NCBI GenBank assembly: GCA_944389525.1 | Contig: CALXMR010000006.1 | Location: 1 to 49,190 of the forward strand | Direction: 5' to 3' | Source: an uncultured Alphaproteobacteria bacterium | Lineage (GTDB): Bacteria > Pseudomonadota > Alphaproteobacteria > Rs-D84 | DNA length: 49,190 nt | Shown here: piece by piece, positions 1 through 49,190 of the stretch | Layout: the number at the start of each line of letters is the position of its first letter | Numbering within the stretch: position 1 is the first letter of the stretch | Program-made: the position numbers and the translations under genes | The notes under the pieces: model-generated | Told to the model about the DNA's origin: nothing | What the model saw: the letters and a program-made list of their open reading frames with translations, nothing else | The model's database searches: none

Positions 1-142
1 CTTTGCTCGCACCAAAGTTTTATAAACCGCCATGGGCGGTTTTTTATTTAAGTTCGAGCAAAGGGGCGAGAACCCGCAGGGTTGCGAGGCGAGCCGTGCG
101 TTAGCACGGCGAAGTACTTTGCTCGCACCAAAGTTTTATAAA
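1..142. repeat. Two direct copies of a 26-bp intergenic repeat with hairpins between
   Basis: The 26 bases at 1-26 recur exactly at 117-142 (ctttgctcgcaccaaagttt then tataaa). Each copy runs straight into a different rho-independent-terminator-like hairpin. Between the copies is GC-rich DNA with small palindromes, for example ccgtgc-gtta-gcacgg at about 93-108. A reading frame crosses this stretch (32-235) but has no recognisable protein character. I read the whole stretch as repetitive intergenic DNA. Confidence 0.7.
25..46 (+). terminator. Terminator-like hairpin
   Basis: Stem ccgcc (27-31) and ggcgg (35-39) around atg, followed by a run of six T. It follows the first copy of the 26-bp repeat. 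Whatever transcript it ends lies left of the window. Confidence 0.6.
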
Positions 143-168
143 AATCCACCAGATGGTGGATTTTTTTG
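141..168 (+). terminator. Terminator-like hairpin
   Basis: Stem tccacc (145-150) and ggtgga (155-160) with loop agat, flanked by A and T runs (aaaa before, seven T after), so it could work in both directions. It follows the second copy of the 26-bp repeat. Confidence 0.55.
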
Positions 169-204
169 TTGCGGTCTTTTTTTTGCAAATGAAATCGAAT
201 TTAT

Positions 205-384
205 TTACTGGATTGCCACGCTTTGCTCGCGATGACAAAGGGGAGTAAGGGCGTTTTCTTGAATGCTCTAATCACCCCGGGGTGTGCCCAACCCTCCAAT
301 GGAGAAGAACTTATTTCGCGATGGGCCGAAGGCCAAGTTCCATTCTGCGGCTGGGGTACCCGTCCAGTTTTTTACACTGAATAA
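205..384 (-). other. Intergenic GC-rich hairpin element, possible small RNA
   Basis: No gene is seen here. Bases 209-240 resemble half of the palindromic repeat at 9117-9223 (ctggattgc...cgatgaca). At about 287-355 the minus strand can fold as a three-way junction: cccagcc closes with ggttggg, enclosing ggaactt/aagttc (with a ggcc-ttc-ggcc tip) and ctcc-att-ggag. One closing pair is G.U on the minus strand but A.C on the plus strand, which weakly favours a minus-strand RNA. It may equally be a dispersed intergenic repeat. Confidence 0.3.
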
Positions 385-3300
385 TTATAACCCTTGTAAG
401 TAAATTTTTATTTGCCTCAAATACTGCTGAAACTCACCAGTCTCCCCCCATTCGGTCTCTATCTCTTTGGGGAAAGATTGATTTATGGTTTCCTTGCTTA
501 TGTCAGGGGCATTATTCAACTTGGCAACTTTGCCTACTCCCTGCAGATTTTGTCGTCCTATTGTTTCCAAGACCAATTCTGTATCACGCAGATCGCCAAT
601 TGTATTATCCAATGCATCTGCAATCTGTTTTAATTCAGCAGAACCATAATGATTAACAACCTGTTCAAGGGTCCCCTTACGAAACCAACCGCTTTCTGCA
701 ATGCCTCCAAAAAACTCCCACTTGCCGGTTGGAACATCGGTTTTGCCAGCACTTCCAGTTGATATATAAAACGGCAGCTTTTTATTTCCGACCTTTACCA
801 TAACAATTGCGCGTCCGGAACGTTTGCCAAAATCCGACATCGTCTCGATTACAACCGGGGTTCCCCGAATAGACGTTATTGGTTTGCCAATTTGCCGTTG
901 CAGCCGCGCCATATTCTGTGAATTATCTATCGGATAAGTCAGGGAACGACCATCCCAAACATAGCGCATTTTATCGGCATCAGATTTTGACATTGTGATA
1001 ACCATGTAATCCGCACCGCTATGGCCTACTTTGTTCAGGGGGGTAGCATAATAAATTCCCTCTTTGTTTATCTCAGTTGCTAAATCAGCTGCCCGGTCTC
1101 TGCCAAATCCTGTGGGTTGGTATATGTATGCAGGCGTATTACGATATGTCACATGTTCAGAATTAAGTATTATATTATCGAAGCTGCTGAAATAAAGATC
1201 ATCATTTACGGATAGCACCTCCACGGCATCTGTTGCTGAATCTATATTATCGACGTCGCCGAAATAAGGCTCATCATTTACGGATATCACCTCTACGGCA
1301 TCTGTTGCTGAATCTATATTATCGACGTCGCCGAAATAAGGCTCGCCATTTACGGATATCACCTCCACGGCATCTGTTGCTGAATCGGCAACACGCGCCT
1401 GTTGGCGGGCAACGGCGGCGGGATGATTTGGGATGTCGTCAAAAGCCATATACTGTTTGCCGTCTTGGGTTCCTGGACGCAGCCGAACGCCATCAGATTC
1501 CAGTGCCTGGTTCAGCGCATCCCATTCTGCATCAGTCAGACGGTCTTTTGGCAGCAGTGTGCTGCGACCGGTTTCTTTGAAATCGTTTAAATATGTGTCA
1601 AAATTACTACTGGCGCGGTTGCGCAATGTTGCAATATCCGGGATATTATTCACAAGTGCGAGATTGTGTGGTGTGTTTGGTGCCCGATCTGCGACATCAT
1701 CAACTGTATTGGTGGCATGCGACGCATTTGGGGCATCGGCATTTTTAGCGTAAAACAGTACATCGCCCCCACGATTACTATTTATTGTCCAGCCTTTTTC
1801 TCGGGCGATCCTTTGGATGCTGCGCAGTTCTGAACCGGACATATTGCGGCGATGTATATAAATATTATCACTGGTGCTGTCAAATATATCAGATATATTT
1901 TGTTCCAGTCCATTGCCAGCGCGCAATTCTTCCATAGTCAATGGATTGTCAATCGTGCCATGTCGTATTGTGTTTGTTGCGGCGTGCAATGCGTCGCCCA
2001 TTGCATCGCCCCCTGATGCGCCACCACCCGGCGCACCTCCCCCTGATCTACCGCCCCCTGGTGCGCCACCAGACGGTCTTTGTGGCGATGGTATCAGATC
2101 ATATGCGTTGTTAATGCGGCGTTCCAATGCGGTTGTTGCGCGGGTCAGTTTTGATACACCCCATGAAACAACGCTTTTAATAATACTAGCTAATTGCAGT
2201 GTGATTCCGACCGCGCGCCAAACTTGTTCTGGTTCCCATGATTCCGTATCAAAAAATCCTTTTTGATTATTGGCGGTTGACGAACCGTTTTTGATAACAT
2301 CTTGATAGAATTGTGAATCTGCTGGGATTAATTCAATCAATCGTGCCAATTCTGCATCGATTCCGTTAACCGTTGCGTCTGGTAAATCGTTCGCTAAATT
2401 CGCCATACGCTGTAAATCTGACTTCAGCATAGATTCCGCGCATGTGGCATCTTGACATTGCTGGCTGGCGTTCAAAAATTCTTCCCCGGCATTGTGTATC
2501 ATTGTCGTTGTGGCAATCTCGATCCCGGCACCAACAGTTTCAACAGCCAATAAAGCCAATGCTGGTGCTGCAGTCCCGCCCGTCGCAATCGTTACGACAA
2601 CGCCTGCTGCCGCGGCACCAACCAACGAATAAACTTCTATATTATTTTCTAGTTCTGTTGCCGCAGCAGCACTGGGCAGACGACAAACCTTGCCATCCCA
2701 GAAAATTCCCTGACAGAAAGGACAACTGGCCGCATTCAAGTTACGCAACGTATTACATTTTTCTTGGGTTAAATACATGCAGGCTCTGCCGTTGTATTCA
2801 CCGCCAATAACGCGACAGTCAATGTTCTGCATACCGCCTTCGTGATATGTGTCGGAAATTTCGGACATATCATCAAACACAAAATCGATTGGTGTATCTT
2901 CATTTATTGTGCAACGCAAAACATCATCTGTTGAACCACTGACGGAATGATCTTTTATTTTACTCATTTGTCGTGGGTTGTTAACACATGAAAAACTTTG
3001 CAGACGCGTCCCCATTATGGATGATACATACTGTTGAAGACGCGTAATAACTGTTGTATTTGCCTGGATTTGTATGCCGGAATAAAATATGTATGAATCA
3101 ATTCCTGGGACCTGGGCAATTGAATTATCATCTGTTTTTTGAACCAGATCTTTTAAATAACATCCGTTTCCCCATCCACTGGTATATCCCAGTTTTTCTG
3201 CACTGCGTTTAAATGCGCCGTTACACTGGCTTTGTGATATGTTTCGGCAATATGTGCCGTCACCACTGCTGCGACCATTGTGTATTTTACACAATGCTTG

Positions 3301-5337
3301 GCGAACACTGACTTGAATATCTACGTCCCGTGATTCCCTTACATCATCGAATTGAAATTCATAGAAATACTTTCCGTCCGTGCTGACGCATTTTACATAG
3401 TCATCGTTATATGACAGCCGTGTGTTGTTGTTGCAGACAATTTTACGGTTGTGTTTGACCAATGCATATTCTTGGGCTAGTGCGACCGCTTGTAACAATT
3501 GCACATTTGTCCAATTGAATACATCATCTACACAGTATTCTGTGCCGCCACTTTTACCTTTGTCGTCACCACAAACTTCGTAATAGTGCAAGTCGCGTAA
3601 TTTTTGTTCTGCAATCTCGTCATTATTTTGTTGTATTTGGGCAAAATCATCAGAATCATAATTACAAATACATTTATTAACAGAATGTCGTATGGCCCAG
3701 TTTTTAATCTTGCAGCTCAATTTAGTTGCGACAACTTCTTTACAATATGTTTCGCATTTGTTTAATGTATTATTTTCATCGGTTAAATCATATTCCTGGC
3801 GCAGACAATATCCATCAGCATCGGCAACGATTTCTTTGCACATCCCGGATACAACCTGGTACCCTGGTTTACATTCCAATGCACTGCAACTGCATGTGCC
3901 GTCGGTGCGCTTAAATACAACGCCGCGGGTAACATTACCATATGTGCATGGATCGCCAACGCGGTTTTTATCTGTCAGACTGCGCAAACGCGGATTAATC
4001 GCCGGACATTGATCTGGGTCAATTGCCTGTACTGGTGTGGTTTCATCTTCTTCAGATAATTCAACATCATCAGAAATTATTGTTGGGGGGACTGGTGTAA
4101 TTTCTTCATCTGTTGTATCGATTGTAACAGGGGTATTATCAACGCATTCGTTATTTACCCATTCATGATACGGCTGGGATTCGCATTCGCTGATTTTGCG
4201 TTGTAATTCCGCAACTGCCTGGACACATTGCGTATACAGTGATTTTTGTTCGTCCAGATCATATGGAATATCTAAATTTGTTGCGTCTGACAATTCATCT
4301 GTTATTGGTTGCAATCCATTTATAAATTCAATGTATTCTGAAAATTTTGGGATACAATCTGGTTCAGTTATCGTTGCAACAAATGCCTGGTGTTGTGCCA
4401 ACAGATTATTATATTCGGCGATTTTTTGCTTGTTTTGATTAATTGCGTTTTGCAGCGCGTCAACTTCGTCAGAAATTTTTTGTTCCTGGGTTCGTTTTTT
4501 TGTTTCGTACTCTGTCTTGATTTCATCCGATTGTTCTTGCGGTGCATCACGATTTATCAGCAAATCGCCAACCATACCACCAACAGCACCAACGCCTGCA
4601 ATGATTGCACCAGTTTTTAGTTGTGATGATGTGTCCGAACGCGACTGCGCCCATTCAGTGGCATCGGCACCCGTTGGATCAGACAGCGCGCGCGACAGCG
4701 ATGTATATGCCCCATCTGTTTTGCCCAACGATACATTGTCGTACAGTCCCATGGTTGCGATGTCCATTATGACTTCGGATTCTATACCGGCGGGCAATTC
4801 TAGTGCATCTTTGCGTATTTTTAAATCCGCCGCCAGATCTGCAAATTCTTGGCGCAGTTGCAGTAAAGTATTTCCGTTCGGGAGTTGTATATTTGTTTCG
4901 CCACCCGCGATATTGCGGCCCGCACCATAGTCACAGCGGAATGTTGCCAGATATGCCGCCATATCGCGTTCGGCGGCATCATCGGCGCGATTTTCTGCCA
5001 CCGCAGACGCCAGTTGCATCCCCCCGATACCAGTGGCACCAATCGACAGTCCGCCCAATAATTTATTTGCGGTGGATTGTTCTTTTTCCCGCATTGCATC
5101 CGCGTTTTCTGTCAATTTTGTTTCGTATTCCGCATTCAATTTTTCCAAATCGTCAACCGATTGTTTTAACGAAGCGTACGCAGTTTTTATATCCGGTGCG
5201 ATGTTATCCGTCGTGGCGTGTTCAACAACAGAAATCATTTTTTTGGCATCATTAACATCCGCGCAATGCGCAATATGTACGGGCGTGCCCATTAATACAA
5301 ATATAAAAATAAATAAAATCCCTCTTACGCGGTTCAT
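385..5337 (-). CDS. Very large secreted cysteine-rich protein of unknown function
   Basis: About 1650 residues. I start at the ATG at 5337 because an upstream in-frame GTG (5367) lies only 2 bases past the -10 box and its codons fall in an inverted-repeat arm. Residues 1-27 form a signal peptide (basic MNRVR, hydrophobic core, likely cleavage after AHCA). Next come a coiled-coil stretch and a module of about 170 residues bracketed by two glycine-zipper-like hydrophobic segments (GGLSIGATGIGGM; GAIIAGVGAVGGMVG). This module is closely paralogous to the protein at 35463-36197. A long Cys-rich middle contains two related blocks, then a hydrophobic segment rich in Ala/Gly (YSLVGAAAAGVVVTIATGG). 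Then come a Gly/Pro linker (GGAPGGGRSGGG), three 24-residue tandem repeats and a C-terminal globular region I do not recognise. The protein is probably exported and disulfide-bonded. A role at the surface or in interactions is inference. Confidence 0.8.
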   Translation of the reverse strand: MNRVRGILFIFIFVLMGTPVHIAHCADVNDAKKMISVVEHATTDNIAPDIKTAYASLKQSVDDLEKLNAEYETKLTENADAMREKEQSTANKLLGGLSIGATGIGGMQLASAVAENRADDAAERDMAAYLATFRCDYGAGRNIAGGETNIQLPNGNTLLQLRQEFADLAADLKIRKDALELPAGIESEVIMDIATMGLYDNVSLGKTDGAYTSLSRALSDPTGADATEWAQSRSDTSSQLKTGAIIAGVGAVGGMVGDLLINRDAPQEQSDEIKTEYETKKRTQEQKISDEVDALQNAINQNKQKIAEYNNLLAQHQAFVATITEPDCIPKFSEYIEFINGLQPITDELSDATNLDIPYDLDEQKSLYTQCVQAVAELQRKISECESQPYHEWVNNECVDNTPVTIDTTDEEITPVPPTIISDDVELSEEDETTPVQAIDPDQCPAINPRLRSLTDKNRVGDPCTYGNVTRGVVFKRTDGTCSCSALECKPGYQVVSGMCKEIVADADGYCLRQEYDLTDENNTLNKCETYCKEVVATKLSCKIKNWAIRHSVNKCICNYDSDDFAQIQQNNDEIAEQKLRDLHYYEVCGDDKGKSGGTEYCVDDVFNWTNVQLLQAVALAQEYALVKHNRKIVCNNNTRLSYNDDYVKCVSTDGKYFYEFQFDDVRESRDVDIQVSVRQALCKIHNGRSSGDGTYCRNISQSQCNGAFKRSAEKLGYTSGWGNGCYLKDLVQKTDDNSIAQVPGIDSYIFYSGIQIQANTTVITRLQQYVSSIMGTRLQSFSCVNNPRQMSKIKDHSVSGSTDDVLRCTINEDTPIDFVFDDMSEISDTYHEGGMQNIDCRVIGGEYNGRACMYLTQEKCNTLRNLNAASCPFCQGIFWDGKVCRLPSAAAATELENNIEVYSLVGAAAAGVVVTIATGGTAAPALALLAVETVGAGIEIATTTMIHNAGEEFLNASQQCQDATCAESMLKSDLQRMANLANDLPDATVNGIDAELARLIELIPADSQFYQDVIKNGSSTANNQKGFFDTESWEPEQVWRAVGITLQLASIIKSVVSWGVSKLTRATTALERRINNAYDLIPSPQRPSGGAPGGGRSGGGAPGGGASGGDAMGDALHAATNTIRHGTIDNPLTMEELRAGNGLEQNISDIFDSTSDNIYIHRRNMSGSELRSIQRIAREKGWTINSNRGGDVLFYAKNADAPNASHATNTVDDVADRAPNTPHNLALVNNIPDIATLRNRASSNFDTYLNDFKETGRSTLLPKDRLTDAEWDALNQALESDGVRLRPGTQDGKQYMAFDDIPNHPAAVARQQARVADSATDAVEVISVNGEPYFGDVDNIDSATDAVEVISVNDEPYFGDVDNIDSATDAVEVLSVNDDLYFSSFDNIILNSEHVTYRNTPAYIYQPTGFGRDRAADLATEINKEGIYYATPLNKVGHSGADYMVITMSKSDADKMRYVWDGRSLTYPIDNSQNMARLQRQIGKPITSIRGTPVVIETMSDFGKRSGRAIVMVKVGNKKLPFYISTGSAGKTDVPTGKWEFFGGIAESGWFRKGTLEQVVNHYGSAELKQIADALDNTIGDLRDTELVLETIGRQNLQGVGKVAKLNNAPDISKETINQSFPKEIETEWGETGEFQQYLRQIKIYLQGL
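1180..1387 (-). repeat. Three tandem 72-bp repeats inside the giant gene
   Basis: Units at 1180-1251, 1252-1323 and 1324-1387 (last one partial) encode three near-identical 24-residue repeats around the motif DSATDAVEVISVNDEPYF. The two left-most junctions are nearly identical at the DNA level. This suggests recent expansion by slippage, in frame so the protein stays open. Confidence 0.9.
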
Positions 5338-5341
5338 GTCT

Positions 5342-5433
5342 AAAAAAGGTTGGTTTAGATTATGCACAAAGTATAGCCAATTTTCAGCGTTAATGTCCAG
5401 TGTTTTTATGCCTAATCTAAACCAACCTTTTTT
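5342..5433. repeat. 21-bp perfect inverted repeat flanking a promoter
   Basis: Left arm 5342-5362 reads aaaaaaggttggtttagatt plus a; its exact reverse complement is at 5413-5433. The 50-bp spacer holds the promoter of the giant secreted-protein gene. Each arm ends outward in an A/T run, so the structure could act as a bidirectional terminator for read-through RNA. Repeats around a promoter are also the layout of invertible promoters. Confidence 0.85.
5370..5399 (-). promoter_or_regulatory. Sigma-70 promoter of the giant secreted-protein gene
   Basis: On the minus strand TGGACA (5399-5394), an 18-base spacer, then TATACT (5375-5370). Transcription should begin near 5363, just at the proximal arm of the inverted repeat, giving a leader of about 26-28 bases. 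No clear Shine-Dalgarno sequence precedes the ATG at 5337. Confidence 0.6.
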
Positions 5434-5577
5434 TTCGGCAGTGTAAATATTTCTTTACTTTTTGATTTTTTCAGTAAATAATAACTGGCAACTGGTCGAA
5501 CATACTAAAATACAGGGTTATTTATGCGAAATATTAAAGTGGTTTTAATTTGATACGGTGCGACCATCAGGGATTGA

Positions 5578-5607
5578 CGGACGCACTATCAGGGCGTCCG
5601 TTTTTTT
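5578..5607 (+). terminator. Terminator or attenuator upstream of lysS
   Basis: Stem cggacgc (5578-5584) and gcgtccg (5594-5600) with a 9-base loop, followed by seven T. It ends 27 bases before the lysS start. It could insulate lysS from plus-strand transcripts arising at the inverted-repeat promoter region, or attenuate lysS itself. I see no convincing lysS promoter between this hairpin and the start codon. Confidence 0.65.
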
Positions 5608-5634
5608 AATCTTTTCGCCAAAAAGGAATATGAA

Positions 5635-7113
5635 ATGTCAGAAAACACAAACAACACAACAAAAATTTCAACCAATGAATTACAGGCGCGCCTGCAAAAG
5701 GCTGAAAACATTCGTGCGCGCGATGGTGTTGTTTGGAAAGACAAATACGATCGCACGCATACAATCGTGGCGGCACGCGATTTGGCGGATGGCACGCATG
5801 TGCGCCTGGCGGGGCGCGTGACGGCGTTGCGTTGGCTGGGCAAGTTAATGTTTGGTCGTATTTACGATATTGATGGTGAAATACAGTTTTCTATGTCCCG
5901 CGAAGAACTGGGCGAAGAACAATACAAATTTATGAAGGCGAATGTTGACCTGGGGGATTTTATCGGTATTGATGGCGAATTGTACCACACAACTGCGGGC
6001 GAACTGACGGTGCGCGTTGCAAAATATGAAATATTGTCCAAGGCACTGCGTCCGTTGCCGGAAAAATTCCACGGGCTGACCGATATGGAAACCAGATATC
6101 GCCAGCGTTATTTAGATATCATCGCCAACGAAGACACACGCCGCACAATGAAAATGCGGTTTAAAATGTTGCGACTAATCCGTGAATACTTAAACGCAAA
6201 TGGTTTTATAGAGGTTGAAACCCCGATCATGCAGGTTGTCGCCAGTGGTGCGGCGGCGCGGCCATTTATCACACATCATAATGCACTGGATGCGGATTTT
6301 TACCTGCGCATTGCACCAGAATTGTTTTTAAAGCAAACGATTGCCGCCGGGTTTGACCGGGTATATGAACTGGGTAAAAATTTCCGTAACGAGGGTATGG
6401 ATGCAATGCATTTGCAAGAGTTTACCATGCTGGAATGGTATGCTGCCTATTGGAATTATCGTGATAATATTAAATTCTCGTGGAAAATGATTCAAAAATT
6501 AATAATGGATTTGCGCGGTACATTACAGATTGAATACCAGGGTACAAAACTGGACTTTTCAAAGTACACCGAAATCGATTACACCGCCCGCATGAACGAA
6601 TTGCTGGGGGTGGATATATTGGAATTCACAGATGCAGATGGGTTAAAGAAACAATTAATCGACAAAAAAATGTTTGATTCAGACGAACTAGAACCATTAA
6701 AGTCTGTGCCAGCGATTGTTGATTATGTATTCAAACGCAAGATTCGTGATCAAATTGTCCAGCCGTCAATCGTATACAATTATCCGGCATATTTGATACC
6801 GCTGGCGCGGCGCAATGATGCAGATAATCGGCGCATAGACATATTCCAATTGATTGTGTGCGGGGCGGAATTGATCAAGGCATATTCTGAACTGGTTGAC
6901 CCAATTGTGCAACGCGCCGCGTTCGAAGAACAGGCCCGCAACAAAGCGGCTGGTGATGACGAAGCGTTTAATCTGGATGAAGACTTTTTGCGCGCGATGG
7001 AACATGGTATGCCACCGATTTCCGGACTGGGCCTGGGTATTGACAGATTCTTTTCTATCATTGCCGATGCACCGACACTGCGTGATGTTATATTATTTCC
7101 AATAATGAAATAA
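5635..7113 (+). CDS. lysS: Lysyl-tRNA synthetase, class II
   Basis: Charges tRNA-Lys with lysine in the cytoplasm. The 492 residues have the class II LysRS layout. An N-terminal OB-fold anticodon-binding domain (about 40-140) is followed by motif 1 (NGFIEVETPIM, about 189-199), motif 2 (FRNEGMDAMHLQEFTMLEWY, about 250-269) and motif 3 (GLGLGIDRFF, about 465-474). In motif 2 the usual HNPEFT is HLQEFT, a mild divergence. The start is set by AAGGA at about 5622 upstream of ATG. The next gene's ribosome-binding site begins right after the stop, so the two are probably co-transcribed. Confidence 0.96.
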   Translation: MSENTNNTTKISTNELQARLQKAENIRARDGVVWKDKYDRTHTIVAARDLADGTHVRLAGRVTALRWLGKLMFGRIYDIDGEIQFSMSREELGEEQYKFMKANVDLGDFIGIDGELYHTTAGELTVRVAKYEILSKALRPLPEKFHGLTDMETRYRQRYLDIIANEDTRRTMKMRFKMLRLIREYLNANGFIEVETPIMQVVASGAAARPFITHHNALDADFYLRIAPELFLKQTIAAGFDRVYELGKNFRNEGMDAMHLQEFTMLEWYAAYWNYRDNIKFSWKMIQKLIMDLRGTLQIEYQGTKLDFSKYTEIDYTARMNELLGVDILEFTDADGLKKQLIDKKMFDSDELEPLKSVPAIVDYVFKRKIRDQIVQPSIVYNYPAYLIPLARRNDADNRRIDIFQLIVCGAELIKAYSELVDPIVQRAAFEEQARNKAAGDDEAFNLDEDFLRAMEHGMPPISGLGLGIDRFFSIIADAPTLRDVILFPIMK

Positions 7114-7126
7114 TATGGGGGGTGCC

Positions 7127-8539
7127 ATGGCAATCAGTTCTTATTCGGTAAATTATGCCGCCGATTTAGCCGCAGATAATGACAGAAAAAATCTGGCGGT
7201 CATAGAAAATGCGCGTGCCACCGGCCGTATAAATGACGAAGCGGCCCAGTATTTGTCGGAATTGTATTCTGATGGTATAACATGGTTTCGTGAAGTATTT
7301 TATTTCCTGGGCAAATGCTTTGGTGCGCCAAAGGCCCCGGTTATGCGATATGATTACGCCACCGACAGCGCGATAGATGAACCAATCAAGTTATCAGATA
7401 TAAATCCACTGTCGCCGTACATTGTGCATCATCGTTTGGATGCCGACCCCATGCGGAATCAATTTTTTACCAGTGGTGCCGGGCATAAAATAGACCTGGC
7501 GGTGTCGTCAATTGTGACGGTTATTGTTGGCGCCCAAAAAAGCGTTACTCGTGCCCTGGACAAGGTTACCGGGAAATACTATCGTTCATATGTTGATGAT
7601 GTGGCCAATACGGTGTACCATGTTATTGCATCCCACGACCGCGAGGCATCTGCCCGTGCAATTGCGGACAAAATTCGTGCCAAATTAAATGAAAAGTACA
7701 TATCCACCCCATCAGAAGCAGTGTTGTCTATCATTGGTTCTGGGCATGAAAAAATCGCGGTTGATTTGGTTCGTGCATTAGATAAAGTTCCGCGTCCGCG
7801 CATGCGACTGCAAGATGTTTGGCGTGTAAAATGTCTGTTTGATTTAATCCCCCAGGCACGAACATTTATCGAACGTGTTCGCGACATGATGCCAGACAGA
7901 ATTTTGTCTGTACGCGATAATTTTTATGACATGAAAAATCCGCGTAACTATCGTGATGCGAAACTGATAATTGATATTGGCACTGGCGGTCATGTTGTTC
8001 CCATGGAAATCATATGCCAGGTTCGTACATTCTTTGAATTCGAACGCCAAACGCACGGCAATTACGAGGTTTCACGCCGTGCAGAAACCCGGCGCAGCGT
8101 CAAAGATGCCGAAAAAAATGTCGCACTGGGGGCCAAAGAACACGAACAGGGCGTCAAAGAATATAATTTGATGATATGCCAATGTCTAGAAGATTTGTTT
8201 GATCGTGTTGGTTGGAATATTTTATACAGCCAGGGCAATGGCGTATCTATGTTTGACGGTTTTCCGAAACAGTGCAAATTGTACTATCCGCAAAAGATAC
8301 TGGACACAATATCGTCAAAACTGGATGATGCAATAGAGAACGAGGTCTTTCGTGTCACGGATGCCCCGGCCGAATTGACCCAGGCCCAACAAAATGAAAT
8401 CTTTCATTTTATGGCGCGTTTTATTCTGGTCGCGGCGATGCCGTATGTTCGGCGTGACTGGGCGGTGCCATCTGATACAATGGCGGGCAAGTTGTTTAAC
8501 TTTGTCATGAACGAAGTTCAACGCTATTACAAGAAATAA
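7127..8539 (+). CDS. RelA/SpoT-fold-like protein, function unproven
   Basis: 470 residues. I use the ATG at 7127, because an in-frame ATG at 7115 lies ahead of a GGGGGG Shine-Dalgarno sequence (7117-7122) that is well placed for 7127. The middle of the protein resembles the RelA/SpoT nucleotidyltransferase fold. DVWRVKCLFD (about 230) matches the first synthetase strand, KNPRNYRDAKLII the substrate loop, and MEIICQVRTFFEFERQTHGN (about 293-312) the EIQIRT...AE region. The canonical residues are only partly kept, so (p)ppGpp synthesis is not shown. No HD hydrolase, TGS or ACT domain is evident. It follows lysS by 13 bases and ends at a strong terminator. If not a nucleotide synthetase it could be a degenerate or repurposed member of the fold. 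Confidence 0.6.
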   Translation: MAISSYSVNYAADLAADNDRKNLAVIENARATGRINDEAAQYLSELYSDGITWFREVFYFLGKCFGAPKAPVMRYDYATDSAIDEPIKLSDINPLSPYIVHHRLDADPMRNQFFTSGAGHKIDLAVSSIVTVIVGAQKSVTRALDKVTGKYYRSYVDDVANTVYHVIASHDREASARAIADKIRAKLNEKYISTPSEAVLSIIGSGHEKIAVDLVRALDKVPRPRMRLQDVWRVKCLFDLIPQARTFIERVRDMMPDRILSVRDNFYDMKNPRNYRDAKLIIDIGTGGHVVPMEIICQVRTFFEFERQTHGNYEVSRRAETRRSVKDAEKNVALGAKEHEQGVKEYNLMICQCLEDLFDRVGWNILYSQGNGVSMFDGFPKQCKLYYPQKILDTISSKLDDAIENEVFRVTDAPAELTQAQQNEIFHFMARFILVAAMPYVRRDWAVPSDTMAGKLFNFVMNEVQRYYKK

Positions 8540-8547
8540 TGCGCGTT

Positions 8548-8589
8548 TGCCCCATGGGAAAACAGAACTATTCCCGTGGGGCGTTTTTT
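8548..8589 (+). terminator. Terminator of the lysS operon
   Basis: Long stem gccccatggga (8549-8559) and ttcccgtggggc (8571-8582) with one imperfect pair, followed by a run of T. It begins 10 bases after the upstream stop codon. Confidence 0.85.
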
Positions 8590-8680
8590 CTTGCTTTCAT
8601 ATAATTTATTCGCCACAATTACCCCAGGTACTTGTGTTATTATAGGTGCCATAACAAGCATAAGAAAAGGAAGGTACATT

Positions 8681-9025
8681 ATGCGTCAAGGTAAAGTAAA
8701 ATGGTACAATGGTAAAAAATGCTTTGGTTTCATCACCCCCGATACACCAAATGAAAACGGCAATACAGATGATGTATTTGTTCATTCCAGCGCGTTAAAA
8801 GCCGCCGGTATCAGATTTTTAAATGAAAATGATATCGTAGAGTTTGAAGAAGAAGTCCGCAATGACAAACTGTCCGTGACGACATTGACATTGGTCCAGC
8901 GTGACGAAGAATCAGCCCGCCGATTCCAAGAACGCCGTGCGGAACGCCGCCGCGCCGCCGAAGATCGCAAACAGCGCGCGGAAAAATCCGAACGCCGCAG
9001 TGGCTTTGCATTTTGGAAAAAATAA
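8681..9025 (+). CDS. Cold-shock-domain protein with basic tail
   Basis: 114 residues, starting at ATG 8681 after AAGGAAGG (8668-8675); a longer frame from 8576 has no ribosome-binding site. Residues 1-66 are a cold-shock domain binding single-stranded nucleic acid. They contain MRQGKVKWYNGKKCFGFI, which holds RNP-1 in variant form (KCFGFI instead of KGFGFI), and RNP-2 DVFVHSSAL. Residues 70-114 are a highly charged Arg/Glu tail ending in FAFWKK, absent from classic CspA. Such proteins act as RNA chaperones or antiterminators. An imperfect inverted repeat (cttgtgttat/ataacaag, 8631-8658) lies in the leader and may help cold regulation. Confidence 0.92.
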   Translation: MRQGKVKWYNGKKCFGFITPDTPNENGNTDDVFVHSSALKAAGIRFLNENDIVEFEEEVRNDKLSVTTLTLVQRDEESARRFQERRAERRRAAEDRKQRAEKSERRSGFAFWKK

Positions 9026-9046
9026 TTTTTATTGCTAAAAAAATCA

Positions 9047-9069
9047 CCGCCCGTCCGGGCGGTTTTTTT
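9047..9069 (+). terminator. Terminator of the cold-shock gene
   Basis: Stem ccgccc and gggcgg around gtcc, then seven T, 22 bases after the stop codon. Confidence 0.85.
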
Positions 9070-9116
9070 GTGCCCGACCGTGATTTATAACTGTTATATA
9101 TCACACCAAGCCCTCC

Positions 9117-9223
9117 TTGTCATCGCGAGGGAGCAACGCGACCGTGGCGATCCAGTTATAATAGAGTCGCGCATACGCGCGTGCATAATTGACTGGATTG
9201 CTTCGCTGCACTCGCAATGACAA
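9117..9223. repeat. Palindromic intergenic repeat element
   Basis: The outer arms ttgtcatcgcgag (9117-9129) and ctcgcaatgacaa (9211-9223) are inverted and nearly complementary. Inner parts (gatccagtta / tgactggatt) also pair, and a central palindrome lies near 9170-9184. A half copy occurs at about 209-238. This kind of 'cgcaatgaca...ctggattgc' element is a familiar dispersed repeat in many bacterial genomes. It could form a large cruciform or RNA hairpin and has no open reading frame. Confidence 0.75.
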
Positions 9224-9254
9224 AAAGAAAGCCACGGAATGGCACACAAAAGCA

Positions 9255-9311
9255 GTCCGCGCCGTTGGCGCGGACAACACTTGCACTTTGCACTCTGAAC
9301 TTTGCACTTTG
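9255..9311. repeat. Perfect 9-bp hairpin plus short tandem repeats
   Basis: Stem gtccgcgcc (9255-9263) and ggcgcggac (9267-9275) around gtt. It is followed by reiterated ttgcactttgcactctgaac-type heptamers up to 9311. Together with the palindromic element this fills the 310-base gap between the cold-shock gene and groEL. Confidence 0.7.
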
Positions 9312-9338
9312 AAAAAACGGGGCATCGCCCCGTTTTTT
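9312..9338 (-). terminator. groEL: Terminator of groEL, bidirectional in form
   Basis: Symmetric stem aaaaaacggggc / gccccgtttttt around atc. It overlaps the last bases of the groEL stop codon on the minus strand. Confidence 0.85.
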
Positions 9339-10953
9339 ACATCATGCCCGGCATACCGCCACCCATTTGTTGGGCGGGTTTTTCTTCGGGTATTTCTGAC
9401 ATCACCGCACCGGTTGTCAATAATACACCGGCGGTGCTGGCCGCGGCCTGGATTGCGGTTTTTACAACCTTGGCCGGGTCGATAATCCCAGACTTCATCA
9501 TGTCGACATATTCGCCCGTTTGTGCATTGTACCCAAAATTATAGTCTTTGGATTCCATAACCTTGCCGACAACGATTTCGCCGGACACGCCCGCGTTTTC
9601 AGCAATCTGGGCACATGGTGCAACCAATGCGCGGCGTACGATATCAATACCGACATTTTGATCTGTATTTGCGCCGGTCAGTTTATCCAACGCCGCCGCC
9701 GCGCGTACTAACGCAATTCCACCACCGGCGACAATACCTTCGGCAACGGCGGCGCGTGTCGCGGCCAGTGCGTCATCAACACGGTCTTTCTTTTCTTTGA
9801 CTTCGACCTCTGTCATGCCACCGACTTTGATAACGGCAACGCCCCCAACCAATTTTGCCAACCGTTCGGCCAGTTTTTCTTTATCATAGTCACTGGTTGA
9901 TGTTGCCATCAGTTTGCGAATTTCATCGGCGCGCGCATTGATTGCCGCCTTGTCACCCGCGCCCTGGGCAATCAGGGTTGAATCTTTGGTGACGACAATT
10001 TTTTTCGCACTGCCCAAGACATCTGGGGTAATGTTTTCAAATGTCATGCCCATATCATCAGACACAACCGTTGCACCACAAACCGCCGCGATGTCTTTCA
10101 GCATTTCTTTGCGTCTGTCGCCAAATCCTGGGGCCTTGACCGCGCAAACCTTCAACCCGCCGCGCAGTTTATTCAGCACCAATGTCGCCAACGCTTCGGA
10201 TTCGACATCTTCGGCAATAATCAATAATGGGCGACCCGATTGTGCAACAGGTTCCAAAATCGGCAATAACGCTTGTAGACCGGTGATTTTCTTTTCCGAA
10301 ACCAGAATCTGGGCGCCATCCAATTCAGCCAGCATTTTTTCGCTGTTGGTCACGAAATAGGGCGACATAAATCCTTGGTCGAATTGCATTCCTTCGACAA
10401 CATCAATTTCCGTGTCCAGCCCCTTGGCTTCTTCGACTGTGATAACGCCTTCTTTGCCAACCTTTTCCATTGCGCCGGCAATCTTTTCGCCGATTTCAGC
10501 ATCCGAATTAGCCGAGATTGTTGCAACCTGGGCAATTTCCGCGCTGTCTTTGACGGGACGCGCATGTTTTTCAATATCGGCCACAACGGCTGCGGTTGCC
10601 ATATCGATACCGCGTTTGATATCCATCGGATTCATTCCCGCGGCGATGACGCGCCGTCCTTCGCGGATAATTTTTTGTGCCAATACGGTTGCCGTTGTTG
10701 TGCCGTCCCCGGCGTCATCACCGGCTTTCTTGGCGACTTCTTGGACCATGCGCGCCCCGATATTTTCTTGGGGGTCTGGCAAAGATACCGCCTTGGCCAC
10801 GGTAACGCCGTCTTTGGTTGCGACCGGCGCGCCGTATGATTTATCGATTACGACCGTGCGACCCTTTGGTCCCATGGTGATTTTTACTGCGTTGGCCAGT
10901 TTATCAACACCAGCCGCCATTTTATCCGTATCAAAAACAATTTCTTTTGCCAT
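9337..10953 (-). CDS. groEL: Chaperonin GroEL (60 kDa subunit)
   Basis: ATP-driven folding chamber that works with GroES in the cytosol. The 538 residues are full length and collinear with the family. Visible landmarks are [17 protein letters not shown] near the N-terminus, the ATP-binding [15 protein letters not shown] (about 84-98), and a Gly/Met-rich tail ending GGGMPGMM. It lies 11 bases downstream of groES in the same operon and ends at its own terminator. Confidence 0.98.
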
Positions 10954-10964
10954 GATTTATATCC

Positions 10965-11252
10965 TTATTCTAAGATGCCTAAAATATCTGTTTCTTTGAT
11001 TAATACATAATCTTTGCCGTCAATTTTAACCTCGTTCGCAGATGATGCCCATTTCGCAAACAGCACGACATCACCAACCGCAACCGACATCGGTACGCGA
11101 TCATCGCCATCAAATGCGCCATCGCCCACCGCGATTACGCGTCCGCGTGATGGTTTTTCTTTTGCGTTGTCTGGGATTATAATTCCGCCGGCGGTTTTAT
11201 TTTCTTCTTCGACCCGTTCCAGCAGGACATAGTTATGTAACGGTTTAAACAT
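10965..11252 (-). CDS. groES: Co-chaperonin GroES
   Basis: 95 residues starting [17 protein letters not shown]. The ATG at 11252 is preceded by AAAGGAGA with good spacing; a longer frame upstream (to 11327) would run through the promoter. It carries the mobile loop (about 18-33, containing [14 protein letters not shown]) that docks on GroEL. First gene of groES-groEL. Confidence 0.97.
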
Positions 11253-11299
11253 ATGCGATTCTCCTTTGTTAAACCCATGTAATCTTGCTTCTGCGTGTG

Positions 11300-11328
11300 A
11301 ATATAGTGCGTCTGTTTCGGATTTCAAG
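11300..11328 (-). promoter_or_regulatory. Sigma-32-like heat-shock promoter of groES-groEL
   Basis: On the minus strand CTTGAAA (11328-11322), 15 bases, then CTATATT (11306-11300), close to heat-shock promoters of this class. The start of RNA would fall near 11293, about 40 bases before groES. No CIRCE repeat is present, so control by sigma-32 rather than HrcA is likely. Confidence 0.5.
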
Positions 11329-11396
11329 GCTTGATTTTATACATTCACTATAATATGCTGTACGCATCAGCGCAATGGGAACAAAAGGGGATATAT

Positions 11397-11744
11397 ATGT
11401 ACGATAAAAACAATGTATTTGCAAAAATAATTCGTGGTGAAATTCCGTCCCGCGTGGTGTACAGCGATGATTATGTGTTGGCGTTTTATGACAACGCACC
11501 GCGCGCAAAAACGCATGTTTTGGTGGTGCCGCGCGGGGAATATACAGATATCTATGACTTTACTGCCAACGCCCCCACGGAATTACAGATGGGCTTTTGG
11601 CGTGGCGTGCGTGCAACCGTGGACGCATTGGGGTTGCGGGAAAACTTTCGCGCGGTCGCGAATACGGGACCGGGGGCCGGGCAAAGCGTGTTCCATTTTC
11701 ATGTGCATATAATGAGTGATGAACGATTCAAAACAGACTTTTAA
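11397..11744 (+). CDS. HIT-family nucleotide-binding protein
   Basis: 115 residues. The start ATG 11397 follows AAAGGGGAT (11383-11391). The histidine triad active site is FHFHVHI near the C-terminus. Proteins of this group are small cytosolic hydrolases or transferases acting on nucleoside phosphoramidates and dinucleotides. The leader contains an extended -10 (cacTATAAT, 11349-11354). The end overlaps the start of the DUF167 gene by 29 bases, so translation is probably coupled. Confidence 0.92.
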   Translation: MYDKNNVFAKIIRGEIPSRVVYSDDYVLAFYDNAPRAKTHVLVVPRGEYTDIYDFTANAPTELQMGFWRGVRATVDALGLRENFRAVANTGPGAGQSVFHFHVHIMSDERFKTDF

Positions 11745-11949
11745 TATTCGTGTTGTGCCGCGTGCCAGATTAAATAAAATTGTTGATGACGGATGCGGCA
11801 ATCTGCGCGTGTATACAACCGCCGCGCCCACAGACGGTGCGGCCAACGCGGCGGTGATAAAAATGCTGGCGCGGCACTTTGATGTGCCAAAATCCAGCAT
11901 TCAAATCATCCGCGGCACCACATCCCGGGACAAGGTTATCCAGTTTTAA
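11716..11949 (+). CDS. DUF167 (YggU-like) protein
   Basis: 77 residues from GTG 11716 (an ATG follows at 11719, and either could be used). It has the family signature DGAANAAVIKMLA and a C-terminal strand IQIIRGTTSRDKVIQF. The function of this small conserved family is not settled. It overlaps the HIT gene and its last four bases overlap the converging LOG gene. Confidence 0.85.
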   Translation: MMNDSKQTFNIRVVPRARLNKIVDDGCGNLRVYTTAAPTDGAANAAVIKMLARHFDVPKSSIQIIRGTTSRDKVIQF

Positions 11950-12497
11950 TAATTCACTATTTTCTGGATCAGTTCGGTCGGTGTGCGCGCAACATGAATG
12001 TTATAGTCGTGCACACTTTCGATAAATCCAGACCGCTGCATATGTATAAACAATCGCGCAAATGGCGCCCAAAATGATGCAGTGTTCAAAAAGAACAGCG
12101 GCTTTTTCGATTCACCAATTTGTTGCATCGTCATAATATCGGTCAGTTCATTCAGTGTCCCAATTCCGCCTGGCAATATTATGAATGCATCAGACAGTTC
12201 AAACATTTTTTGTTTGCGTTCATTGACACCATCGACAACAGCCACATCAACACCGGTATGTACTGGTTCTTGTTTTTCGATAACATTGCTTGTCGATACA
12301 CCGATAACATGCCCGCCGGCGTCCAGTGCCGCGGTTGCAACCGTGCCCATCAGACCGACATCGCCACCACCAAAAACCATACGAATATTATTTTCGCCCA
12401 AAAATTCACCAATTTGTGCTGCATGACGCGCAAAGTCTGGATTTGTGCCGAATTGATGTCCGCAATAAACCGCAATAGATTTCAATCTTCCTGTCAT
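11946..12497 (-). CDS. LOG-family protein, probable nucleotide 5'-monophosphate phosphoribohydrolase
   Basis: 183 residues with a Rossmann-type fold: IAVYCGHQFG at the N-terminus, GGGDVGLMG, and the LOG signature PGGIGTLNE. The family cleaves nucleoside 5'-monophosphates to base plus ribose 5-phosphate; in some members the substrate is a cytokinin ribotide. AAAGGAAAA sits upstream of the ATG. It converges on the DUF167 gene with a 4-base overlap of stop codons and no terminator between. Confidence 0.92.
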   Translation of the reverse strand: MTGRLKSIAVYCGHQFGTNPDFARHAAQIGEFLGENNIRMVFGGGDVGLMGTVATAALDAGGHVIGVSTSNVIEKQEPVHTGVDVAVVDGVNERKQKMFELSDAFIILPGGIGTLNELTDIMTMQQIGESKKPLFFLNTASFWAPFARLFIHMQRSGFIESVHDYNIHVARTPTELIQKIVNY

Positions 12498-12547
12498 AAT
12501 GTGATTTTCCTTTATTTTTGGAAATTATAGCATAAAATGACTGCGTT

Positions 12548-13531
12548 ATGAATCAAAACTTTATTGATTTTATGCGGAAATACCAGGGGGCAAAATTGGC
12601 TGTGGCGGTCAGTGGCGGGGTGGATTCTGTCTGCCTGTTGCACTGGTTGGCAGAACTAAAAATGGACGTGGTGTGTTTACATGTAAATCATGGGTTGCGC
12701 AAAAATGCCGAAACAGAAACACAATATGTGCGTGAACTGTGCGACAAATTAAATGTTCCATGCCAGATTTTTTATTGGACAGATGACAAACCAACCACGG
12801 GACTAGAAGCCGCCGCCCGTAACGCACGGTATAAATTCATGACAGACTTTTGCCATGAAAATACTATTGATGCATTGTTAACCGCGCACCAGGCCGATGA
12901 CCAGATTGAAACATTTTTAATGAACCTGGGGCGGGGCAGTGGCCTGTATGGTTTGGCGGCGATGCGGTGTGAATCTGTGCGTGATGGGGTTAAAATCTTG
13001 CGACCGTTATTGAATGTTTCGCGCGCAGAATTGGCGAAATATTGTAAAGATAATGGGATTAAATATTTTTCTGATGAAATGAACCGCGACCCACAATACA
13101 CACGCGTGCGCATTCGCCAGAATCGGCATTTGTTGGCGGACAAACTGGGGATTACTGATGCGCGAATTTTATTGGCAATTAATAATCTGGGGCGTACGCG
13201 TGACGCAATGGACAGAAAAATTGCAGATTTGGCGGCGCATGTCATTGATAATCAGCGCGCGGTATTCGATGCATCTTTTCTATTTGACCCCGAACCCGAT
13301 ATTAGATTAAAGTTGCTGGGGACACTGATTCAAAAAATCGGGGGGGACGAATATCAGCCGCGCTTGAATTCGCTGTCAAATGCACTAAGTAATTTACAAC
13401 ATGATTGTAAATTCACACTGGGGCATTGCACGCTGCGGCGGTTGGGCAGCCGGATTTTAATCGTGTCAGAGGGCTCAAAAACAAGTTTCAGGACAAGACA
13501 TGGAAAACAAAAATCAAAAAAACATGAATAA
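12548..13531 (+). CDS. tilS: tRNA(Ile)-lysidine synthase
   Basis: Modifies C34 of tRNA-Ile(CAU) to lysidine using ATP and lysine. The N-terminal PP-loop SGGVDS (22-27) is intact, followed by HVNHGLR (about 45-51) and TAHQADDQIETFLMNLGRGS (about 112-131). At 327 residues it is shorter than the E. coli enzyme (about 430) and has a reduced C-terminal region. It overlaps ftsH by 32 bases; tilS-ftsH adjacency is common. Confidence 0.95.
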   Translation: MNQNFIDFMRKYQGAKLAVAVSGGVDSVCLLHWLAELKMDVVCLHVNHGLRKNAETETQYVRELCDKLNVPCQIFYWTDDKPTTGLEAAARNARYKFMTDFCHENTIDALLTAHQADDQIETFLMNLGRGSGLYGLAAMRCESVRDGVKILRPLLNVSRAELAKYCKDNGIKYFSDEMNRDPQYTRVRIRQNRHLLADKLGITDARILLAINNLGRTRDAMDRKIADLAAHVIDNQRAVFDASFLFDPEPDIRLKLLGTLIQKIGGDEYQPRLNSLSNALSNLQHDCKFTLGHCTLRRLGSRILIVSEGSKTSFRTRHGKQKSKKHE

Positions 13532-15425
13532 CAAGAAACACAAGAACGGATTTTTTCGCCGTGGGGATGGTGGCAATGTATTTCTGATTATCTTTGTGGC
13601 ATTGTTTGCCGCGATGCTGGTGCGTGCGTTTGTTGCATCGCCATCGGCACCACAATTTTTGCCAGACGGCACACCCGCGCCCCAGCCAGTTGAACTGACA
13701 TTTTCTGATGTACTGCGGCGCGCGTCTGATATAAAGACAATGGATATTCGTGGTAATGACGCATCAGGTACATTGAACGATGGCACGCCATACACGGCAA
13801 CAATTACATATGATCCAGAACTGTTGGGAAAAATTGCCGACAGTGGTGCGACAATATCAATCGACACATCAAAAACATGGGTTGATTATCTGGGGACATG
13901 GGTGCCGATTTTGATGGGGTTGTTCTTTATATGGTGGATTTTCCGCGGGTTCAAGGGCGCGGCGGGTGGCATCGGGCGCACATTGACGCAACAAAACCCG
14001 ACAAAAATCACAACAGGAAAAACAAAAACGACATTCAACGATGTTGCCGGAATTGATTCTGAAAAACAAGAGTTAATGGAAATTGTTGATTTTTTAAAGA
14101 ATAAAGAAAAATTCCAGGCACTGGGGGCGCGCGTGCCGCGTGGGATATTGCTGTCGGGCGAACCAGGCACGGGTAAAACATTGCTGGCGCGTGCAATCGC
14201 AGGCGAAGCGAATGTGCCGTTCTTTGCCGCATCCGGCAGTGATTTTTCCGGCATTATCGTTGGTCTGGGGGTTGCAAAAATCAAAGAAATATTTGACATG
14301 GCAAAGCGTAATGCACCATGTATATTATTCATCGATGAAATTGACGCAATTGGCCAGCGGCGCAGTACGCATTCATACAATGATCAAGATCGCGAACAAA
14401 CATTGAATCAATTGCTGATTGAAATGGATGGATTTTCGAACGATACGGGCATAATTGTTATCGGTGCAACGAACCGCGCGGACATGTTGGATCCGGCGTT
14501 GTTGCGCCCGGGTCGCTTTGACCGCCAGGTATACATTGAACTGCCCGATCTGTCGGGACGGCGCCAGATATTGGACTTGTATGCCAAAAAGGTGAAAATT
14601 GCATCTGATGTAAATCTGCAAGATTTGGCGCGTGGCACAACTGGATTTTCTGGCGCAGATTTGGAAAATTTATTGAACGAGGCTGCATTACTGGCGGTAC
14701 GTAATGGTCGCACAGAAATTGCCCCCGCGGATATAGAAGAAGCCCGCGATAAAATATTGATGGGTCCGCGCAAGGTTCGCAAGATGCGCCCCGAAGATAT
14801 CAAATTGACCGCATATCACGAAGCGGGTCATGCGTTCGTCAGCGTAATGTATTCGGATATCACCGACCCGATACACAAGGCGACAATTATCCCGCGTGGT
14901 CGCGCACTGGGGATGGTCCAGCATTTGCCTATTGATGACAAGGTTTCAATGACCATTGCCGAAGTGCGCGCAAATCTGGCGATTGCGCTGGCGGGGCGCA
15001 GTGCCGAAGAGGTATTCTTTGGCACGGATAAAATCACCACCGGCGCAGAAAGCGATATTGCCATGGCAACGCGGTTGGCGCGTTATTCGATAACAACGGC
15101 CGGGTTGTCGGAAAAAGTCGGACTGGCGGCAATAAACCAGGTAAATAATTTTGGCAATCGGACGGCATTGGAAAACGCGTCTGAAAAAACCGCAGAAATT
15201 GTCGATGCCGAAGTGCGCGCGTGGTTGGATGCGGCGCATGCTGATGCCACACGGTGGTTAAGTAAAAACAAAGAAACTGTTCGCAAATTAGCAGAAGAAC
15301 TGTTGGCGCGTGAAACATTGACGGGCGATGAAATCAAAGAAATCATTTCTGGTCAATCACAGAAAAAGACAGCAAAAAAATCAAAAACACCAGGGAAGTC
15401 GCGCAAAAATGCCAAATCAAAATAA
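13500..15425 (+). CDS. ftsH: ATP-dependent zinc metalloprotease FtsH, with altered pore motif
   Basis: Membrane-anchored hexameric AAA+ protease for membrane and regulatory proteins. 641 residues: TM1 about 26-44, periplasmic domain, TM2 about 132-150, Walker A GEPGTGKT (about 220-227), Walker B ILFIDEID (about 276-283), second region of homology with LLRPGRFDRQ, zinc site HEAGH (about 440-444) and the later Asp ligand in TGAESDIAMAT. The pore-loop motif, normally containing an aromatic (MFVG), reads GIIVG (about 251-255), so the substrate-gripping Phe is Ile. AGGACAAG precedes the ATG at 13500, inside the end of tilS. The tail is Lys-rich. Confidence 0.97.
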   Translation: MENKNQKNMNNKKHKNGFFRRGDGGNVFLIIFVALFAAMLVRAFVASPSAPQFLPDGTPAPQPVELTFSDVLRRASDIKTMDIRGNDASGTLNDGTPYTATITYDPELLGKIADSGATISIDTSKTWVDYLGTWVPILMGLFFIWWIFRGFKGAAGGIGRTLTQQNPTKITTGKTKTTFNDVAGIDSEKQELMEIVDFLKNKEKFQALGARVPRGILLSGEPGTGKTLLARAIAGEANVPFFAASGSDFSGIIVGLGVAKIKEIFDMAKRNAPCILFIDEIDAIGQRRSTHSYNDQDREQTLNQLLIEMDGFSNDTGIIVIGATNRADMLDPALLRPGRFDRQVYIELPDLSGRRQILDLYAKKVKIASDVNLQDLARGTTGFSGADLENLLNEAALLAVRNGRTEIAPADIEEARDKILMGPRKVRKMRPEDIKLTAYHEAGHAFVSVMYSDITDPIHKATIIPRGRALGMVQHLPIDDKVSMTIAEVRANLAIALAGRSAEEVFFGTDKITTGAESDIAMATRLARYSITTAGLSEKVGLAAINQVNNFGNRTALENASEKTAEIVDAEVRAWLDAAHADATRWLSKNKETVRKLAEELLARETLTGDEIKEIISGQSQKKTAKKSKTPGKSRKNAKSK

Positions 15426-16059
15426 TACACCGAATTTTGAAGTGCTGCACATGCCACCAGAAAACACCAATTCTTTATTGGTGACATCCGGTGACGATGC
15501 TGTAATTTTTGATGCATGGGGTCGCGCGGATGCGTGGGAAAAACTGTTGGAATCGCGTGGATTGCGTTTGCGGGCGATATATTCAACGCATGGACATGGC
15601 GATCATATTGCTGCGGCACCTGAACTGGCCGAAAAATATAATGTTCCATGGTATTTAAACAGCGAAGACAATGTATTAATATCATGGTCTGACGGTTTGC
15701 TGGAATATTTTGGGTTGCCTAAACTGGACGGCAATTATCGCGCCCCCACAGATATCGATTCTGGTAATATAGAGATATTGCCAAATATTTATATGGATGT
15801 TATTGAAACGCCCGGGCATTCAGCGGGCGGCATGTCGTATTATTTCCCAGATTTTGGTGTGTTGGTTACAGGCGATACATTATTCCGTGACAGTTGTGGC
15901 CGATATGATTTGCCGGGTGGCGATATGAACATGCTGATGCAATCGATTGCAAAGATTTATCAAATGAATTTGCCAGATGAAACATATGTTGTTCATGGAC
16001 ATGGTATTGATTCAACAATTGGACTGTTAAAGAAAGAAAATCCATATTTCAAAGAATGA
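15409..16059 (+). CDS. Metallo-beta-lactamase-fold hydrolase, glyoxalase II-like
   Basis: 216 residues from ATG 15409, which overlaps the ftsH end by 17 bases; a longer frame reads through the ftsH tail. The zinc motif HGHGDH (about 61-66) and later ETPGHSAGG, TGDTLF and HGHG are those of small hydroxyacylglutathione-hydrolase-like enzymes. The substrate cannot be fixed from sequence; a thioester is likely. Last gene of tilS-ftsH-MBL. Confidence 0.88.
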   Translation: MPNQNNTPNFEVLHMPPENTNSLLVTSGDDAVIFDAWGRADAWEKLLESRGLRLRAIYSTHGHGDHIAAAPELAEKYNVPWYLNSEDNVLISWSDGLLEYFGLPKLDGNYRAPTDIDSGNIEILPNIYMDVIETPGHSAGGMSYYFPDFGVLVTGDTLFRDSCGRYDLPGGDMNMLMQSIAKIYQMNLPDETYVVHGHGIDSTIGLLKKENPYFKE

Positions 16060-16060
16060 T

Positions 16061-16086
16061 AAAAAACGCCCAAACGGGCGTTTTTT
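16061..16086. terminator. Bidirectional terminator between convergent genes
   Basis: aaaaaacgccc - aaac - gggcgtttttt lies between the MBL-fold gene (+) and rnj (-). Its T run overlaps the rnj stop on one side, and the A run gives a T run on the other strand. Confidence 0.88.
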
Positions 16087-17887
16087 ATTTTTGTACGAAA
16101 TGCACACTGTATTGTGGCTTTTTGTCCGGCCCCAGTGATGCGCGCACAACCTTGTTCGATGCGACTTGGACCGCGCGAATCAGGTTTGAACGATCTTTGC
16201 GTTCTGTCTTGGTCAGTGCATCGATTGCCTTGGTAATTTCGATTTGAATTTGCCGTTTCATAAACCCGGTGTCATCCGTTTCGAATATACCGGCACTGGA
16301 TACCTCTGGCGTGCCTTTCAGGAAACCGCGCTTGTCCACCGGCAGCGTGACAAATATCGCACCATTGGTGGCAATCTTTTTGCGGGTTTTGTACACTGGG
16401 TCATCCGTGCTGCGTTCGGTTTCACCTTCCATAACAACGAAACCTGTTTCGATTGTTTCGGCGATATATGGTGCCTCGCCATCAGCCAGTGCAATCATTT
16501 CACCGTTATGCACAACCATCATATGCTTTGCGCCACCGCGTTCCATCGCCATTTTCCCGTTCAGCATTTCGTTAATATAATCGCCATGCATCGGGACAGA
16601 AACCTGGGGGTGAACCATGTCATAGAATCGTTCAAATTCCGGGCGTCCGGCGTGACCACTGGCGTGCAGATGATCTGTATCAAATATCGTATGTGTCTTG
16701 ATGCCCATCCGCGCCAGTTTGTTGTACAGATATGAAACATCTTGTTCACGCCCCGGGATAATAATTGCACTGAACAGAACGGTGTCCGTTGGCTGTAATT
16801 TCATTTCTTTCACATGCCCACGACACAGACGCGTCAGCATTGCATATTGTTCACCCTGGGAACCGGTCAAGAAAATTGCCTGTTTTTCTGCGGGTAAATC
16901 TTTGATGTCGCTGTGCAGATAAACTTCATCGCGTCCCAGATATCCAAAATCCATACCCATTTCGCGGAATTCTGGCAATCCGACATACGGCACCGGGTTG
17001 GGATTACTGCGTTCTTTGATTGCGGCAACGCGTCCCGCGGCACGCGCGGCCTCTGCAAACATTTTCATACGCGCAATCGACCGCGAATACCCAGTAACTA
17101 ACACGCGACCCGGGGCGTTTTTCATAATTTCAGTCAATGTTTCGCGAACCTGGACTTCGGTTGTCTGTGCCTCTTGCCGGGATGCAGATGTTGAATCACA
17201 CATGCACGCCAACAATTTTGGATCAGACCCAATTTCACGCAACCGCGCATAGTCGGTTGGTTCTTCGATAGGGTTATCATCGTTAAATGTCCAGTCACCT
17301 GTATGTAAAACCTTGCCGGCGGGTGTTTTGATAATCAACATCTGGGCTTCTGGTACGGAATGGGAAACATGGAATGTTTCAACTTCGAACGGGTCCAGTT
17401 TCAGTGTTGCGCCATGATGATCGAATATCACGATATCTTTACCCGGGGTAAAATCAATTTCGCACCCGCGGAATGTCTGTGCCAATATTTCGCCCGGAAA
17501 ACGGGTACAGTAAATAGGCTTTCTGAATTTTGGCCAAACATATTTCAATGCGCCGATATGATCTTCGTGACCGTGGGTCATAACGAACCCGACGACATCT
17601 TTTTTGCGCTTTTCCAGCCATGTTGTATCACAATATTGAACATCGCCGGCGCCGATTTCTTCTTCTAGAAATCCCATGCCGCAATCAACGACCAGATATT
17701 TCCCCTTGTATTTATAAACATACATATTCTGACCGACATGTTCCAAACCGCCCAGCGCCATAAAGTACAATTTTTCATCGTTTTTATCACTTTCATGTTT
17801 GTTCATGCCGCGTATTTTTGCGGGCATGTCTGGTGTGGCGGATTCAATTGTATCCGGCATTGTTTTCTTTTCTCTAACTTTTACCAT
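16085..17887 (-). CDS. rnj: Ribonuclease J
   Basis: Metallo-beta-lactamase/beta-CASP RNase with 5'-exo and endonuclease activity in mRNA decay and rRNA maturation. 600 residues with a 30-residue charged N-terminal extension. The metal motif THGHEDHIGAL is at about 105-115, followed by HVSHSVPEAQ, HTGDWTFN, the beta-CASP block with GSQGEQ (GTQGEP in most relatives) and HASGHAGRPE. The C-terminal domain ends in FVQK. AAGAGG stands 6 bases before the ATG. It is transcribed with a leader of about 190 bases carrying a long nested hairpin. Confidence 0.96.
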   Translation of the reverse strand: MVKVREKKTMPDTIESATPDMPAKIRGMNKHESDKNDEKLYFMALGGLEHVGQNMYVYKYKGKYLVVDCGMGFLEEEIGAGDVQYCDTTWLEKRKKDVVGFVMTHGHEDHIGALKYVWPKFRKPIYCTRFPGEILAQTFRGCEIDFTPGKDIVIFDHHGATLKLDPFEVETFHVSHSVPEAQMLIIKTPAGKVLHTGDWTFNDDNPIEEPTDYARLREIGSDPKLLACMCDSTSASRQEAQTTEVQVRETLTEIMKNAPGRVLVTGYSRSIARMKMFAEAARAAGRVAAIKERSNPNPVPYVGLPEFREMGMDFGYLGRDEVYLHSDIKDLPAEKQAIFLTGSQGEQYAMLTRLCRGHVKEMKLQPTDTVLFSAIIIPGREQDVSYLYNKLARMGIKTHTIFDTDHLHASGHAGRPEFERFYDMVHPQVSVPMHGDYINEMLNGKMAMERGGAKHMMVVHNGEMIALADGEAPYIAETIETGFVVMEGETERSTDDPVYKTRKKIATNGAIFVTLPVDKRGFLKGTPEVSSAGIFETDDTGFMKRQIQIEITKAIDALTKTERKDRSNLIRAVQVASNKVVRASLGPDKKPQYSVHFVQK

Positions 17888-17917
17888 AAAAAAACCTCTT
17901 GTTAATGTTTAACATTT

Positions 17918-17982
17918 GCATCGCCACTAAATTCATTGCCAATAAAGAAAATTCTTTATTCGTAGTGAATCTGTGGCGATGC
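17918..17982 (-). promoter_or_regulatory. Nested hairpin in the rnj leader
   Basis: The outer stem gcatcgccac/gtggcgatgc (10 bp, perfect) encloses attca/tgaat (17931-17935 with 17966-17970) and an inner perfect aataaag/ctttatt. It ends 30 bases upstream of the rnj start. No T run follows, so it is not a terminator. A cis-acting element for self-cleavage control is a plausible reading. Confidence 0.7.
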
Positions 17983-18084
17983 GGCATTTATCCCGTGCGA
18001 TAATAAAAACATAATTATGTATCGATGGGGATGTGTCGTACGGGTATTGTGTACCCAAATTCTCTCTGACGCGAATAATGATAC

Positions 18085-18113
18085 ATTATAATCGCACGAA
18101 TGCAAGCAAAATA
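18085..18113 (-). promoter_or_regulatory. Probable rnj promoter
   Basis: TATAAT on the minus strand (18090-18085) with a weak -35 region (TTTTGC-like) about 15-16 bases upstream. RNA would begin near 18078, leaving a leader of about 190 bases. cgtgcgat occurs in inverted orientation at 17995-18002 and just upstream of this -10 box. Confidence 0.45.
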
Positions 18114-18136
18114 AAAATCCCGCATCTGCGGGACAT
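18114..18136 (-). terminator. Terminator of the M23 peptidase gene
   Basis: On the minus strand cccgcagatgcggg followed by atttttatttt, starting 6 bases after the stop codon. Confidence 0.8.
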
Positions 18137-18141
18137 AATGA

Positions 18142-19404
18142 TTACAGTTGAATAAACCAGTCTGGATGCGTTGATAACAAATCAATTCCTGCGTCCAGAA
18201 CCCGTCTGTATTCCAAGAATTTTTCTTTATCTGCCTGGCCCAGATTACTGATTGCAGGCAATTTAACCGTCATCGGATTTACATGTTTGCCATCTTTGAT
18301 AATTTCATAGTGCAAATGTGGCCCCGTAGATAACCCAGTTGACCCCACATATCCGATTGTTTGACCTTGCTTTACTGTTGTGCCGACAACGACCCCCTTG
18401 GCAAAACGGGACATATGCGCATACAGTGTTTCATACGATGCATTATGGCGCAGTTTTATATAGTTCCCATGCCCACTGTTATAACCGCGTGCGACAACAC
18501 GACCCGCCCCCGCAGCAGGAATAGGTGTCCCAGTTGACGCGCGGAAATCAACGCCCTTGTGCGCGCGGGTGTACCCCAGCACAGGATGCTTGCGCCGGTT
18601 AGAAAAACTGCTGGTGACGCGGGCATTGTTTATCGGTGTGCGTTTCAGCGATTTTATTGCACCATTGCCGTTTTCGTCATAGTATCCAACCTTGTCATCA
18701 GATTTTTTAAACCGATACATTTTGACATTGCCACGCAACGCCTCGAACTGTACGGCCAACACGCGACCGTTTTCAACCTTTTTACCATTTGAAAAGTTTT
18801 CTTCATACAGTACGGAAAAGTGCTGTCCGGCACGAACATCGCGTTCAAAGTCCATTTCAAACGCCAATAAATCGTATACTTCGGCCAATATTCCATCTGG
18901 AATTCCGGCGCGTCCCCCGGCCAGATAAAAACTGTCCCCGTCACGAATTTCGCCGGCACGATATACCGCACGCCGGTCTGGTTCAATATCCTGGGCACTG
19001 CACAGCCATTTTCCGGCATCGTCACATGTTATTTCCACCCGCCGCCATGGGGACGGGATAATTACTATTTTATCCACGGGCGCATCTGGACTGGTGCGGA
19101 CAAATTCAATTTTATCGTTGTCCGCGCGCAGATTCGTAATATCGGCATCAGATTTTAATACCCGGGCAATTTCCAATACATCTGCATTGGAAAAACCCTG
19201 GTCAACCAGCAATTTTGACAATGTGTCACCCGCCGCGACCACCACCACAGAAGTGTGTTCCCCATCATCAGTCACAGATAACCCCGAACCACCCCGTGGC
19301 CGTGCCAGCACTAATATCGTTGCGATAATTGCCAATATAACTGCCACAATTGCGACAATACGTGCAACCGTGGCCGAATTAATAATATCTTTTACTTTTT
19401 TCAT
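18142..19404 (-). CDS. Membrane-anchored M23 peptidase (murein DD-endopeptidase type)
   Basis: 420 residues from ATG 19404. A cytoplasmic MKKVKDIINSATVAR is followed by one membrane segment (about 15-36), a periplasmic LysM-like region (GDTLSKLL near 60) and a C-terminal LytM/M23 domain. The zinc ligands are visible in HKGVDF (about 281) and GPHLHYE (about 362). It should cut peptide cross-links for wall growth, like MepM. The start is placed by a promoter whose -10 box ends 7 bases before the ATG, so the mRNA may be leaderless. It is divergent from prmC with only 21 bases between start codons. Confidence 0.9.
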   Translation of the reverse strand: MKKVKDIINSATVARIVAIVAVILAIIATILVLARPRGGSGLSVTDDGEHTSVVVVAAGDTLSKLLVDQGFSNADVLEIARVLKSDADITNLRADNDKIEFVRTSPDAPVDKIVIIPSPWRRVEITCDDAGKWLCSAQDIEPDRRAVYRAGEIRDGDSFYLAGGRAGIPDGILAEVYDLLAFEMDFERDVRAGQHFSVLYEENFSNGKKVENGRVLAVQFEALRGNVKMYRFKKSDDKVGYYDENGNGAIKSLKRTPINNARVTSSFSNRRKHPVLGYTRAHKGVDFRASTGTPIPAAGAGRVVARGYNSGHGNYIKLRHNASYETLYAHMSRFAKGVVVGTTVKQGQTIGYVGSTGLSTGPHLHYEIIKDGKHVNPMTVKLPAISNLGQADKEKFLEYRRVLDAGIDLLSTHPDWFIQL

Positions 19405-19440
19405 GCATCGGATTATAATTGGTTTATGACAATAAATCAA
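19391..19440. promoter_or_regulatory. Overlapping divergent promoters with a shared palindromic -10
   Basis: Plus strand: TTTACT (19391-19396), 17 bases, TATAAT (19414-19419), then 6 bases to the prmC ATG. Minus strand: TTGATT (19440-19435), 17 bases, TATAAT (19417-19412), then 7 bases to the peptidase ATG. The two -10 boxes share attataat, and each -35 lies inside the opposite coding region. Both mRNAs are predicted leaderless or nearly so. Confidence 0.65.
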
Positions 19441-20202
19441 GCGTTTGAAATTCTGATGCGTGCCGGTGGCATTCGCGCCGCGCGGGTAATAACTGAAAAT
19501 ACAACAAATTTTTCGAAAATAAAGGTTTGGCGCATGGCGCGCGCATTACGCCGTGGGGTGCCGGTTGCGAAAATAATTCACCAGAAATGGTTCTATGGAT
19601 TGCGCTTTTATACGAATAAATACACACTGGATCCGCGCCCAGACACAGAAACATTGGTCACGGCGGTTATATCGGATGTAAATCACAACAGGGGGGTACA
19701 GATTCTGGACCTGGGGACGGGAACCGGGTGCATTGCGGTGGCGTTGGCAAAGAACATACCAAACGCGCATGTTTTGGCAATTGAAAAATCATGCGGCGCG
19801 GCGCGCGTTGCACGAAAAAATGTTCGCGATTTAAATGTCACAGACAGCGTTTCTGTAAAAATTGGCGATTTTACAAAACAAAACATAATTCGCCAACCAC
19901 GATTTGACATAATCGTATCAAATCCGCCATATATTGCGCGTGGTGATACGCGGGTTGATATTGGTGCATCACATGATCCAAAAATGGCACTGTACGCCGA
20001 CGATAATGGATTGGCGGCATATATCGCAATTGCAAAAAATGCGCGCAAATGGATTACGCGCGGCGGCAGAATATACCTGGAAATTGGTGACGGGGCGGGC
20101 CGCGATGTACGAACAATATTCACAACCGCCGGATGGAAATTTGTTCGTTCAGAAATGGACTTGGCTGGAATTGAACGCGTGCTGGTGTTTTCTTCCAAAT
20201 AA
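19426..20202 (+). CDS. prmC: Release-factor glutamine methyltransferase PrmC
   Basis: Methylates the GGQ glutamine of peptide-release factors with S-adenosylmethionine. 258 residues: a small helical N-terminal domain, the SAM-binding DLGTGTGCIAVAL (about 94-106) and the catalytic NPPY (about 166-169), with the substrate-side RPDTE motif at about 71-75. No Shine-Dalgarno sequence; its ATG lies 6 bases after a -10 box. Ends at a bidirectional terminator shared with alaS. Confidence 0.95.
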   Translation: MTINQAFEILMRAGGIRAARVITENTTNFSKIKVWRMARALRRGVPVAKIIHQKWFYGLRFYTNKYTLDPRPDTETLVTAVISDVNHNRGVQILDLGTGTGCIAVALAKNIPNAHVLAIEKSCGAARVARKNVRDLNVTDSVSVKIGDFTKQNIIRQPRFDIIVSNPPYIARGDTRVDIGASHDPKMALYADDNGLAAYIAIAKNARKWITRGGRIYLEIGDGAGRDVRTIFTTAGWKFVRSEMDLAGIERVLVFSSK

Positions 20203-20227
20203 AAAATGCCCCACATGGGGCATTTTT
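20202..20227. terminator. Bidirectional terminator between prmC and alaS
   Basis: aaaaaatgcccc - aca - tggggcattttt, overlapping the stop codons of the two convergent genes. Confidence 0.88.
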
Positions 20228-22283
20228 ATTCGGCCAGTGAACCAACCGACATTGTTATGCGGCGCACCCCACTGCTGATGGACTTTTCTTTGTTTACGCG
20301 TGCATGAATTATTTCACCCGTGTGATAAACATGCGTCCCGCCACACAGTTCGCATGACACATCGCCGGCGGTAATAACCTTGACTGTGTCACCATATTTC
20401 TCACCAAACAGTGCCATCGCACCGCGTGATTTTGCGTCTGTCATTGACATTTCTTCGTGCGTGACCGGCATATCGGCGTCAATCCATTTGTTAACCAAAT
20501 CTTCGACTGCCTGTTTTTCATCTGCGGTCATTGCGCGACCAAACGAAAAGTCAAAGCGCACAGAATCAGGCGAAACCTTGGATCCACGCTGTTCAACATC
20601 TTCATTCAGAACATGACGCAATGCGGCTTGTAACAGGTGCGTTGCCGTATGCGCGCGCGCCGTTTGTTCACGCACACTTTTGTTTATTATCGTTTTGACT
20701 ATATCGCCCACACGCATGTCTGTGACCAGTGTACCTTTGTGTATAACGATGTTATCAACGCGCGCCGCTTCGGTCACGGTCATGACGGTCATTGTGCCAG
20801 ATGTCATTTCCCCACTGTCGCCAACCTGGCCACCTTGGGTGCCGTAAAAGTTTGTTTTGTCCAGTGCGACTTCGACCGCGTCACCCGCATTTGCCGCCTG
20901 TACAAATTCGCCATCGCGCAGTATTGCCAACACGTGCGATGCCATATTTTCATCAGGGGCATATTTTGTCGCGTCATCTGTTCCCGGCAATTGTGTTTGC
21001 GATTCCCACAGTGTGCGTGTGCCCTTGGTATTGGCGCGACTGCGTTCTTTTTGTTCGGCCATTGCGCGATTAAACGCATCAACATCGACATCAATATTTT
21101 TCTCGCGCAGGATCATCTGGGTCAAATCCAGCGGAAACCCATATGTATCAAATAACTTGAACGCGATTTCGCCTGGCAAGATATTGTTTTGAATTTTTGG
21201 AATTTCGTTATCCAGCAATTTAATCCCATTTTGCAGCATGTCCGCAAACGCGTTTTCTTCGTTTTGAATGATTTCAACAACGCGTTTTTCTTCACGCCCC
21301 AATTCAGGATATGCCACGCCCATTTCCGTGACCAACGCGGGGTACAGTCTGGACAACAATGCCCCACGATGCCCCAACAATTGCCCATGACGCATTGCAC
21401 GGCGCAATATTCGGCGAATTACATACCCACGGTCTGTATTGCTGGGGATAACACCATCAGCGATGGCAAATCCAACGGCACGCAAATGGTCGGCAATAAC
21501 CTTGAACGATGCAATATTTTCAGGCGTCTTTTTTACGCCGACAATATCTTCGGTGGCGCCGATTAATGCCGAAAACAGGTCTGTGTCGTAATTGTCAACC
21601 TTGCCCTGTAATAACGCGGCCCAGCGTTCCAACCCCGCACCGGTATCGACATTTTGTTTCGGCAACGGTGTCAGATTTCCATTTGCATCGCGATCGAACT
21701 GCATAAATACATCGTTCCAGATTTCAACCCAGCGGTCGTCTTCGTTTTCAATATCGTCACCAAAATCATAGAATATTTCCGTGCATGGTCCGCATGGGCC
21801 AGTATCGCCCGCCGACCACCAGTTATCTTTATCACCCAGACGGATTGCATCTTTGCCTGCAACCTTGCGCCAGATTTCTGTTGATTCATCGTCCGAAACA
21901 TGTGTGGTTACGCGCAACCGCGCCGGATCCAGTTTCAATACATTGGTCAACAAATCCCACGACATTTCAATTGCGCCGGCCTTGAAATAATCACCAAACG
22001 ACCAATTCCCCAACATTTCAAAGAATGTATGATGGCGACCATCAAATCCCACTTCGTCCAAATCGTTATGTTTGCCACCGGCGCGGATGCATTTTTGTAC
22101 ATCTGCAACACGCGGGGCAAATGCCGGTTCAGTGCCTTGTAAAATACCCTTCCATGGGACCATGCCCGCAACTGTGAACAACAGTGTTGGGTCATTCGGT
22201 ATCAGTGATGCAGACGGCACAATCTTGTGCCCGTGTGATTCAAAGTATTCCAAAAAAGTTTTACGAATATCATTATATTTCAT
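20226..22283 (-). CDS. alaS: Alanyl-tRNA synthetase lacking the C-terminal C-Ala domain
   Basis: Charges tRNA-Ala and edits mischarged Ser/Gly. 685 residues from ATG 22283 (GGGGGAAT upstream). The class II core is complete at the N-terminus, with FTVAGMVPWK and GPCGPCTEIFYD. The editing domain zinc motifs are HTATH (about 547-551) and CELCGGTH (about 645-652). The protein stops after GVRRITMSVGSLAE, right at the end of the editing domain. The usual enzyme continues about 170 residues into the DHHA1/C-Ala domain for dimerisation and tRNA elbow binding. A terminator follows the stop at once, so there is no frameshifted remainder. Confidence 0.95.
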   Translation of the reverse strand: MKYNDIRKTFLEYFESHGHKIVPSASLIPNDPTLLFTVAGMVPWKGILQGTEPAFAPRVADVQKCIRAGGKHNDLDEVGFDGRHHTFFEMLGNWSFGDYFKAGAIEMSWDLLTNVLKLDPARLRVTTHVSDDESTEIWRKVAGKDAIRLGDKDNWWSAGDTGPCGPCTEIFYDFGDDIENEDDRWVEIWNDVFMQFDRDANGNLTPLPKQNVDTGAGLERWAALLQGKVDNYDTDLFSALIGATEDIVGVKKTPENIASFKVIADHLRAVGFAIADGVIPSNTDRGYVIRRILRRAMRHGQLLGHRGALLSRLYPALVTEMGVAYPELGREEKRVVEIIQNEENAFADMLQNGIKLLDNEIPKIQNNILPGEIAFKLFDTYGFPLDLTQMILREKNIDVDVDAFNRAMAEQKERSRANTKGTRTLWESQTQLPGTDDATKYAPDENMASHVLAILRDGEFVQAANAGDAVEVALDKTNFYGTQGGQVGDSGEMTSGTMTVMTVTEAARVDNIVIHKGTLVTDMRVGDIVKTIINKSVREQTARAHTATHLLQAALRHVLNEDVEQRGSKVSPDSVRFDFSFGRAMTADEKQAVEDLVNKWIDADMPVTHEEMSMTDAKSRGAMALFGEKYGDTVKVITAGDVSCELCGGTHVYHTGEIIHARVNKEKSISSGVRRITMSVGSLAE

Positions 22284-22311
22284 TTTTTTATTCCCCCAGA
22301 TTGTCGGTGCA

Positions 22312-22340
22312 ATTCTAAACGCATTGCAACAATGTTTCAA
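22312..22340 (-). promoter_or_regulatory. alaS promoter
   Basis: Minus strand TTGAAA (22340-22335), 17 bases, TAGAAT (22317-22312). Leader of about 22 bases. Confidence 0.6.
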
Positions 22341-22374
22341 TAAATTTGTATTTTATAAACAGTGTATTTTATAT

Positions 22375-23190
22375 TCAGCCCCGCAGGGCAGCCGCATCCA
22401 GCGCAGTGTGCAAAACCGCGTCATATTTTGCCAATGCGCGGCGATAGTGTTCTGGTTCATTGCGCATCGGCCGGGCCAGGCGACCATATTTCATGCGCGG
22501 GGTATCAATGTTATTCTTGATATAGTTTATCTTGTCCATATAGATTGGCACCGCATCTGGGTTTTCATGTTTTGCAAAAATATTTACATACGACCACATC
22601 ATTGCGTCAACTGGTGGCCGCCAATCCAGACTGTCGTCAATTTTTTGTATTGCATCCGTGACAGTGTCCATGATTTTAAACAACCGATTTAAAACATTTG
22701 CGCGTATCAGTGTGCCGGCAAACCCAATATGCGGCCGCGCCAGTTCCACATTTTCGCCATCGATATCATAGTCTGATGTATTTGCCATAACCCGCAACAG
22801 GTCACCAACCCGATGCCGAATAATAACAGCGTTTTGAATAATGGCAAAATTATCGGATGAAACATTTGGAATATCTAAATCAACCACAATATCGTCATCG
22901 TCACAGAACAAAAACCAATCTGGATTCATGCCCGCCGTTGCCGCCGCATCAACCACAGCCATCCGTGCACGCATCGTTCCAATGTTTTCAAGACCATTTA
23001 TAATTTGTAAATCGCCACAGTACCCCAGTTTTCTAATCTGGCGGCGTGACACGGTCGCCATTGGATTATCGTTATATATTACCAGCGTGAATTTCGCGCG
23101 CAACCGTCCCAACGCCGGCACAGAAACAGCCAACATTTCTGTATTAACGGTGGTCAGCCCAACAACGATATTATTTTTTTTGCGCATCAT
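22375..23190 (-). CDS. Glycosyltransferase-like (GT-A fold) protein
   Basis: 271 residues from ATG 23190 (ATGATG; 23187 is also possible). The N-terminus NNIVVGLTTVNTEML and the acidic metal-binding-like FCDDDDIVVDLD (about 96-107) resemble GT-A glycosyltransferases. The region between (RARMAVVDAAAT) fits the nucleotide-sugar fold. Donor and acceptor cannot be told, and the usual family-2 C-terminal motifs are not obvious. No Shine-Dalgarno sequence; the -10 of its promoter ends 7 bases before the ATG. It lies upstream of alaS, which has its own promoter. Confidence 0.6.
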   Translation of the reverse strand: MMRKKNNIVVGLTTVNTEMLAVSVPALGRLRAKFTLVIYNDNPMATVSRRQIRKLGYCGDLQIINGLENIGTMRARMAVVDAAATAGMNPDWFLFCDDDDIVVDLDIPNVSSDNFAIIQNAVIIRHRVGDLLRVMANTSDYDIDGENVELARPHIGFAGTLIRANVLNRLFKIMDTVTDAIQKIDDSLDWRPPVDAMMWSYVNIFAKHENPDAVPIYMDKINYIKNNIDTPRMKYGRLARPMRNEPEHYRRALAKYDAVLHTALDAAALRG

Positions 23191-23197
23191 GCGAGTG

Positions 23198-23250
23198 ATT
23201 GTAAATAAAAGTTTATAAAATTGCAATCGCTTACTTGTTTATGTTATAAT
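23198..23250. promoter_or_regulatory. Divergent promoters sharing one palindromic -35 hexamer
   Basis: TTGCAA at 23221-23226 is its own reverse complement. On the plus strand it is followed after 18 bases by TATAAT (23245-23250). On the minus strand it is followed after 17 bases by TACAAT (23203-23198), whose end is 7 bases from the glycosyltransferase-like ATG. Confidence 0.6.
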
Positions 23251-23293
23251 ATATTATCGATCAGATGTTTCAAACCCAAGGGACAGTGTACAA

Positions 23294-23770
23294 ATGAAAC
23301 CGACAATGTTATTTACGATTGTTGCACTGACGGCGATTATATTGGTGTCGTCATTTGGATTGCAATTGGCACCAAACGATCCAATCAGTGTTGCGCCAGA
23401 CATGGTCGGCAATGTTTTATATGTCTGCCCAGTGGCCAGTAATTTGTGGGATGCACTGGCATCTGCATTGCGCCCGTATTCATATTATTTTATACTTGCA
23501 CTGTTTTTTGTAATAATGCTGTTGTTGTTCAGTTGGGGGTGGGCACTGTATCAAAATTTATTAACAGATTCGTTCAAACGCGAAACATTTAAAAAACCAT
23601 GGCAATTGACCAAGATAACGTTTTGGGCGGCGATAATTGTGACAATTTTTGTAATGACACCAAATTATTTTCGCACGGTGCATGTTGACGGCACGGTTAA
23701 TGAGTGGGTACTGTGTGATGCGGACACGCCTGGTGCGCGCGCTGTTCGTGCGGACGCGGTGCATAATTAA
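23294..23770 (+). CDS. Small inner-membrane protein, unrecognised
   Basis: 158 residues with three hydrophobic segments: about 5-24, 62-85 (YYFILALFFVIMLLLFSWGW) and 106-122 (ITFWAAIIVTIFVMTPN). A short exposed loop between the first two holds one Cys (VLYVCPV). A weak GGGAC precedes the ATG. Its promoter is the plus-strand half of the shared -35 arrangement. I do not recognise the family, though the codon use matches the core genes. Confidence 0.7.
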   Translation: MKPTMLFTIVALTAIILVSSFGLQLAPNDPISVAPDMVGNVLYVCPVASNLWDALASALRPYSYYFILALFFVIMLLLFSWGWALYQNLLTDSFKRETFKKPWQLTKITFWAAIIVTIFVMTPNYFRTVHVDGTVNEWVLCDADTPGARAVRADAVHN

Positions 23771-23817
23771 TGTAATTTGTCAACTTTTCAAAAAAAGTTT
23801 AATTATTAAATATGCTC

Positions 23818-23846
23818 TTGACTTGAACGCCCGAATTCTCTACGAT
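23818..23846 (+). promoter_or_regulatory. hup promoter
   Basis: TTGACT (23818-23823), 17 bases, TACGAT (23841-23846). RNA should begin near 23853, exactly at the foot of the rod-like leader RNA. Confidence 0.65.
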
Positions 23847-23853
23847 TCGGTTA

Positions 23854-23966
23854 AGCAGGACAGGCAATGTCTGTGGAATATGTGCGGTTGCGATATGTCA
23901 TGGTTGTAAAGTGGCGAATAACTGCACGGTCCAGATTCCATTGACATTGCCTTGGGACTGCCGGAC
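23854..23966 (+). ncRNA. Rod-like structured leader RNA of hup (candidate small RNA)
   Basis: About 113 bases fold into one long rod: gcag/ctgc at the base, aggcaatgtc (23862-23871) with gacattgcct (23943-23952), tggaat/attcca, an asymmetric loop, gtgcggtt/aactgcac (8 bp with one G.U), then a short hairpin (gtcat/gtggc). The promoter abuts its 5' end. No terminator separates it from hup, whose ATG is 35 bases past the rod. It lacks the SRP RNA signature loop. Its size is small for 6S RNA, though the rod with a central bubble is reminiscent of it. Confidence 0.6.
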
Positions 23967-24000
23967 ACCTTGTATAAATTTATATGAAAGGAGAAACAAA

Positions 24001-24273
24001 ATGAACAAACAGCAATTGATCGAAGCAATCGCGAACGAAGTCGAAGTAACCAAAGCAACTGCGGCGGCATGCTTGGATGCGTTTATCAACACTGTGACAA
24101 AAGTACTGAAAAAGAAGGGCGAAGTTCGCTTGGTCGGCTTTGGTACATTCACCACAGCAAAGCGCAAGGCAACAACAGGCCGCAACCCACAGACGGGTGC
24201 CGCGATTAAGATTCCGGCATCAACCCAGCCTAAGTTTAAACCAGGCAAGGCGTTAAAGGATGCGTTGAATTAA
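24001..24273 (+). CDS. hup: DNA-binding protein HU
   Basis: Nucleoid-associated dimer that bends DNA. 90 residues beginning MNKQQLIEAIANEVEVTKAT, with the DNA-binding arm GRNPQTGAAIKIPA and C-terminal FKPGKALKDALN, all canonical. AAAGGAG lies 7 bases before the ATG; a longer frame from 23911 would run through the leader RNA. Ends at a strong terminator. Confidence 0.97.
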   Translation: MNKQQLIEAIANEVEVTKATAAACLDAFINTVTKVLKKKGEVRLVGFGTFTTAKRKATTGRNPQTGAAIKIPASTQPKFKPGKALKDALN

Positions 24274-24274
24274 T

Positions 24275-24303
24275 AAAATCCCCCGTTTGGGGGATTTTTA
24301 TTT
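24275..24303 (+). terminator. hup terminator
   Basis: aaaatccccc - gttt - gggggatttttattt directly after the stop codon. Confidence 0.88.
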
Positions 24304-24400
24304 GCTTACAATAACCGGGCCAAACGATTACTTGCATTTATTCAAAACAGATTATACAATATTCGTATAAATCTTAGTATATAACCAAAGGGGATAAATC

Positions 24401-24940
24401 ATGTGGATTGCAATTGCCATTGTGGCGGTTATTTTATTGTACTTTATCGCGGTGTATAACGGATTGGTTGCCCGCCGGAACCAGGCACGCGAAGCGTGGT
24501 CAACAATCGATACGCAATTGAAACGCCGTTATGATTTAATTCCTAATCTGGTTGAATCTGTACGCGGCGCGACCAAGCATGAACGCGAAACATTGGAATC
24601 TGTCACGCGTGCGCGCGATGCGGCCATGGCAGCAACCGGCCCGGCCAAGGCGGACGCTGAAAATCATTTAACCGAAACATTGAAAAGCATTTTTGCATTG
24701 TCTGAAAACTATCCGACATTGCGTGCAAATGAAAACTTTCTGGAACTGCAACGCGAATTGACCGACACTGAAACAAAAATCCAGGCGGCGCGCCAATTCT
24801 ATAACAATGTTGTCATGGGATTGAATACACAAATAGAACAGTTCCCATCAAATATTGTTGCGCGTATGTTCAATATCACCCCAGAAAAACTGTTCGAAAT
24901 GGCAGAGTCTGAAAAACAGGCACCAAAGGTAAAGTTCTAG
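24401..24940 (+). CDS. lemA: LemA family protein
   Basis: 179 residues with one N-terminal membrane helix (about 2-22) and the LemA coiled-coil core. YNGLVARRNQAREAWSTIDT and RRYDLIPNLVESVRG are the family hallmark, and a later segment contains ENYPTLRANENFLELQREL. The biochemical role is unknown; members sit in the inner membrane with a helical bundle outside. AAGGGGAT precedes the ATG. Confidence 0.93.
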   Translation: MWIAIAIVAVILLYFIAVYNGLVARRNQAREAWSTIDTQLKRRYDLIPNLVESVRGATKHERETLESVTRARDAAMAATGPAKADAENHLTETLKSIFALSENYPTLRANENFLELQRELTDTETKIQAARQFYNNVVMGLNTQIEQFPSNIVARMFNITPEKLFEMAESEKQAPKVKF

Positions 24941-24956
24941 GGCATACAGAAAATAC

Positions 24957-24985
24957 TTGATTTTTGTCAAAAAAGTATGTAAACT
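24957..24985 (+). promoter_or_regulatory. rpsD promoter
   Basis: TTGATT (24957-24962), 17 bases, TAAACT (24980-24985). It leaves a leader of about 100 bases before rpsD, long enough for S4-type feedback control, though I see no clear known S4-binding fold. Confidence 0.5.
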
Positions 24986-25094
24986 GACCCCCGCTGGATA
25001 ACCAGAACTGATTAAGTTGCATGTACTTTTGGTCATGCATATGATAAGGATTCTGTGAAATGTCCGGCACCATAAAAACCAAAAGGATAAAATT

Positions 25095-25727
25095 ATGGCA
25101 AGAGCAGGCGCAAAGCGCAGCACACGTAAATTAAAAATCGGCCGCAGTTTGGGTGTAAACCTGTGGGGCCAGGCAAAATCACCATTTAACAAGCGTAAAT
25201 ATAAACCTGGCCAGCATGGGCCAACATCACGCGGTGGTAACTCGTCTGATTACGCAAAACAGATGCGTGCAAAACAGACATTAAAGGGTTACTATGGCAA
25301 TATTGGTGAAAAGAAGTTCCACAAGTATTATATCGAAGCGAATAATATGCGTGGCGATACCCCAGATAACTTAATCGGTTTGCTGGAACGCCGTCTGGAT
25401 GCGGTTGTATATCGTGCAAAATTGGCCCCAACGGTCTTTTCTGCCCGTCAATTGGTCAGCCACGGTCACATCTATGTCAATGGTCGGCGCGTAAAAATTG
25501 CATCGTACCAGGTTAAACCCGGCGATGTCATCACCATCAGCGACAAGGCAAAACAAATGCCATTGGTTGTGTTGGCGTTGGAATCGGGTGAACGCAATTG
25601 GCCGGATTACATCAATGTGGACAGTGCGAACTTTACCGCGACATTTACGCGCGTTCCATTGTTCGAAGATGTTCCATATCCGGTTCAGATGTTCCCAGAA
25701 CTGGTGGTCGAATTCTATTCCCGTTAA
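25095..25727 (+). CDS. rpsD: 30S ribosomal protein S4
   Basis: Primary 16S rRNA-binding protein that starts assembly of the 30S body. 210 residues, stand-alone as usual in alphaproteobacteria. The S4 N-terminal domain is followed by the S4 RNA-binding domain ([16 protein letters not shown]... and [18 protein letters not shown], about 95-140). AAAAGGAT precedes the ATG. Confidence 0.97.
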
Positions 25728-25745
25728 TATGGGGGGGCAGAATAC

Positions 25746-25773
25746 AAAAATCCCGCATTTGCGGGATTTTTTG
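25746..25773 (+). terminator. rpsD terminator
   Basis: aaaaatcccgca - ttt - gcgggattttttg, 19 bases after the stop codon. The following 180 bases before trpS hold no convincing gene; a 32-codon frame at about 25804-25902 is not supported. Confidence 0.88.
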
Positions 25774-25954
25774 TTGACTTTTGGGGCATGTGTTATAGAA
25801 TATATGGCATGTATTCGAATGAATTTATCTTTGCAACATTTTGCTGGCGCGTTTGCGCCCGGTGATTTTTATGTCATGCACAATAAAATTTTGTGCTTTT
25901 AATTTTTCTGTAAACATCCTAGTATAATAACAAATTAAGCAAAGGTATTTTATT

Positions 25955-26947
25955 ATGTCAGACCAGATTGTATTAACAGGCATCAAGCCAACTGGCACGC
26001 CGCATATGGGTAATTATGTTGGCGCGTTAAAGCCGTTGGTTAAAATGGCAAAAACAAACAAAACATTTGTATTTATTGCGGATTTACATGCATTGAATAT
26101 CATTCACGATCCAAAACAAATACAACAGCATACACACGAAATCGCCGCGATTCTGATGGCATTGGGACTAAACCTGGATAACGCAACATTATTCCGCCAG
26201 TCCGATATTGTCCAGGTTTCGCAATTGGCCACGATGCTGATGAATGTCACACCAAAAGGACTGATGAATCGCGCCCATTCGTACAAGGCGGCGGTTGACA
26301 AGAATATTGCAATGGGCATCGATGTTGACGCGGGTGTTAACATGGGATTGTATACATATCCGATATTAATGGCTGCGGATATATTGCTGTATGATACAGA
26401 TATTGTCCCGGTTGGTGCCGACCAGAAACAGCATGTTGAATTTGCGCGCGATATCGCGGGATACTTTAACCATATCTATGGCGAAACATTCAAATTGCCT
26501 GAACCCATGATTGGGGCAGATACGGGGATTATTCCGGGGCTGGATGGCCGCAAGATGAGCAAATCTTACGATAATGTTATCCCGTTGTTTGCGCCAGAAT
26601 CTGAATTGAAAAAGAAAATTATGCGCATTATCACCGACAGCAAATTGCCAGATGAACCCAAAAATCCGGATGAATCCACAATATTCCAACTGTACCGGCA
26701 TTTTGCGTGCGAAAATGAAATCGCCGATTTGCGTGCGAAATTTGAACGCGGTGGTATGGGGTATGGTGATGCGAAAAAGATTTTATTTGAAAAAATAAAT
26801 TCTGTATTATCTGCGCCCCGTGCAGAATACGAACGACTGATGGCAAATACGGCGGAAATAGACGCGGTGTTGGCATCTGGGGCGGCGCGTGCGCGCAGTG
26901 TTGCGGAAAAAACATATGAACGCGTTCATCGTGCAATGTTGGGATAA
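25955..26947 (+). CDS. trpS: Tryptophanyl-tRNA synthetase
   Basis: Class I synthetase, 330 residues, full length. The HIGH-equivalent is TPHMGNYVG (14-22) and the KMSKS loop is GRKMSKSYDN (about 198-207). A Trp-pocket region follows the pattern VGADQKQHVEFARDIA. AAAGG lies upstream of the ATG, and a TATAAT -10 box sits at 25923-25928. Confidence 0.97.
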   Translation: MSDQIVLTGIKPTGTPHMGNYVGALKPLVKMAKTNKTFVFIADLHALNIIHDPKQIQQHTHEIAAILMALGLNLDNATLFRQSDIVQVSQLATMLMNVTPKGLMNRAHSYKAAVDKNIAMGIDVDAGVNMGLYTYPILMAADILLYDTDIVPVGADQKQHVEFARDIAGYFNHIYGETFKLPEPMIGADTGIIPGLDGRKMSKSYDNVIPLFAPESELKKKIMRIITDSKLPDEPKNPDESTIFQLYRHFACENEIADLRAKFERGGMGYGDAKKILFEKINSVLSAPRAEYERLMANTAEIDAVLASGAARARSVAEKTYERVHRAMLG

Positions 26948-26987
26948 TGCTGGTATAATAAAAAACATCAACAGGAAAGGAGAGAAT

Positions 26988-27731
26988 ATGAAAAAAACAT
27001 TAATCTGGACGGGCAGTGTAATTGGTGCCGGCGCCGTGTTGGCACTGTTATTCGGATGGATGGACAAACCGGACGCGCCACGTACAATATCTGTTAATGG
27101 CGAATGTTTGGCCACCGCGCCAAAGGACAGAACTGCAATCACATTGCGCGTGACGACACTGGACAAGTCGGCCGCCACATCAATGAAAATGGCCACGGCC
27201 AAGGTGAACGAAATCACCAATTATTTAAAAAATCAAGATGTCCAGATGCAGACCACTGAATTCAATTCATATGAACGTTCTGAATGGAATCGTGAATTGG
27301 AAAAGTCTGTTGTGCTGGGCACAGAAACAACCATCGCCATAGAGGTTTCGGCCGACAACATCGAAACAATTGAAAAAATCTTGACCCAGTTTGCAGGCCA
27401 AGAGGATGTTTATTCTGAAAACCTGCGCATGTACACCAGTGCCGAGGCAATGAAACCAATCCTGGAAGATTGCCTGGGGGCTGCGGTTGAAAATGCGCGT
27501 GAACGCGCAAATGCATTGGCGGCGGGCGATGGTCGCAGTGCCGGCAAAATGTTAAACGTTTCATACAGTGTTGGTGGGTCATCTGCGATACAGCCGCGGT
27601 CATCAAACTTTTTAACCGCGTCTGCCAAGATGGCGGTTGCCGATGCCGAGGCTTTTTCCGCCGCCGGCAGCATTGTTGCCAAGGATACCGAAGTATCAGT
27701 CACTGTGTCTGCAACATTTGAAATAAAGTAA
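26988..27731 (+). CDS. SIMPL-domain (DUF541) exported protein
   Basis: 247 residues from ATG 26988 (AAAGGAGA upstream); the frame extending to 26889 overlaps trpS without a ribosome-binding site. An N-terminal hydrophobic anchor or signal (about 4-23) precedes the SIMPL domain, with ISVNGECLATAPKDRTAI at its start and a closing strand VSVTVSATFEI. Members are envelope proteins of uncertain role. It lies 9 bases upstream of xerC. Confidence 0.85.
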   Translation: MKKTLIWTGSVIGAGAVLALLFGWMDKPDAPRTISVNGECLATAPKDRTAITLRVTTLDKSAATSMKMATAKVNEITNYLKNQDVQMQTTEFNSYERSEWNRELEKSVVLGTETTIAIEVSADNIETIEKILTQFAGQEDVYSENLRMYTSAEAMKPILEDCLGAAVENARERANALAAGDGRSAGKMLNVSYSVGGSSAIQPRSSNFLTASAKMAVADAEAFSAAGSIVAKDTEVSVTVSATFEIK

Positions 27732-27740
27732 AACGATAAA

Positions 27741-28661
27741 ATGAATGAACTGGTCGCCGAATTCATAGAATATTTAACACAGACGAAAAATTATTCTGTG
27801 CACACGGCGACCGCGTATGAAACAGATATTCGTGATTTTATAAACTTTTACGAAAACTATATTGGCGCGGTTGTCGGATTGGGCGAAATTGCACGCGCCG
27901 ATGCGATTTGTTTCCGTGCATGGATGGCGGATCGCGGGCGGCGCGGGTTGGTGCATAAATCAACAGCGCGGGCGTTATCGTCTGTGCGCGGGTTTTATAA
28001 ATATTTGGCCAGGCATCATAATATACAAAACAGTGCAATTGGCCTGATTTCATCACCGCGTGTTCCGCGTAAATTATCCAAGGCCATTGATATCGGCGAT
28101 GTTCATGATATGCACAACGCAATTCGTGATATTGATGAACGCGCGCCGTGGATTGCTGCGCGTGATTGGGCGTTGGTTATGCTGATATTTGGTTGTGGCC
28201 TGCGTATATCCGAAGCGTTATCATTAAAAAACATTGATGTTCGTGGGCGACCAGATGCGTTGCGCATATTGGGCAAGGGGTCCAAAGAACGAATTGTTCC
28301 GATACTGCCGCCTGTTTTGGATGCGATTGAAAAATATACGCGCCTGCGACCATTTGGCACGGCACCAGATGATCCACTGTTTCGCAGTGTTCGCGGTCTG
28401 CCCATGACGGCGCGCATGGCAGAAAAAGTCATTGAAAAACTGCGCCATTATTTACAGTTGCCCGATTATGTAACCCCGCACGCATTGCGCCATACATTTG
28501 CAACCGCGATGTTGGGCGGTGGCGCAGATTTGCGCAGTTTGCAAGAATTACTGGGGCATTCGTCCCTGTCCACGACACAGTTGTATACGCGGGTAAATAT
28601 GTCCGAAATCCAGAACATATACGAACACGCGCATCCCCGCGCGCGCACAGATGATAACTAG
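27741..28661 (+). CDS. xerC: Tyrosine recombinase XerC/D type
   Basis: Resolves chromosome dimers at dif with a partner Xer. 306 residues: N-terminal SAM-like core-binding domain (about 1-90) and a catalytic domain. The catalytic residues are all visible: R in GLRISEAL (about 155), K in GKGSKER (about 179), H-x-x-R in HALRHTFA (about 246-249), H in LLGHSSLSTT, and the Tyr nucleophile in TQLYTRV (about 280). Context and length fit a housekeeping Xer rather than an integrase. XerC versus XerD cannot be decided by eye. Confidence 0.9.
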   Translation: MNELVAEFIEYLTQTKNYSVHTATAYETDIRDFINFYENYIGAVVGLGEIARADAICFRAWMADRGRRGLVHKSTARALSSVRGFYKYLARHHNIQNSAIGLISSPRVPRKLSKAIDIGDVHDMHNAIRDIDERAPWIAARDWALVMLIFGCGLRISEALSLKNIDVRGRPDALRILGKGSKERIVPILPPVLDAIEKYTRLRPFGTAPDDPLFRSVRGLPMTARMAEKVIEKLRHYLQLPDYVTPHALRHTFATAMLGGGADLRSLQELLGHSSLSTTQLYTRVNMSEIQNIYEHAHPRARTDDN

Positions 28662-28739
28662 CCAGACTGGCGACAAACATCGGTATTTTTATACTTGCTT
28701 TTCAATTCGGTTTTATATACAATACCCCACACAATCAGC

Positions 28740-28828
28740 GGAGCGTTGGCAGAGTGGTAATGCAGCGGATTGCTAATCCGTGACCGTGTTATAGCGGTCC
28801 ATAGGTTCGAGTCCTATACGCTCCGCCA
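28740..28828 (+). tRNA. tRNA-Ser (anticodon GCU)
   Basis: Acceptor stem ggagcgt / acgctcc, anticodon loop attGCTaat within cggatt...aatccg, a long variable arm typical of serine tRNA, T arm ggttcgagtcc, discriminator G and an encoded CCA (28826-28828). 89 bases. Confidence 0.96.
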
Positions 28829-28833
28829 GGAAT

Positions 28834-28858
28834 TTTCCCACTGTATGTGGGATTTTTT
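28834..28858 (+). terminator. Terminator after tRNA-Ser(GCU)
   Basis: tcccac - tgta - tgtggga - ttttttat, 5 bases after the encoded CCA. Its end meets the stop codon of the converging gene. Confidence 0.8.
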
Positions 28859-29204
28859 ATATTTCTGGCTGGTACATGCGTTTTATTTGCGCAAAATATT
28901 TAATGTTGGCATCATACAATCGTTTATATCGTGCAGATTTACGTGCTTTATAACTGGCCTGTTTTTGTTTGTAAAATTTTTGTGCCATATCATATGATGT
29001 AAATTCACGTGATAACGTGTCAAACTGTTCATCCATTATCAGGTGGCCACGTGTCCCCAGCACAGGAATACGATAAAATACAGTAATTATAACCTGACCT
29101 GATTGGTATTTTGAAATCTGGTTACGTGGAATAAAAATTAAATAGTTTTTAGTTGCCAAACGGCATGACATGGTTGGTTTGCAATCATTTGAACGCAATG
29201 ACAT
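28857..29204 (-). CDS. Hypothetical protein, basic and Tyr-rich
   Basis: 115 residues. AAAGGAAA 5-6 bases before the ATG supports the start. The first half looks like a beta-rich domain (NYLIFIPRNQISKYQSGQVI); the second is a basic helical region (FYKQKQASYKARKSARYKRL). No known family recognised, no signal peptide or membrane segment. It is a lone gene facing tRNA-Ser(GCU). Confidence 0.65.
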   Translation of the reverse strand: MSLRSNDCKPTMSCRLATKNYLIFIPRNQISKYQSGQVIITVFYRIPVLGTRGHLIMDEQFDTLSREFTSYDMAQKFYKQKQASYKARKSARYKRLYDANIKYFAQIKRMYQPEI

Positions 29205-29425
29205 TATGTTTCCTTTATCTGTCTGTCAGATTACAAAATTACATATAAAAGTCCATAAAAAATACCAGTTGCAAATTCGCGTGATATAATATACCATATT
29301 TAACATGAAAAAGTTTTTATCTTGTTACTGTCGCAGATAATTTTCTTTGCCACGGCAAACGTTTCTGTTTGCAAAAAATCAATCGTTTTAATAATATTTC
29401 GAACATTACAAAAAGGATGCGTATA
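29205..29425 (+). promoter_or_regulatory. Leader and promoter region of cysS
   Basis: An extended -10 (TGATATAAT, near 29282-29290) lies about 135 bases upstream of cysS. The leader holds a hairpin gcaaac/gtttgc followed by six A (about 29355-29377). No T-box or other known riboswitch motif is seen. Confidence 0.35.
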
Positions 29426-30850
29426 ATGACAATCAGATTATTTAATACCATGTCTAGAAAGATAGAAGAATTCACACCGCTGGCAGAAGGGAAGGTTGGT
29501 TTTTATAGCTGCGGTCCAACTGTATACCATTATGCACACATAGGAAACCTTCGTTATTTTATACAAAATGATGTATTAAAGCGTATGTTGACAGAAAATG
29601 GTTATAAAGTAACACACGTTATTAATATAACAGATGTTGGGCATTTAACAAGCGACGCTGATTCTGGTGAAGATAAAATGGAAAAAGGGGCAGCACGTGA
29701 CAATAAATCCGTTTGGGAAATTGCAAAATTCTATAAAGATGAATTTTTACGTGATTTTGACGATTTGAATCTTATACGTCCTACTTATATGCCTCACGCT
29801 ACAGAATACATTCAAGAGCAAATTGATTTAATAAAACAATTAGAAGAACTTGGTTATACTTATGAAATAGAAGGTGATGGAATTTATTATGACACCAGCA
29901 AATTTGTAGGATATGGCAAGTTAACCGGTGGCAGCCTATCTGGCAATCGTGCAGGTGCCAGGGTAGAGTTCAATTCGTTAAAAAGAAATCCTACAGATTT
30001 TGCGTTGTGGAAATTTTCACCAAAAGATGAAAAACGTCAAATGGAATGGGATAGTCCTTGGGGTGTAGGCTTCCCGGGCTGGCATACAGAATGCTGCGCA
30101 ATGAGTATGAAGTTGCTTGGTAATCATTTTGATATTCATGCTGGTGGTGAAGACTTATCTCGTATTCATCACAATAATGAAATTGCACAATCAGAACCAA
30201 TTGTTGGGGCACCATGGGTTAAATATTGGATGCATACCAGCTTTTTAGTAGATAAAAGCGGTGAAAAGATGAGTAAATCAAATGGCGAGTTCTTAGGAAT
30301 GGAAGCTATACGTAGTCGTGGTTTTGACCCAATGGCTTATAAATATCTTGTTTTATTGAGTCATTTTCAAGCACAGCTTGCTTTTTCATGGGAAGGTCTT
30401 GAGTCTGCTTCTAACGGTTATAAAAATATTGTCAAGAAGCTTGCTACTTTATTAAGTGAAACAGACAAAGGTACAGTTGATAAAGCAGTGTATGATATTT
30501 GGCATGACAAAATGTTATCAACACTGTCTGATAATATGAAAACCGCAGAAACGCTGGTAATTGTGCAAGATTTGTTAAAAAATTCTGACATAAATCCTGC
30601 AACTAAAATTGCTTTGTTTGAATTTGTTGATAGATTGTTGGGTTTACAGTTTATTGACAGGGCGAATAAGCTAAATAGTCTGGAATCAGAGGTCGCACCA
30701 GCAGAAGTTCAAGCCTTAGCAGATGCACGTACAAATGCCAAGAGTGAGAAAAACTGGGCGCTAGCAGATGAACTTCGTGCACAAATTGATGCCGCCGGTT
30801 GGAACATTATAGATACACCAAATGGGTCGAAACTGGTCAAAAAAATATAA
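29426..30850 (+). CDS. cysS: Cysteinyl-tRNA synthetase, atypical and probably acquired
   Basis: 474 residues from ATG 29426 (AAAAAGGA upstream). Class I CysRS: SCGPTVYHYAHIGNLR carries the HIGH motif and the first zinc Cys, GWHTECCAMS the second, HAGGEDLSRIHHNNE the histidine ligand region (usually GGxDLxFPHHENE), and EKMSKSNG the KMSKS loop. The signature variants are unlike common proteobacterial CysRS. Codon use also differs: CTT for Leu, TCT and GCT are frequent here and rare in neighbours, and the gene is more AT-rich. Replacement by horizontal transfer is the likely explanation. Confidence 0.95.
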   Translation: MTIRLFNTMSRKIEEFTPLAEGKVGFYSCGPTVYHYAHIGNLRYFIQNDVLKRMLTENGYKVTHVINITDVGHLTSDADSGEDKMEKGAARDNKSVWEIAKFYKDEFLRDFDDLNLIRPTYMPHATEYIQEQIDLIKQLEELGYTYEIEGDGIYYDTSKFVGYGKLTGGSLSGNRAGARVEFNSLKRNPTDFALWKFSPKDEKRQMEWDSPWGVGFPGWHTECCAMSMKLLGNHFDIHAGGEDLSRIHHNNEIAQSEPIVGAPWVKYWMHTSFLVDKSGEKMSKSNGEFLGMEAIRSRGFDPMAYKYLVLLSHFQAQLAFSWEGLESASNGYKNIVKKLATLLSETDKGTVDKAVYDIWHDKMLSTLSDNMKTAETLVIVQDLLKNSDINPATKIALFEFVDRLLGLQFIDRANKLNSLESEVAPAEVQALADARTNAKSEKNWALADELRAQIDAAGWNIIDTPNGSKLVKKI

Positions 30851-30862
30851 TTTTTATCTTGA

Positions 30863-30893
30863 ATCTGTATGCCAAAAATCCGGCATACAGATT
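30863..30893 (+). terminator. cysS terminator
   Basis: Stem ctgtatgcc / ggcatacag with an 8-base loop, followed by the AT-rich tract tttatata. The T run is broken, so efficiency is uncertain. Confidence 0.55.
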
Positions 30894-30907
30894 TATATAA
30901 AAAACTC

Positions 30908-30936
30908 TTGAATTCAGGGCAATTTTGGTGTATATT
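30908..30936 (+). promoter_or_regulatory. Promoter of trcR (and perhaps rpoD)
   Basis: TTGAAT (30908-30913), 17 bases, TATATT (30931-30936). A short leader with AGAGGAAA leads to the trcR ATG at 30964. Confidence 0.65.
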
Positions 30937-30963
30937 GCACCCCAGCAACAAGAGGAAACTTCT

Positions 30964-31497
30964 ATGAATTACCCATACATGCCCAAATCCACTGCGTTGT
31001 GGTTGATTGAAAACACTGCACTAACATTTGAACAAATTGCTGATTTCTGTGGTCTGCATGAATTAGAGGTTAAAAATATCGCTGATGCAGAAACATATAA
31101 AATCCAGGGTTTAAACCCAATTTTGAACGGTCAATTAACCCGTGAAGATATCGCCCGGTGCGAAGCGGATCCGTCCGCACGCCTGCAATTACGCGAAGAA
31201 ATTGTCTTGGCGCAAAAGGCGCAAAATAAAAAGGGCGTTGGTTACACACCAAAATTGCATCGTCAAAACAGATTGGGTGGTATTTTGTGGATTATCAAGA
31301 ACTATCCAGAATTGTCCGATGGTCAAATTGCCCGCCTGATGCGCAGCACGAATCCAACGGTCGCATCGGTTCGCAACAAAACGCACAAATCGTATTCATT
31401 GATACAGATTCAAAGTCCGATTGTTTTGGGATTGGTGTCGGAATCCGCACTGCATGATGCAGTGGCCAAGGCGACCAAGGCAACCAAAGCAAAATAA
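30964..31497 (+). CDS. trcR: Cell-cycle transcriptional regulator TrcR (DUF1013)
   Basis: 177 residues from ATG 30964. It matches the alphaproteobacterial DUF1013/TrcR family from end to end: MPKSTALWLIENTALTFEQI, FCGLHELEV, NGQLTREDIARCEADP and NYPELSDGQIARLMRSTNPT, each a helix-turn-helix-like unit. TrcR associates with transcribing RNA polymerase in Caulobacter. Here it is 43 bases upstream of rpoD, tying it to the transcription machinery. The C-terminus is a short Ala/Lys/Thr tail. Confidence 0.92.
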   Translation: MNYPYMPKSTALWLIENTALTFEQIADFCGLHELEVKNIADAETYKIQGLNPILNGQLTREDIARCEADPSARLQLREEIVLAQKAQNKKGVGYTPKLHRQNRLGGILWIIKNYPELSDGQIARLMRSTNPTVASVRNKTHKSYSLIQIQSPIVLGLVSESALHDAVAKATKATKAK

Positions 31498-31540
31498 ACA
31501 GACAACAAAATAAAAACCTTTTTAATCCGGGGGCTTCTTT

Positions 31541-33622
31541 ATGGCAAAAAAACTAGATGCGGCAACCAAACTGTTAATTGATTCATTGCCGGAAAATCTG
31601 CAAAAACTGGCAACCAGCGCAGTAGAGGTTGGCTATCTGTCCAAGATGGATTTTGAAACCGCAACCGAAGCGGACGAAGTTCCCACAGATGAACAAGAAG
31701 AAGTCTTGGATTTTTTTCAACAGGACTTGGGTCTGGAAGTGTTGGAGACGGACAATTTTGCCCGCGATATGGAAAAGTATTATGACGATGATTCTGATGA
31801 ACCAACCGATAAAACCCGCAATTTGTTGAATGCAGACGCCGAACAGGTCGATGTTAACGATGATGATTATGAACATTATGCGAAACAGTTGGAACGCAGT
31901 CAAACAGGCAACCTGGTTCTGGGGGTCCAGGATTCTGTACAATCATATTTAAAGCAAATTGGCACGGTACAATTATTGACCGCCGCAGGCGAGGTTGCAA
32001 TCGCCCAGCGGATAGAGGCTGCATCCCGGCTGATGGTCTATGGCCTGTGCGAAAGTCCGATGACAATCCAGGCGATGTTAGACTGGTATCAACAGTTGCA
32101 GAACGAAGATATTCGGTTGCGTTATATTGTAAATCTGGAAGTGATGTATTCCAGTGATTCTGAACAAAAATCATTGGCGGCATTGTCCGAAGCCATGAAG
32201 TCCAAAGGGGTCGAACATGTCGATGAACTGGACGATGATGATTTAGATGACTTGGCGGAATCCACCGCGTCTGATGAAGACGATGATGACGAAGACGATA
32301 TGGACGATGATGGTATCAAGAAAGAAGATACCCCACGCGGCACATCTGGCGTACCAATCCCTGTAATGGAAGAAGCCTTGATGCCGATGGTTATGGAATT
32401 GTTCAGCAAGATAAAGCGCATATTTAACGGCATGCAGAAGTTACAGGCCATGCGTCTGGAAAATCTGTTAACATCATCTAAGCCAGATGATGCGTTGGAA
32501 AAGAAATACACAAAAATGCGGTTGTCGTTGTTTGAACACGTCAGCAAGATTCGTCTGAACGATGACCGCGTGTCCGAAATATTGGAACAATTGACCAAGC
32601 GCGATCAATTGTTGATGGGATTAGAAGGCAAGCTGTTGCGTTTGGCAATGGCGAACAAGATTAAACGCGAAGATTTTCTGGCAGAATATACCGGCAATGA
32701 AATTAACCGCAATTGGGTCAAGAAATTGATGCGCCATAAAAATCCGGCATGGGCGGCGTTCGCCAAAAAGCACGAGAAAGATATCTTGAAAATCCAAGAA
32801 GATATCACTGCAATTGCCCAAGAAACGGGCCAGCCCACCGGTGAATATAAAAAGGTTGTTGAATTGGTCCGCCGTGGTCAGGCCGAAGCCGCCCGCGCAA
32901 AACGCGAAATGATAGAGGCGAATTTGCGTCTGGTTATAAAATTTGCCAAAAAATCCAGCAATCGTGGCCTGGGGTTGGATTTTTCTGACCTGGTCCAGGA
33001 TGGAAACATCGGGCTGATGAAGGCGGTAGATAAATTCGATTATCGTCTGGGGAACAAATTTTCTACATATGCAACCAACTGGATACAACAGGGCATATCG
33101 CGCAGCATTGCTGACCAGGCGCGAACCATCAGAATCCCTGTGCATATGATTGACAATATTCACAAGATACAGCGTGCCACACGCCAGTTTATGCACAAAT
33201 ATGGACGCCAGCCGACCGCCGAAGAACTGTCTAAAATCATATATCTGCCGGTGGACAAGATTCACAAGGCGATGAAGGTCAATCTGAAACCAATTTCATT
33301 AGAGGCCCCCGTTGGCACCGAAGACGACAGCAGCCGCATCGAAATCATTGCAGACGAAACCGCAAAAAATCCATTCGTATCGGCGGCGCAAAAGAATTTG
33401 CGTAAAATCGTTACACAAATTTTATCTGAACTGGATCCAAAGGAAGAAACCGTCCTGCGCCAGCGTTTCGGGATGAGCACTAATAAAACCAGCACACTGG
33501 AAGAGGTTGGGGAATACATCGGCGTTACCCGTGAACGCATTCGCCAAATTGAGCAAAAGGCATTAAATAAATTAAAACATCCAACGCGCGCGCGTAAATT
33601 ACGCAGCTTTTTGGAAGATTAA
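31541..33622 (+). CDS. rpoD: Primary sigma factor RpoD, divergent in region 2
   Basis: 693 residues. Acidic region 1.1; region 1.2 ([20 protein letters not shown]); an insert with a long Asp/Glu run (about 230-262); then regions 2-4. Region 2.3-2.4 reads [20 protein letters not shown] against the near-universal [20 protein letters not shown]. The first melting Trp (W433 of E. coli) is Asn513, R436 is Gln516 and T440 is Ser. There is also a two-residue insertion before region 2.2 ([11 protein letters not shown]). Region 4.2 ([14 protein letters not shown]) is normal. The start follows a GGGGG stretch. Second gene after trcR. Confidence 0.97.
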   Translation: [693 protein letters not shown]

Positions 33623-33631
33623 CAATAACGC

Positions 33632-33654
33632 ACCCCGCCATACGGCGGGTTTTG
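33632..33654 (+). terminator. rpoD terminator
   Basis: cccgcc - atac - ggcggg followed by only four T. Confidence 0.65.
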
Positions 33655-33675
33655 CAATTAATAACAGGATAAATT

Positions 33676-34365
33676 ATGCAAACAGGATATATGATTGCCG
33701 TCGAAGGTACCGATAAATCGGGTAAACATACCCAGGTTATGAATATTATTAATTACTTGCGCGAACGCAGAATTTCCGCAGAAACATTGGATTTTCCACA
33801 ATATAATGCATTTTTTGGTCAAATGATAAAAAATTATTTAGGCGGAAAATTTGGTGGCACGCATGATTTGCCTGCTGAATATACAATGTTGCCATACGCG
33901 CTGGACAGATTACAATTCCAGCCACAAATATCACAATGGTTGCGTGACGGGAAATGGGTAATTTTGGACAGATATACATACAGCAATGCTTTTTCTGTTG
34001 CAAAATGTCCGCGCGAACAATGGGATGAAAAAATAAAGTTTATGGAAGAACTGGAATTTAATCAAATGGGCATTACGCGCCCAGACCACAACATATATTT
34101 ATACCTGGATCCGCGTGTCGCATATGGAATGCGATACCTGGGGCTGAAACCACATCAAAATGGCAAACCCGATATGCACGAAAGCGATTTTAAATTATTA
34201 TATGACACATCAAATGTATACAGACAAATTGCAAACGCAAATCCAAACACATGGACAATTATTAATGAAATGAAACCCGATAATACGCGTATGACAATAA
34301 ACGAAGTATTCGAACATGTACGCGCGACAATAGACAGATTAATTCGCAGACAATTTGCCCGATAA
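33676..34365 (+). CDS. tmk: Thymidylate kinase
   Basis: Phosphorylates dTMP to dTDP. 229 residues: P-loop EGTDKSGKHTQ (10-20), LDFPQYNAFFG for the dTMP site, DR-Y motif LDRYTYSN (about 97-104) and a lid region. The P-loop places Lys-Ser before GKH, more like the TMPKs of the eukaryotic/viral kind than the E. coli type. AACAGGAT precedes the ATG. Confidence 0.88.
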   Translation: MQTGYMIAVEGTDKSGKHTQVMNIINYLRERRISAETLDFPQYNAFFGQMIKNYLGGKFGGTHDLPAEYTMLPYALDRLQFQPQISQWLRDGKWVILDRYTYSNAFSVAKCPREQWDEKIKFMEELEFNQMGITRPDHNIYLYLDPRVAYGMRYLGLKPHQNGKPDMHESDFKLLYDTSNVYRQIANANPNTWTIINEMKPDNTRMTINEVFEHVRATIDRLIRRQFAR

Positions 34366-34370
34366 TCTTC

Positions 34371-34399
34371 TTGTTATAAGATTAAAAATTTGATAAAAT
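34371..34399 (+). promoter_or_regulatory. Promoter of the structured RNA / secreted-protein operon
   Basis: TTGTTA (34371-34376), 17 bases, TAAAAT (34394-34399). Start of RNA expected near 34406, within the first hairpin. The end of tmk is only 6 bases upstream of the -35. Confidence 0.6.
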
Positions 34400-34400
34400 A

Positions 34401-34603
34401 TACCCTGATATGATGTGTTATCATATCGGGGTATAGCAACCCGTAATTCGAGGGCATCGATTCTTGTCCAAGAACCGATGAAAACACTCCTGCTTATATC
34501 AGGCAGGAGGATGGTGGAATAACCAAATACACCATACTATTGTCTCTCGAATATAGTTGCTAACCTCCTGCCACCGTAAGAAAAATCGGTGGTTTTATTT
34601 TGT
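34401..34603 (+). ncRNA. Unassigned multi-hairpin RNA ending in a terminator (leader RNA or riboswitch-like)
   Basis: A 12-bp or longer hairpin (34403-34414 with 34420-34431) is followed by a multibranch domain. It is closed by tagcaac/gttgcta (34434-34440 with 34556-34562) and attcgag/ctcgaat (34446-34452 with 34546-34552). Inside are three hairpins: catcg-a-ttctt/aagaa-c-cgatg (34455-34480), ctcctgc/gcaggag (34487-34509) and atggtg/caccat (34511-34535). ggcaggagg (34502-34510) is also a perfect complement of cctcctgcc (34564-34572), which touches the 5' arm of the terminator ccaccg/cggtgg (34571-34592, then ttttatttt). The RNA can therefore switch between two pairings, as an attenuator or riboswitch would. 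I match it to no known class. Confidence 0.65.
34571..34603 (+). terminator. Terminator at the end of the structured RNA
   Basis: ccaccg (34571-34576) with cggtgg (34587-34592), then ttttatttt, only 14 bases before the next start codon. Being upstream of the operon it can end an independent RNA or attenuate the genes downstream. Confidence 0.8.
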
Positions 34604-34617
34604 GGGGATGGGGCAAA

Positions 34618-35460
34618 ATGAAAATAAAACATATTGTTATCTATGCGTGTATCGCGGTGTTTATATCGATATATAATTTGAATGCTGCAGATTCAGACAT
34701 AAGTATGCAAGATTTGGGTGTGTTTGCTTCTTTAAAGGGCCTTGAGAGTCAATTAAAACCAATCAAAGATCGCATTTCTAATTATGATCCCGCATTTTCA
34801 CAACAACTGGAAATGATGTCAGATGAAAATCAATTAATCGCTATTCGTACATGGTTGGCAGAAAAATCATTCGATTTTTATTATGATGAGTATATGCGTA
34901 TGATGCAAAATGCATCCGAAGAAACGGGACGGCAAATTAAAATATCATCTATAATACGAGATGTTGATAATAAAGGTGGCTGGGAAAATGTTGGTACAGA
35001 ATTCTGGCTGGACGGCGGCGATTTAGATGATGAAGAAAAATGTTATAACCTGTTGGAACGACGCGCATGTGATTATCCTGCGGGTTTTATGGAATTTAGA
35101 ATTGAATTTATCCCAGGTACAGAACTGGCAGTGTTTATGGACAAACCAGAAGAAAATGTCCGATATCAAATAACAATCACATTAAACAAAAACGAAACAT
35201 CGTCTATAAAAGATTATTATCTGTTATTCAGTGGGCAAAAATACAAATATGATGAATTCCATGCATGGCGCAACCAAGAATGCGCCGATATTCGTGCAGG
35301 CAAATATATTCCTGCAACAGATACAGACCAACCAGCCCCCGGTTCACCATTTGGTGATATCGCGATAAAAATGGATACTAGCAAACAATGGAAATCGCAA
35401 ACATTACCAAGTTTTGAAGTATTACAATCCACCAGTTCATGGTTCAGCATCGGACAATAA
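34618..35460 (+). CDS. Secreted protein of unknown function
   Basis: 280 residues from ATG 34618, with GGGATGGGG just upstream. Signal peptide about 1-23 (MKIKHIVIYACIAVFISIYN, cleavage near NAA). The mature protein is acidic and contains two close Cys pairs (EKCYNLLERRACDY) plus one Cys near the C-terminus (NQECADI). A central beta-rich part has FIPGTELAVFMDKPEENVRY. No family recognised. Two bases separate it from the next gene; both lie behind the structured RNA. Confidence 0.78.
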   Translation: MKIKHIVIYACIAVFISIYNLNAADSDISMQDLGVFASLKGLESQLKPIKDRISNYDPAFSQQLEMMSDENQLIAIRTWLAEKSFDFYYDEYMRMMQNASEETGRQIKISSIIRDVDNKGGWENVGTEFWLDGGDLDDEEKCYNLLERRACDYPAGFMEFRIEFIPGTELAVFMDKPEENVRYQITITLNKNETSSIKDYYLLFSGQKYKYDEFHAWRNQECADIRAGKYIPATDTDQPAPGSPFGDIAIKMDTSKQWKSQTLPSFEVLQSTSSWFSIGQ

Positions 35461-35462
35461 AA

Positions 35463-36197
35463 ATGTATAAAAAATTATTACTGTTGTATTGTGCTGTTGT
35501 TACATATGGTGCATACGGCGCATCAAACAACATAATACCAGAAAATCCATTCATGTCTATGTATGAACAGATATCTGGTCTAGAAATTATCAGTACGTAT
35601 AATCAAACAAATGAATTATATAATGAATACATTTCCGCACGAAATCGCGAGCAGTCAACCGCAAACAAAATCTTGGGCGGTCTGTCCATTGGTGCGGCGG
35701 GAATTGGTGGAATGATGCTGGCGTCTGGTTTGGCAGAACAGCGTGCGGATGAAAATGCGATGCGTGATATGACTGCATATGTTGCGACATTTCGTTGCGA
35801 CTATGGGGCAGGGCGAAACATCCAAGGCGGCGAAACAGAAATCACATTACCCGCCGCAAATCTAATCGAATTAAAGACAGAATTTATAACACTGGCGGCA
35901 GATGTCAAAACGCGTAAAGAAACACTGGGGATGTCCGGCGGCATTGAATCAGAAATTATCATAGATGGCGCCGCCACTGGTTTATACGACAATGCTGCGG
36001 TTGGCAAAACTGACGGCGGATACGCATCTGTTTATCGCGCAATTACAGATTCAACCAGCGCGGATGCCGCCGAAATTGCTGAACAAACCGCCAGTGCCGA
36101 ACAAAAAACCAAGACAGGGGCAATTGTTGGGGGTGTTGGTGTCGTTGGTGGGGCGGTTGGCAATTTAATAATTAATCGTGATAGTGACAAAAAATAA
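35463..36197 (+). CDS. Secreted glycine-zipper module protein, paralogue of the giant protein's N-terminal module
   Basis: 244 residues from ATG 35463, two bases after the previous stop. Signal peptide about 1-20 (MYKKLLLLYCAVVTYGAYGA). From about residue 65 it is strongly similar to the giant protein at 385-5337: STANKILGGLSIGAAGIGGM, then VATFRCDYGAGRNI, GGIESEIIIDGAATGLYDN, KTDGGY, and a final GAIVGGVGVVGGAVGNLIIN. It ends where the giant protein continues into its coiled-coil and Cys-rich parts. The module is thus a mobile or duplicated unit, with two Gly-zipper segments that could insert in or span a membrane. Function unknown. Confidence 0.8.
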   Translation: MYKKLLLLYCAVVTYGAYGASNNIIPENPFMSMYEQISGLEIISTYNQTNELYNEYISARNREQSTANKILGGLSIGAAGIGGMMLASGLAEQRADENAMRDMTAYVATFRCDYGAGRNIQGGETEITLPAANLIELKTEFITLAADVKTRKETLGMSGGIESEIIIDGAATGLYDNAAVGKTDGGYASVYRAITDSTSADAAEIAEQTASAEQKTKTGAIVGGVGVVGGAVGNLIINRDSDKK

Positions 36198-36217
36198 AAA
36201 CGCCCCATTGGGGCGTT
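36197..36217. terminator. Terminator shared by the secreted-protein operon and rnpB
   Basis: aaaaacgcccc - att - ggggcgttt. On the minus strand it continues into tttttattttttt, the stronger direction, ending rnpB. Confidence 0.82.
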
Positions 36218-36551
36218 TCACAGATGTGCTATAAGCCGGATTCTGTTCTGCCCCAGGCCAGTCGTTTCCAACCACCCCAGGGGTAGCGAGCATAATTAGT
36301 CTGTATACTGTGTTACCACAATACATCAAGCCTTCTACCCGTCCCCAACGCGGGACCCGTTCAGGGGACCTATTTGAAGTTGCTGCACGCAGAGATTGCC
36401 CGTTTCACCCGATATGTTTCAATCGATTCGTCACTGTTGCTCTAATCGTCGGGTCGCCCCGCTCGGTCATTAGCCGATGCGCTGTCCCGTGCAGTCCGGA
36501 CTTTCCTCCGGCCAATTTTCATTGACCAGCTATGCTCCACTCATCTGCGTT
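36218..36551 (-). ncRNA. rnpB: RNase P RNA
   Basis: Catalytic RNA that removes tRNA 5' leaders. On the minus strand it has the conserved ggccggaggaaagtccggac near the 5' end (about 36494-36513), and agaatccggcttat near the 3' end (about 36231-36244). The terminal stem P1 is cagatg/catctg. Ends are estimated from P1 and the terminator, giving about 334 bases. A weak promoter (TTGAAT, 16 bases, TAGCAT) lies upstream near 36560-36590. Confidence 0.95.
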
Positions 36552-36664
36552 GGATATGCTAGCATGTTTTTGCATAAATTCAATTAAAATAACTGTATTT
36601 TCTGCTTTACATAGATTTTGATATTGAATACAATCAAATCGTAAAACAAATAAAGGAAGGAAAA

Positions 36665-37183
36665 ATGCCTACGAAACCAGTTAAAAAAACAACTGTAAAA
36701 TCCACTGCGGCGAAAAAGACAGTCGCCAAAAAGGCAACCGTAAAAAAGCCGGCTGTGAAAAAGGCTGCACCCCAGGTGACAAAACCAGACGCGACAGCGA
36801 AGAAGCAGGTTGCCACAGAACCAGTTGTGGAAGCACATGCACCACAGTGTCCATGTGGCCCAGAATGCAAATGTGGTGGTGATTGCAAATGCGCGCGCCG
36901 TGGATCCAGATTTGGCCGTTTTGTTATAAAACTGATTGTTGTGTTGATTATCTTTGCATTGGGATTTGCTGCGGCAAAATTGGTTGACAATGGTCGTGCC
37001 TTTGGCCCGCGTGTTGAATTTGACGATGGTTGTTTGGTTGTCTCTTCTGTCAAATGCCCCCAGTTACAGGCACTGGTGCCGGTAATGGATATGGATCAAG
37101 ACAGATGTATATCACGCGAAGAATTCCGTACAGTTACCGCGGAATTGCGTCGCCAGATGCGTATGACGGAATTTGATGATTAA
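36665..37183 (+). CDS. Membrane protein with Lys/Ala-rich tail, Cys cluster and single EF-hand
   Basis: 172 residues. Residues 1-50 are a histone-H1-like Lys/Ala/Pro/Thr region. 62-76 are a tight cluster CPCGPECKCGGDCKC (six Cys), which looks like a metal site. 85-107 form one membrane helix. 142-153 are DMDQDRCISREE, a canonical EF-hand loop (D1, D3, D5, S9, E12). With the basic N-terminus inside, the EF-hand would face the periplasm. AAAGGAAGG precedes the ATG. The combination is not one I recognise. Confidence 0.75.
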   Translation: MPTKPVKKTTVKSTAAKKTVAKKATVKKPAVKKAAPQVTKPDATAKKQVATEPVVEAHAPQCPCGPECKCGGDCKCARRGSRFGRFVIKLIVVLIIFALGFAAAKLVDNGRAFGPRVEFDDGCLVVSSVKCPQLQALVPVMDMDQDRCISREEFRTVTAELRRQMRMTEFDD

Positions 37184-37210
37184 AAAATCCTGCATTTGCG
37201 GGATTTTTTT
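37182..37210. terminator. Bidirectional terminator between convergent genes
   Basis: aaaaaatcctgca - ttt - gcgggatttttt, with one G.U pair. Confidence 0.8.
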
Positions 37211-37547
37211 ATTTGGTTTTTACATAAACTTGTCCGGCCATCCTTTCGCGCGCACGCCAGAATTCTTCTACCGCGTCAGTCCATTCTGTTAATAAACGGC
37301 GTGTGCATCGCACGGTCACCATCGGACCAAATATATTGCGCCATCGTATGTACAACGGCATGGGGTTTTTATACCATCGGGCAATAAAGTCTGCACATTG
37401 TACCACATGTTCAGATGACAGTTCAGTGGCGGCATATGTGCATATTTTTGGAACGTGGTCCATATTGCGAACTATGAATTCAGCACGGTTATAATTCGCA
37501 ATACCGATTCTTTTGTGTGCATATTCGGTGAACTTGGACGGTTGCAT
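37209..37547 (-). CDS. Small hypothetical protein, tandem paralogue B
   Basis: 112 residues from ATG 37547. AAGGAAAA sits inside the end of the upstream gene, and the ATG is one base past that gene's stop, so translation is coupled. It shares IGIANYNRAEFIVRNMDHV with its neighbour's ISIADYNRARFLMRNIDTV, and both end in an Arg/Lys-rich helix. No known domain seen. Last gene of the mtaB-to-paralogue operon. Confidence 0.7.
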   Translation of the reverse strand: MQPSKFTEYAHKRIGIANYNRAEFIVRNMDHVPKICTYAATELSSEHVVQCADFIARWYKNPMPLYIRWRNIFGPMVTVRCTRRLLTEWTDAVEEFWRARERMAGQVYVKTK

Positions 37548-37548
37548 T

Positions 37549-37884
37549 TTATTTTCCTTGTTCCATTTTTCTGATAATTGTATTGCGTTTTGCAAACCAT
37601 GCATTAACAGCGCGCTGCCATTGTGGCACGGCAACCGCCAACAGCTTTTTTATCTGTTTGTCTGTCATTATTGATGCCAGTTTTCGAAAAGTATATGTTG
37701 GGCATTCATAATTTGTAACGATATGACAGGCCGCCCCCATCAGTTCGTTGTCAGTATATTTATTAAAGAAATTCTTTTTAACATCCCCAACAGTATCAAT
37801 ATTGCGCATTAAAAAACGTGCACGATTATAGTCTGCAATAGATATTTTGTTTTTAATCAGTTGTATCTGTTGTTCTGTTGTCAT
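37549..37884 (-). CDS. Small hypothetical protein, tandem paralogue A
   Basis: 111 residues, AAAAGGAT before the ATG, 15 bases after smpB. Helical throughout, with the core ADYNRARFLMRNIDTVGD and a tail VPQWQRAVNAWFAKRN that corresponds to EWTDAVEEFWRARER in its neighbour. The two clearly arose by tandem duplication and have diverged widely. Function unknown. Confidence 0.72.
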   Translation of the reverse strand: MTTEQQIQLIKNKISIADYNRARFLMRNIDTVGDVKKNFFNKYTDNELMGAACHIVTNYECPTYTFRKLASIMTDKQIKKLLAVAVPQWQRAVNAWFAKRNTIIRKMEQGK

Positions 37885-37899
37885 AATTTATCCTTTTAA

Positions 37900-38367
37900 T
37901 TATCCTTTTAATAATCTTGCCTTGTGTTTATCCCATTCACGGCGTTTAATTGTTTCGCGTTTATCGACCTTGTTTTTCCCGTATCCTACCCCCAGCAAGA
38001 CTTTCAATTTTCCGCGATTATTAAAATACAGTTTCAATGGGACAATTGTCGCACCGCGTTCTTGCAGTTTGCCAATCAGTCGATTTATTTGTGCCCGATG
38101 CAATAATAATTGCCGCGGACGGCGTTCGTCAAAATTGACAATGCGCGCCACCGTGGGCAGTTTTTGAATTTCTATCCCTGCCAAGTATAAATCGCGCCCA
38201 CGCCGCTGTACAAAACCATCAACGATTGTAACCAGCCCATACCGCACAGATTTTAGTTCCGCGCCAGTCAGTGAAATTCCGGCCTCTATTGTATCTTCAA
38301 TAGAATAACTGTATCGCGCCTTGCGATTTTCAGAAACCTGGCCAAATTTTATGATACTGCGTGGCAT
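37900..38367 (-). CDS. smpB: SsrA-binding protein SmpB
   Basis: tmRNA-binding partner in ribosome rescue. 155 residues, full length: the N-terminal ENRKARYSYSIEDTIEAGIS, GAELKSVR, and the C-terminal tail KRETIKRREWDKHKARLLKG that occupies the decoding centre. It overlaps tatD by 19 bases. No tmRNA gene was found in the window. Confidence 0.96.
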   Translation of the reverse strand: MPRSIIKFGQVSENRKARYSYSIEDTIEAGISLTGAELKSVRYGLVTIVDGFVQRRGRDLYLAGIEIQKLPTVARIVNFDERRPRQLLLHRAQINRLIGKLQERGATIVPLKLYFNNRGKLKVLLGVGYGKNKVDKRETIKRREWDKHKARLLKG

Positions 38368-39110
38368 TTTGGATATAACCGTTTTGTGTTTTCTGCCAGT
38401 ATAGACGCCAATTTGTCTAATTGCAAGTCATGTATTTGTGCCAACACGTGTGCCGTTTCAACCACAAAAGCGGGTTCGCACACCTTTCCCCGATACGGCA
38501 CAGGCGCGCAATATGGACTGTCTGTTTCGATGACAATGCGGTCAATTGGTATTTTCGCGAATGTTTCGCGGATTTCGGCCGCGTTTTTGAATGTTAGAAT
38601 ACCGCTGGCAGAGAAGTAAAAACCGCGATCCAGCATGGTTTTTGCCAAATTCCATGAACTGGTAAAGCAATGCATAACGCCGCGCACATCGCCCGTTAAA
38701 ATCGCCGCCGTATCATCTTCGGCATCGCGGGTATGCACCGCTACCGGCAGGTTATATTTCTTTGCCAGTTCCAATTGTTGTTCAAACAGTTTGATTTGTG
38801 CCGCCTGGTTATCATTGCGTTCATGGTAATCCAGCCCAATTTCACCAATCCCGATTACGCGCGGATGCGTCAATACACCTGCTGTTAAATACTGTGTCGC
38901 ATCTACGCCGGCATATTCTGGGTGAATTCCAATTGTGGCCCAGATGTTGGCGTGATTTTCTGCGATTTTTATTGCGCCCGGAATGTCTGTTGGGTCGGCA
39001 GTTGGGCAAATCATCATGCCGACATCCGCGGCGGCCGCGCGCGCCAAAACATCGTCTAAATCACCTGTGACATAACTGTCAGTCAGATGGCAGTGTGTAT
39101 CTATAAACAT
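38349..39110 (-). CDS. tatD: TatD-family metal-dependent deoxyribonuclease
   Basis: 253 residues, TIM-barrel hydrolase: DTHCHL (4-9) first metal site, GEIGLDYH, HTRDA, and ETDSPY near the C-terminus. Acts as a 3'-5' exonuclease in DNA repair in characterised members. It overlaps holB (10 bases) and smpB (19 bases). Adjacency to holB is common in bacteria. Confidence 0.95.
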   Translation of the reverse strand: MFIDTHCHLTDSYVTGDLDDVLARAAAADVGMMICPTADPTDIPGAIKIAENHANIWATIGIHPEYAGVDATQYLTAGVLTHPRVIGIGEIGLDYHERNDNQAAQIKLFEQQLELAKKYNLPVAVHTRDAEDDTAAILTGDVRGVMHCFTSSWNLAKTMLDRGFYFSASGILTFKNAAEIRETFAKIPIDRIVIETDSPYCAPVPYRGKVCEPAFVVETAHVLAQIHDLQLDKLASILAENTKRLYPKCHAVS

Positions 39111-40003
39111 TTCTTTATATCCATGATTATTTTAAATAACGCGATTTCTGGTTCCAGATATATCCGCGTTATATCAGAAATTGCCGTGGTCGCAGATGAG
39201 TACAATTCCGCCAATCCAAATGTCGCAATTGCATCCAGTAAAATAGTGTATAATTCTGGATCGGCGGCAATACGCCGTGCAATGGCCATTATATCCGAAC
39301 TGGTTGCCCGTGGATTTTTCAAACATTCGACCAGGTCGTTATATATCTCGTCACCACCGCTTTTTTTCAAGTTTGCGATGCGCCCAAAACTGCCGTTGGC
39401 CAGGCGCAGTGTTTCATCACTGACATTTGCGTCTGGCATGAATTTTGCACACAATTCGTGCAATTGTGGCATGGTCAGCGGCCGCATTTTTTCAACGCGT
39501 GCGCGTGAACGAATTGTTGGCAGTACATTGGCCAATTGGTGCACCACCAACAAGAACAGTGTTTTTTCTGGCGGTTCTTCCAGCAGTTTCAACATTGCAT
39601 TTGATGCGTTGCGCGTTAATTCATCCACAGAATCAATTAATACCACCCGCCATTCGCCAGACATAGACGACATCTGCATCCGTTCAATCATCGCGCGGAT
39701 TGTGTGTACAGAAATCTGTTTTCCGTCTGGTTTTGCTTTGCCGTCTTTGTCAATATTGGCAGCAATATTTATTATAAAAAAATCCCCAACATTGCCGTAT
39801 ACCATCTTGGCGATTTTATATGCCAATGTTGATTTACCGATACCCCGTGGTCCGGCCAGCATCCACACCGGGTGTATTGGGTGTGCATCACGACTGTTCC
39901 ATGCCGCCATAAAATCGTTTAATACATCCGTATGCCCAATTAATACATCGTTATCCATTGGACTGGGGAATGTAAAAGATGTATCGGTTTTTTTTGCCGC
40001 CAT
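39101..40003 (-). CDS. holB: DNA polymerase III subunit delta'
   Basis: Clamp-loader subunit. 300 residues from ATG 40003, which shares one base with the upstream stop (TAATG). P-loop GPRGIGKSTLA (about 53-63), VVLIDSVDELTRNASNAMLK and LEEPPEKTLFLL, then the SRC-like IRSRARVEKMRPL, where the usual Cys is Ala. The Zn-binding Cys set of tau/gamma is absent, as in many delta' proteins. Confidence 0.92.
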   Translation of the reverse strand: MAAKKTDTSFTFPSPMDNDVLIGHTDVLNDFMAAWNSRDAHPIHPVWMLAGPRGIGKSTLAYKIAKMVYGNVGDFFIINIAANIDKDGKAKPDGKQISVHTIRAMIERMQMSSMSGEWRVVLIDSVDELTRNASNAMLKLLEEPPEKTLFLLVVHQLANVLPTIRSRARVEKMRPLTMPQLHELCAKFMPDANVSDETLRLANGSFGRIANLKKSGGDEIYNDLVECLKNPRATSSDIMAIARRIAADPELYTILLDAIATFGLAELYSSATTAISDITRIYLEPEIALFKIIMDIKKCL

Positions 40004-41178
40004 TATTCCAGCCCCAACATAACCATAATATTCCGCCATACGCGCCCAAACAGTTGGGTCTTTTTAACCGTGTCCATCGCGACCAGTGGTGCGCGTGCAA
40101 TTACGCGACCTTCTTTTTCGGCGATAATCTCGCCAATTTCATCACCGGCCATGACAGGGGCCAACACCGGTTCGTTATACCGTGCCAATACGCGAATACC
40201 GGCCAGTCCATCTGCCTTTGGTACAGTAATTGTAAACGGCTTTGCCACTGTGGCAACGACTGTTTTGTCGCGCCCATACCACACAGGAATCTGGGCAATT
40301 TTATCCCCTGCGTCATAGAATGTGTTGTTTGCGGTGGTTGAATAGCCATAGTTCAACAGTTTTTTCATTTCTGCCGCCAGGTCATCGTGGCTTTTCCCGT
40401 TAAATCCATTTATAACACCAACCAGGCGCCGCCCGCCAATCTTTGCACTGGCCACCATACCATAACCGCCATCGTCTGTGTGGCCCGTTTTCAGACCGTC
40501 CGCCCCCGGCATAGTAAACAACAGTTTGTTATAGTTCATTGTATGGGTGCGCCCCCATTCGCGACACCAGTCGCTTTTATATTCTGCAAATTCAAATCGC
40601 TTGGTTGCGAACATCGGATATATTTCTGGATAGTCCGATATTATGTGCTGGGCCAATATTGCCAATTCGCGGCTGGTCATCAAATTGTTTGGATTCGGCA
40701 GACCACTGGCATTTCCGAATGTTGATTGCGTCATGCCAATTGCGCGGGCCTTTTCTTGCATCAATTCTGTAAAGGCTGATTCAGACCCCGCCAATTTTTC
40801 TGCCACAACCACCGATGCATCGCCACCCGATAGTACAATTAACCCCAGAATCGCATCGCGTACAGATATTGTTTGACCCGCAACCAGGCAAATTTTACTG
40901 GCCGGGTACCACAATGGATTTTCATAGTCGGCATTTTCACTGACCGTCAATCTGTCGTCCATGGTCAGATTGCCCGCCTTGATTTCATCAAACAGCACCG
41001 CCAGCGTCATCAATTTAATCATAGATGACGGCGGCATCAGTGTATCGGCATTCTTGGCAACAATTTCCGCCCCAGAATCATAGTCAATCAAAAACGCAGA
41101 TTTTGCGCGTGTAGAAAAATCCGCATGCGCAGTTGTTGTTATCAATGATAATAACAGGATAAATATTTTCTTTTTCAT
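40003..41178 (-). CDS. D-alanyl-D-alanine carboxypeptidase (PBP5/DacA family)
   Basis: Trims the terminal D-Ala of peptidoglycan stems. 391 residues with a signal peptide (about 1-19, cleavage after AHA). Catalytic SxxK is SMIK (52-55) and KTG is in DGLKTGHT. The second motif, normally SGN, reads SGG (117-119), which removes the usual Asn. The C-terminal PBP5-associated domain ends in an amphipathic IMVMLGLE typical of a membrane anchor. Translational overlap with holB. Confidence 0.93.
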   Translation of the reverse strand: MKKKIFILLLSLITTTAHADFSTRAKSAFLIDYDSGAEIVAKNADTLMPPSSMIKLMTLAVLFDEIKAGNLTMDDRLTVSENADYENPLWYPASKICLVAGQTISVRDAILGLIVLSGGDASVVVAEKLAGSESAFTELMQEKARAIGMTQSTFGNASGLPNPNNLMTSRELAILAQHIISDYPEIYPMFATKRFEFAEYKSDWCREWGRTHTMNYNKLLFTMPGADGLKTGHTDDGGYGMVASAKIGGRRLVGVINGFNGKSHDDLAAEMKKLLNYGYSTTANNTFYDAGDKIAQIPVWYGRDKTVVATVAKPFTITVPKADGLAGIRVLARYNEPVLAPVMAGDEIGEIIAEKEGRVIARAPLVAMDTVKKTQLFGRVWRNIMVMLGLE

Positions 41179-41224
41179 GGTGATTTGATACTAGCAATTA
41201 TATTTAACAATGCCAACAGATTTT

Positions 41225-42469
41225 TTATATCTGTTCGCCAAGATATTCATCGCCATCGATGCCGGTCAATTTTATATCGCATATTGTACGCGCCAGTATT
41301 GATTTGCCCATAATTTTAACAGGAATATCGTGCGGCGTGCGGCCAATATTATTTTCTTCGACCAATACTTGTACGGTTTGCCCAATGTGCGCGCGCATAA
41401 ATTCATGACGAAATCCGTCCGCGACCCCAGATATTACCTTTACACGCTGTTTCGAAGTCGCGCGGTTTATTTGAATTGGCATATCCGCCGCCAGTGTCCC
41501 GGGGCGGGGCGAAAACGGAAACGCGTGCACTTTTATTGGGCGCGTTTGCATGGTCAGGTCCACTGTCTGGTTAAACAGTTCATCTGTTTCGCCGGGAAAC
41601 CCACAAATAATATCCCAACTGAATGTGATACCGCGGCCCGCAGCCTGGACAACACGGCGCACCGTGTCTGCACTGTGACGCCGGCGCATCGCACGCAATA
41701 TTTCATCTGACCCCGACTGCATCGACAGATGCATATGCGGCATCATTCGCGCATCACTGTGCATCAAATCAATAATCTTGAAAATTTGCGGCGATGCCGG
41801 ATCAACAGATGACAGTCGTAACCGCTGTAATCCTGGCACATCGCGCAACAGTCCTGCGCACACATCGGATATCAACATACCGTCGCAGGCATAACTGGCC
41901 GTGTCAACCCCAGTCAGGACAATTTCGCCAAATCCATTATTCACCGCCGTGCGCGCATCACACAGAATTTCTTTATAGTTAAACGACACCGCCGGCCCGC
42001 GCAACAATCGCGTTACACAGTATGTGCACTGGTGATTACAACCATTTTGAACCTGGATAAACTGCTTAGATAAATGCGGTGCAGGGTGATTAAATTGCAC
42101 AACCTTGGGGGATTTAAACTCACATGGTGCGGCGGCATATGCGTCTGTATATGCATCGAGCCGCATTTTATCGCGATTTTTAACAACAATTGCGTTTGGA
42201 ATATGGTAAAACAAGTCTGGATTTCGTGTCGCGGCACATCCAGTAACGAAAATTGGCGCATCTGGGTTCTCGCGGGATAGTTTTCGAACCGCCTGGCCAG
42301 ATTGGCGTTCGGCTTCGGCGGTAACGGCACAGGTATTCACCACAATCGCCGCATCAAACACTGGCGCCAACATGGATTGGATTTTTTCAGACTCCAACGC
42401 ATTCAGCCGACACCCAAAAGACAATGTTTTAATATTATTTTTTTTATTTTCTTCTTGCATTTTTACCAT
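41225..42469 (-). CDS. mtaB: tRNA t6A37 methylthiotransferase MtaB-like
   Basis: Radical-SAM enzyme adding a methylthio group to t6A37 of ANN-decoding tRNAs. 414 residues. The N-terminal UPF0004 domain has three cluster Cys (SFGCRLN, NTCAVT, TGCAA), the radical-SAM motif is CNHQCTYC (about 147-154), and a TRAM-like C-terminus follows. The GCRLN start distinguishes MtaB from MiaB/RimO. The start is 42469 if the mRNA is nearly leaderless, or 42460 with GGATGG as ribosome-binding site. First gene of a seven-gene minus-strand operon. Confidence 0.92.
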   Translation of the reverse strand: MVKMQEENKKNNIKTLSFGCRLNALESEKIQSMLAPVFDAAIVVNTCAVTAEAERQSGQAVRKLSRENPDAPIFVTGCAATRNPDLFYHIPNAIVVKNRDKMRLDAYTDAYAAAPCEFKSPKVVQFNHPAPHLSKQFIQVQNGCNHQCTYCVTRLLRGPAVSFNYKEILCDARTAVNNGFGEIVLTGVDTASYACDGMLISDVCAGLLRDVPGLQRLRLSSVDPASPQIFKIIDLMHSDARMMPHMHLSMQSGSDEILRAMRRRHSADTVRRVVQAAGRGITFSWDIICGFPGETDELFNQTVDLTMQTRPIKVHAFPFSPRPGTLAADMPIQINRATSKQRVKVISGVADGFRHEFMRAHIGQTVQVLVEENNIGRTPHDIPVKIMGKSILARTICDIKLTGIDGDEYLGEQI

Positions 42470-42478
42470 CCATGGGGC

Positions 42479-42506
42479 ATTATAACTTGGTTAAAATCGT
42501 TTTCAA
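42479..42506 (-). promoter_or_regulatory. mtaB promoter
   Basis: Minus strand TTGAAA (42506-42501), 16 bases, TATAAT (42484-42479). The ATG at 42469 is only 9 bases beyond the -10 box, implying a leader of about 2-3 bases. Confidence 0.6.
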
Positions 42507-42522
42507 CAAAGGATTTAATAAA

Positions 42523-42897
42523 ATGGCCCGTACAACAAATTCAGATACATTACCATATGTGGACAGTCGTTATGAACTGGGGATGTTGGCGTCTCAACGC
42601 GTTCGTGACTTGAACGGTGGTGCCGACCCATTGGTTGACAAGGATGATGATAAATTAACGGTTGTTGCGTTGCGTGAATTTGCGACTGGAAAACTGGATG
42701 TGGATAATTTGCGTCACGAATTTGTGCAGTCGTACAAGGAAACGCCTGTGGCCGCGGACAGTGATGATTCATTGGAAATTGCTGCGGTCGAAGATCCAAA
42801 GTTGCGTGAAATTGATGCCGAACTGGAAAACACATTGATTGAAAACCCAGTTGCGCCAGACGAAACCGAAGAAACGGCGGATTTATCTGCGGAATAA
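42523..42897 (+). CDS. rpoZ: RNA polymerase omega subunit
   Basis: 124 residues from ATG 42523 (AAAGGAT upstream). The N-terminal half has MARTTNSDTLPYVDSRYELG, SQRVRDLNGGADPLV and VVALREFATGKL, matching omega. The C-terminal half is a long acidic extension (about 70-124). The frame upstream of 42523 lies across the mtaB promoter and lacks a ribosome-binding site. Confidence 0.93.
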   Translation: MARTTNSDTLPYVDSRYELGMLASQRVRDLNGGADPLVDKDDDKLTVVALREFATGKLDVDNLRHEFVQSYKETPVAADSDDSLEIAAVEDPKLREIDAELENTLIENPVAPDETEETADLSAE

Positions 42898-42923
42898 TGC
42901 GGTTGCCGCGGTAATAAAAATCA

Positions 42924-43014
42924 GGAGATGTCGCATAGTTGGTCTAGTGCGCCACATTGGAAATGTGGTATACCCACCCGGGTATCAAGGGTTCGAATCC
43001 CTTCATCTCCGCCA
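42924..43014 (+). tRNA. tRNA-Ser (anticodon GGA)
   Basis: Acceptor ggagatg / catctcc, anticodon stem cacatt-GGA-aatgtg, long variable arm, T arm gggttcgaatccc, discriminator G and encoded CCA (43012-43014). 91 bases. The accessory island begins right after it. Confidence 0.95.
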
Positions 43015-43027
43015 GGAATAATCAAAC

Positions 43028-43058
43028 CCCCGACAAAATCTGTCGGGGCTTTGTTTTT
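43028..43058 (+). terminator. Terminator after tRNA-Ser(GGA)
   Basis: ccccgaca / tgtcgggg with a 5-base loop, then ctttgttttt. A second small hairpin ggcgg-actt-ccgcc follows at about 43061. From there to 43172 nothing is seen. Confidence 0.8.
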
Positions 43059-43172
43059 AGGCGGACTTCCGCCACTTTTTCACCACGAAGTTACCAGTAT
43101 GTACAACGAAGTTATCAAATAATCGAATATCCCTACCTCTTACATACAATGGCTAAAACCACCGTGGCAATT

Positions 43173-43589
43173 TTATTGATTAGATTGTGTTTTTTGCCAT
43201 TCTACAAAATCGGGATTTGGAATGTCTTTGTTTTCAAATTTGATTTTTGGAACTGTTCTAGTATCACCACGATTTGTTGTATAGCGATAAACATCAGCAT
43301 AGATTATGCACTTATCAGTTGATGGTTCGACAATCATGTCGTCATAATATATTTTACCTTTTTCTTTTGGAATAAACACAGTTAAGCCCATACATGATTC
43401 AATGCCATATGTGTTTTCGCAAGCCATGGCCAATGAACCATTATCAATAACTTGAAAAATTCTATATTTTTGAATCTCTGCACACTTTTCGTTGTGGATT
43501 GTTTCTGATGGTGCACTTATCTTCTGTATAAAAGATTGTTCCGCACAGGCAACAAGAAATAAAGGAAAAATCAAAAATGCTATTTTCAT
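43173..43589 (-). CDS. Small lipoprotein, unrecognised
   Basis: 138 residues with a type II signal peptide and lipobox LVAC (Cys15). The ATG follows GAGG. The mature part has five further Cys residues and a beta-rich look (YRIFQVIDNGSLAMACEN, GLTVFIPKEKGKIYYDD). Family not recognised. It sits between tRNA-Ser(GGA) and the recombinase and is more AT-rich than the core genes, so it probably belongs to the island. Confidence 0.75.
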   Translation of the reverse strand: MKIAFLIFPLFLVACAEQSFIQKISAPSETIHNEKCAEIQKYRIFQVIDNGSLAMACENTYGIESCMGLTVFIPKEKGKIYYDDMIVEPSTDKCIIYADVYRYTTNRGDTRTVPKIKFENKDIPNPDFVEWQKTQSNQ

Positions 43590-43637
43590 ATCAACCTCAC
43601 TTTATATGATTATAAAAAGCGAAGTAATAAAATGCAA

Positions 43638-45266
43638 TTATAAATGGGCGGCAAATAACTTTTTCTGCTCGGCAAAGTCATTGCTGCGTGATGCCTTGTC
43701 CAACATATCACGAACAGATATTTGACATTGGTTACTCAATATATGATTTACGACTTCTGGGTTCAGATATACCAGCGACAGATGTTTATAAACATGGCGC
43801 AGGGCGATATGTTCGTTCCTCGCGATTGTATCCACATCGCCACATTTTTCATACATTTCACGATATCGCCACGCAGTTGCAAACGCCTTGACGATAAGGT
43901 TATTGTTTTCTGTAATTGTAAGCAGGCTTGTTTTTGCCTTGCTAAATTTGGTGTTCGCATACCTGCGAAAAACTACTGGAACGGTTATTGTAACACTGTA
44001 TTCGTTTGTAATAAATTCCATTGGTAAACTTGACTGATTTACATAAACATCTGTAATAAATGGTCGCACAGAATTTGGCGATATATCTAAATAGATAATC
44101 AGTTGCTTGTTTGAGAAAATAGCCTTATCAACTATTGCTTGTATAAAGTCGCGCTTTTGTACGCCCGATAGAGCCGCCCAATTTACTGACTTTAATGCAC
44201 TTGCTGAATCTGGGGGCAAATAGGATAGGTCGGCATTTAGAAACTCTGAAAGAGTATTTGACACAACTTCGTCAACTGGGGCCGCTGGTATAAAAAGTCC
44301 CTTTTGTGCATAGTAATGTATTTTAGTATGATTTTTGTTGGTTTTAACTTGGTTGATAAAACGTTCGCCTTGACTGTTAAACAGTTTGCCTGACAACAAG
44401 TTCGGTGAACGGTGTGATTCTGTTTTGTTATTAGAATTGTTTTTTAGCGCCTGTTGAACTTCGTTAAAAAGTTCTTTTGAAATAATTGCGTCTTGTTCGC
44501 CCTTGGCAAAGGTATTTGCTTTTTTGTGTGCAATTTGACCAATATAAGTCATATCACGCAACAGGCGGTGCATTCCCATCAGTGATATTTTATTGCCACC
44601 TTTTTGATTGCCTTTTTTGGAAATCCATTTCTTGGAATATATACCCTGTGCTTCAGCATATTGAACCAAGCGTTTTACAGACTGCAACTCTAAATACTTT
44701 TCAAACAGTTGTTTTACTTGCTGGGCTTCTGCCTCGTTTACAACCAACTTTTTGTCTTTTATATCGTATCCTAATGGTGGATTACCACCCATCCATAAAC
44801 CTTTGGCTTTACTGGCACGTATTTTATCACGCACACGTTCACTGGCAACTTCACGTTCAAACTGTGCAAATGACAGCAACATATTCAATGTCAGCTTGCC
44901 CATAGAAGTACTGGTATCAAACGCCTGAGTAATGGATACAAAGTTGCAACCGTATTTATCAAAGTACTTCATCATATTGTGAAAATCCAAGATAGAACGG
45001 GATAATCGGTCAACCTTGTACACAACAACCGTGTTTATCAACCCTTTGGAAATATCGTCTAACATTTGCTTTAATGCGGGTCGTTCCATGGTTCCGCCAG
45101 AAATCGCCGCATCAGTATAAGTGCGAACGTATTCCCAATTATTAAATGCCTGGGACGCAATGTAGGCCTTGCAAGATTCATCCTGGTTTAACAGGGAATT
45201 AAACTCTTGTTCCAATCCATGTTCAGTTGACTTGCGGACATAAACAGCGCATTTAATCACCGGCAT
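43638..45266 (-). CDS. Large serine recombinase
   Basis: 542 residues. The resolvase catalytic domain contains YVRKSTEHGLEQEFNSL (nucleophile Ser13), DAAISGGTMERPALKQMLDD, YKVDRLSRS and FAQFEREVASERVRDK. The recombinase DNA-binding domain follows at about 175-280. The zinc-ribbon part lacks its usual Cys residues (SPNLLSGKLFNSQGERFINQ), as in a known subgroup in alphaproteobacterial elements. It would integrate or excise the island or a prophage-like element. It forms an overlapping cluster with the DUF2924, DUF5681 and 64-residue genes. Confidence 0.95.
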   Translation of the reverse strand: MPVIKCAVYVRKSTEHGLEQEFNSLLNQDESCKAYIASQAFNNWEYVRTYTDAAISGGTMERPALKQMLDDISKGLINTVVVYKVDRLSRSILDFHNMMKYFDKYGCNFVSITQAFDTSTSMGKLTLNMLLSFAQFEREVASERVRDKIRASKAKGLWMGGNPPLGYDIKDKKLVVNEAEAQQVKQLFEKYLELQSVKRLVQYAEAQGIYSKKWISKKGNQKGGNKISLMGMHRLLRDMTYIGQIAHKKANTFAKGEQDAIISKELFNEVQQALKNNSNNKTESHRSPNLLSGKLFNSQGERFINQVKTNKNHTKIHYYAQKGLFIPAAPVDEVVSNTLSEFLNADLSYLPPDSASALKSVNWAALSGVQKRDFIQAIVDKAIFSNKQLIIYLDISPNSVRPFITDVYVNQSSLPMEFITNEYSVTITVPVVFRRYANTKFSKAKTSLLTITENNNLIVKAFATAWRYREMYEKCGDVDTIARNEHIALRHVYKHLSLVYLNPEVVNHILSNQCQISVRDMLDKASRSNDFAEQKKLFAAHL

Positions 45267-45702
45267 TTACTTTCCTTTTATCCAGTTCAAAAAAGTGTGG
45301 TCCTGATGTCTTCGCACCACAAATGTCAGACGCAATTGCGGATAATGAACGATACTGTTTCCCGTTATATAAAAACGTGTTGTCATAATTGACCAAGACT
45401 TTATGTTCTATATTCCGAAAGTGTCTTATAATGGTTGTGCCGGGCGCAATATTATACCTGTGCTTTAATACACGATTTACGCATTCGGCGGGGTTGTCTT
45501 TATATTTTTTGATTTTCTTGATGAACTTTGGCTCAATACACAGGTTTAATCGTTCACATTGAATATAGTACCACAGTGGTCGCATTTGCCGCTTAAAAGG
45601 GTGGGGCGAATACCGTGCCCATAAACGCGCGCGCTCATCTTGTGATAACGCTTTTAATTCTTCAAATGTTTTGGGTAAAATCTCTTTAACTTTCCTTTGC
45701 AT
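45253..45702 (-). CDS. DUF2924 protein
   Basis: 149 residues from ATG 45702 (AAGGGAAC upstream), overlapping the recombinase by 14 bases. The C-terminal half has the DUF2924 pattern: IAPGTTIIRHFRNIEHKVLV, FLYNGKQYRSLSAIASDICG and GPHFFEL. DUF2924 genes regularly sit next to serine recombinases in alphaproteobacterial elements, and a role in recombination directionality has often been suspected. Confidence 0.88.
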   Translation of the reverse strand: MQRKVKEILPKTFEELKALSQDERARLWARYSPHPFKRQMRPLWYYIQCERLNLCIEPKFIKKIKKYKDNPAECVNRVLKHRYNIAPGTTIIRHFRNIEHKVLVNYDNTFLYNGKQYRSLSAIASDICGAKTSGPHFFELDKRKVNAGD

Positions 45703-45871
45703 TACTGGTTCCCTTTTGTCGCAGGTGTTGCATAGCAATATCAATTAACATACGTAGAATACGCAGGTTGTGATACAGGTCTTTATTGGTAATTACGGGC
45801 ATACGCCCGAACGGATTGCCGGACTTACCAATGTGGAATCTGGTTGATTTTGGTGGATTTTTATATGGCAT
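45686..45871 (-). CDS. DUF5681-type small protein
   Basis: 61 residues. The N-terminus PPKSTRFHIGKSGNPFGRMP is the DUF5681 signature, found in phage and mobile-element proteins. It overlaps the genes on both sides (17 bases with DUF2924, 1 base with the next). GAGG precedes the ATG. Confidence 0.8.
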   Translation of the reverse strand: MPYKNPPKSTRFHIGKSGNPFGRMPVITNKDLYHNLRILRMLIDIAMQHLRQKGTSNAKES

Positions 45872-46065
45872 TATTCAACCTCAAACCATTTCATAACGGT
45901 GACAAGCAGGTGTGGATAATCGGCGCTGGTGGCCTCGGTCAAGAATTCGGACCATTTATCTTCCTTGCCGGCCAAGACCAAGGCGTTTTTACAGCGCGCA
46001 AGGATAGCGAAAGCATTACCATCACGATTGGTTAAATAAACCTTTATATCAGGGTATTTAGGCAT
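45871..46065 (-). CDS. Small island protein, copy 1 of a paralogous pair
   Basis: 64 residues from ATG 46065 (AAAGGAG 7 bases upstream). MPKYPDIKVYLTNRDGNAFA is related to MVKHPEVIITLPKNSDAYVI at 48727-48924, and both end in a Trp-Phe motif. No known domain. First gene of the recombinase cluster, reading from the repeat-borne promoter at 46106-46148. Confidence 0.75.
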   Translation of the reverse strand: MPKYPDIKVYLTNRDGNAFAILARCKNALVLAGKEDKWSEFLTEATSADYPHLLVTVMKWFEVE

Positions 46066-46072
46066 ATTTGAC

Positions 46073-46148
46073 TCCTTTGTTTTTACTATGTTTTTAAGTT
46101 TGTCCAATTACTGCTTACCTTTCCCTGAAAGTCAAGTTAAATAGATTT
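46073..46148. repeat. Island repeat, copy 1 (76 bp)
   Basis: Matches 48932-49007 over its full length with few differences outside a 12-base variable core. The inner 43 bases (46106-46148) also match 48696-48738 at 41 of 43 positions by eye. On the minus strand it holds TTGACT, 17 bases, AGTAAT, and begins with the tail of a reading frame ending NKSI-stop. Confidence 0.85.
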
Positions 46149-46452
46149 GTTTTTTGAACTTGGATATTTGTATCGTGTATGGCAATGAATTGTCTGGTGG
46201 GTGGGGGATTGAACTTTAAGTAGTATATTTTAGGTTTGTTAGTAAAAACGTAATTACTTATCTTAATAAAAACGGTGTGGGCGCCGTGCTAGATTTTGAT
46301 CATATGACAATTTCAGACGAAAATGCAAGTCGGTAGAAATGATAAAAACATTACTTATTGCCAATCAAGGTAATCTTTTTATGCAAAAAGCATTACTTTT
46401 GTCTTGAAAAAGTAATCTTTTTGTGTAATACTTCACGGAAAAGAGGATTAGT
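46149..46452. other. Intergenic stretch ahead of the Fic gene
   Basis: No gene. The left part (46149-46300) is AT-rich and on the minus strand ends in SKNKSI-stop like the gene tails at the other repeat copies, so it may be a decayed remnant of such a gene. The right part holds the Fic operator and promoter. Confidence 0.5.
46349..46431 (+). promoter_or_regulatory. Fic promoter with attac/gtaat operator array
   Basis: TTGAAA (46404-46409), 16 bases, TAATAC (46426-46431) with a TG extension. A perfect inverted repeat attactttt (46392-46400) / aaaagtaat (46408-46416) covers the -35. A second, wider pair attac/ggtaat lies at about 46351-46374. This suggests autoregulation, possibly by the C-terminal winged-helix-like part of the Fic protein. 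Confidence 0.6.
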
Positions 46453-47613
46453 ATGTCTGATAATAAAGTAAAAATCGGCGATTATGTAAAGCAACCTGGC
46501 GGTTTTAATGCGTTTATTCCGTGTGCTTTTCCACCGAAGCCAGAGATAGAAATTTCGCAAAAAATAATGGCGCTACAGTCAAATGCTCTGTTGTTGTTGG
46601 GTAAACTAAACGGTATTACTAAACTATTACCAGATAAAGACTGTTTTTTAAAAATGTTTATTCGTAAGGATGCATCGTCTTCCAGTCAAATAGAAGGAAC
46701 GAATGCCACAATTATGGATGCCATAGAAAAAGAAAATATAGAACCTGGGTCATATCTGCCACCCGATGTTGATGATATATTACACTATATTCAGGCATTA
46801 AATTATGGAATGGAAAGAAGCAAAACTTTTCCAATATCGTTGAGATTTGTTCGTGAACTACATAAAGAATTGATGATAGGTGCTCGTAAAACACAGTTTG
46901 CCTATCCAGGAGAATTCAGAATAACACAAAACTGGATTGGCGGCACTAAGCCAGATAATGCACGTTTTGTTCCGCCTCCACCTGAAAATATGAAAAAGGC
47001 TTTATATGATCTGGAAAACTTTATGTGTAAAGATAATTCTTATTTACCGTTAATAAAGGCAGGATTATTACATGCACAATTTGAAACGATTCATCCATTT
47101 AACGATGGAAATGGCAGAACAGGTCGAATGCTGATAACAATGTTTTTGTTAGCAAATGGTTTGATAGAGGTTCCTGTTTTGTACTTGTCGTCATTTTTCA
47201 AAAAGCATCAAAAGGTTTATTATGAAAAATTGAATGGCTATCATAATGGTGAAATATCAGATTGGTTAGAGTTTTTTTTAGATGGTATAATAGAAACAGC
47301 ACAATCAGCAATAGATACATGTGATGGTATAATAAGATTGCGAGAATACAATAGTAAACAGATTCAAAAGTTAAATAGAACGGCGTCTGAATCAACAATG
47401 AAAGTAATAGAAAACCTGTATAAAATACCAATTGTTGGTATTGCAGATGTTTTGAAGTGGTCAGAGTTGTCGAAGCCAAATGCATATAAATTGATAAAAC
47501 GATTGGAAGCTATAGGGGTTTTATATCCTGTAAAACAGGGCGATAATGTATACGGGCAAAAATGGGGTTATCGTGATTATCTGCGTTTGTTTGAAACTGT
47601 TGCAGAAAATTAA
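46453..47613 (+). CDS. Fic family protein (AMPylase type) with inhibitory motif and winged-helix tail
   Basis: 386 residues. An N-terminal Fic/DOC_N domain carries the self-inhibitory motif SSSQIEGTN (about 76-84, with Glu poised to block ATP). The catalytic loop HPFNDGNGRTGR (about 215-226) is intact. The C-terminus (about 315-380, IPIVGIADVLKWSELSKPNAY) looks like a winged helix. Members transfer AMP from ATP to target proteins. AAGAGG precedes the ATG. It is followed directly by a restriction-methylase remnant. Confidence 0.93.
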   Translation: MSDNKVKIGDYVKQPGGFNAFIPCAFPPKPEIEISQKIMALQSNALLLLGKLNGITKLLPDKDCFLKMFIRKDASSSSQIEGTNATIMDAIEKENIEPGSYLPPDVDDILHYIQALNYGMERSKTFPISLRFVRELHKELMIGARKTQFAYPGEFRITQNWIGGTKPDNARFVPPPPENMKKALYDLENFMCKDNSYLPLIKAGLLHAQFETIHPFNDGNGRTGRMLITMFLLANGLIEVPVLYLSSFFKKHQKVYYEKLNGYHNGEISDWLEFFLDGIIETAQSAIDTCDGIIRLREYNSKQIQKLNRTASESTMKVIENLYKIPIVGIADVLKWSELSKPNAYKLIKRLEAIGVLYPVKQGDNVYGQKWGYRDYLRLFETVAEN

Positions 47614-47741
47614 AAAGGTATGAAAATATAGAAGAAGCAATAGGTATAGAGAAATTGAACACAGAAATTGCGGAAATAGTAGAAAAATAGTCAAAATTGC
47701 GCGCGCAAATTGATGCAATAGTAAAAGAATTAGAAGGTTAA
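47614..47741 (+). pseudogene. C-terminal remnant of a type I restriction methylase (hsdM-like)
   Basis: One frame from about 47619 reads YENIEEAIGIEKLNTEIAEI, VEK, stop, then SKLRAQIDAIVKELEG, stop. That coiled-coil ending is typical of N-6 adenine methylase subunits of type I systems. The internal TAG is most simply a CAG (Gln) to TAG change. No start or methylase body remains. Confidence 0.65.
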
Positions 47742-47743
47742 CA

Positions 47744-48187
47744 ATGGTTAAAATTGCCGGATATAATTTTAGACAGAATACAGTCGAAGAAGTGGGGAAA
47801 TTCGCAATACTTTGGAATAAGTTTGAAAAGGACAAATGTAATAATCATTGCTCCACGGGTAAACTGCGTAAAATAAGCATTTTTGCGCCATCAGAACATT
47901 TTCAAAATTTAGCAAGGACATTAAAACATAGAAGCGAATTGCTTGGTTTACATTATGATGCTTATGTTAGACATGGTTTGTCGATGGGGCATGGGTTAAA
48001 TTCAGAAGATATGGATTTGATATTAGCTTTTATGAATAGTGACGGCAAGGATAATTTGGCCGGCGGATTGTTGGCTATTTATCGCATAAGAAATAACATG
48101 TTTCATGGGTTAAAAGAGTGGACAGATTTGGATAATCAAATTGAACTGTTTGAGGCAATGAACAATGTGTTAGAGGAGATGTTATGA
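47744..48187 (+). CDS. HEPN-domain protein
   Basis: 147 residues, two bases after the remnant's stop. The C-terminal IYRIRNNMFHGLKEW contains R-N-N-M-F-H (116-121), the RX4-6H signature of HEPN RNases and HEPN-like proteins, in the RNN-FHG form of the Apea-like group. The rest is helical. HEPN proteins in defence loci act as toxins or RNases. It overlaps the next gene by 4 bases (ATGA). Confidence 0.75.
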   Translation: MVKIAGYNFRQNTVEEVGKFAILWNKFEKDKCNNHCSTGKLRKISIFAPSEHFQNLARTLKHRSELLGLHYDAYVRHGLSMGHGLNSEDMDLILAFMNSDGKDNLAGGLLAIYRIRNNMFHGLKEWTDLDNQIELFEAMNNVLEEML

Positions 48188-48393
48188 TGTGGTTGTTGGC
48201 TGGTATAGTTTTGTATTTAATTGTCTTTATGTTTGCGATGTCGCTTGGTAATAACCCTTTCCCTATATGGTTTACAGTATTGTATATTTTTGGCTTCCCG
48301 TTATTTTTGTACGTTATATTTAGCAAATGGGAAAAAGATAGAGTAAAAAAGAAAAAGAGACCAAATGCGGGGGCGAAAGATGTTCGGAATTGA
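48184..48393 (+). CDS. Small two-helix membrane protein
   Basis: 69 residues: two hydrophobic segments (about 2-21 and 27-46) and a very basic tail (KWEKDRVKKKKRPNAG). Its start ATGATG overlaps the HEPN stop, so the two are coupled and may act together, for instance as a toxin with a membrane partner (inference). Its end overlaps the hsdS-like remnant. Confidence 0.7.
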   Translation: MMWLLAGIVLYLIVFMFAMSLGNNPFPIWFTVLYIFGFPLFLYVIFSKWEKDRVKKKKRPNAGAKDVRN

Positions 48394-48511
48394 CGATTTT
48401 ATTGAAAAACATTGCCCAAAAGGTGTGATGTATATGGATTTTGGGGTGGTATTAGGTTGTAAACTGTCATTCCAATACCTTGTTAGGTCGTCAGATTGTT
48501 GTTATGATTAA
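48380..48511 (+). pseudogene. N-terminal remnant of a type I specificity subunit (hsdS-like)
   Basis: 43 codons: MFGIDDFIEKHCPKGVMYMD fits the opening of HsdS proteins (IxxxCPxGVxYxxLG). It then runs into unrelated sequence and stops. It lies where hsdS would follow hsdM. Confidence 0.6.
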
Positions 48512-48726
48512 ATCTTAATGCTTGTTTTTGCTGCGGGTCAAATTTTTATATGAGGGTATGCTGATGAATAATATGGATTATGTGTAATGCAAGTAAGGAT
48601 AAAACCGTAGTAAATATTTTTGATGATTTTACAAGTTTTAAAATTAAGTCTTCAGCAATAAAGTTGCTGATATCGAAAAGATATGGTGTTTTTCTAATTA
48701 CTGCTTACCATTCCCCGAAAGTCAAG
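48512..48726. other. Unassigned island sequence
   Basis: AT-rich. A plus-strand frame at 48580-48768 (62 codons, IKLLISKRYGVFLITAYHSP) runs across repeat copy 3 but has no good ribosome-binding site. It could be a gene fragment. No other feature seen. Confidence 0.4.
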
Positions 48727-48738
48727 TTAAATAGATTT
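48696..48738. repeat. Island repeat, copy 3 (43 bp core)
   Basis: Same 43-base core as copy 1 with two differences. It includes the stop codon of the gene at 48727-48924 and the minus-strand TTGACT, 17 bases, AGTAAT pattern, although no gene follows on that strand. Confidence 0.82.
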
Positions 48739-48924
48739 TATTGTGAACCAGTAAGAAACGGACTTTAACAAATTGTTATGTCCGTTCTTTTTTATGTGGT
48801 TTGCGAAATCGTATAATTCGGAACCTAAATTGTGATTTTTTATCGCCCGTAAACAAGTTATTATTATAACATAAGCATCACTGTTCTTGGGCAGAGTAAT
48901 GATTACTTCAGGGTGCTTTACCAT
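48727..48924 (-). CDS. Small island protein, copy 2 of a paralogous pair
   Basis: 65 residues from ATG 48924, the position matching copy 1; a weak AAAGGAC-type site lies upstream. MVKHPEVIITLPKNSDAYVI and a closing SYWFTIKSI. Similar in size, start and upstream DNA to the gene at 45871-46065, but not followed by DUF5681/DUF2924/recombinase genes. Confidence 0.65.
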   Translation of the reverse strand: MVKHPEVIITLPKNSDAYVIIITCLRAIKNHNLGSELYDFANHIKKNGHNNLLKSVSYWFTIKSI

Positions 48925-48931
48925 AATGCTG

Positions 48932-49007
48932 TCCTTTGTTTTTACTGTGTTTTTAAGTTTGGCCAATTACTGCTTGGAAAGTACAGAAAGTCAAGTTAAA
49001 TAGATTT
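48932..49007. repeat. Island repeat, copy 2 (76 bp)
   Basis: Full-length partner of copy 1, differing mainly in the 12-base core (tggaaagtacag in place of tacctttccctg). On the minus strand it carries the end of the gene to the right and the TTGACT promoter of the gene at 48727-48924. Confidence 0.85.
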
Positions 49008-49190
49008 GTTTTTATAGGTAGCAGCCAGTTGAGTAATTTTGCGGTAAAGGCGACGTAACAGGATTCTGTCGCGACAGGGCAAGTGGCCACCATTACAACG
49101 TCTGATCCGATGCTCCATTTTATTCAAAATGCGACAAGCACAATAATAAAGCATATTGCAGGTGGAAACATTGTTTGGCTTGATATCTTC
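48996..49190 (-). CDS. Partial gene running off the right edge, unrecognised
   Basis: An open minus-strand frame from the window edge to a TAA at 48996, 64 residues visible. It is Cys/Arg-rich (VSTCNMLYYCACRILNK, RIRRCNGGHLPCRDRILLRR) and ends in KNKSI. The basic Cys pattern suggests a nucleic-acid-binding protein, but I cannot name a family. Its start lies outside the window. Confidence 0.55.
   Translation of the reverse strand, partial: EDIKPNNVSTCNMLYYCACRILNKMEHRIRRCNGGHLPCRDRILLRRLYRKITQLAATYKNKSI

Follow-up and report, generated by a model that had tools for sequence, protein, structure and literature searches.

A candidate invertible promoter upstream of a giant secreted-protein gene and a dispersed family of short inverted box pairs in Candidatus Enterousia

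Whether the inverted repeat between the divergent starts of a giant secreted-protein gene (minus strand) and lysS (plus strand, 5635) is a phase-variable promoter switch was examined in a window of 49,190 nucleotides (i.e. the whole stretch of DNA analysed, from an uncultured alphaproteobacterium). The original prediction described a perfect 21-bp inverted repeat around 50 bp, and this structure was confirmed, with arms at 5342-5362 and 5413-5433. When two mismatches are allowed, the arms extend inward to 29 nt each with 93% identity. Zero shuffles of the window contained a match to a 20-mer of the arm at three or fewer mismatches, and both strands of the repeat folded much better than shuffles (z -6.7), placing the repeat well beyond chance. 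A search of the own genome with the 20-mer found the two arms and one chance match inside a gene. An Rfam scan returned miRNA hairpin matches only, all far under the gathering scores. The features of the locus are as follows.

385..5337, minus strand: controlled gene for a 1650-aa protein with a signal-peptide-like start, MNRVRGILFIFIFVLMGTPVHIAHCADV, from a genus-wide family of large proteins
5334..5367, minus strand: gene-proximal recombination box (site 2), with outer arm 5334-5347, core 5348-5353 and inner arm 5354-5367
5351..5424, no strand: proposed invertible segment, 74 bp from box centre to box centre (~7 helical turns)
5370..5399, minus strand: sigma-70-type promoter TGGACA-N18-TATACT inside the segment, directed toward the giant gene, from a scan and its likeness to sister spacers
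5408..5441, minus strand: distal recombination box (site 1), with inner arm 5408-5421, core 5422-5427 and outer arm 5428-5441
5454..5482, plus strand: probable lysS promoter TTTACT-N17-AATAAT, outside the segment, from a scan
5524..5607, plus strand: lysS leader, a short ORF (MRNIKVVLI) and a terminator hairpin (GGACGC...GCGTCC) with a T run

The giant gene likely starts at the ATG at 5337, its frame being open upstream to a GTG at 5367 within the repeat. Of 96 genus genomes, 94 gave matches to its protein family, frequently more than one each, and a Pfam search of the giant protein gave no family above the cut-off. The near-consensus sigma-70 promoter predicted to face this gene is present (10/12, minus strand, 5399-5370). 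Taken alone, the consensus match is weak evidence, the scan having found nine sites scoring at least 9/12 as compared to 5.1 +/- 2.0 expected. The promoter gains weight because the window spacer aligns, in the gene-facing sense, with the promoter segment of two sister elements of the own genome (z 4.8 and 5.3, with 0/300 shuffles as good) and because a promoter stands at the same place in two relatives. These relatives, G007 (a genome only 64% complete) and G105, carry an orthologue of the giant gene that is 42-46% identical and also adjoins a lysS leader; no box was found there, and their fixed-place promoters read TTGACT-N18-TATCAT and TTGACT-N17-TAATCT, respectively. As the alignment with the sister promoter is gene-facing, the window element is probably ON as assembled.

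The first clue to the wider distribution of the repeat came from a search of related genomes with intergenic DNA, which yielded short repeated arm matches in G012 and G020 of the same genus. The arms of the window proved to be diverged copies of a palindromic 34-bp box (i.e. a 14-bp arm, a 6-bp core and a 14-bp arm, roughly ATGCCKAATCYAAA-CCACCC-TTTRGATTMGGCAT), which occurs as inverted pairs ahead of genes for secreted proteins, both in the own genome and in others of the genus. This genus is Candidatus Enterousia, the invertase locus of G018 being identical to a record of Ca. Enterousia excrementavium. An exact paired-box pattern detected the family in just 3 genomes of the genus and a covariance model was needed; it was built from 21 sequences, the window box among them. 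At E<=0.01, 43 of the 116 genus genomes contained boxes, and 34 of the 116 (~30%) had at least three hits, counts in which palindromes are scored on both strands and some single hits may be due to chance. The own genome contains 12 hits, including the window box. Across the order as sampled, almost every hit fell within the genus, the remainder being 17 in one same-family genome of another genus and 2 marginal hits in one more distant genome. A 20-mer of the box had no match among viral contigs. Several own-genome boxes lie at or near contig ends (G000 C13:1-32, C3:136019-136056, C8:21877-21908 and C1:405-442), the pattern that assembly breaks at repeated or mixed-orientation elements would produce. 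In G020, many elements (L049-L055 and L077) have REP-like repeats of the CCACCCCGCCACTTCGTGGC / GGAGGTGGTCTTTTTT type upstream.

The 21-bp arms of the window correspond to the inner half and core of this genus-wide box. Site 1, with the core GGTTGG on the minus strand, was matched by the covariance model at 5406-5443 (43.3 bits, E 2.2e-8 in the own genome). Its outer arm is partly decayed, scoring 10/14 where 14 is usual, and keeps TGCCGAA..AAA. The inner arm of site 2 scores 12/14; its outer arm scores 4/14, is unconserved and overlaps the start of the giant gene. Poor proximal outer arms are frequent in the box family, with scores of 4-7/14 in many elements.

Evidence for inversion was sought in the orientation of spacers at sister loci, with gene directions set by hand from the starts of the secreted genes. 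The two sister elements of the own genome are located as follows.

L248, contig C3: boxes 135925-135962 and 136019-136056, promoter spacer facing the gene
L249, contig C2: box 46651-46688 and a partner 94 bp away, promoter spacer facing away

The spacers of L248 and L249 are 97% identical, contain TTGACA and lie in opposite orientations. Both have a weak -10 hexamer, TAAAAA or CAAAAA. An unequal inner arm, TTTAAAACCAGC, moves with the spacer while the outer arms remain with the locus, an arrangement that locates the crossover to the core. Reversed spacers were also observed in G020, where L053 and L055 share similar promoter flanks, boxes and gene side with L054, and in G127, where L254 and L257 have identical upstream flanks. 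Opposite states were seen between loci and between species only.

The central dinucleotide of the core is identical, in inverted orientation, in 57 of 59 box pairs from seven genomes, a proportion that is partly built in as the collection was filtered for a matching centre except at two loci. In the unfiltered pair list, strong-armed pairs match at the centre almost always and the outer core positions often differ. Identity per core position, from outside inward, was 41, 38, 58, 58, 56 and 55 of 59. In the window, the centre is TT/TT when one box is compared with the reverse complement of the other. Serine recombinases, which cut with a 2-bp overlap, need just such a matching 2-bp centre, and this centre favours them over tyrosine recombinases. 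The elements resemble the hix and gix sites of Hin and Gin in being palindromic with a 2-bp centre, and differ from these systems in the many site pairs per genome and the short segments; the box core itself may also resemble hix/gix. Distances between box centres are 74 bp in the window, the shortest of the set, 83-86 bp in most elements (mainly 85), 94 bp in two and 109 bp in one. These spacings fall near 7, 8 and 9 helical turns, with 109 bp off phase; helical phasing is suggestive only, because most elements are copies of few families.

Serine recombinases are abundant in the genus. In a tree of 54 small serine recombinases from 39 genomes, the product of G000 C3:88075-88665 falls in a clade of 17 members (support 99/98). 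This protein passes the NCBIfam model for the master DNA invertase Mpi (NF009949) with 310.1 bits against a cut-off of 272, and its closest solved relatives are Gin proteins. The own genome encodes a second Mpi-family member over the cut-off (C2:159128-159718). The original prediction suggested a search for a linked tyrosine or serine invertase; the genome does contain a matching serine invertase family, but neither member is linked to the window locus. Examination of inverted repeats beside the invertase genes of the own genome revealed no linked box pair of this type. Across the 39 genomes, the clade and the boxes co-occur (14/17 as compared to 2/22, p 6e-6, relatedness ignored). A member over the cut-off is present in 49 of 116 genus genomes, and at least three box hits were found in 32 of these 49 as against 2 of the 67 without one (p 6e-14, relatedness ignored). 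The exceptions are G023 and G042, with boxes and no invertase over the cut-off, and 17 genomes with an invertase over the cut-off and fewer than three box hits. The C3:88075 invertase is proposed to act on these boxes, and a shared Mpi-type recombinase probably works the many small switches. Proteins similar to this invertase occur in Bacteroidales and other gut bacteria. Tyrosine recombinases had been the first candidate, and a fim-type switch would call for a dedicated one beyond XerC/XerD; the shared 2-bp centre shifted the weight to serine recombinases. Three PF00589 proteins are encoded in the own genome, including an integrase-like protein of 411 aa; extra PF00589 proteins vary in length and number among genomes and, by eye, do not track the boxes. 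The window encodes a large serine recombinase (542-aa frame) and an Xer-like tyrosine recombinase (309 aa), with coordinates 44796-45248 (minus strand) and 28152-28604 (plus strand).

The locus thus has inverted recombination sites around a promoter and a central crossover sequence common to both sites in inverted orientation, and we consider with good confidence that it is a promoter-type inverton. The predicted phase-variable promoter gains its support from the sister elements, the genus-wide box and the matching invertase family. Two inverted boxes would flank a 74-bp segment holding one promoter, and an unlinked Mpi-family serine invertase would pair the boxes, cut at the central dinucleotide and flip the segment. 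The ON and OFF states of expression are predicted from the layout: as assembled, the promoter would be directed toward the giant secreted gene (ON); after flipping, it would be directed toward lysS and run into the leader terminator, leaving the giant gene without a promoter (OFF). As such invertons occur across the genome and genus, most before signal-peptide genes, cells of one population could differ in their sets of secreted proteins.

The alternative with the greatest claim to attention is that the locus is a relic, a former inverton with decayed boxes whose promoter is now fixed in the ON state. The low-scoring outer arms (10/14 distal and 4/14 proximal) and the shortest spacing of the set are as a relic would have them, and a promoter in a fixed place suffices for the orthologues in G007 and G105. 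Neutral decay would, however, be expected to break the inner halves and cores, which still form a perfect 21-bp repeat with the same core, and unconserved proximal outer arms are common across the family, so that a relic is possible but rather unlikely. Since the distal box is more decayed than most, our confidence that the window locus still flips is lower than that in its identity as an inverton, and we judge continued flipping only somewhat the likelier state. A switch of the start-codon type, in which a flip would put in-frame ATGs (MSSVF-MPNLN) before a giant gene that now has only the GTG at 5367 and the ATG at 5337, draws on the shared reading frame of box and gene, a feature of the start-codon class described below. 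It is very improbable, as neither flipped-state ATG is preceded by a Shine-Dalgarno sequence, no start lies at -50 and the window spacer resembles promoter spacers.

Dispersed palindromes lying partly within reading frames in an alphaproteobacterium could also represent a palindromic mobile repeat (MITE-like or Rickettsia palindromic element-like) that landed near genes and does not flip in place. Such an origin would not account for fixed-spacing pairs with a common central dinucleotide, for spacers reversed between matching flanks with the outer arms left behind, or for a promoter, terminator or start codon positioned for the neighbouring gene, and it too is given very little weight. The original prediction had also offered a bidirectional terminator or an operator for a dimeric regulator, consistent with the A and T runs that end the arms and the strong predicted hairpin. 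These fit worse, and of all the readings they are the least credible: the site lies between two divergent gene starts with nothing to end there, the loop is tens of bases long, the terminator scan made no call here, and the dispersed family of inverted pairs, with shared centres and reversed spacers, would be left unexplained by either. The compact GC-rich stem, short loop and T run after a gene end of an intrinsic terminator are lacking at this site.

Comparison of spacers across the box pairs distinguished three types of cargo on one box type.

P class: a promoter in the spacer and a gene with its own start (the window, L248, L249, L063, twelve G048 elements and L205 of G097)
T class: an intrinsic terminator, a CCCGG hairpin with a T run, and a TATAAT-type promoter outside box 1 (G020 and G127)
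S class: a ribosome-binding site with an in-frame start codon that precedes the centre of the gene-side box by exactly 50 bp

All twelve P elements of G048 (i.e. the first pair of L224, L229, L230, L232-L237 and L241-L243) face away from the gene (OFF). At L205 (G097:C2:77050-78150), two secreted genes diverge from a box pair with a spacing of 109 bp. Each gene has a ribosome-binding site of its own, 36 bp away from a box centre, so that a single promoter could serve either gene. The T-class hairpin is directed toward the gene in L054, L056 and L254 and away from it in L053, L257 and L258. For the S class, an ATG or GTG with a Shine-Dalgarno-like sequence occurs in one orientation at -50 in 19 elements, with one each at four other positions; the 19 are not independent, many being mutual copies, and the spacers of G012, G020, G041, G048 and G097 differ. 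The predicted peptides begin with sequences such as MQKSG or MRKTG, continue with box-encoded residues such as MPNLN and then enter a signal peptide. L057, L199 and the second L224 pair are ON in the assembly, and L070, L202, L207, L210, L219, L225, L231, L239 and L240 are examples of OFF elements. The -50 start may be incidental in L200 and L201. An S-type element was also observed before a glycosyltransferase-like gene rather than a secreted-protein gene (L077, G020:C6, pair ~43621-43740). If true, the S class would represent phase variation of translation initiation via DNA inversion, and it would offer a directly testable route of translation switching. In the intragenic invertons attributed to Chanin et al. 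in 2024 (cited in PMC11892184), inversion reportedly alters coding sequence. S-class inversion would likewise alter coding sequence, but the module that it flips consists of a ribosome-binding site, a start codon and the first codons, placed at a fixed offset. Overall, it appears likely that the switches of these reduced-genome gut Alphaproteobacteria form a modular network of 74-109-bp segments that relies on one box type and one invertase family, with interchangeable cargo (i.e. a promoter, a terminator, or a ribosome-binding site and start codon with the first codons).

The closest parallel is Bacteroides fragilis, in which the unlinked Mpi invertase is accompanied by 13 invertible promoter regions (PMC4747536). 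As with Mpi (Coyne et al. 2003), whose NCBIfam family it shares, the proposed enzyme is a small serine invertase, and many dispersed invertible promoters for surface functions would be served by one unlinked enzyme, an arrangement that is proposed here. In contrast to B. fragilis, the host is a reduced-genome alphaproteobacterium, the segments measure 74-109 bp from centre to centre, the targets are mostly single secreted-protein genes, and terminator and start-codon cargo occur on the same boxes. In cwpV of Clostridioides difficile, the invertible segment forms an intrinsic terminator when OFF and the promoter lies outside (PMC2784873). The T elements of G020 and G127 resemble cwpV in their outside promoter and flipping intrinsic terminator; cwpV differs in having 195 bp between the repeats and RecV as recombinase (PMC2784873), and the window element carries a promoter. 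The host group, the very short segments and the combination of different cargoes on a single box type are new here, as the modular start-codon cargo may also be. No report of inversion in Enterousia was found, the paper examined for it being PMC12306168, which is silent on the subject. The findings would extend Mpi-type global phase variation from Bacteroides to uncultured gut Alphaproteobacteria with genomes of ~1 Mb and suggest that secreted proteins make up the variable exterior of these organisms. Segments this short, near whole helical turns, would offer a test of the minimal site distance for synapsis by serine invertases.

At this locus, G012 has a different, small secreted gene with a box pair, the promoter of which (TTGACT-N18-TATATT) points away. 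This element may be locked, because its central dinucleotides differ (AT and GT). On the opposite side, an TTTACTTTT element recurs upstream of lysS in relatives. The original prediction held that a terminator at 5578-5607 would block the flipped promoter; this hairpin would be in the path but belongs to a conserved, attenuator-like lysS leader. The layout of the leader (GTGCG.../GGACGC-GCGTCC-T7) recurs before lysS across the genus, and the leader peptides of relatives often contain Lys codons (e.g. MKLNIKKSL and MKQNCKKSLL), so that the leader looks like a lysine attenuator; no Rfam family matches it. The same leader type was observed at L061 (G013:C2:23850-24400) before a gene whose protein start resembles that of class I lysyl-tRNA synthetases; G013 lacks any full-length match to the class II lysS, and there the leader appears to have persisted through a replacement of the enzyme.

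Follow-up and report, generated by a model that had tools for sequence, protein, structure and literature searches.

The window analyzed here is a 49,190-nt stretch (contig CALXMR010000006.1) from the genome of an uncultured alphaproteobacterium of the lineage Rs-D84. Two consecutive genes on its (+) strand, at 34618–35460 (gene 1, 280 aa) and 35463–36197 (gene 2, 244 aa), encode proteins that look secreted, as judged by eye from a signal-like N-terminal stretch, and neither has a Pfam or PHROGs match, which agrees with an earlier note on this DNA that had described them as secreted proteins of unknown family. A consensus scan placed a promoter-like element ahead of the genes (34371–34399, (+) strand), with the −35 hexamer TTGTTA at 34371–34376, a 17-nt spacer, and the −10 hexamer TAAAAT at 34394–34399. 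The interval between promoter and genes (34401–34601, (+) strand) is taken up by a folded RNA that closes with an intrinsic terminator (34571–34601), formed by the stem CCACCG (34571–34576)/CGGTGG (34587–34592) and followed by TTTTATTTT. The 205-nt RNA folds with −79.6 kcal/mol (z = −7.1), a value equalled by none of 200 shuffles, and the order of promoter, ~200-base folded RNA, terminator, and two genes outlined in the note is thus borne out. On the (−) strand, an RNase P RNA gene (RF00010, 192 bits; 36216–36548) converges on the operon and has a bidirectional terminator (36197–36219) in common with it.

Read 5′ to 3′ on the (+) strand, the transcript starts with hairpin P0 (34401–34433), which was placed by folding and at which homologues match Rfam family RF03163 (see below). 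P1 (34428–34443), a short hairpin of the form GGGG..CCC(G), holds segment a1 (TAGCAAC; 34434–34440) in its loop and is followed by segment b1 (ATTCGAG; 34446–34452) and by P3, a hairpin of variable length that gives way to an A-rich linker (34455–34480; fold and alignment). Hairpin P4 (34487–34509) pairs CTCCTGC (34487–34493) with GCAGGAG (34503–34509). The 5′ strand of an alternative outer stem, S5 (GGCAGGAGG; 34502–34510), leads into hairpin P5 (34511–34535; ATGGTG/CACCAT, with the conserved loop GAATAACCAAATA) and hairpin P6 (34537–34556; CTAT/ATAG), whose loop contains b′ (CTCGAAT; 34546–34552), the partner of b1. Then come a′ (GTTGCTA; 34556–34562), the partner of a1, and S3 (CCTCCTGCC; 34564–34572), the 3′ strand of the outer stem, whose last two bases are also part of the terminator. 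The 5′ strand of P4 is a copy of S3. The positions given earlier for S5, for its two alternative partners (CTCCTGC and S3), and for the contact with the terminator proved exact.

Among the checks that the earlier note had proposed were an Rfam search and a test of covariation among homologues. At the Rfam cut-offs, nothing except RNase P and tRNA was found in the whole window, with no riboswitch match, and even a search relaxed to an E-value of 10 returned nothing plausible for the RNA region, i.e., no strong match to a known family. Homologues were first gathered by blastn of related genomes, which yielded several per genome, ahead of differing genes, and 22 of them were used to build a covariance model, R1 (its E-values are rough, and some copies are closely related). 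R1 identified 4 strong copies in the window's own genome and copies in 111 of the 116 genomes of its genus, part of the Candidatus Enterousia lineage, and in 183 of the 201 genomes of the order; outside the order, ten genomes of the class gave weaker copies. Five near-complete genomes contained 26 to 55 copies each, i.e., up to 55 per ~1 Mb; these copy numbers are lower bounds because R1 misses many copies of a second subfamily. The latter, which is more similar to sRNA-Xcc1 (RF02221, about 40–50 bits), occurs once or more per genome, for example at C1:177741–177944 of the window's own genome (copy L051), ahead of a Cro/CI-type HTH gene. A −10-like hexamer stands at a near-fixed upstream distance in 90% of the elements (59% in shuffles), and an intrinsic terminator is present in 94%. 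The hosts are gut Alphaproteobacteria with reduced genomes; Enterousia has been placed in the order Rs-D84 of the Alphaproteobacteria in a paper that mentions neither small RNAs nor riboswitches (PMC12306168).

Covariation was assessed on 111 distinct homologues, with significance determined by 500 shuffles, and the helices listed in the note were supported. For the structure consisting of a1:a′, P4, P5, P6, and the terminator, none of the 500 shuffles attained the observed covariation; the same held for the alternative S5:S3 structure, in which seven of nine pairs covary. Among individual helices, compensatory changes were found in all seven pairs of a1:a′ (98.6% paired) and in all five counted pairs of P5, P4 showed covariation in four of seven pairs (96.4% paired), CTAT/ATAG of P6 swaps with CAAT/ATTG (97.6% paired), and the terminator stem covaries too. 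P1 was paired in 88.8% of cells, and its covariation score was matched by 0/500 shuffles; a P1 register that fits the window alone showed no covariation, and the supported register is shifted by one base. Two mutually exclusive folds, with P4 and S5:S3 as the two alternatives described in the note, are therefore conserved, and one of them reaches into an intrinsic terminator that precedes an ORF, the arrangement of a transcription attenuator. The P5 loop, GAATA..GAATAA (34517–34529 of the window), is strongly conserved in the window and its homologues.

The a and b segments are hypervariable (7 + 7 nt), and each pairs with the partners in its own element. Perfect a1:a′ pairing was found in 95% of elements, compared to 12% between elements, and at least six Watson-Crick pairs between b1 and b′ in 91% of elements, compared to 5% when partners were swapped between elements. 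Because a1:a′, b1:b′, and the other supported helices pair as computed, the RNA contains pseudoknots, which a nested fold does not display. In the folded model, a1:a′ is lengthened by pairing of the P1 G-run with ACCTC of S3, and this predicted pairing may be a reason for the constancy of both.

Each a/b combination can be regarded as an address. Within a genome, a and b both agree in about 1% of element pairs, a proportion equal to that between genomes, and a test for over-dispersed addresses inside genomes, which would have hinted at selected orthogonality, was negative. The addresses are thus private in practice, with no support for selection for difference within a genome. Tandem arrays of two to four elements precede single genes (L138, 118–921; L134, 2718–3295; L056, 1501–2080; further arrays in L139, L141, and L089), and neighbors often have the same a1/b1 address. 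Both addresses were shared in 6 of 13 tandem pairs, compared to about 1% of unrelated pairs with similar identity, which would fit an upstream core acting on the leader behind it; recent duplication could account for part of this sharing.

An ORF lies directly behind 172 of 202 RNA copies (median gap of 16 nt after the match), 97% with a good Shine-Dalgarno sequence (SD); many of the copies with no adjacent ORF stand close to the end of a contig or have the next element of a tandem array behind them. Of the proteins encoded behind the RNA, 77% look secreted by a simple hydrophobicity score; secretion calls in this work rest on that score or on inspection by eye. The largest downstream group (79/172) is a single secreted-protein family, the family of gene 1 recurs behind the same RNA in relatives, and other downstream genes encode small HTH proteins, proteins of the outer-membrane beta-barrel type, and proteins that appear pilin-like by eye. 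A private anti-SD role for the constant ACCTCC was considered and rejected, since downstream SDs were not consistently complementary to it beyond the ordinary SD.

Although the RNA is unassigned at the Rfam gathering cut-offs, as the note had stated, sub-threshold matches of its relatives tie it to two Rfam families. Five remote copies matched RF02221 (sRNA-Xcc1) below the cut-off of 53 bits with the same helices; the best relatives scored 30–50 bits (47.7 bits for one copy in the window's own genome), and the window copy was not listed at an E-value of 10. In the same alignment columns, the 9-bp outer stem of RF02221 corresponds to S5:S3, with its 5′ strand equal to S5, and its two hairpins correspond to P5 and P6; the RNA thus has the outer 9-bp stem around two hairpins with ACC behind, and S5:S3, P5, and P6 all covary. 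In five genomes, 13 of 44 RF02221 matches coincided with R1 places, sharing strand and register with them, although these places make up 0.27% of the strands. In the reverse direction, a search of 31 RF02221 loci with R1 gave three matches at an E-value of up to 1, each lying on the RF02221 core. RF03163 (c4-a1b1, "a1, b1 targets of C4 antisense RNA") matched copy L109 in its 5′ part with an E-value of 0.0021, and of eight weak RF03163 matches in five genomes (E-value of up to 1, below the cut-off), four start 29–30 nt before an R1 place; the window copy itself was not matched. The a1/b1 and a′/b′ segments had been assigned before the RF03163 match came to light. In its relatives, the sRNA-Xcc1 matches lie on the 3′ half of the RNA and the c4-a1b1 matches on the 5′ half, which points to kinship with both families. 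The C4 model itself (RF01695) had no match at an E-value of ≤1 in five genomes, and a comparison with sequenced phages gave only two short matches at chance level.

Like the window RNA, sRNA-Xcc1 has a P5 with an AAUA-type internal loop, b′ in the P6 loop, and a′ ahead of the 3′ strand of the outer stem, then ACC, with complements (a1/b1) upstream; c4-a1b1 likewise starts with a 5′ hairpin, directly followed by a small hairpin with a1 in its loop and then by b1. In 30 RF02221 loci of other Proteobacteria, upstream complements were found for a′ in 93% and for b′ in 90% (33% and 36% in controls with swapped partners), and downstream complements (a2/b2), near where the following gene starts, in 63% and 67% (controls: 18% and 21%). 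Among window-type copies, in contrast, a2/b2 occurred in 5% and 27%, equal to the controls, giving no sign of a second target. The window RNA further differs from sRNA-Xcc1 in having P4 and an intrinsic terminator, and from c4-a1b1 in combining target and antisense core in a single leader with a terminator, while RF02221 loci elsewhere lack P4 (by eye) and precede phage-type genes. Genes next to these loci include phage antirepressor types (Bro-N, KilA-N, P22_AR_N, and Rha), SymE, and HSDR_N. A terminator-like hairpin (CCGCACCCGNCAG..TGCGGTTTTTT) lies between a1/b1 and the core in RF02221 loci L296–L325, and the Rfam RF02221 entry spans the 3′ core only. Published reports describe sRNA-Xcc1 ahead of symE within integron cassettes (PMC12444791) and, in Xylella, as a cluster of five (PMC12189769); our literature search, which was incomplete, found no paper that attributes a C4-type layout to it.

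The C4 antisense RNA of phages P1 and P7 (RF01695) has a three-stem core, variable a′/b′ specificity segments, targets on the same transcript, and an outer stem that begins with GG (PMC5320573), all of which are common to the window RNA: its own transcript carries, upstream, the complements of a′ and b′ in the form of a1 and b1, and S5 opens with GG, where a C4-type RNase P cut would fall. The C4 loops a′ and b′ bind the target mRNA and partly cover the ribosome-binding site, the RNA being released by RNase P (PMC5320573), whereas the window RNA lacks a target over the start codon. RNase P acts on RNAs of the C4 type, and the gene for its own RNA lies beside the operon, though this is probably a coincidence. 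The P4 CI RNA, with seqA and seqC, has the same layout, and in IsrK of Gifsy-1, transcription reads through into an antirepressor operon; in both, as would be the case here, an antisense RNA and a complementary leader on one transcript decide termination (PMC4825925). These are phage immunity loci, whereas the window RNA is a chromosomal leader, and the likeness noted here is one of layout. Group 1 C4-like sRNAs of Acinetobacter baumannii also occur as many copies with variable a′ on one bacterial chromosome (PMC5320573) but have been reported as processed sRNAs rather than as leaders with a terminator ahead of genes for secreted proteins.

On this basis, the RNA is probably a self-contained transcription attenuator of the C4/CI type, kin to the phage-type sRNA-Xcc1 and multiplied as a chromosomal control element. 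One leader would carry both the antisense core (S5-P5-P6 with b′-a′-S3) and its own targets (a1 in P1, and b1). Of the two conserved folds shown by computation, fold A contains a1:a′, b1:b′, and P4 and leaves the terminator free; in fold B, S5 pairs with S3, exposing a′ and b′ as in sRNA-Xcc1 and occupying two bases of the terminator stem. Fold A would be the default and halt transcription ahead of both genes, and fold B would let the polymerase read through. Occupancy of a1/b1, most likely by a′/b′ from a further copy of this RNA, would shift the leader to fold B, and the occupying RNA could be a terminated or processed product or come from an upstream tandem neighbor, with each copy responding to RNA of its own address. 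In 92% of elements, fold A was more stable than fold B, by a mean of 10.3 kcal/mol, and the gap fell to 2.4 kcal/mol with a1/b1 blocked, in calculations that treat pseudoknots only partly. Default termination, relieved by another RNA on a1/b1, fits best. Because the window RNA lacks a2/b2 but has P4 and a terminator overlapping S3, a device for covering start sites appears, from this comparison, to have been turned into a transcription switch. The attenuator reading leaves the conservation of the P5 loop unexplained, and we count this against it, together with the failure of the RNA to reach any Rfam cut-off, the negative result with the C4 model, the lack of a2/b2 in window-type copies, and the absence of a sign that addresses within a genome are selected to differ.

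Alternatively, the element could chiefly be a stable sRNA for other targets, with the downstream gene reached by leaky read-through alone. It has its own promoter and terminator, sRNA-Xcc1 was discovered as an ~88-nt sRNA for which trans action was proposed (PMC2996969), and Acinetobacter contains processed C4-like sRNAs in abundance (PMC5320573). This explanation is unlikely, given that 172 of the 202 copies sit so close to an ORF, nearly always one with a good SD, and that the alternative stem overlapping the terminator covaries. The note had left the choice between an attenuator and a ligand switch; the exclusive pairings do touch the terminator, whereas the ligand switch was not supported. 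A riboswitch of a new class would use the junction and the P5 loop as a pocket, with the ligand selecting P4 or S5:S3, and such a pocket could draw on stretches that are unpaired yet strongly conserved (the A-rich linker, the loop GAATA..GAATAA, and CACTAT). Some riboswitch classes are also multi-copy, tandem, and terminator-bearing. We nevertheless find a riboswitch improbable: in-register matches link the core to sRNA-Xcc1 and the 5′ part to c4-a1b1, the downstream genes, mostly for secreted and HTH proteins, share no common pathway, and the a/b segments diversify like addresses and, in RF02221 loci, are found again over start sites. Because of these hypervariable self-pairing segments, the address-sharing tandem copies, and the way in which RF02221 and RF03163 match in register below their cut-offs, the RNA is probably a C4-like RNA-RNA (antisense) device. 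An RNA-binding regulator protein that holds one fold, as in protein-dependent antitermination, would suit the conserved P5 loop and linker, which resemble a binding site, and a single factor could control all copies, yet kinship and layout favor an RNA partner and make this the most doubtful of the explanations.

The attenuator reading brings together an abundant, uncharted RNA of gut Alphaproteobacteria, the Rfam family sRNA-Xcc1, known from Xanthomonas, and the C4-type immunity RNAs of phages, which stand apart in the literature searched. If it is true, sRNA-Xcc1 would be no more than the 3′ half of a longer cis-acting unit that brings its own targets and often stands before phage antirepressors, and bacteria would have converted a C4-type device into a general leader for secreted proteins. 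Each copy supplies a definite, testable address. More speculatively, dozens of leaders per ~1 Mb genome might each give rise to a small RNA with a private 7 + 7-nt address that controls its own and neighboring leaders in trans; together they would form an RNA-only network, kin to phage immunity RNA, that sets which secreted proteins are made by a gut bacterium, a possibility that we advance tentatively. Near some copies, dispersed repeats were also observed, including a BSnc120-like match (34 bits; L085, 1267–1431) and a frame with RRRPESGG..IPAFAGMT (L073, 1681 onward).
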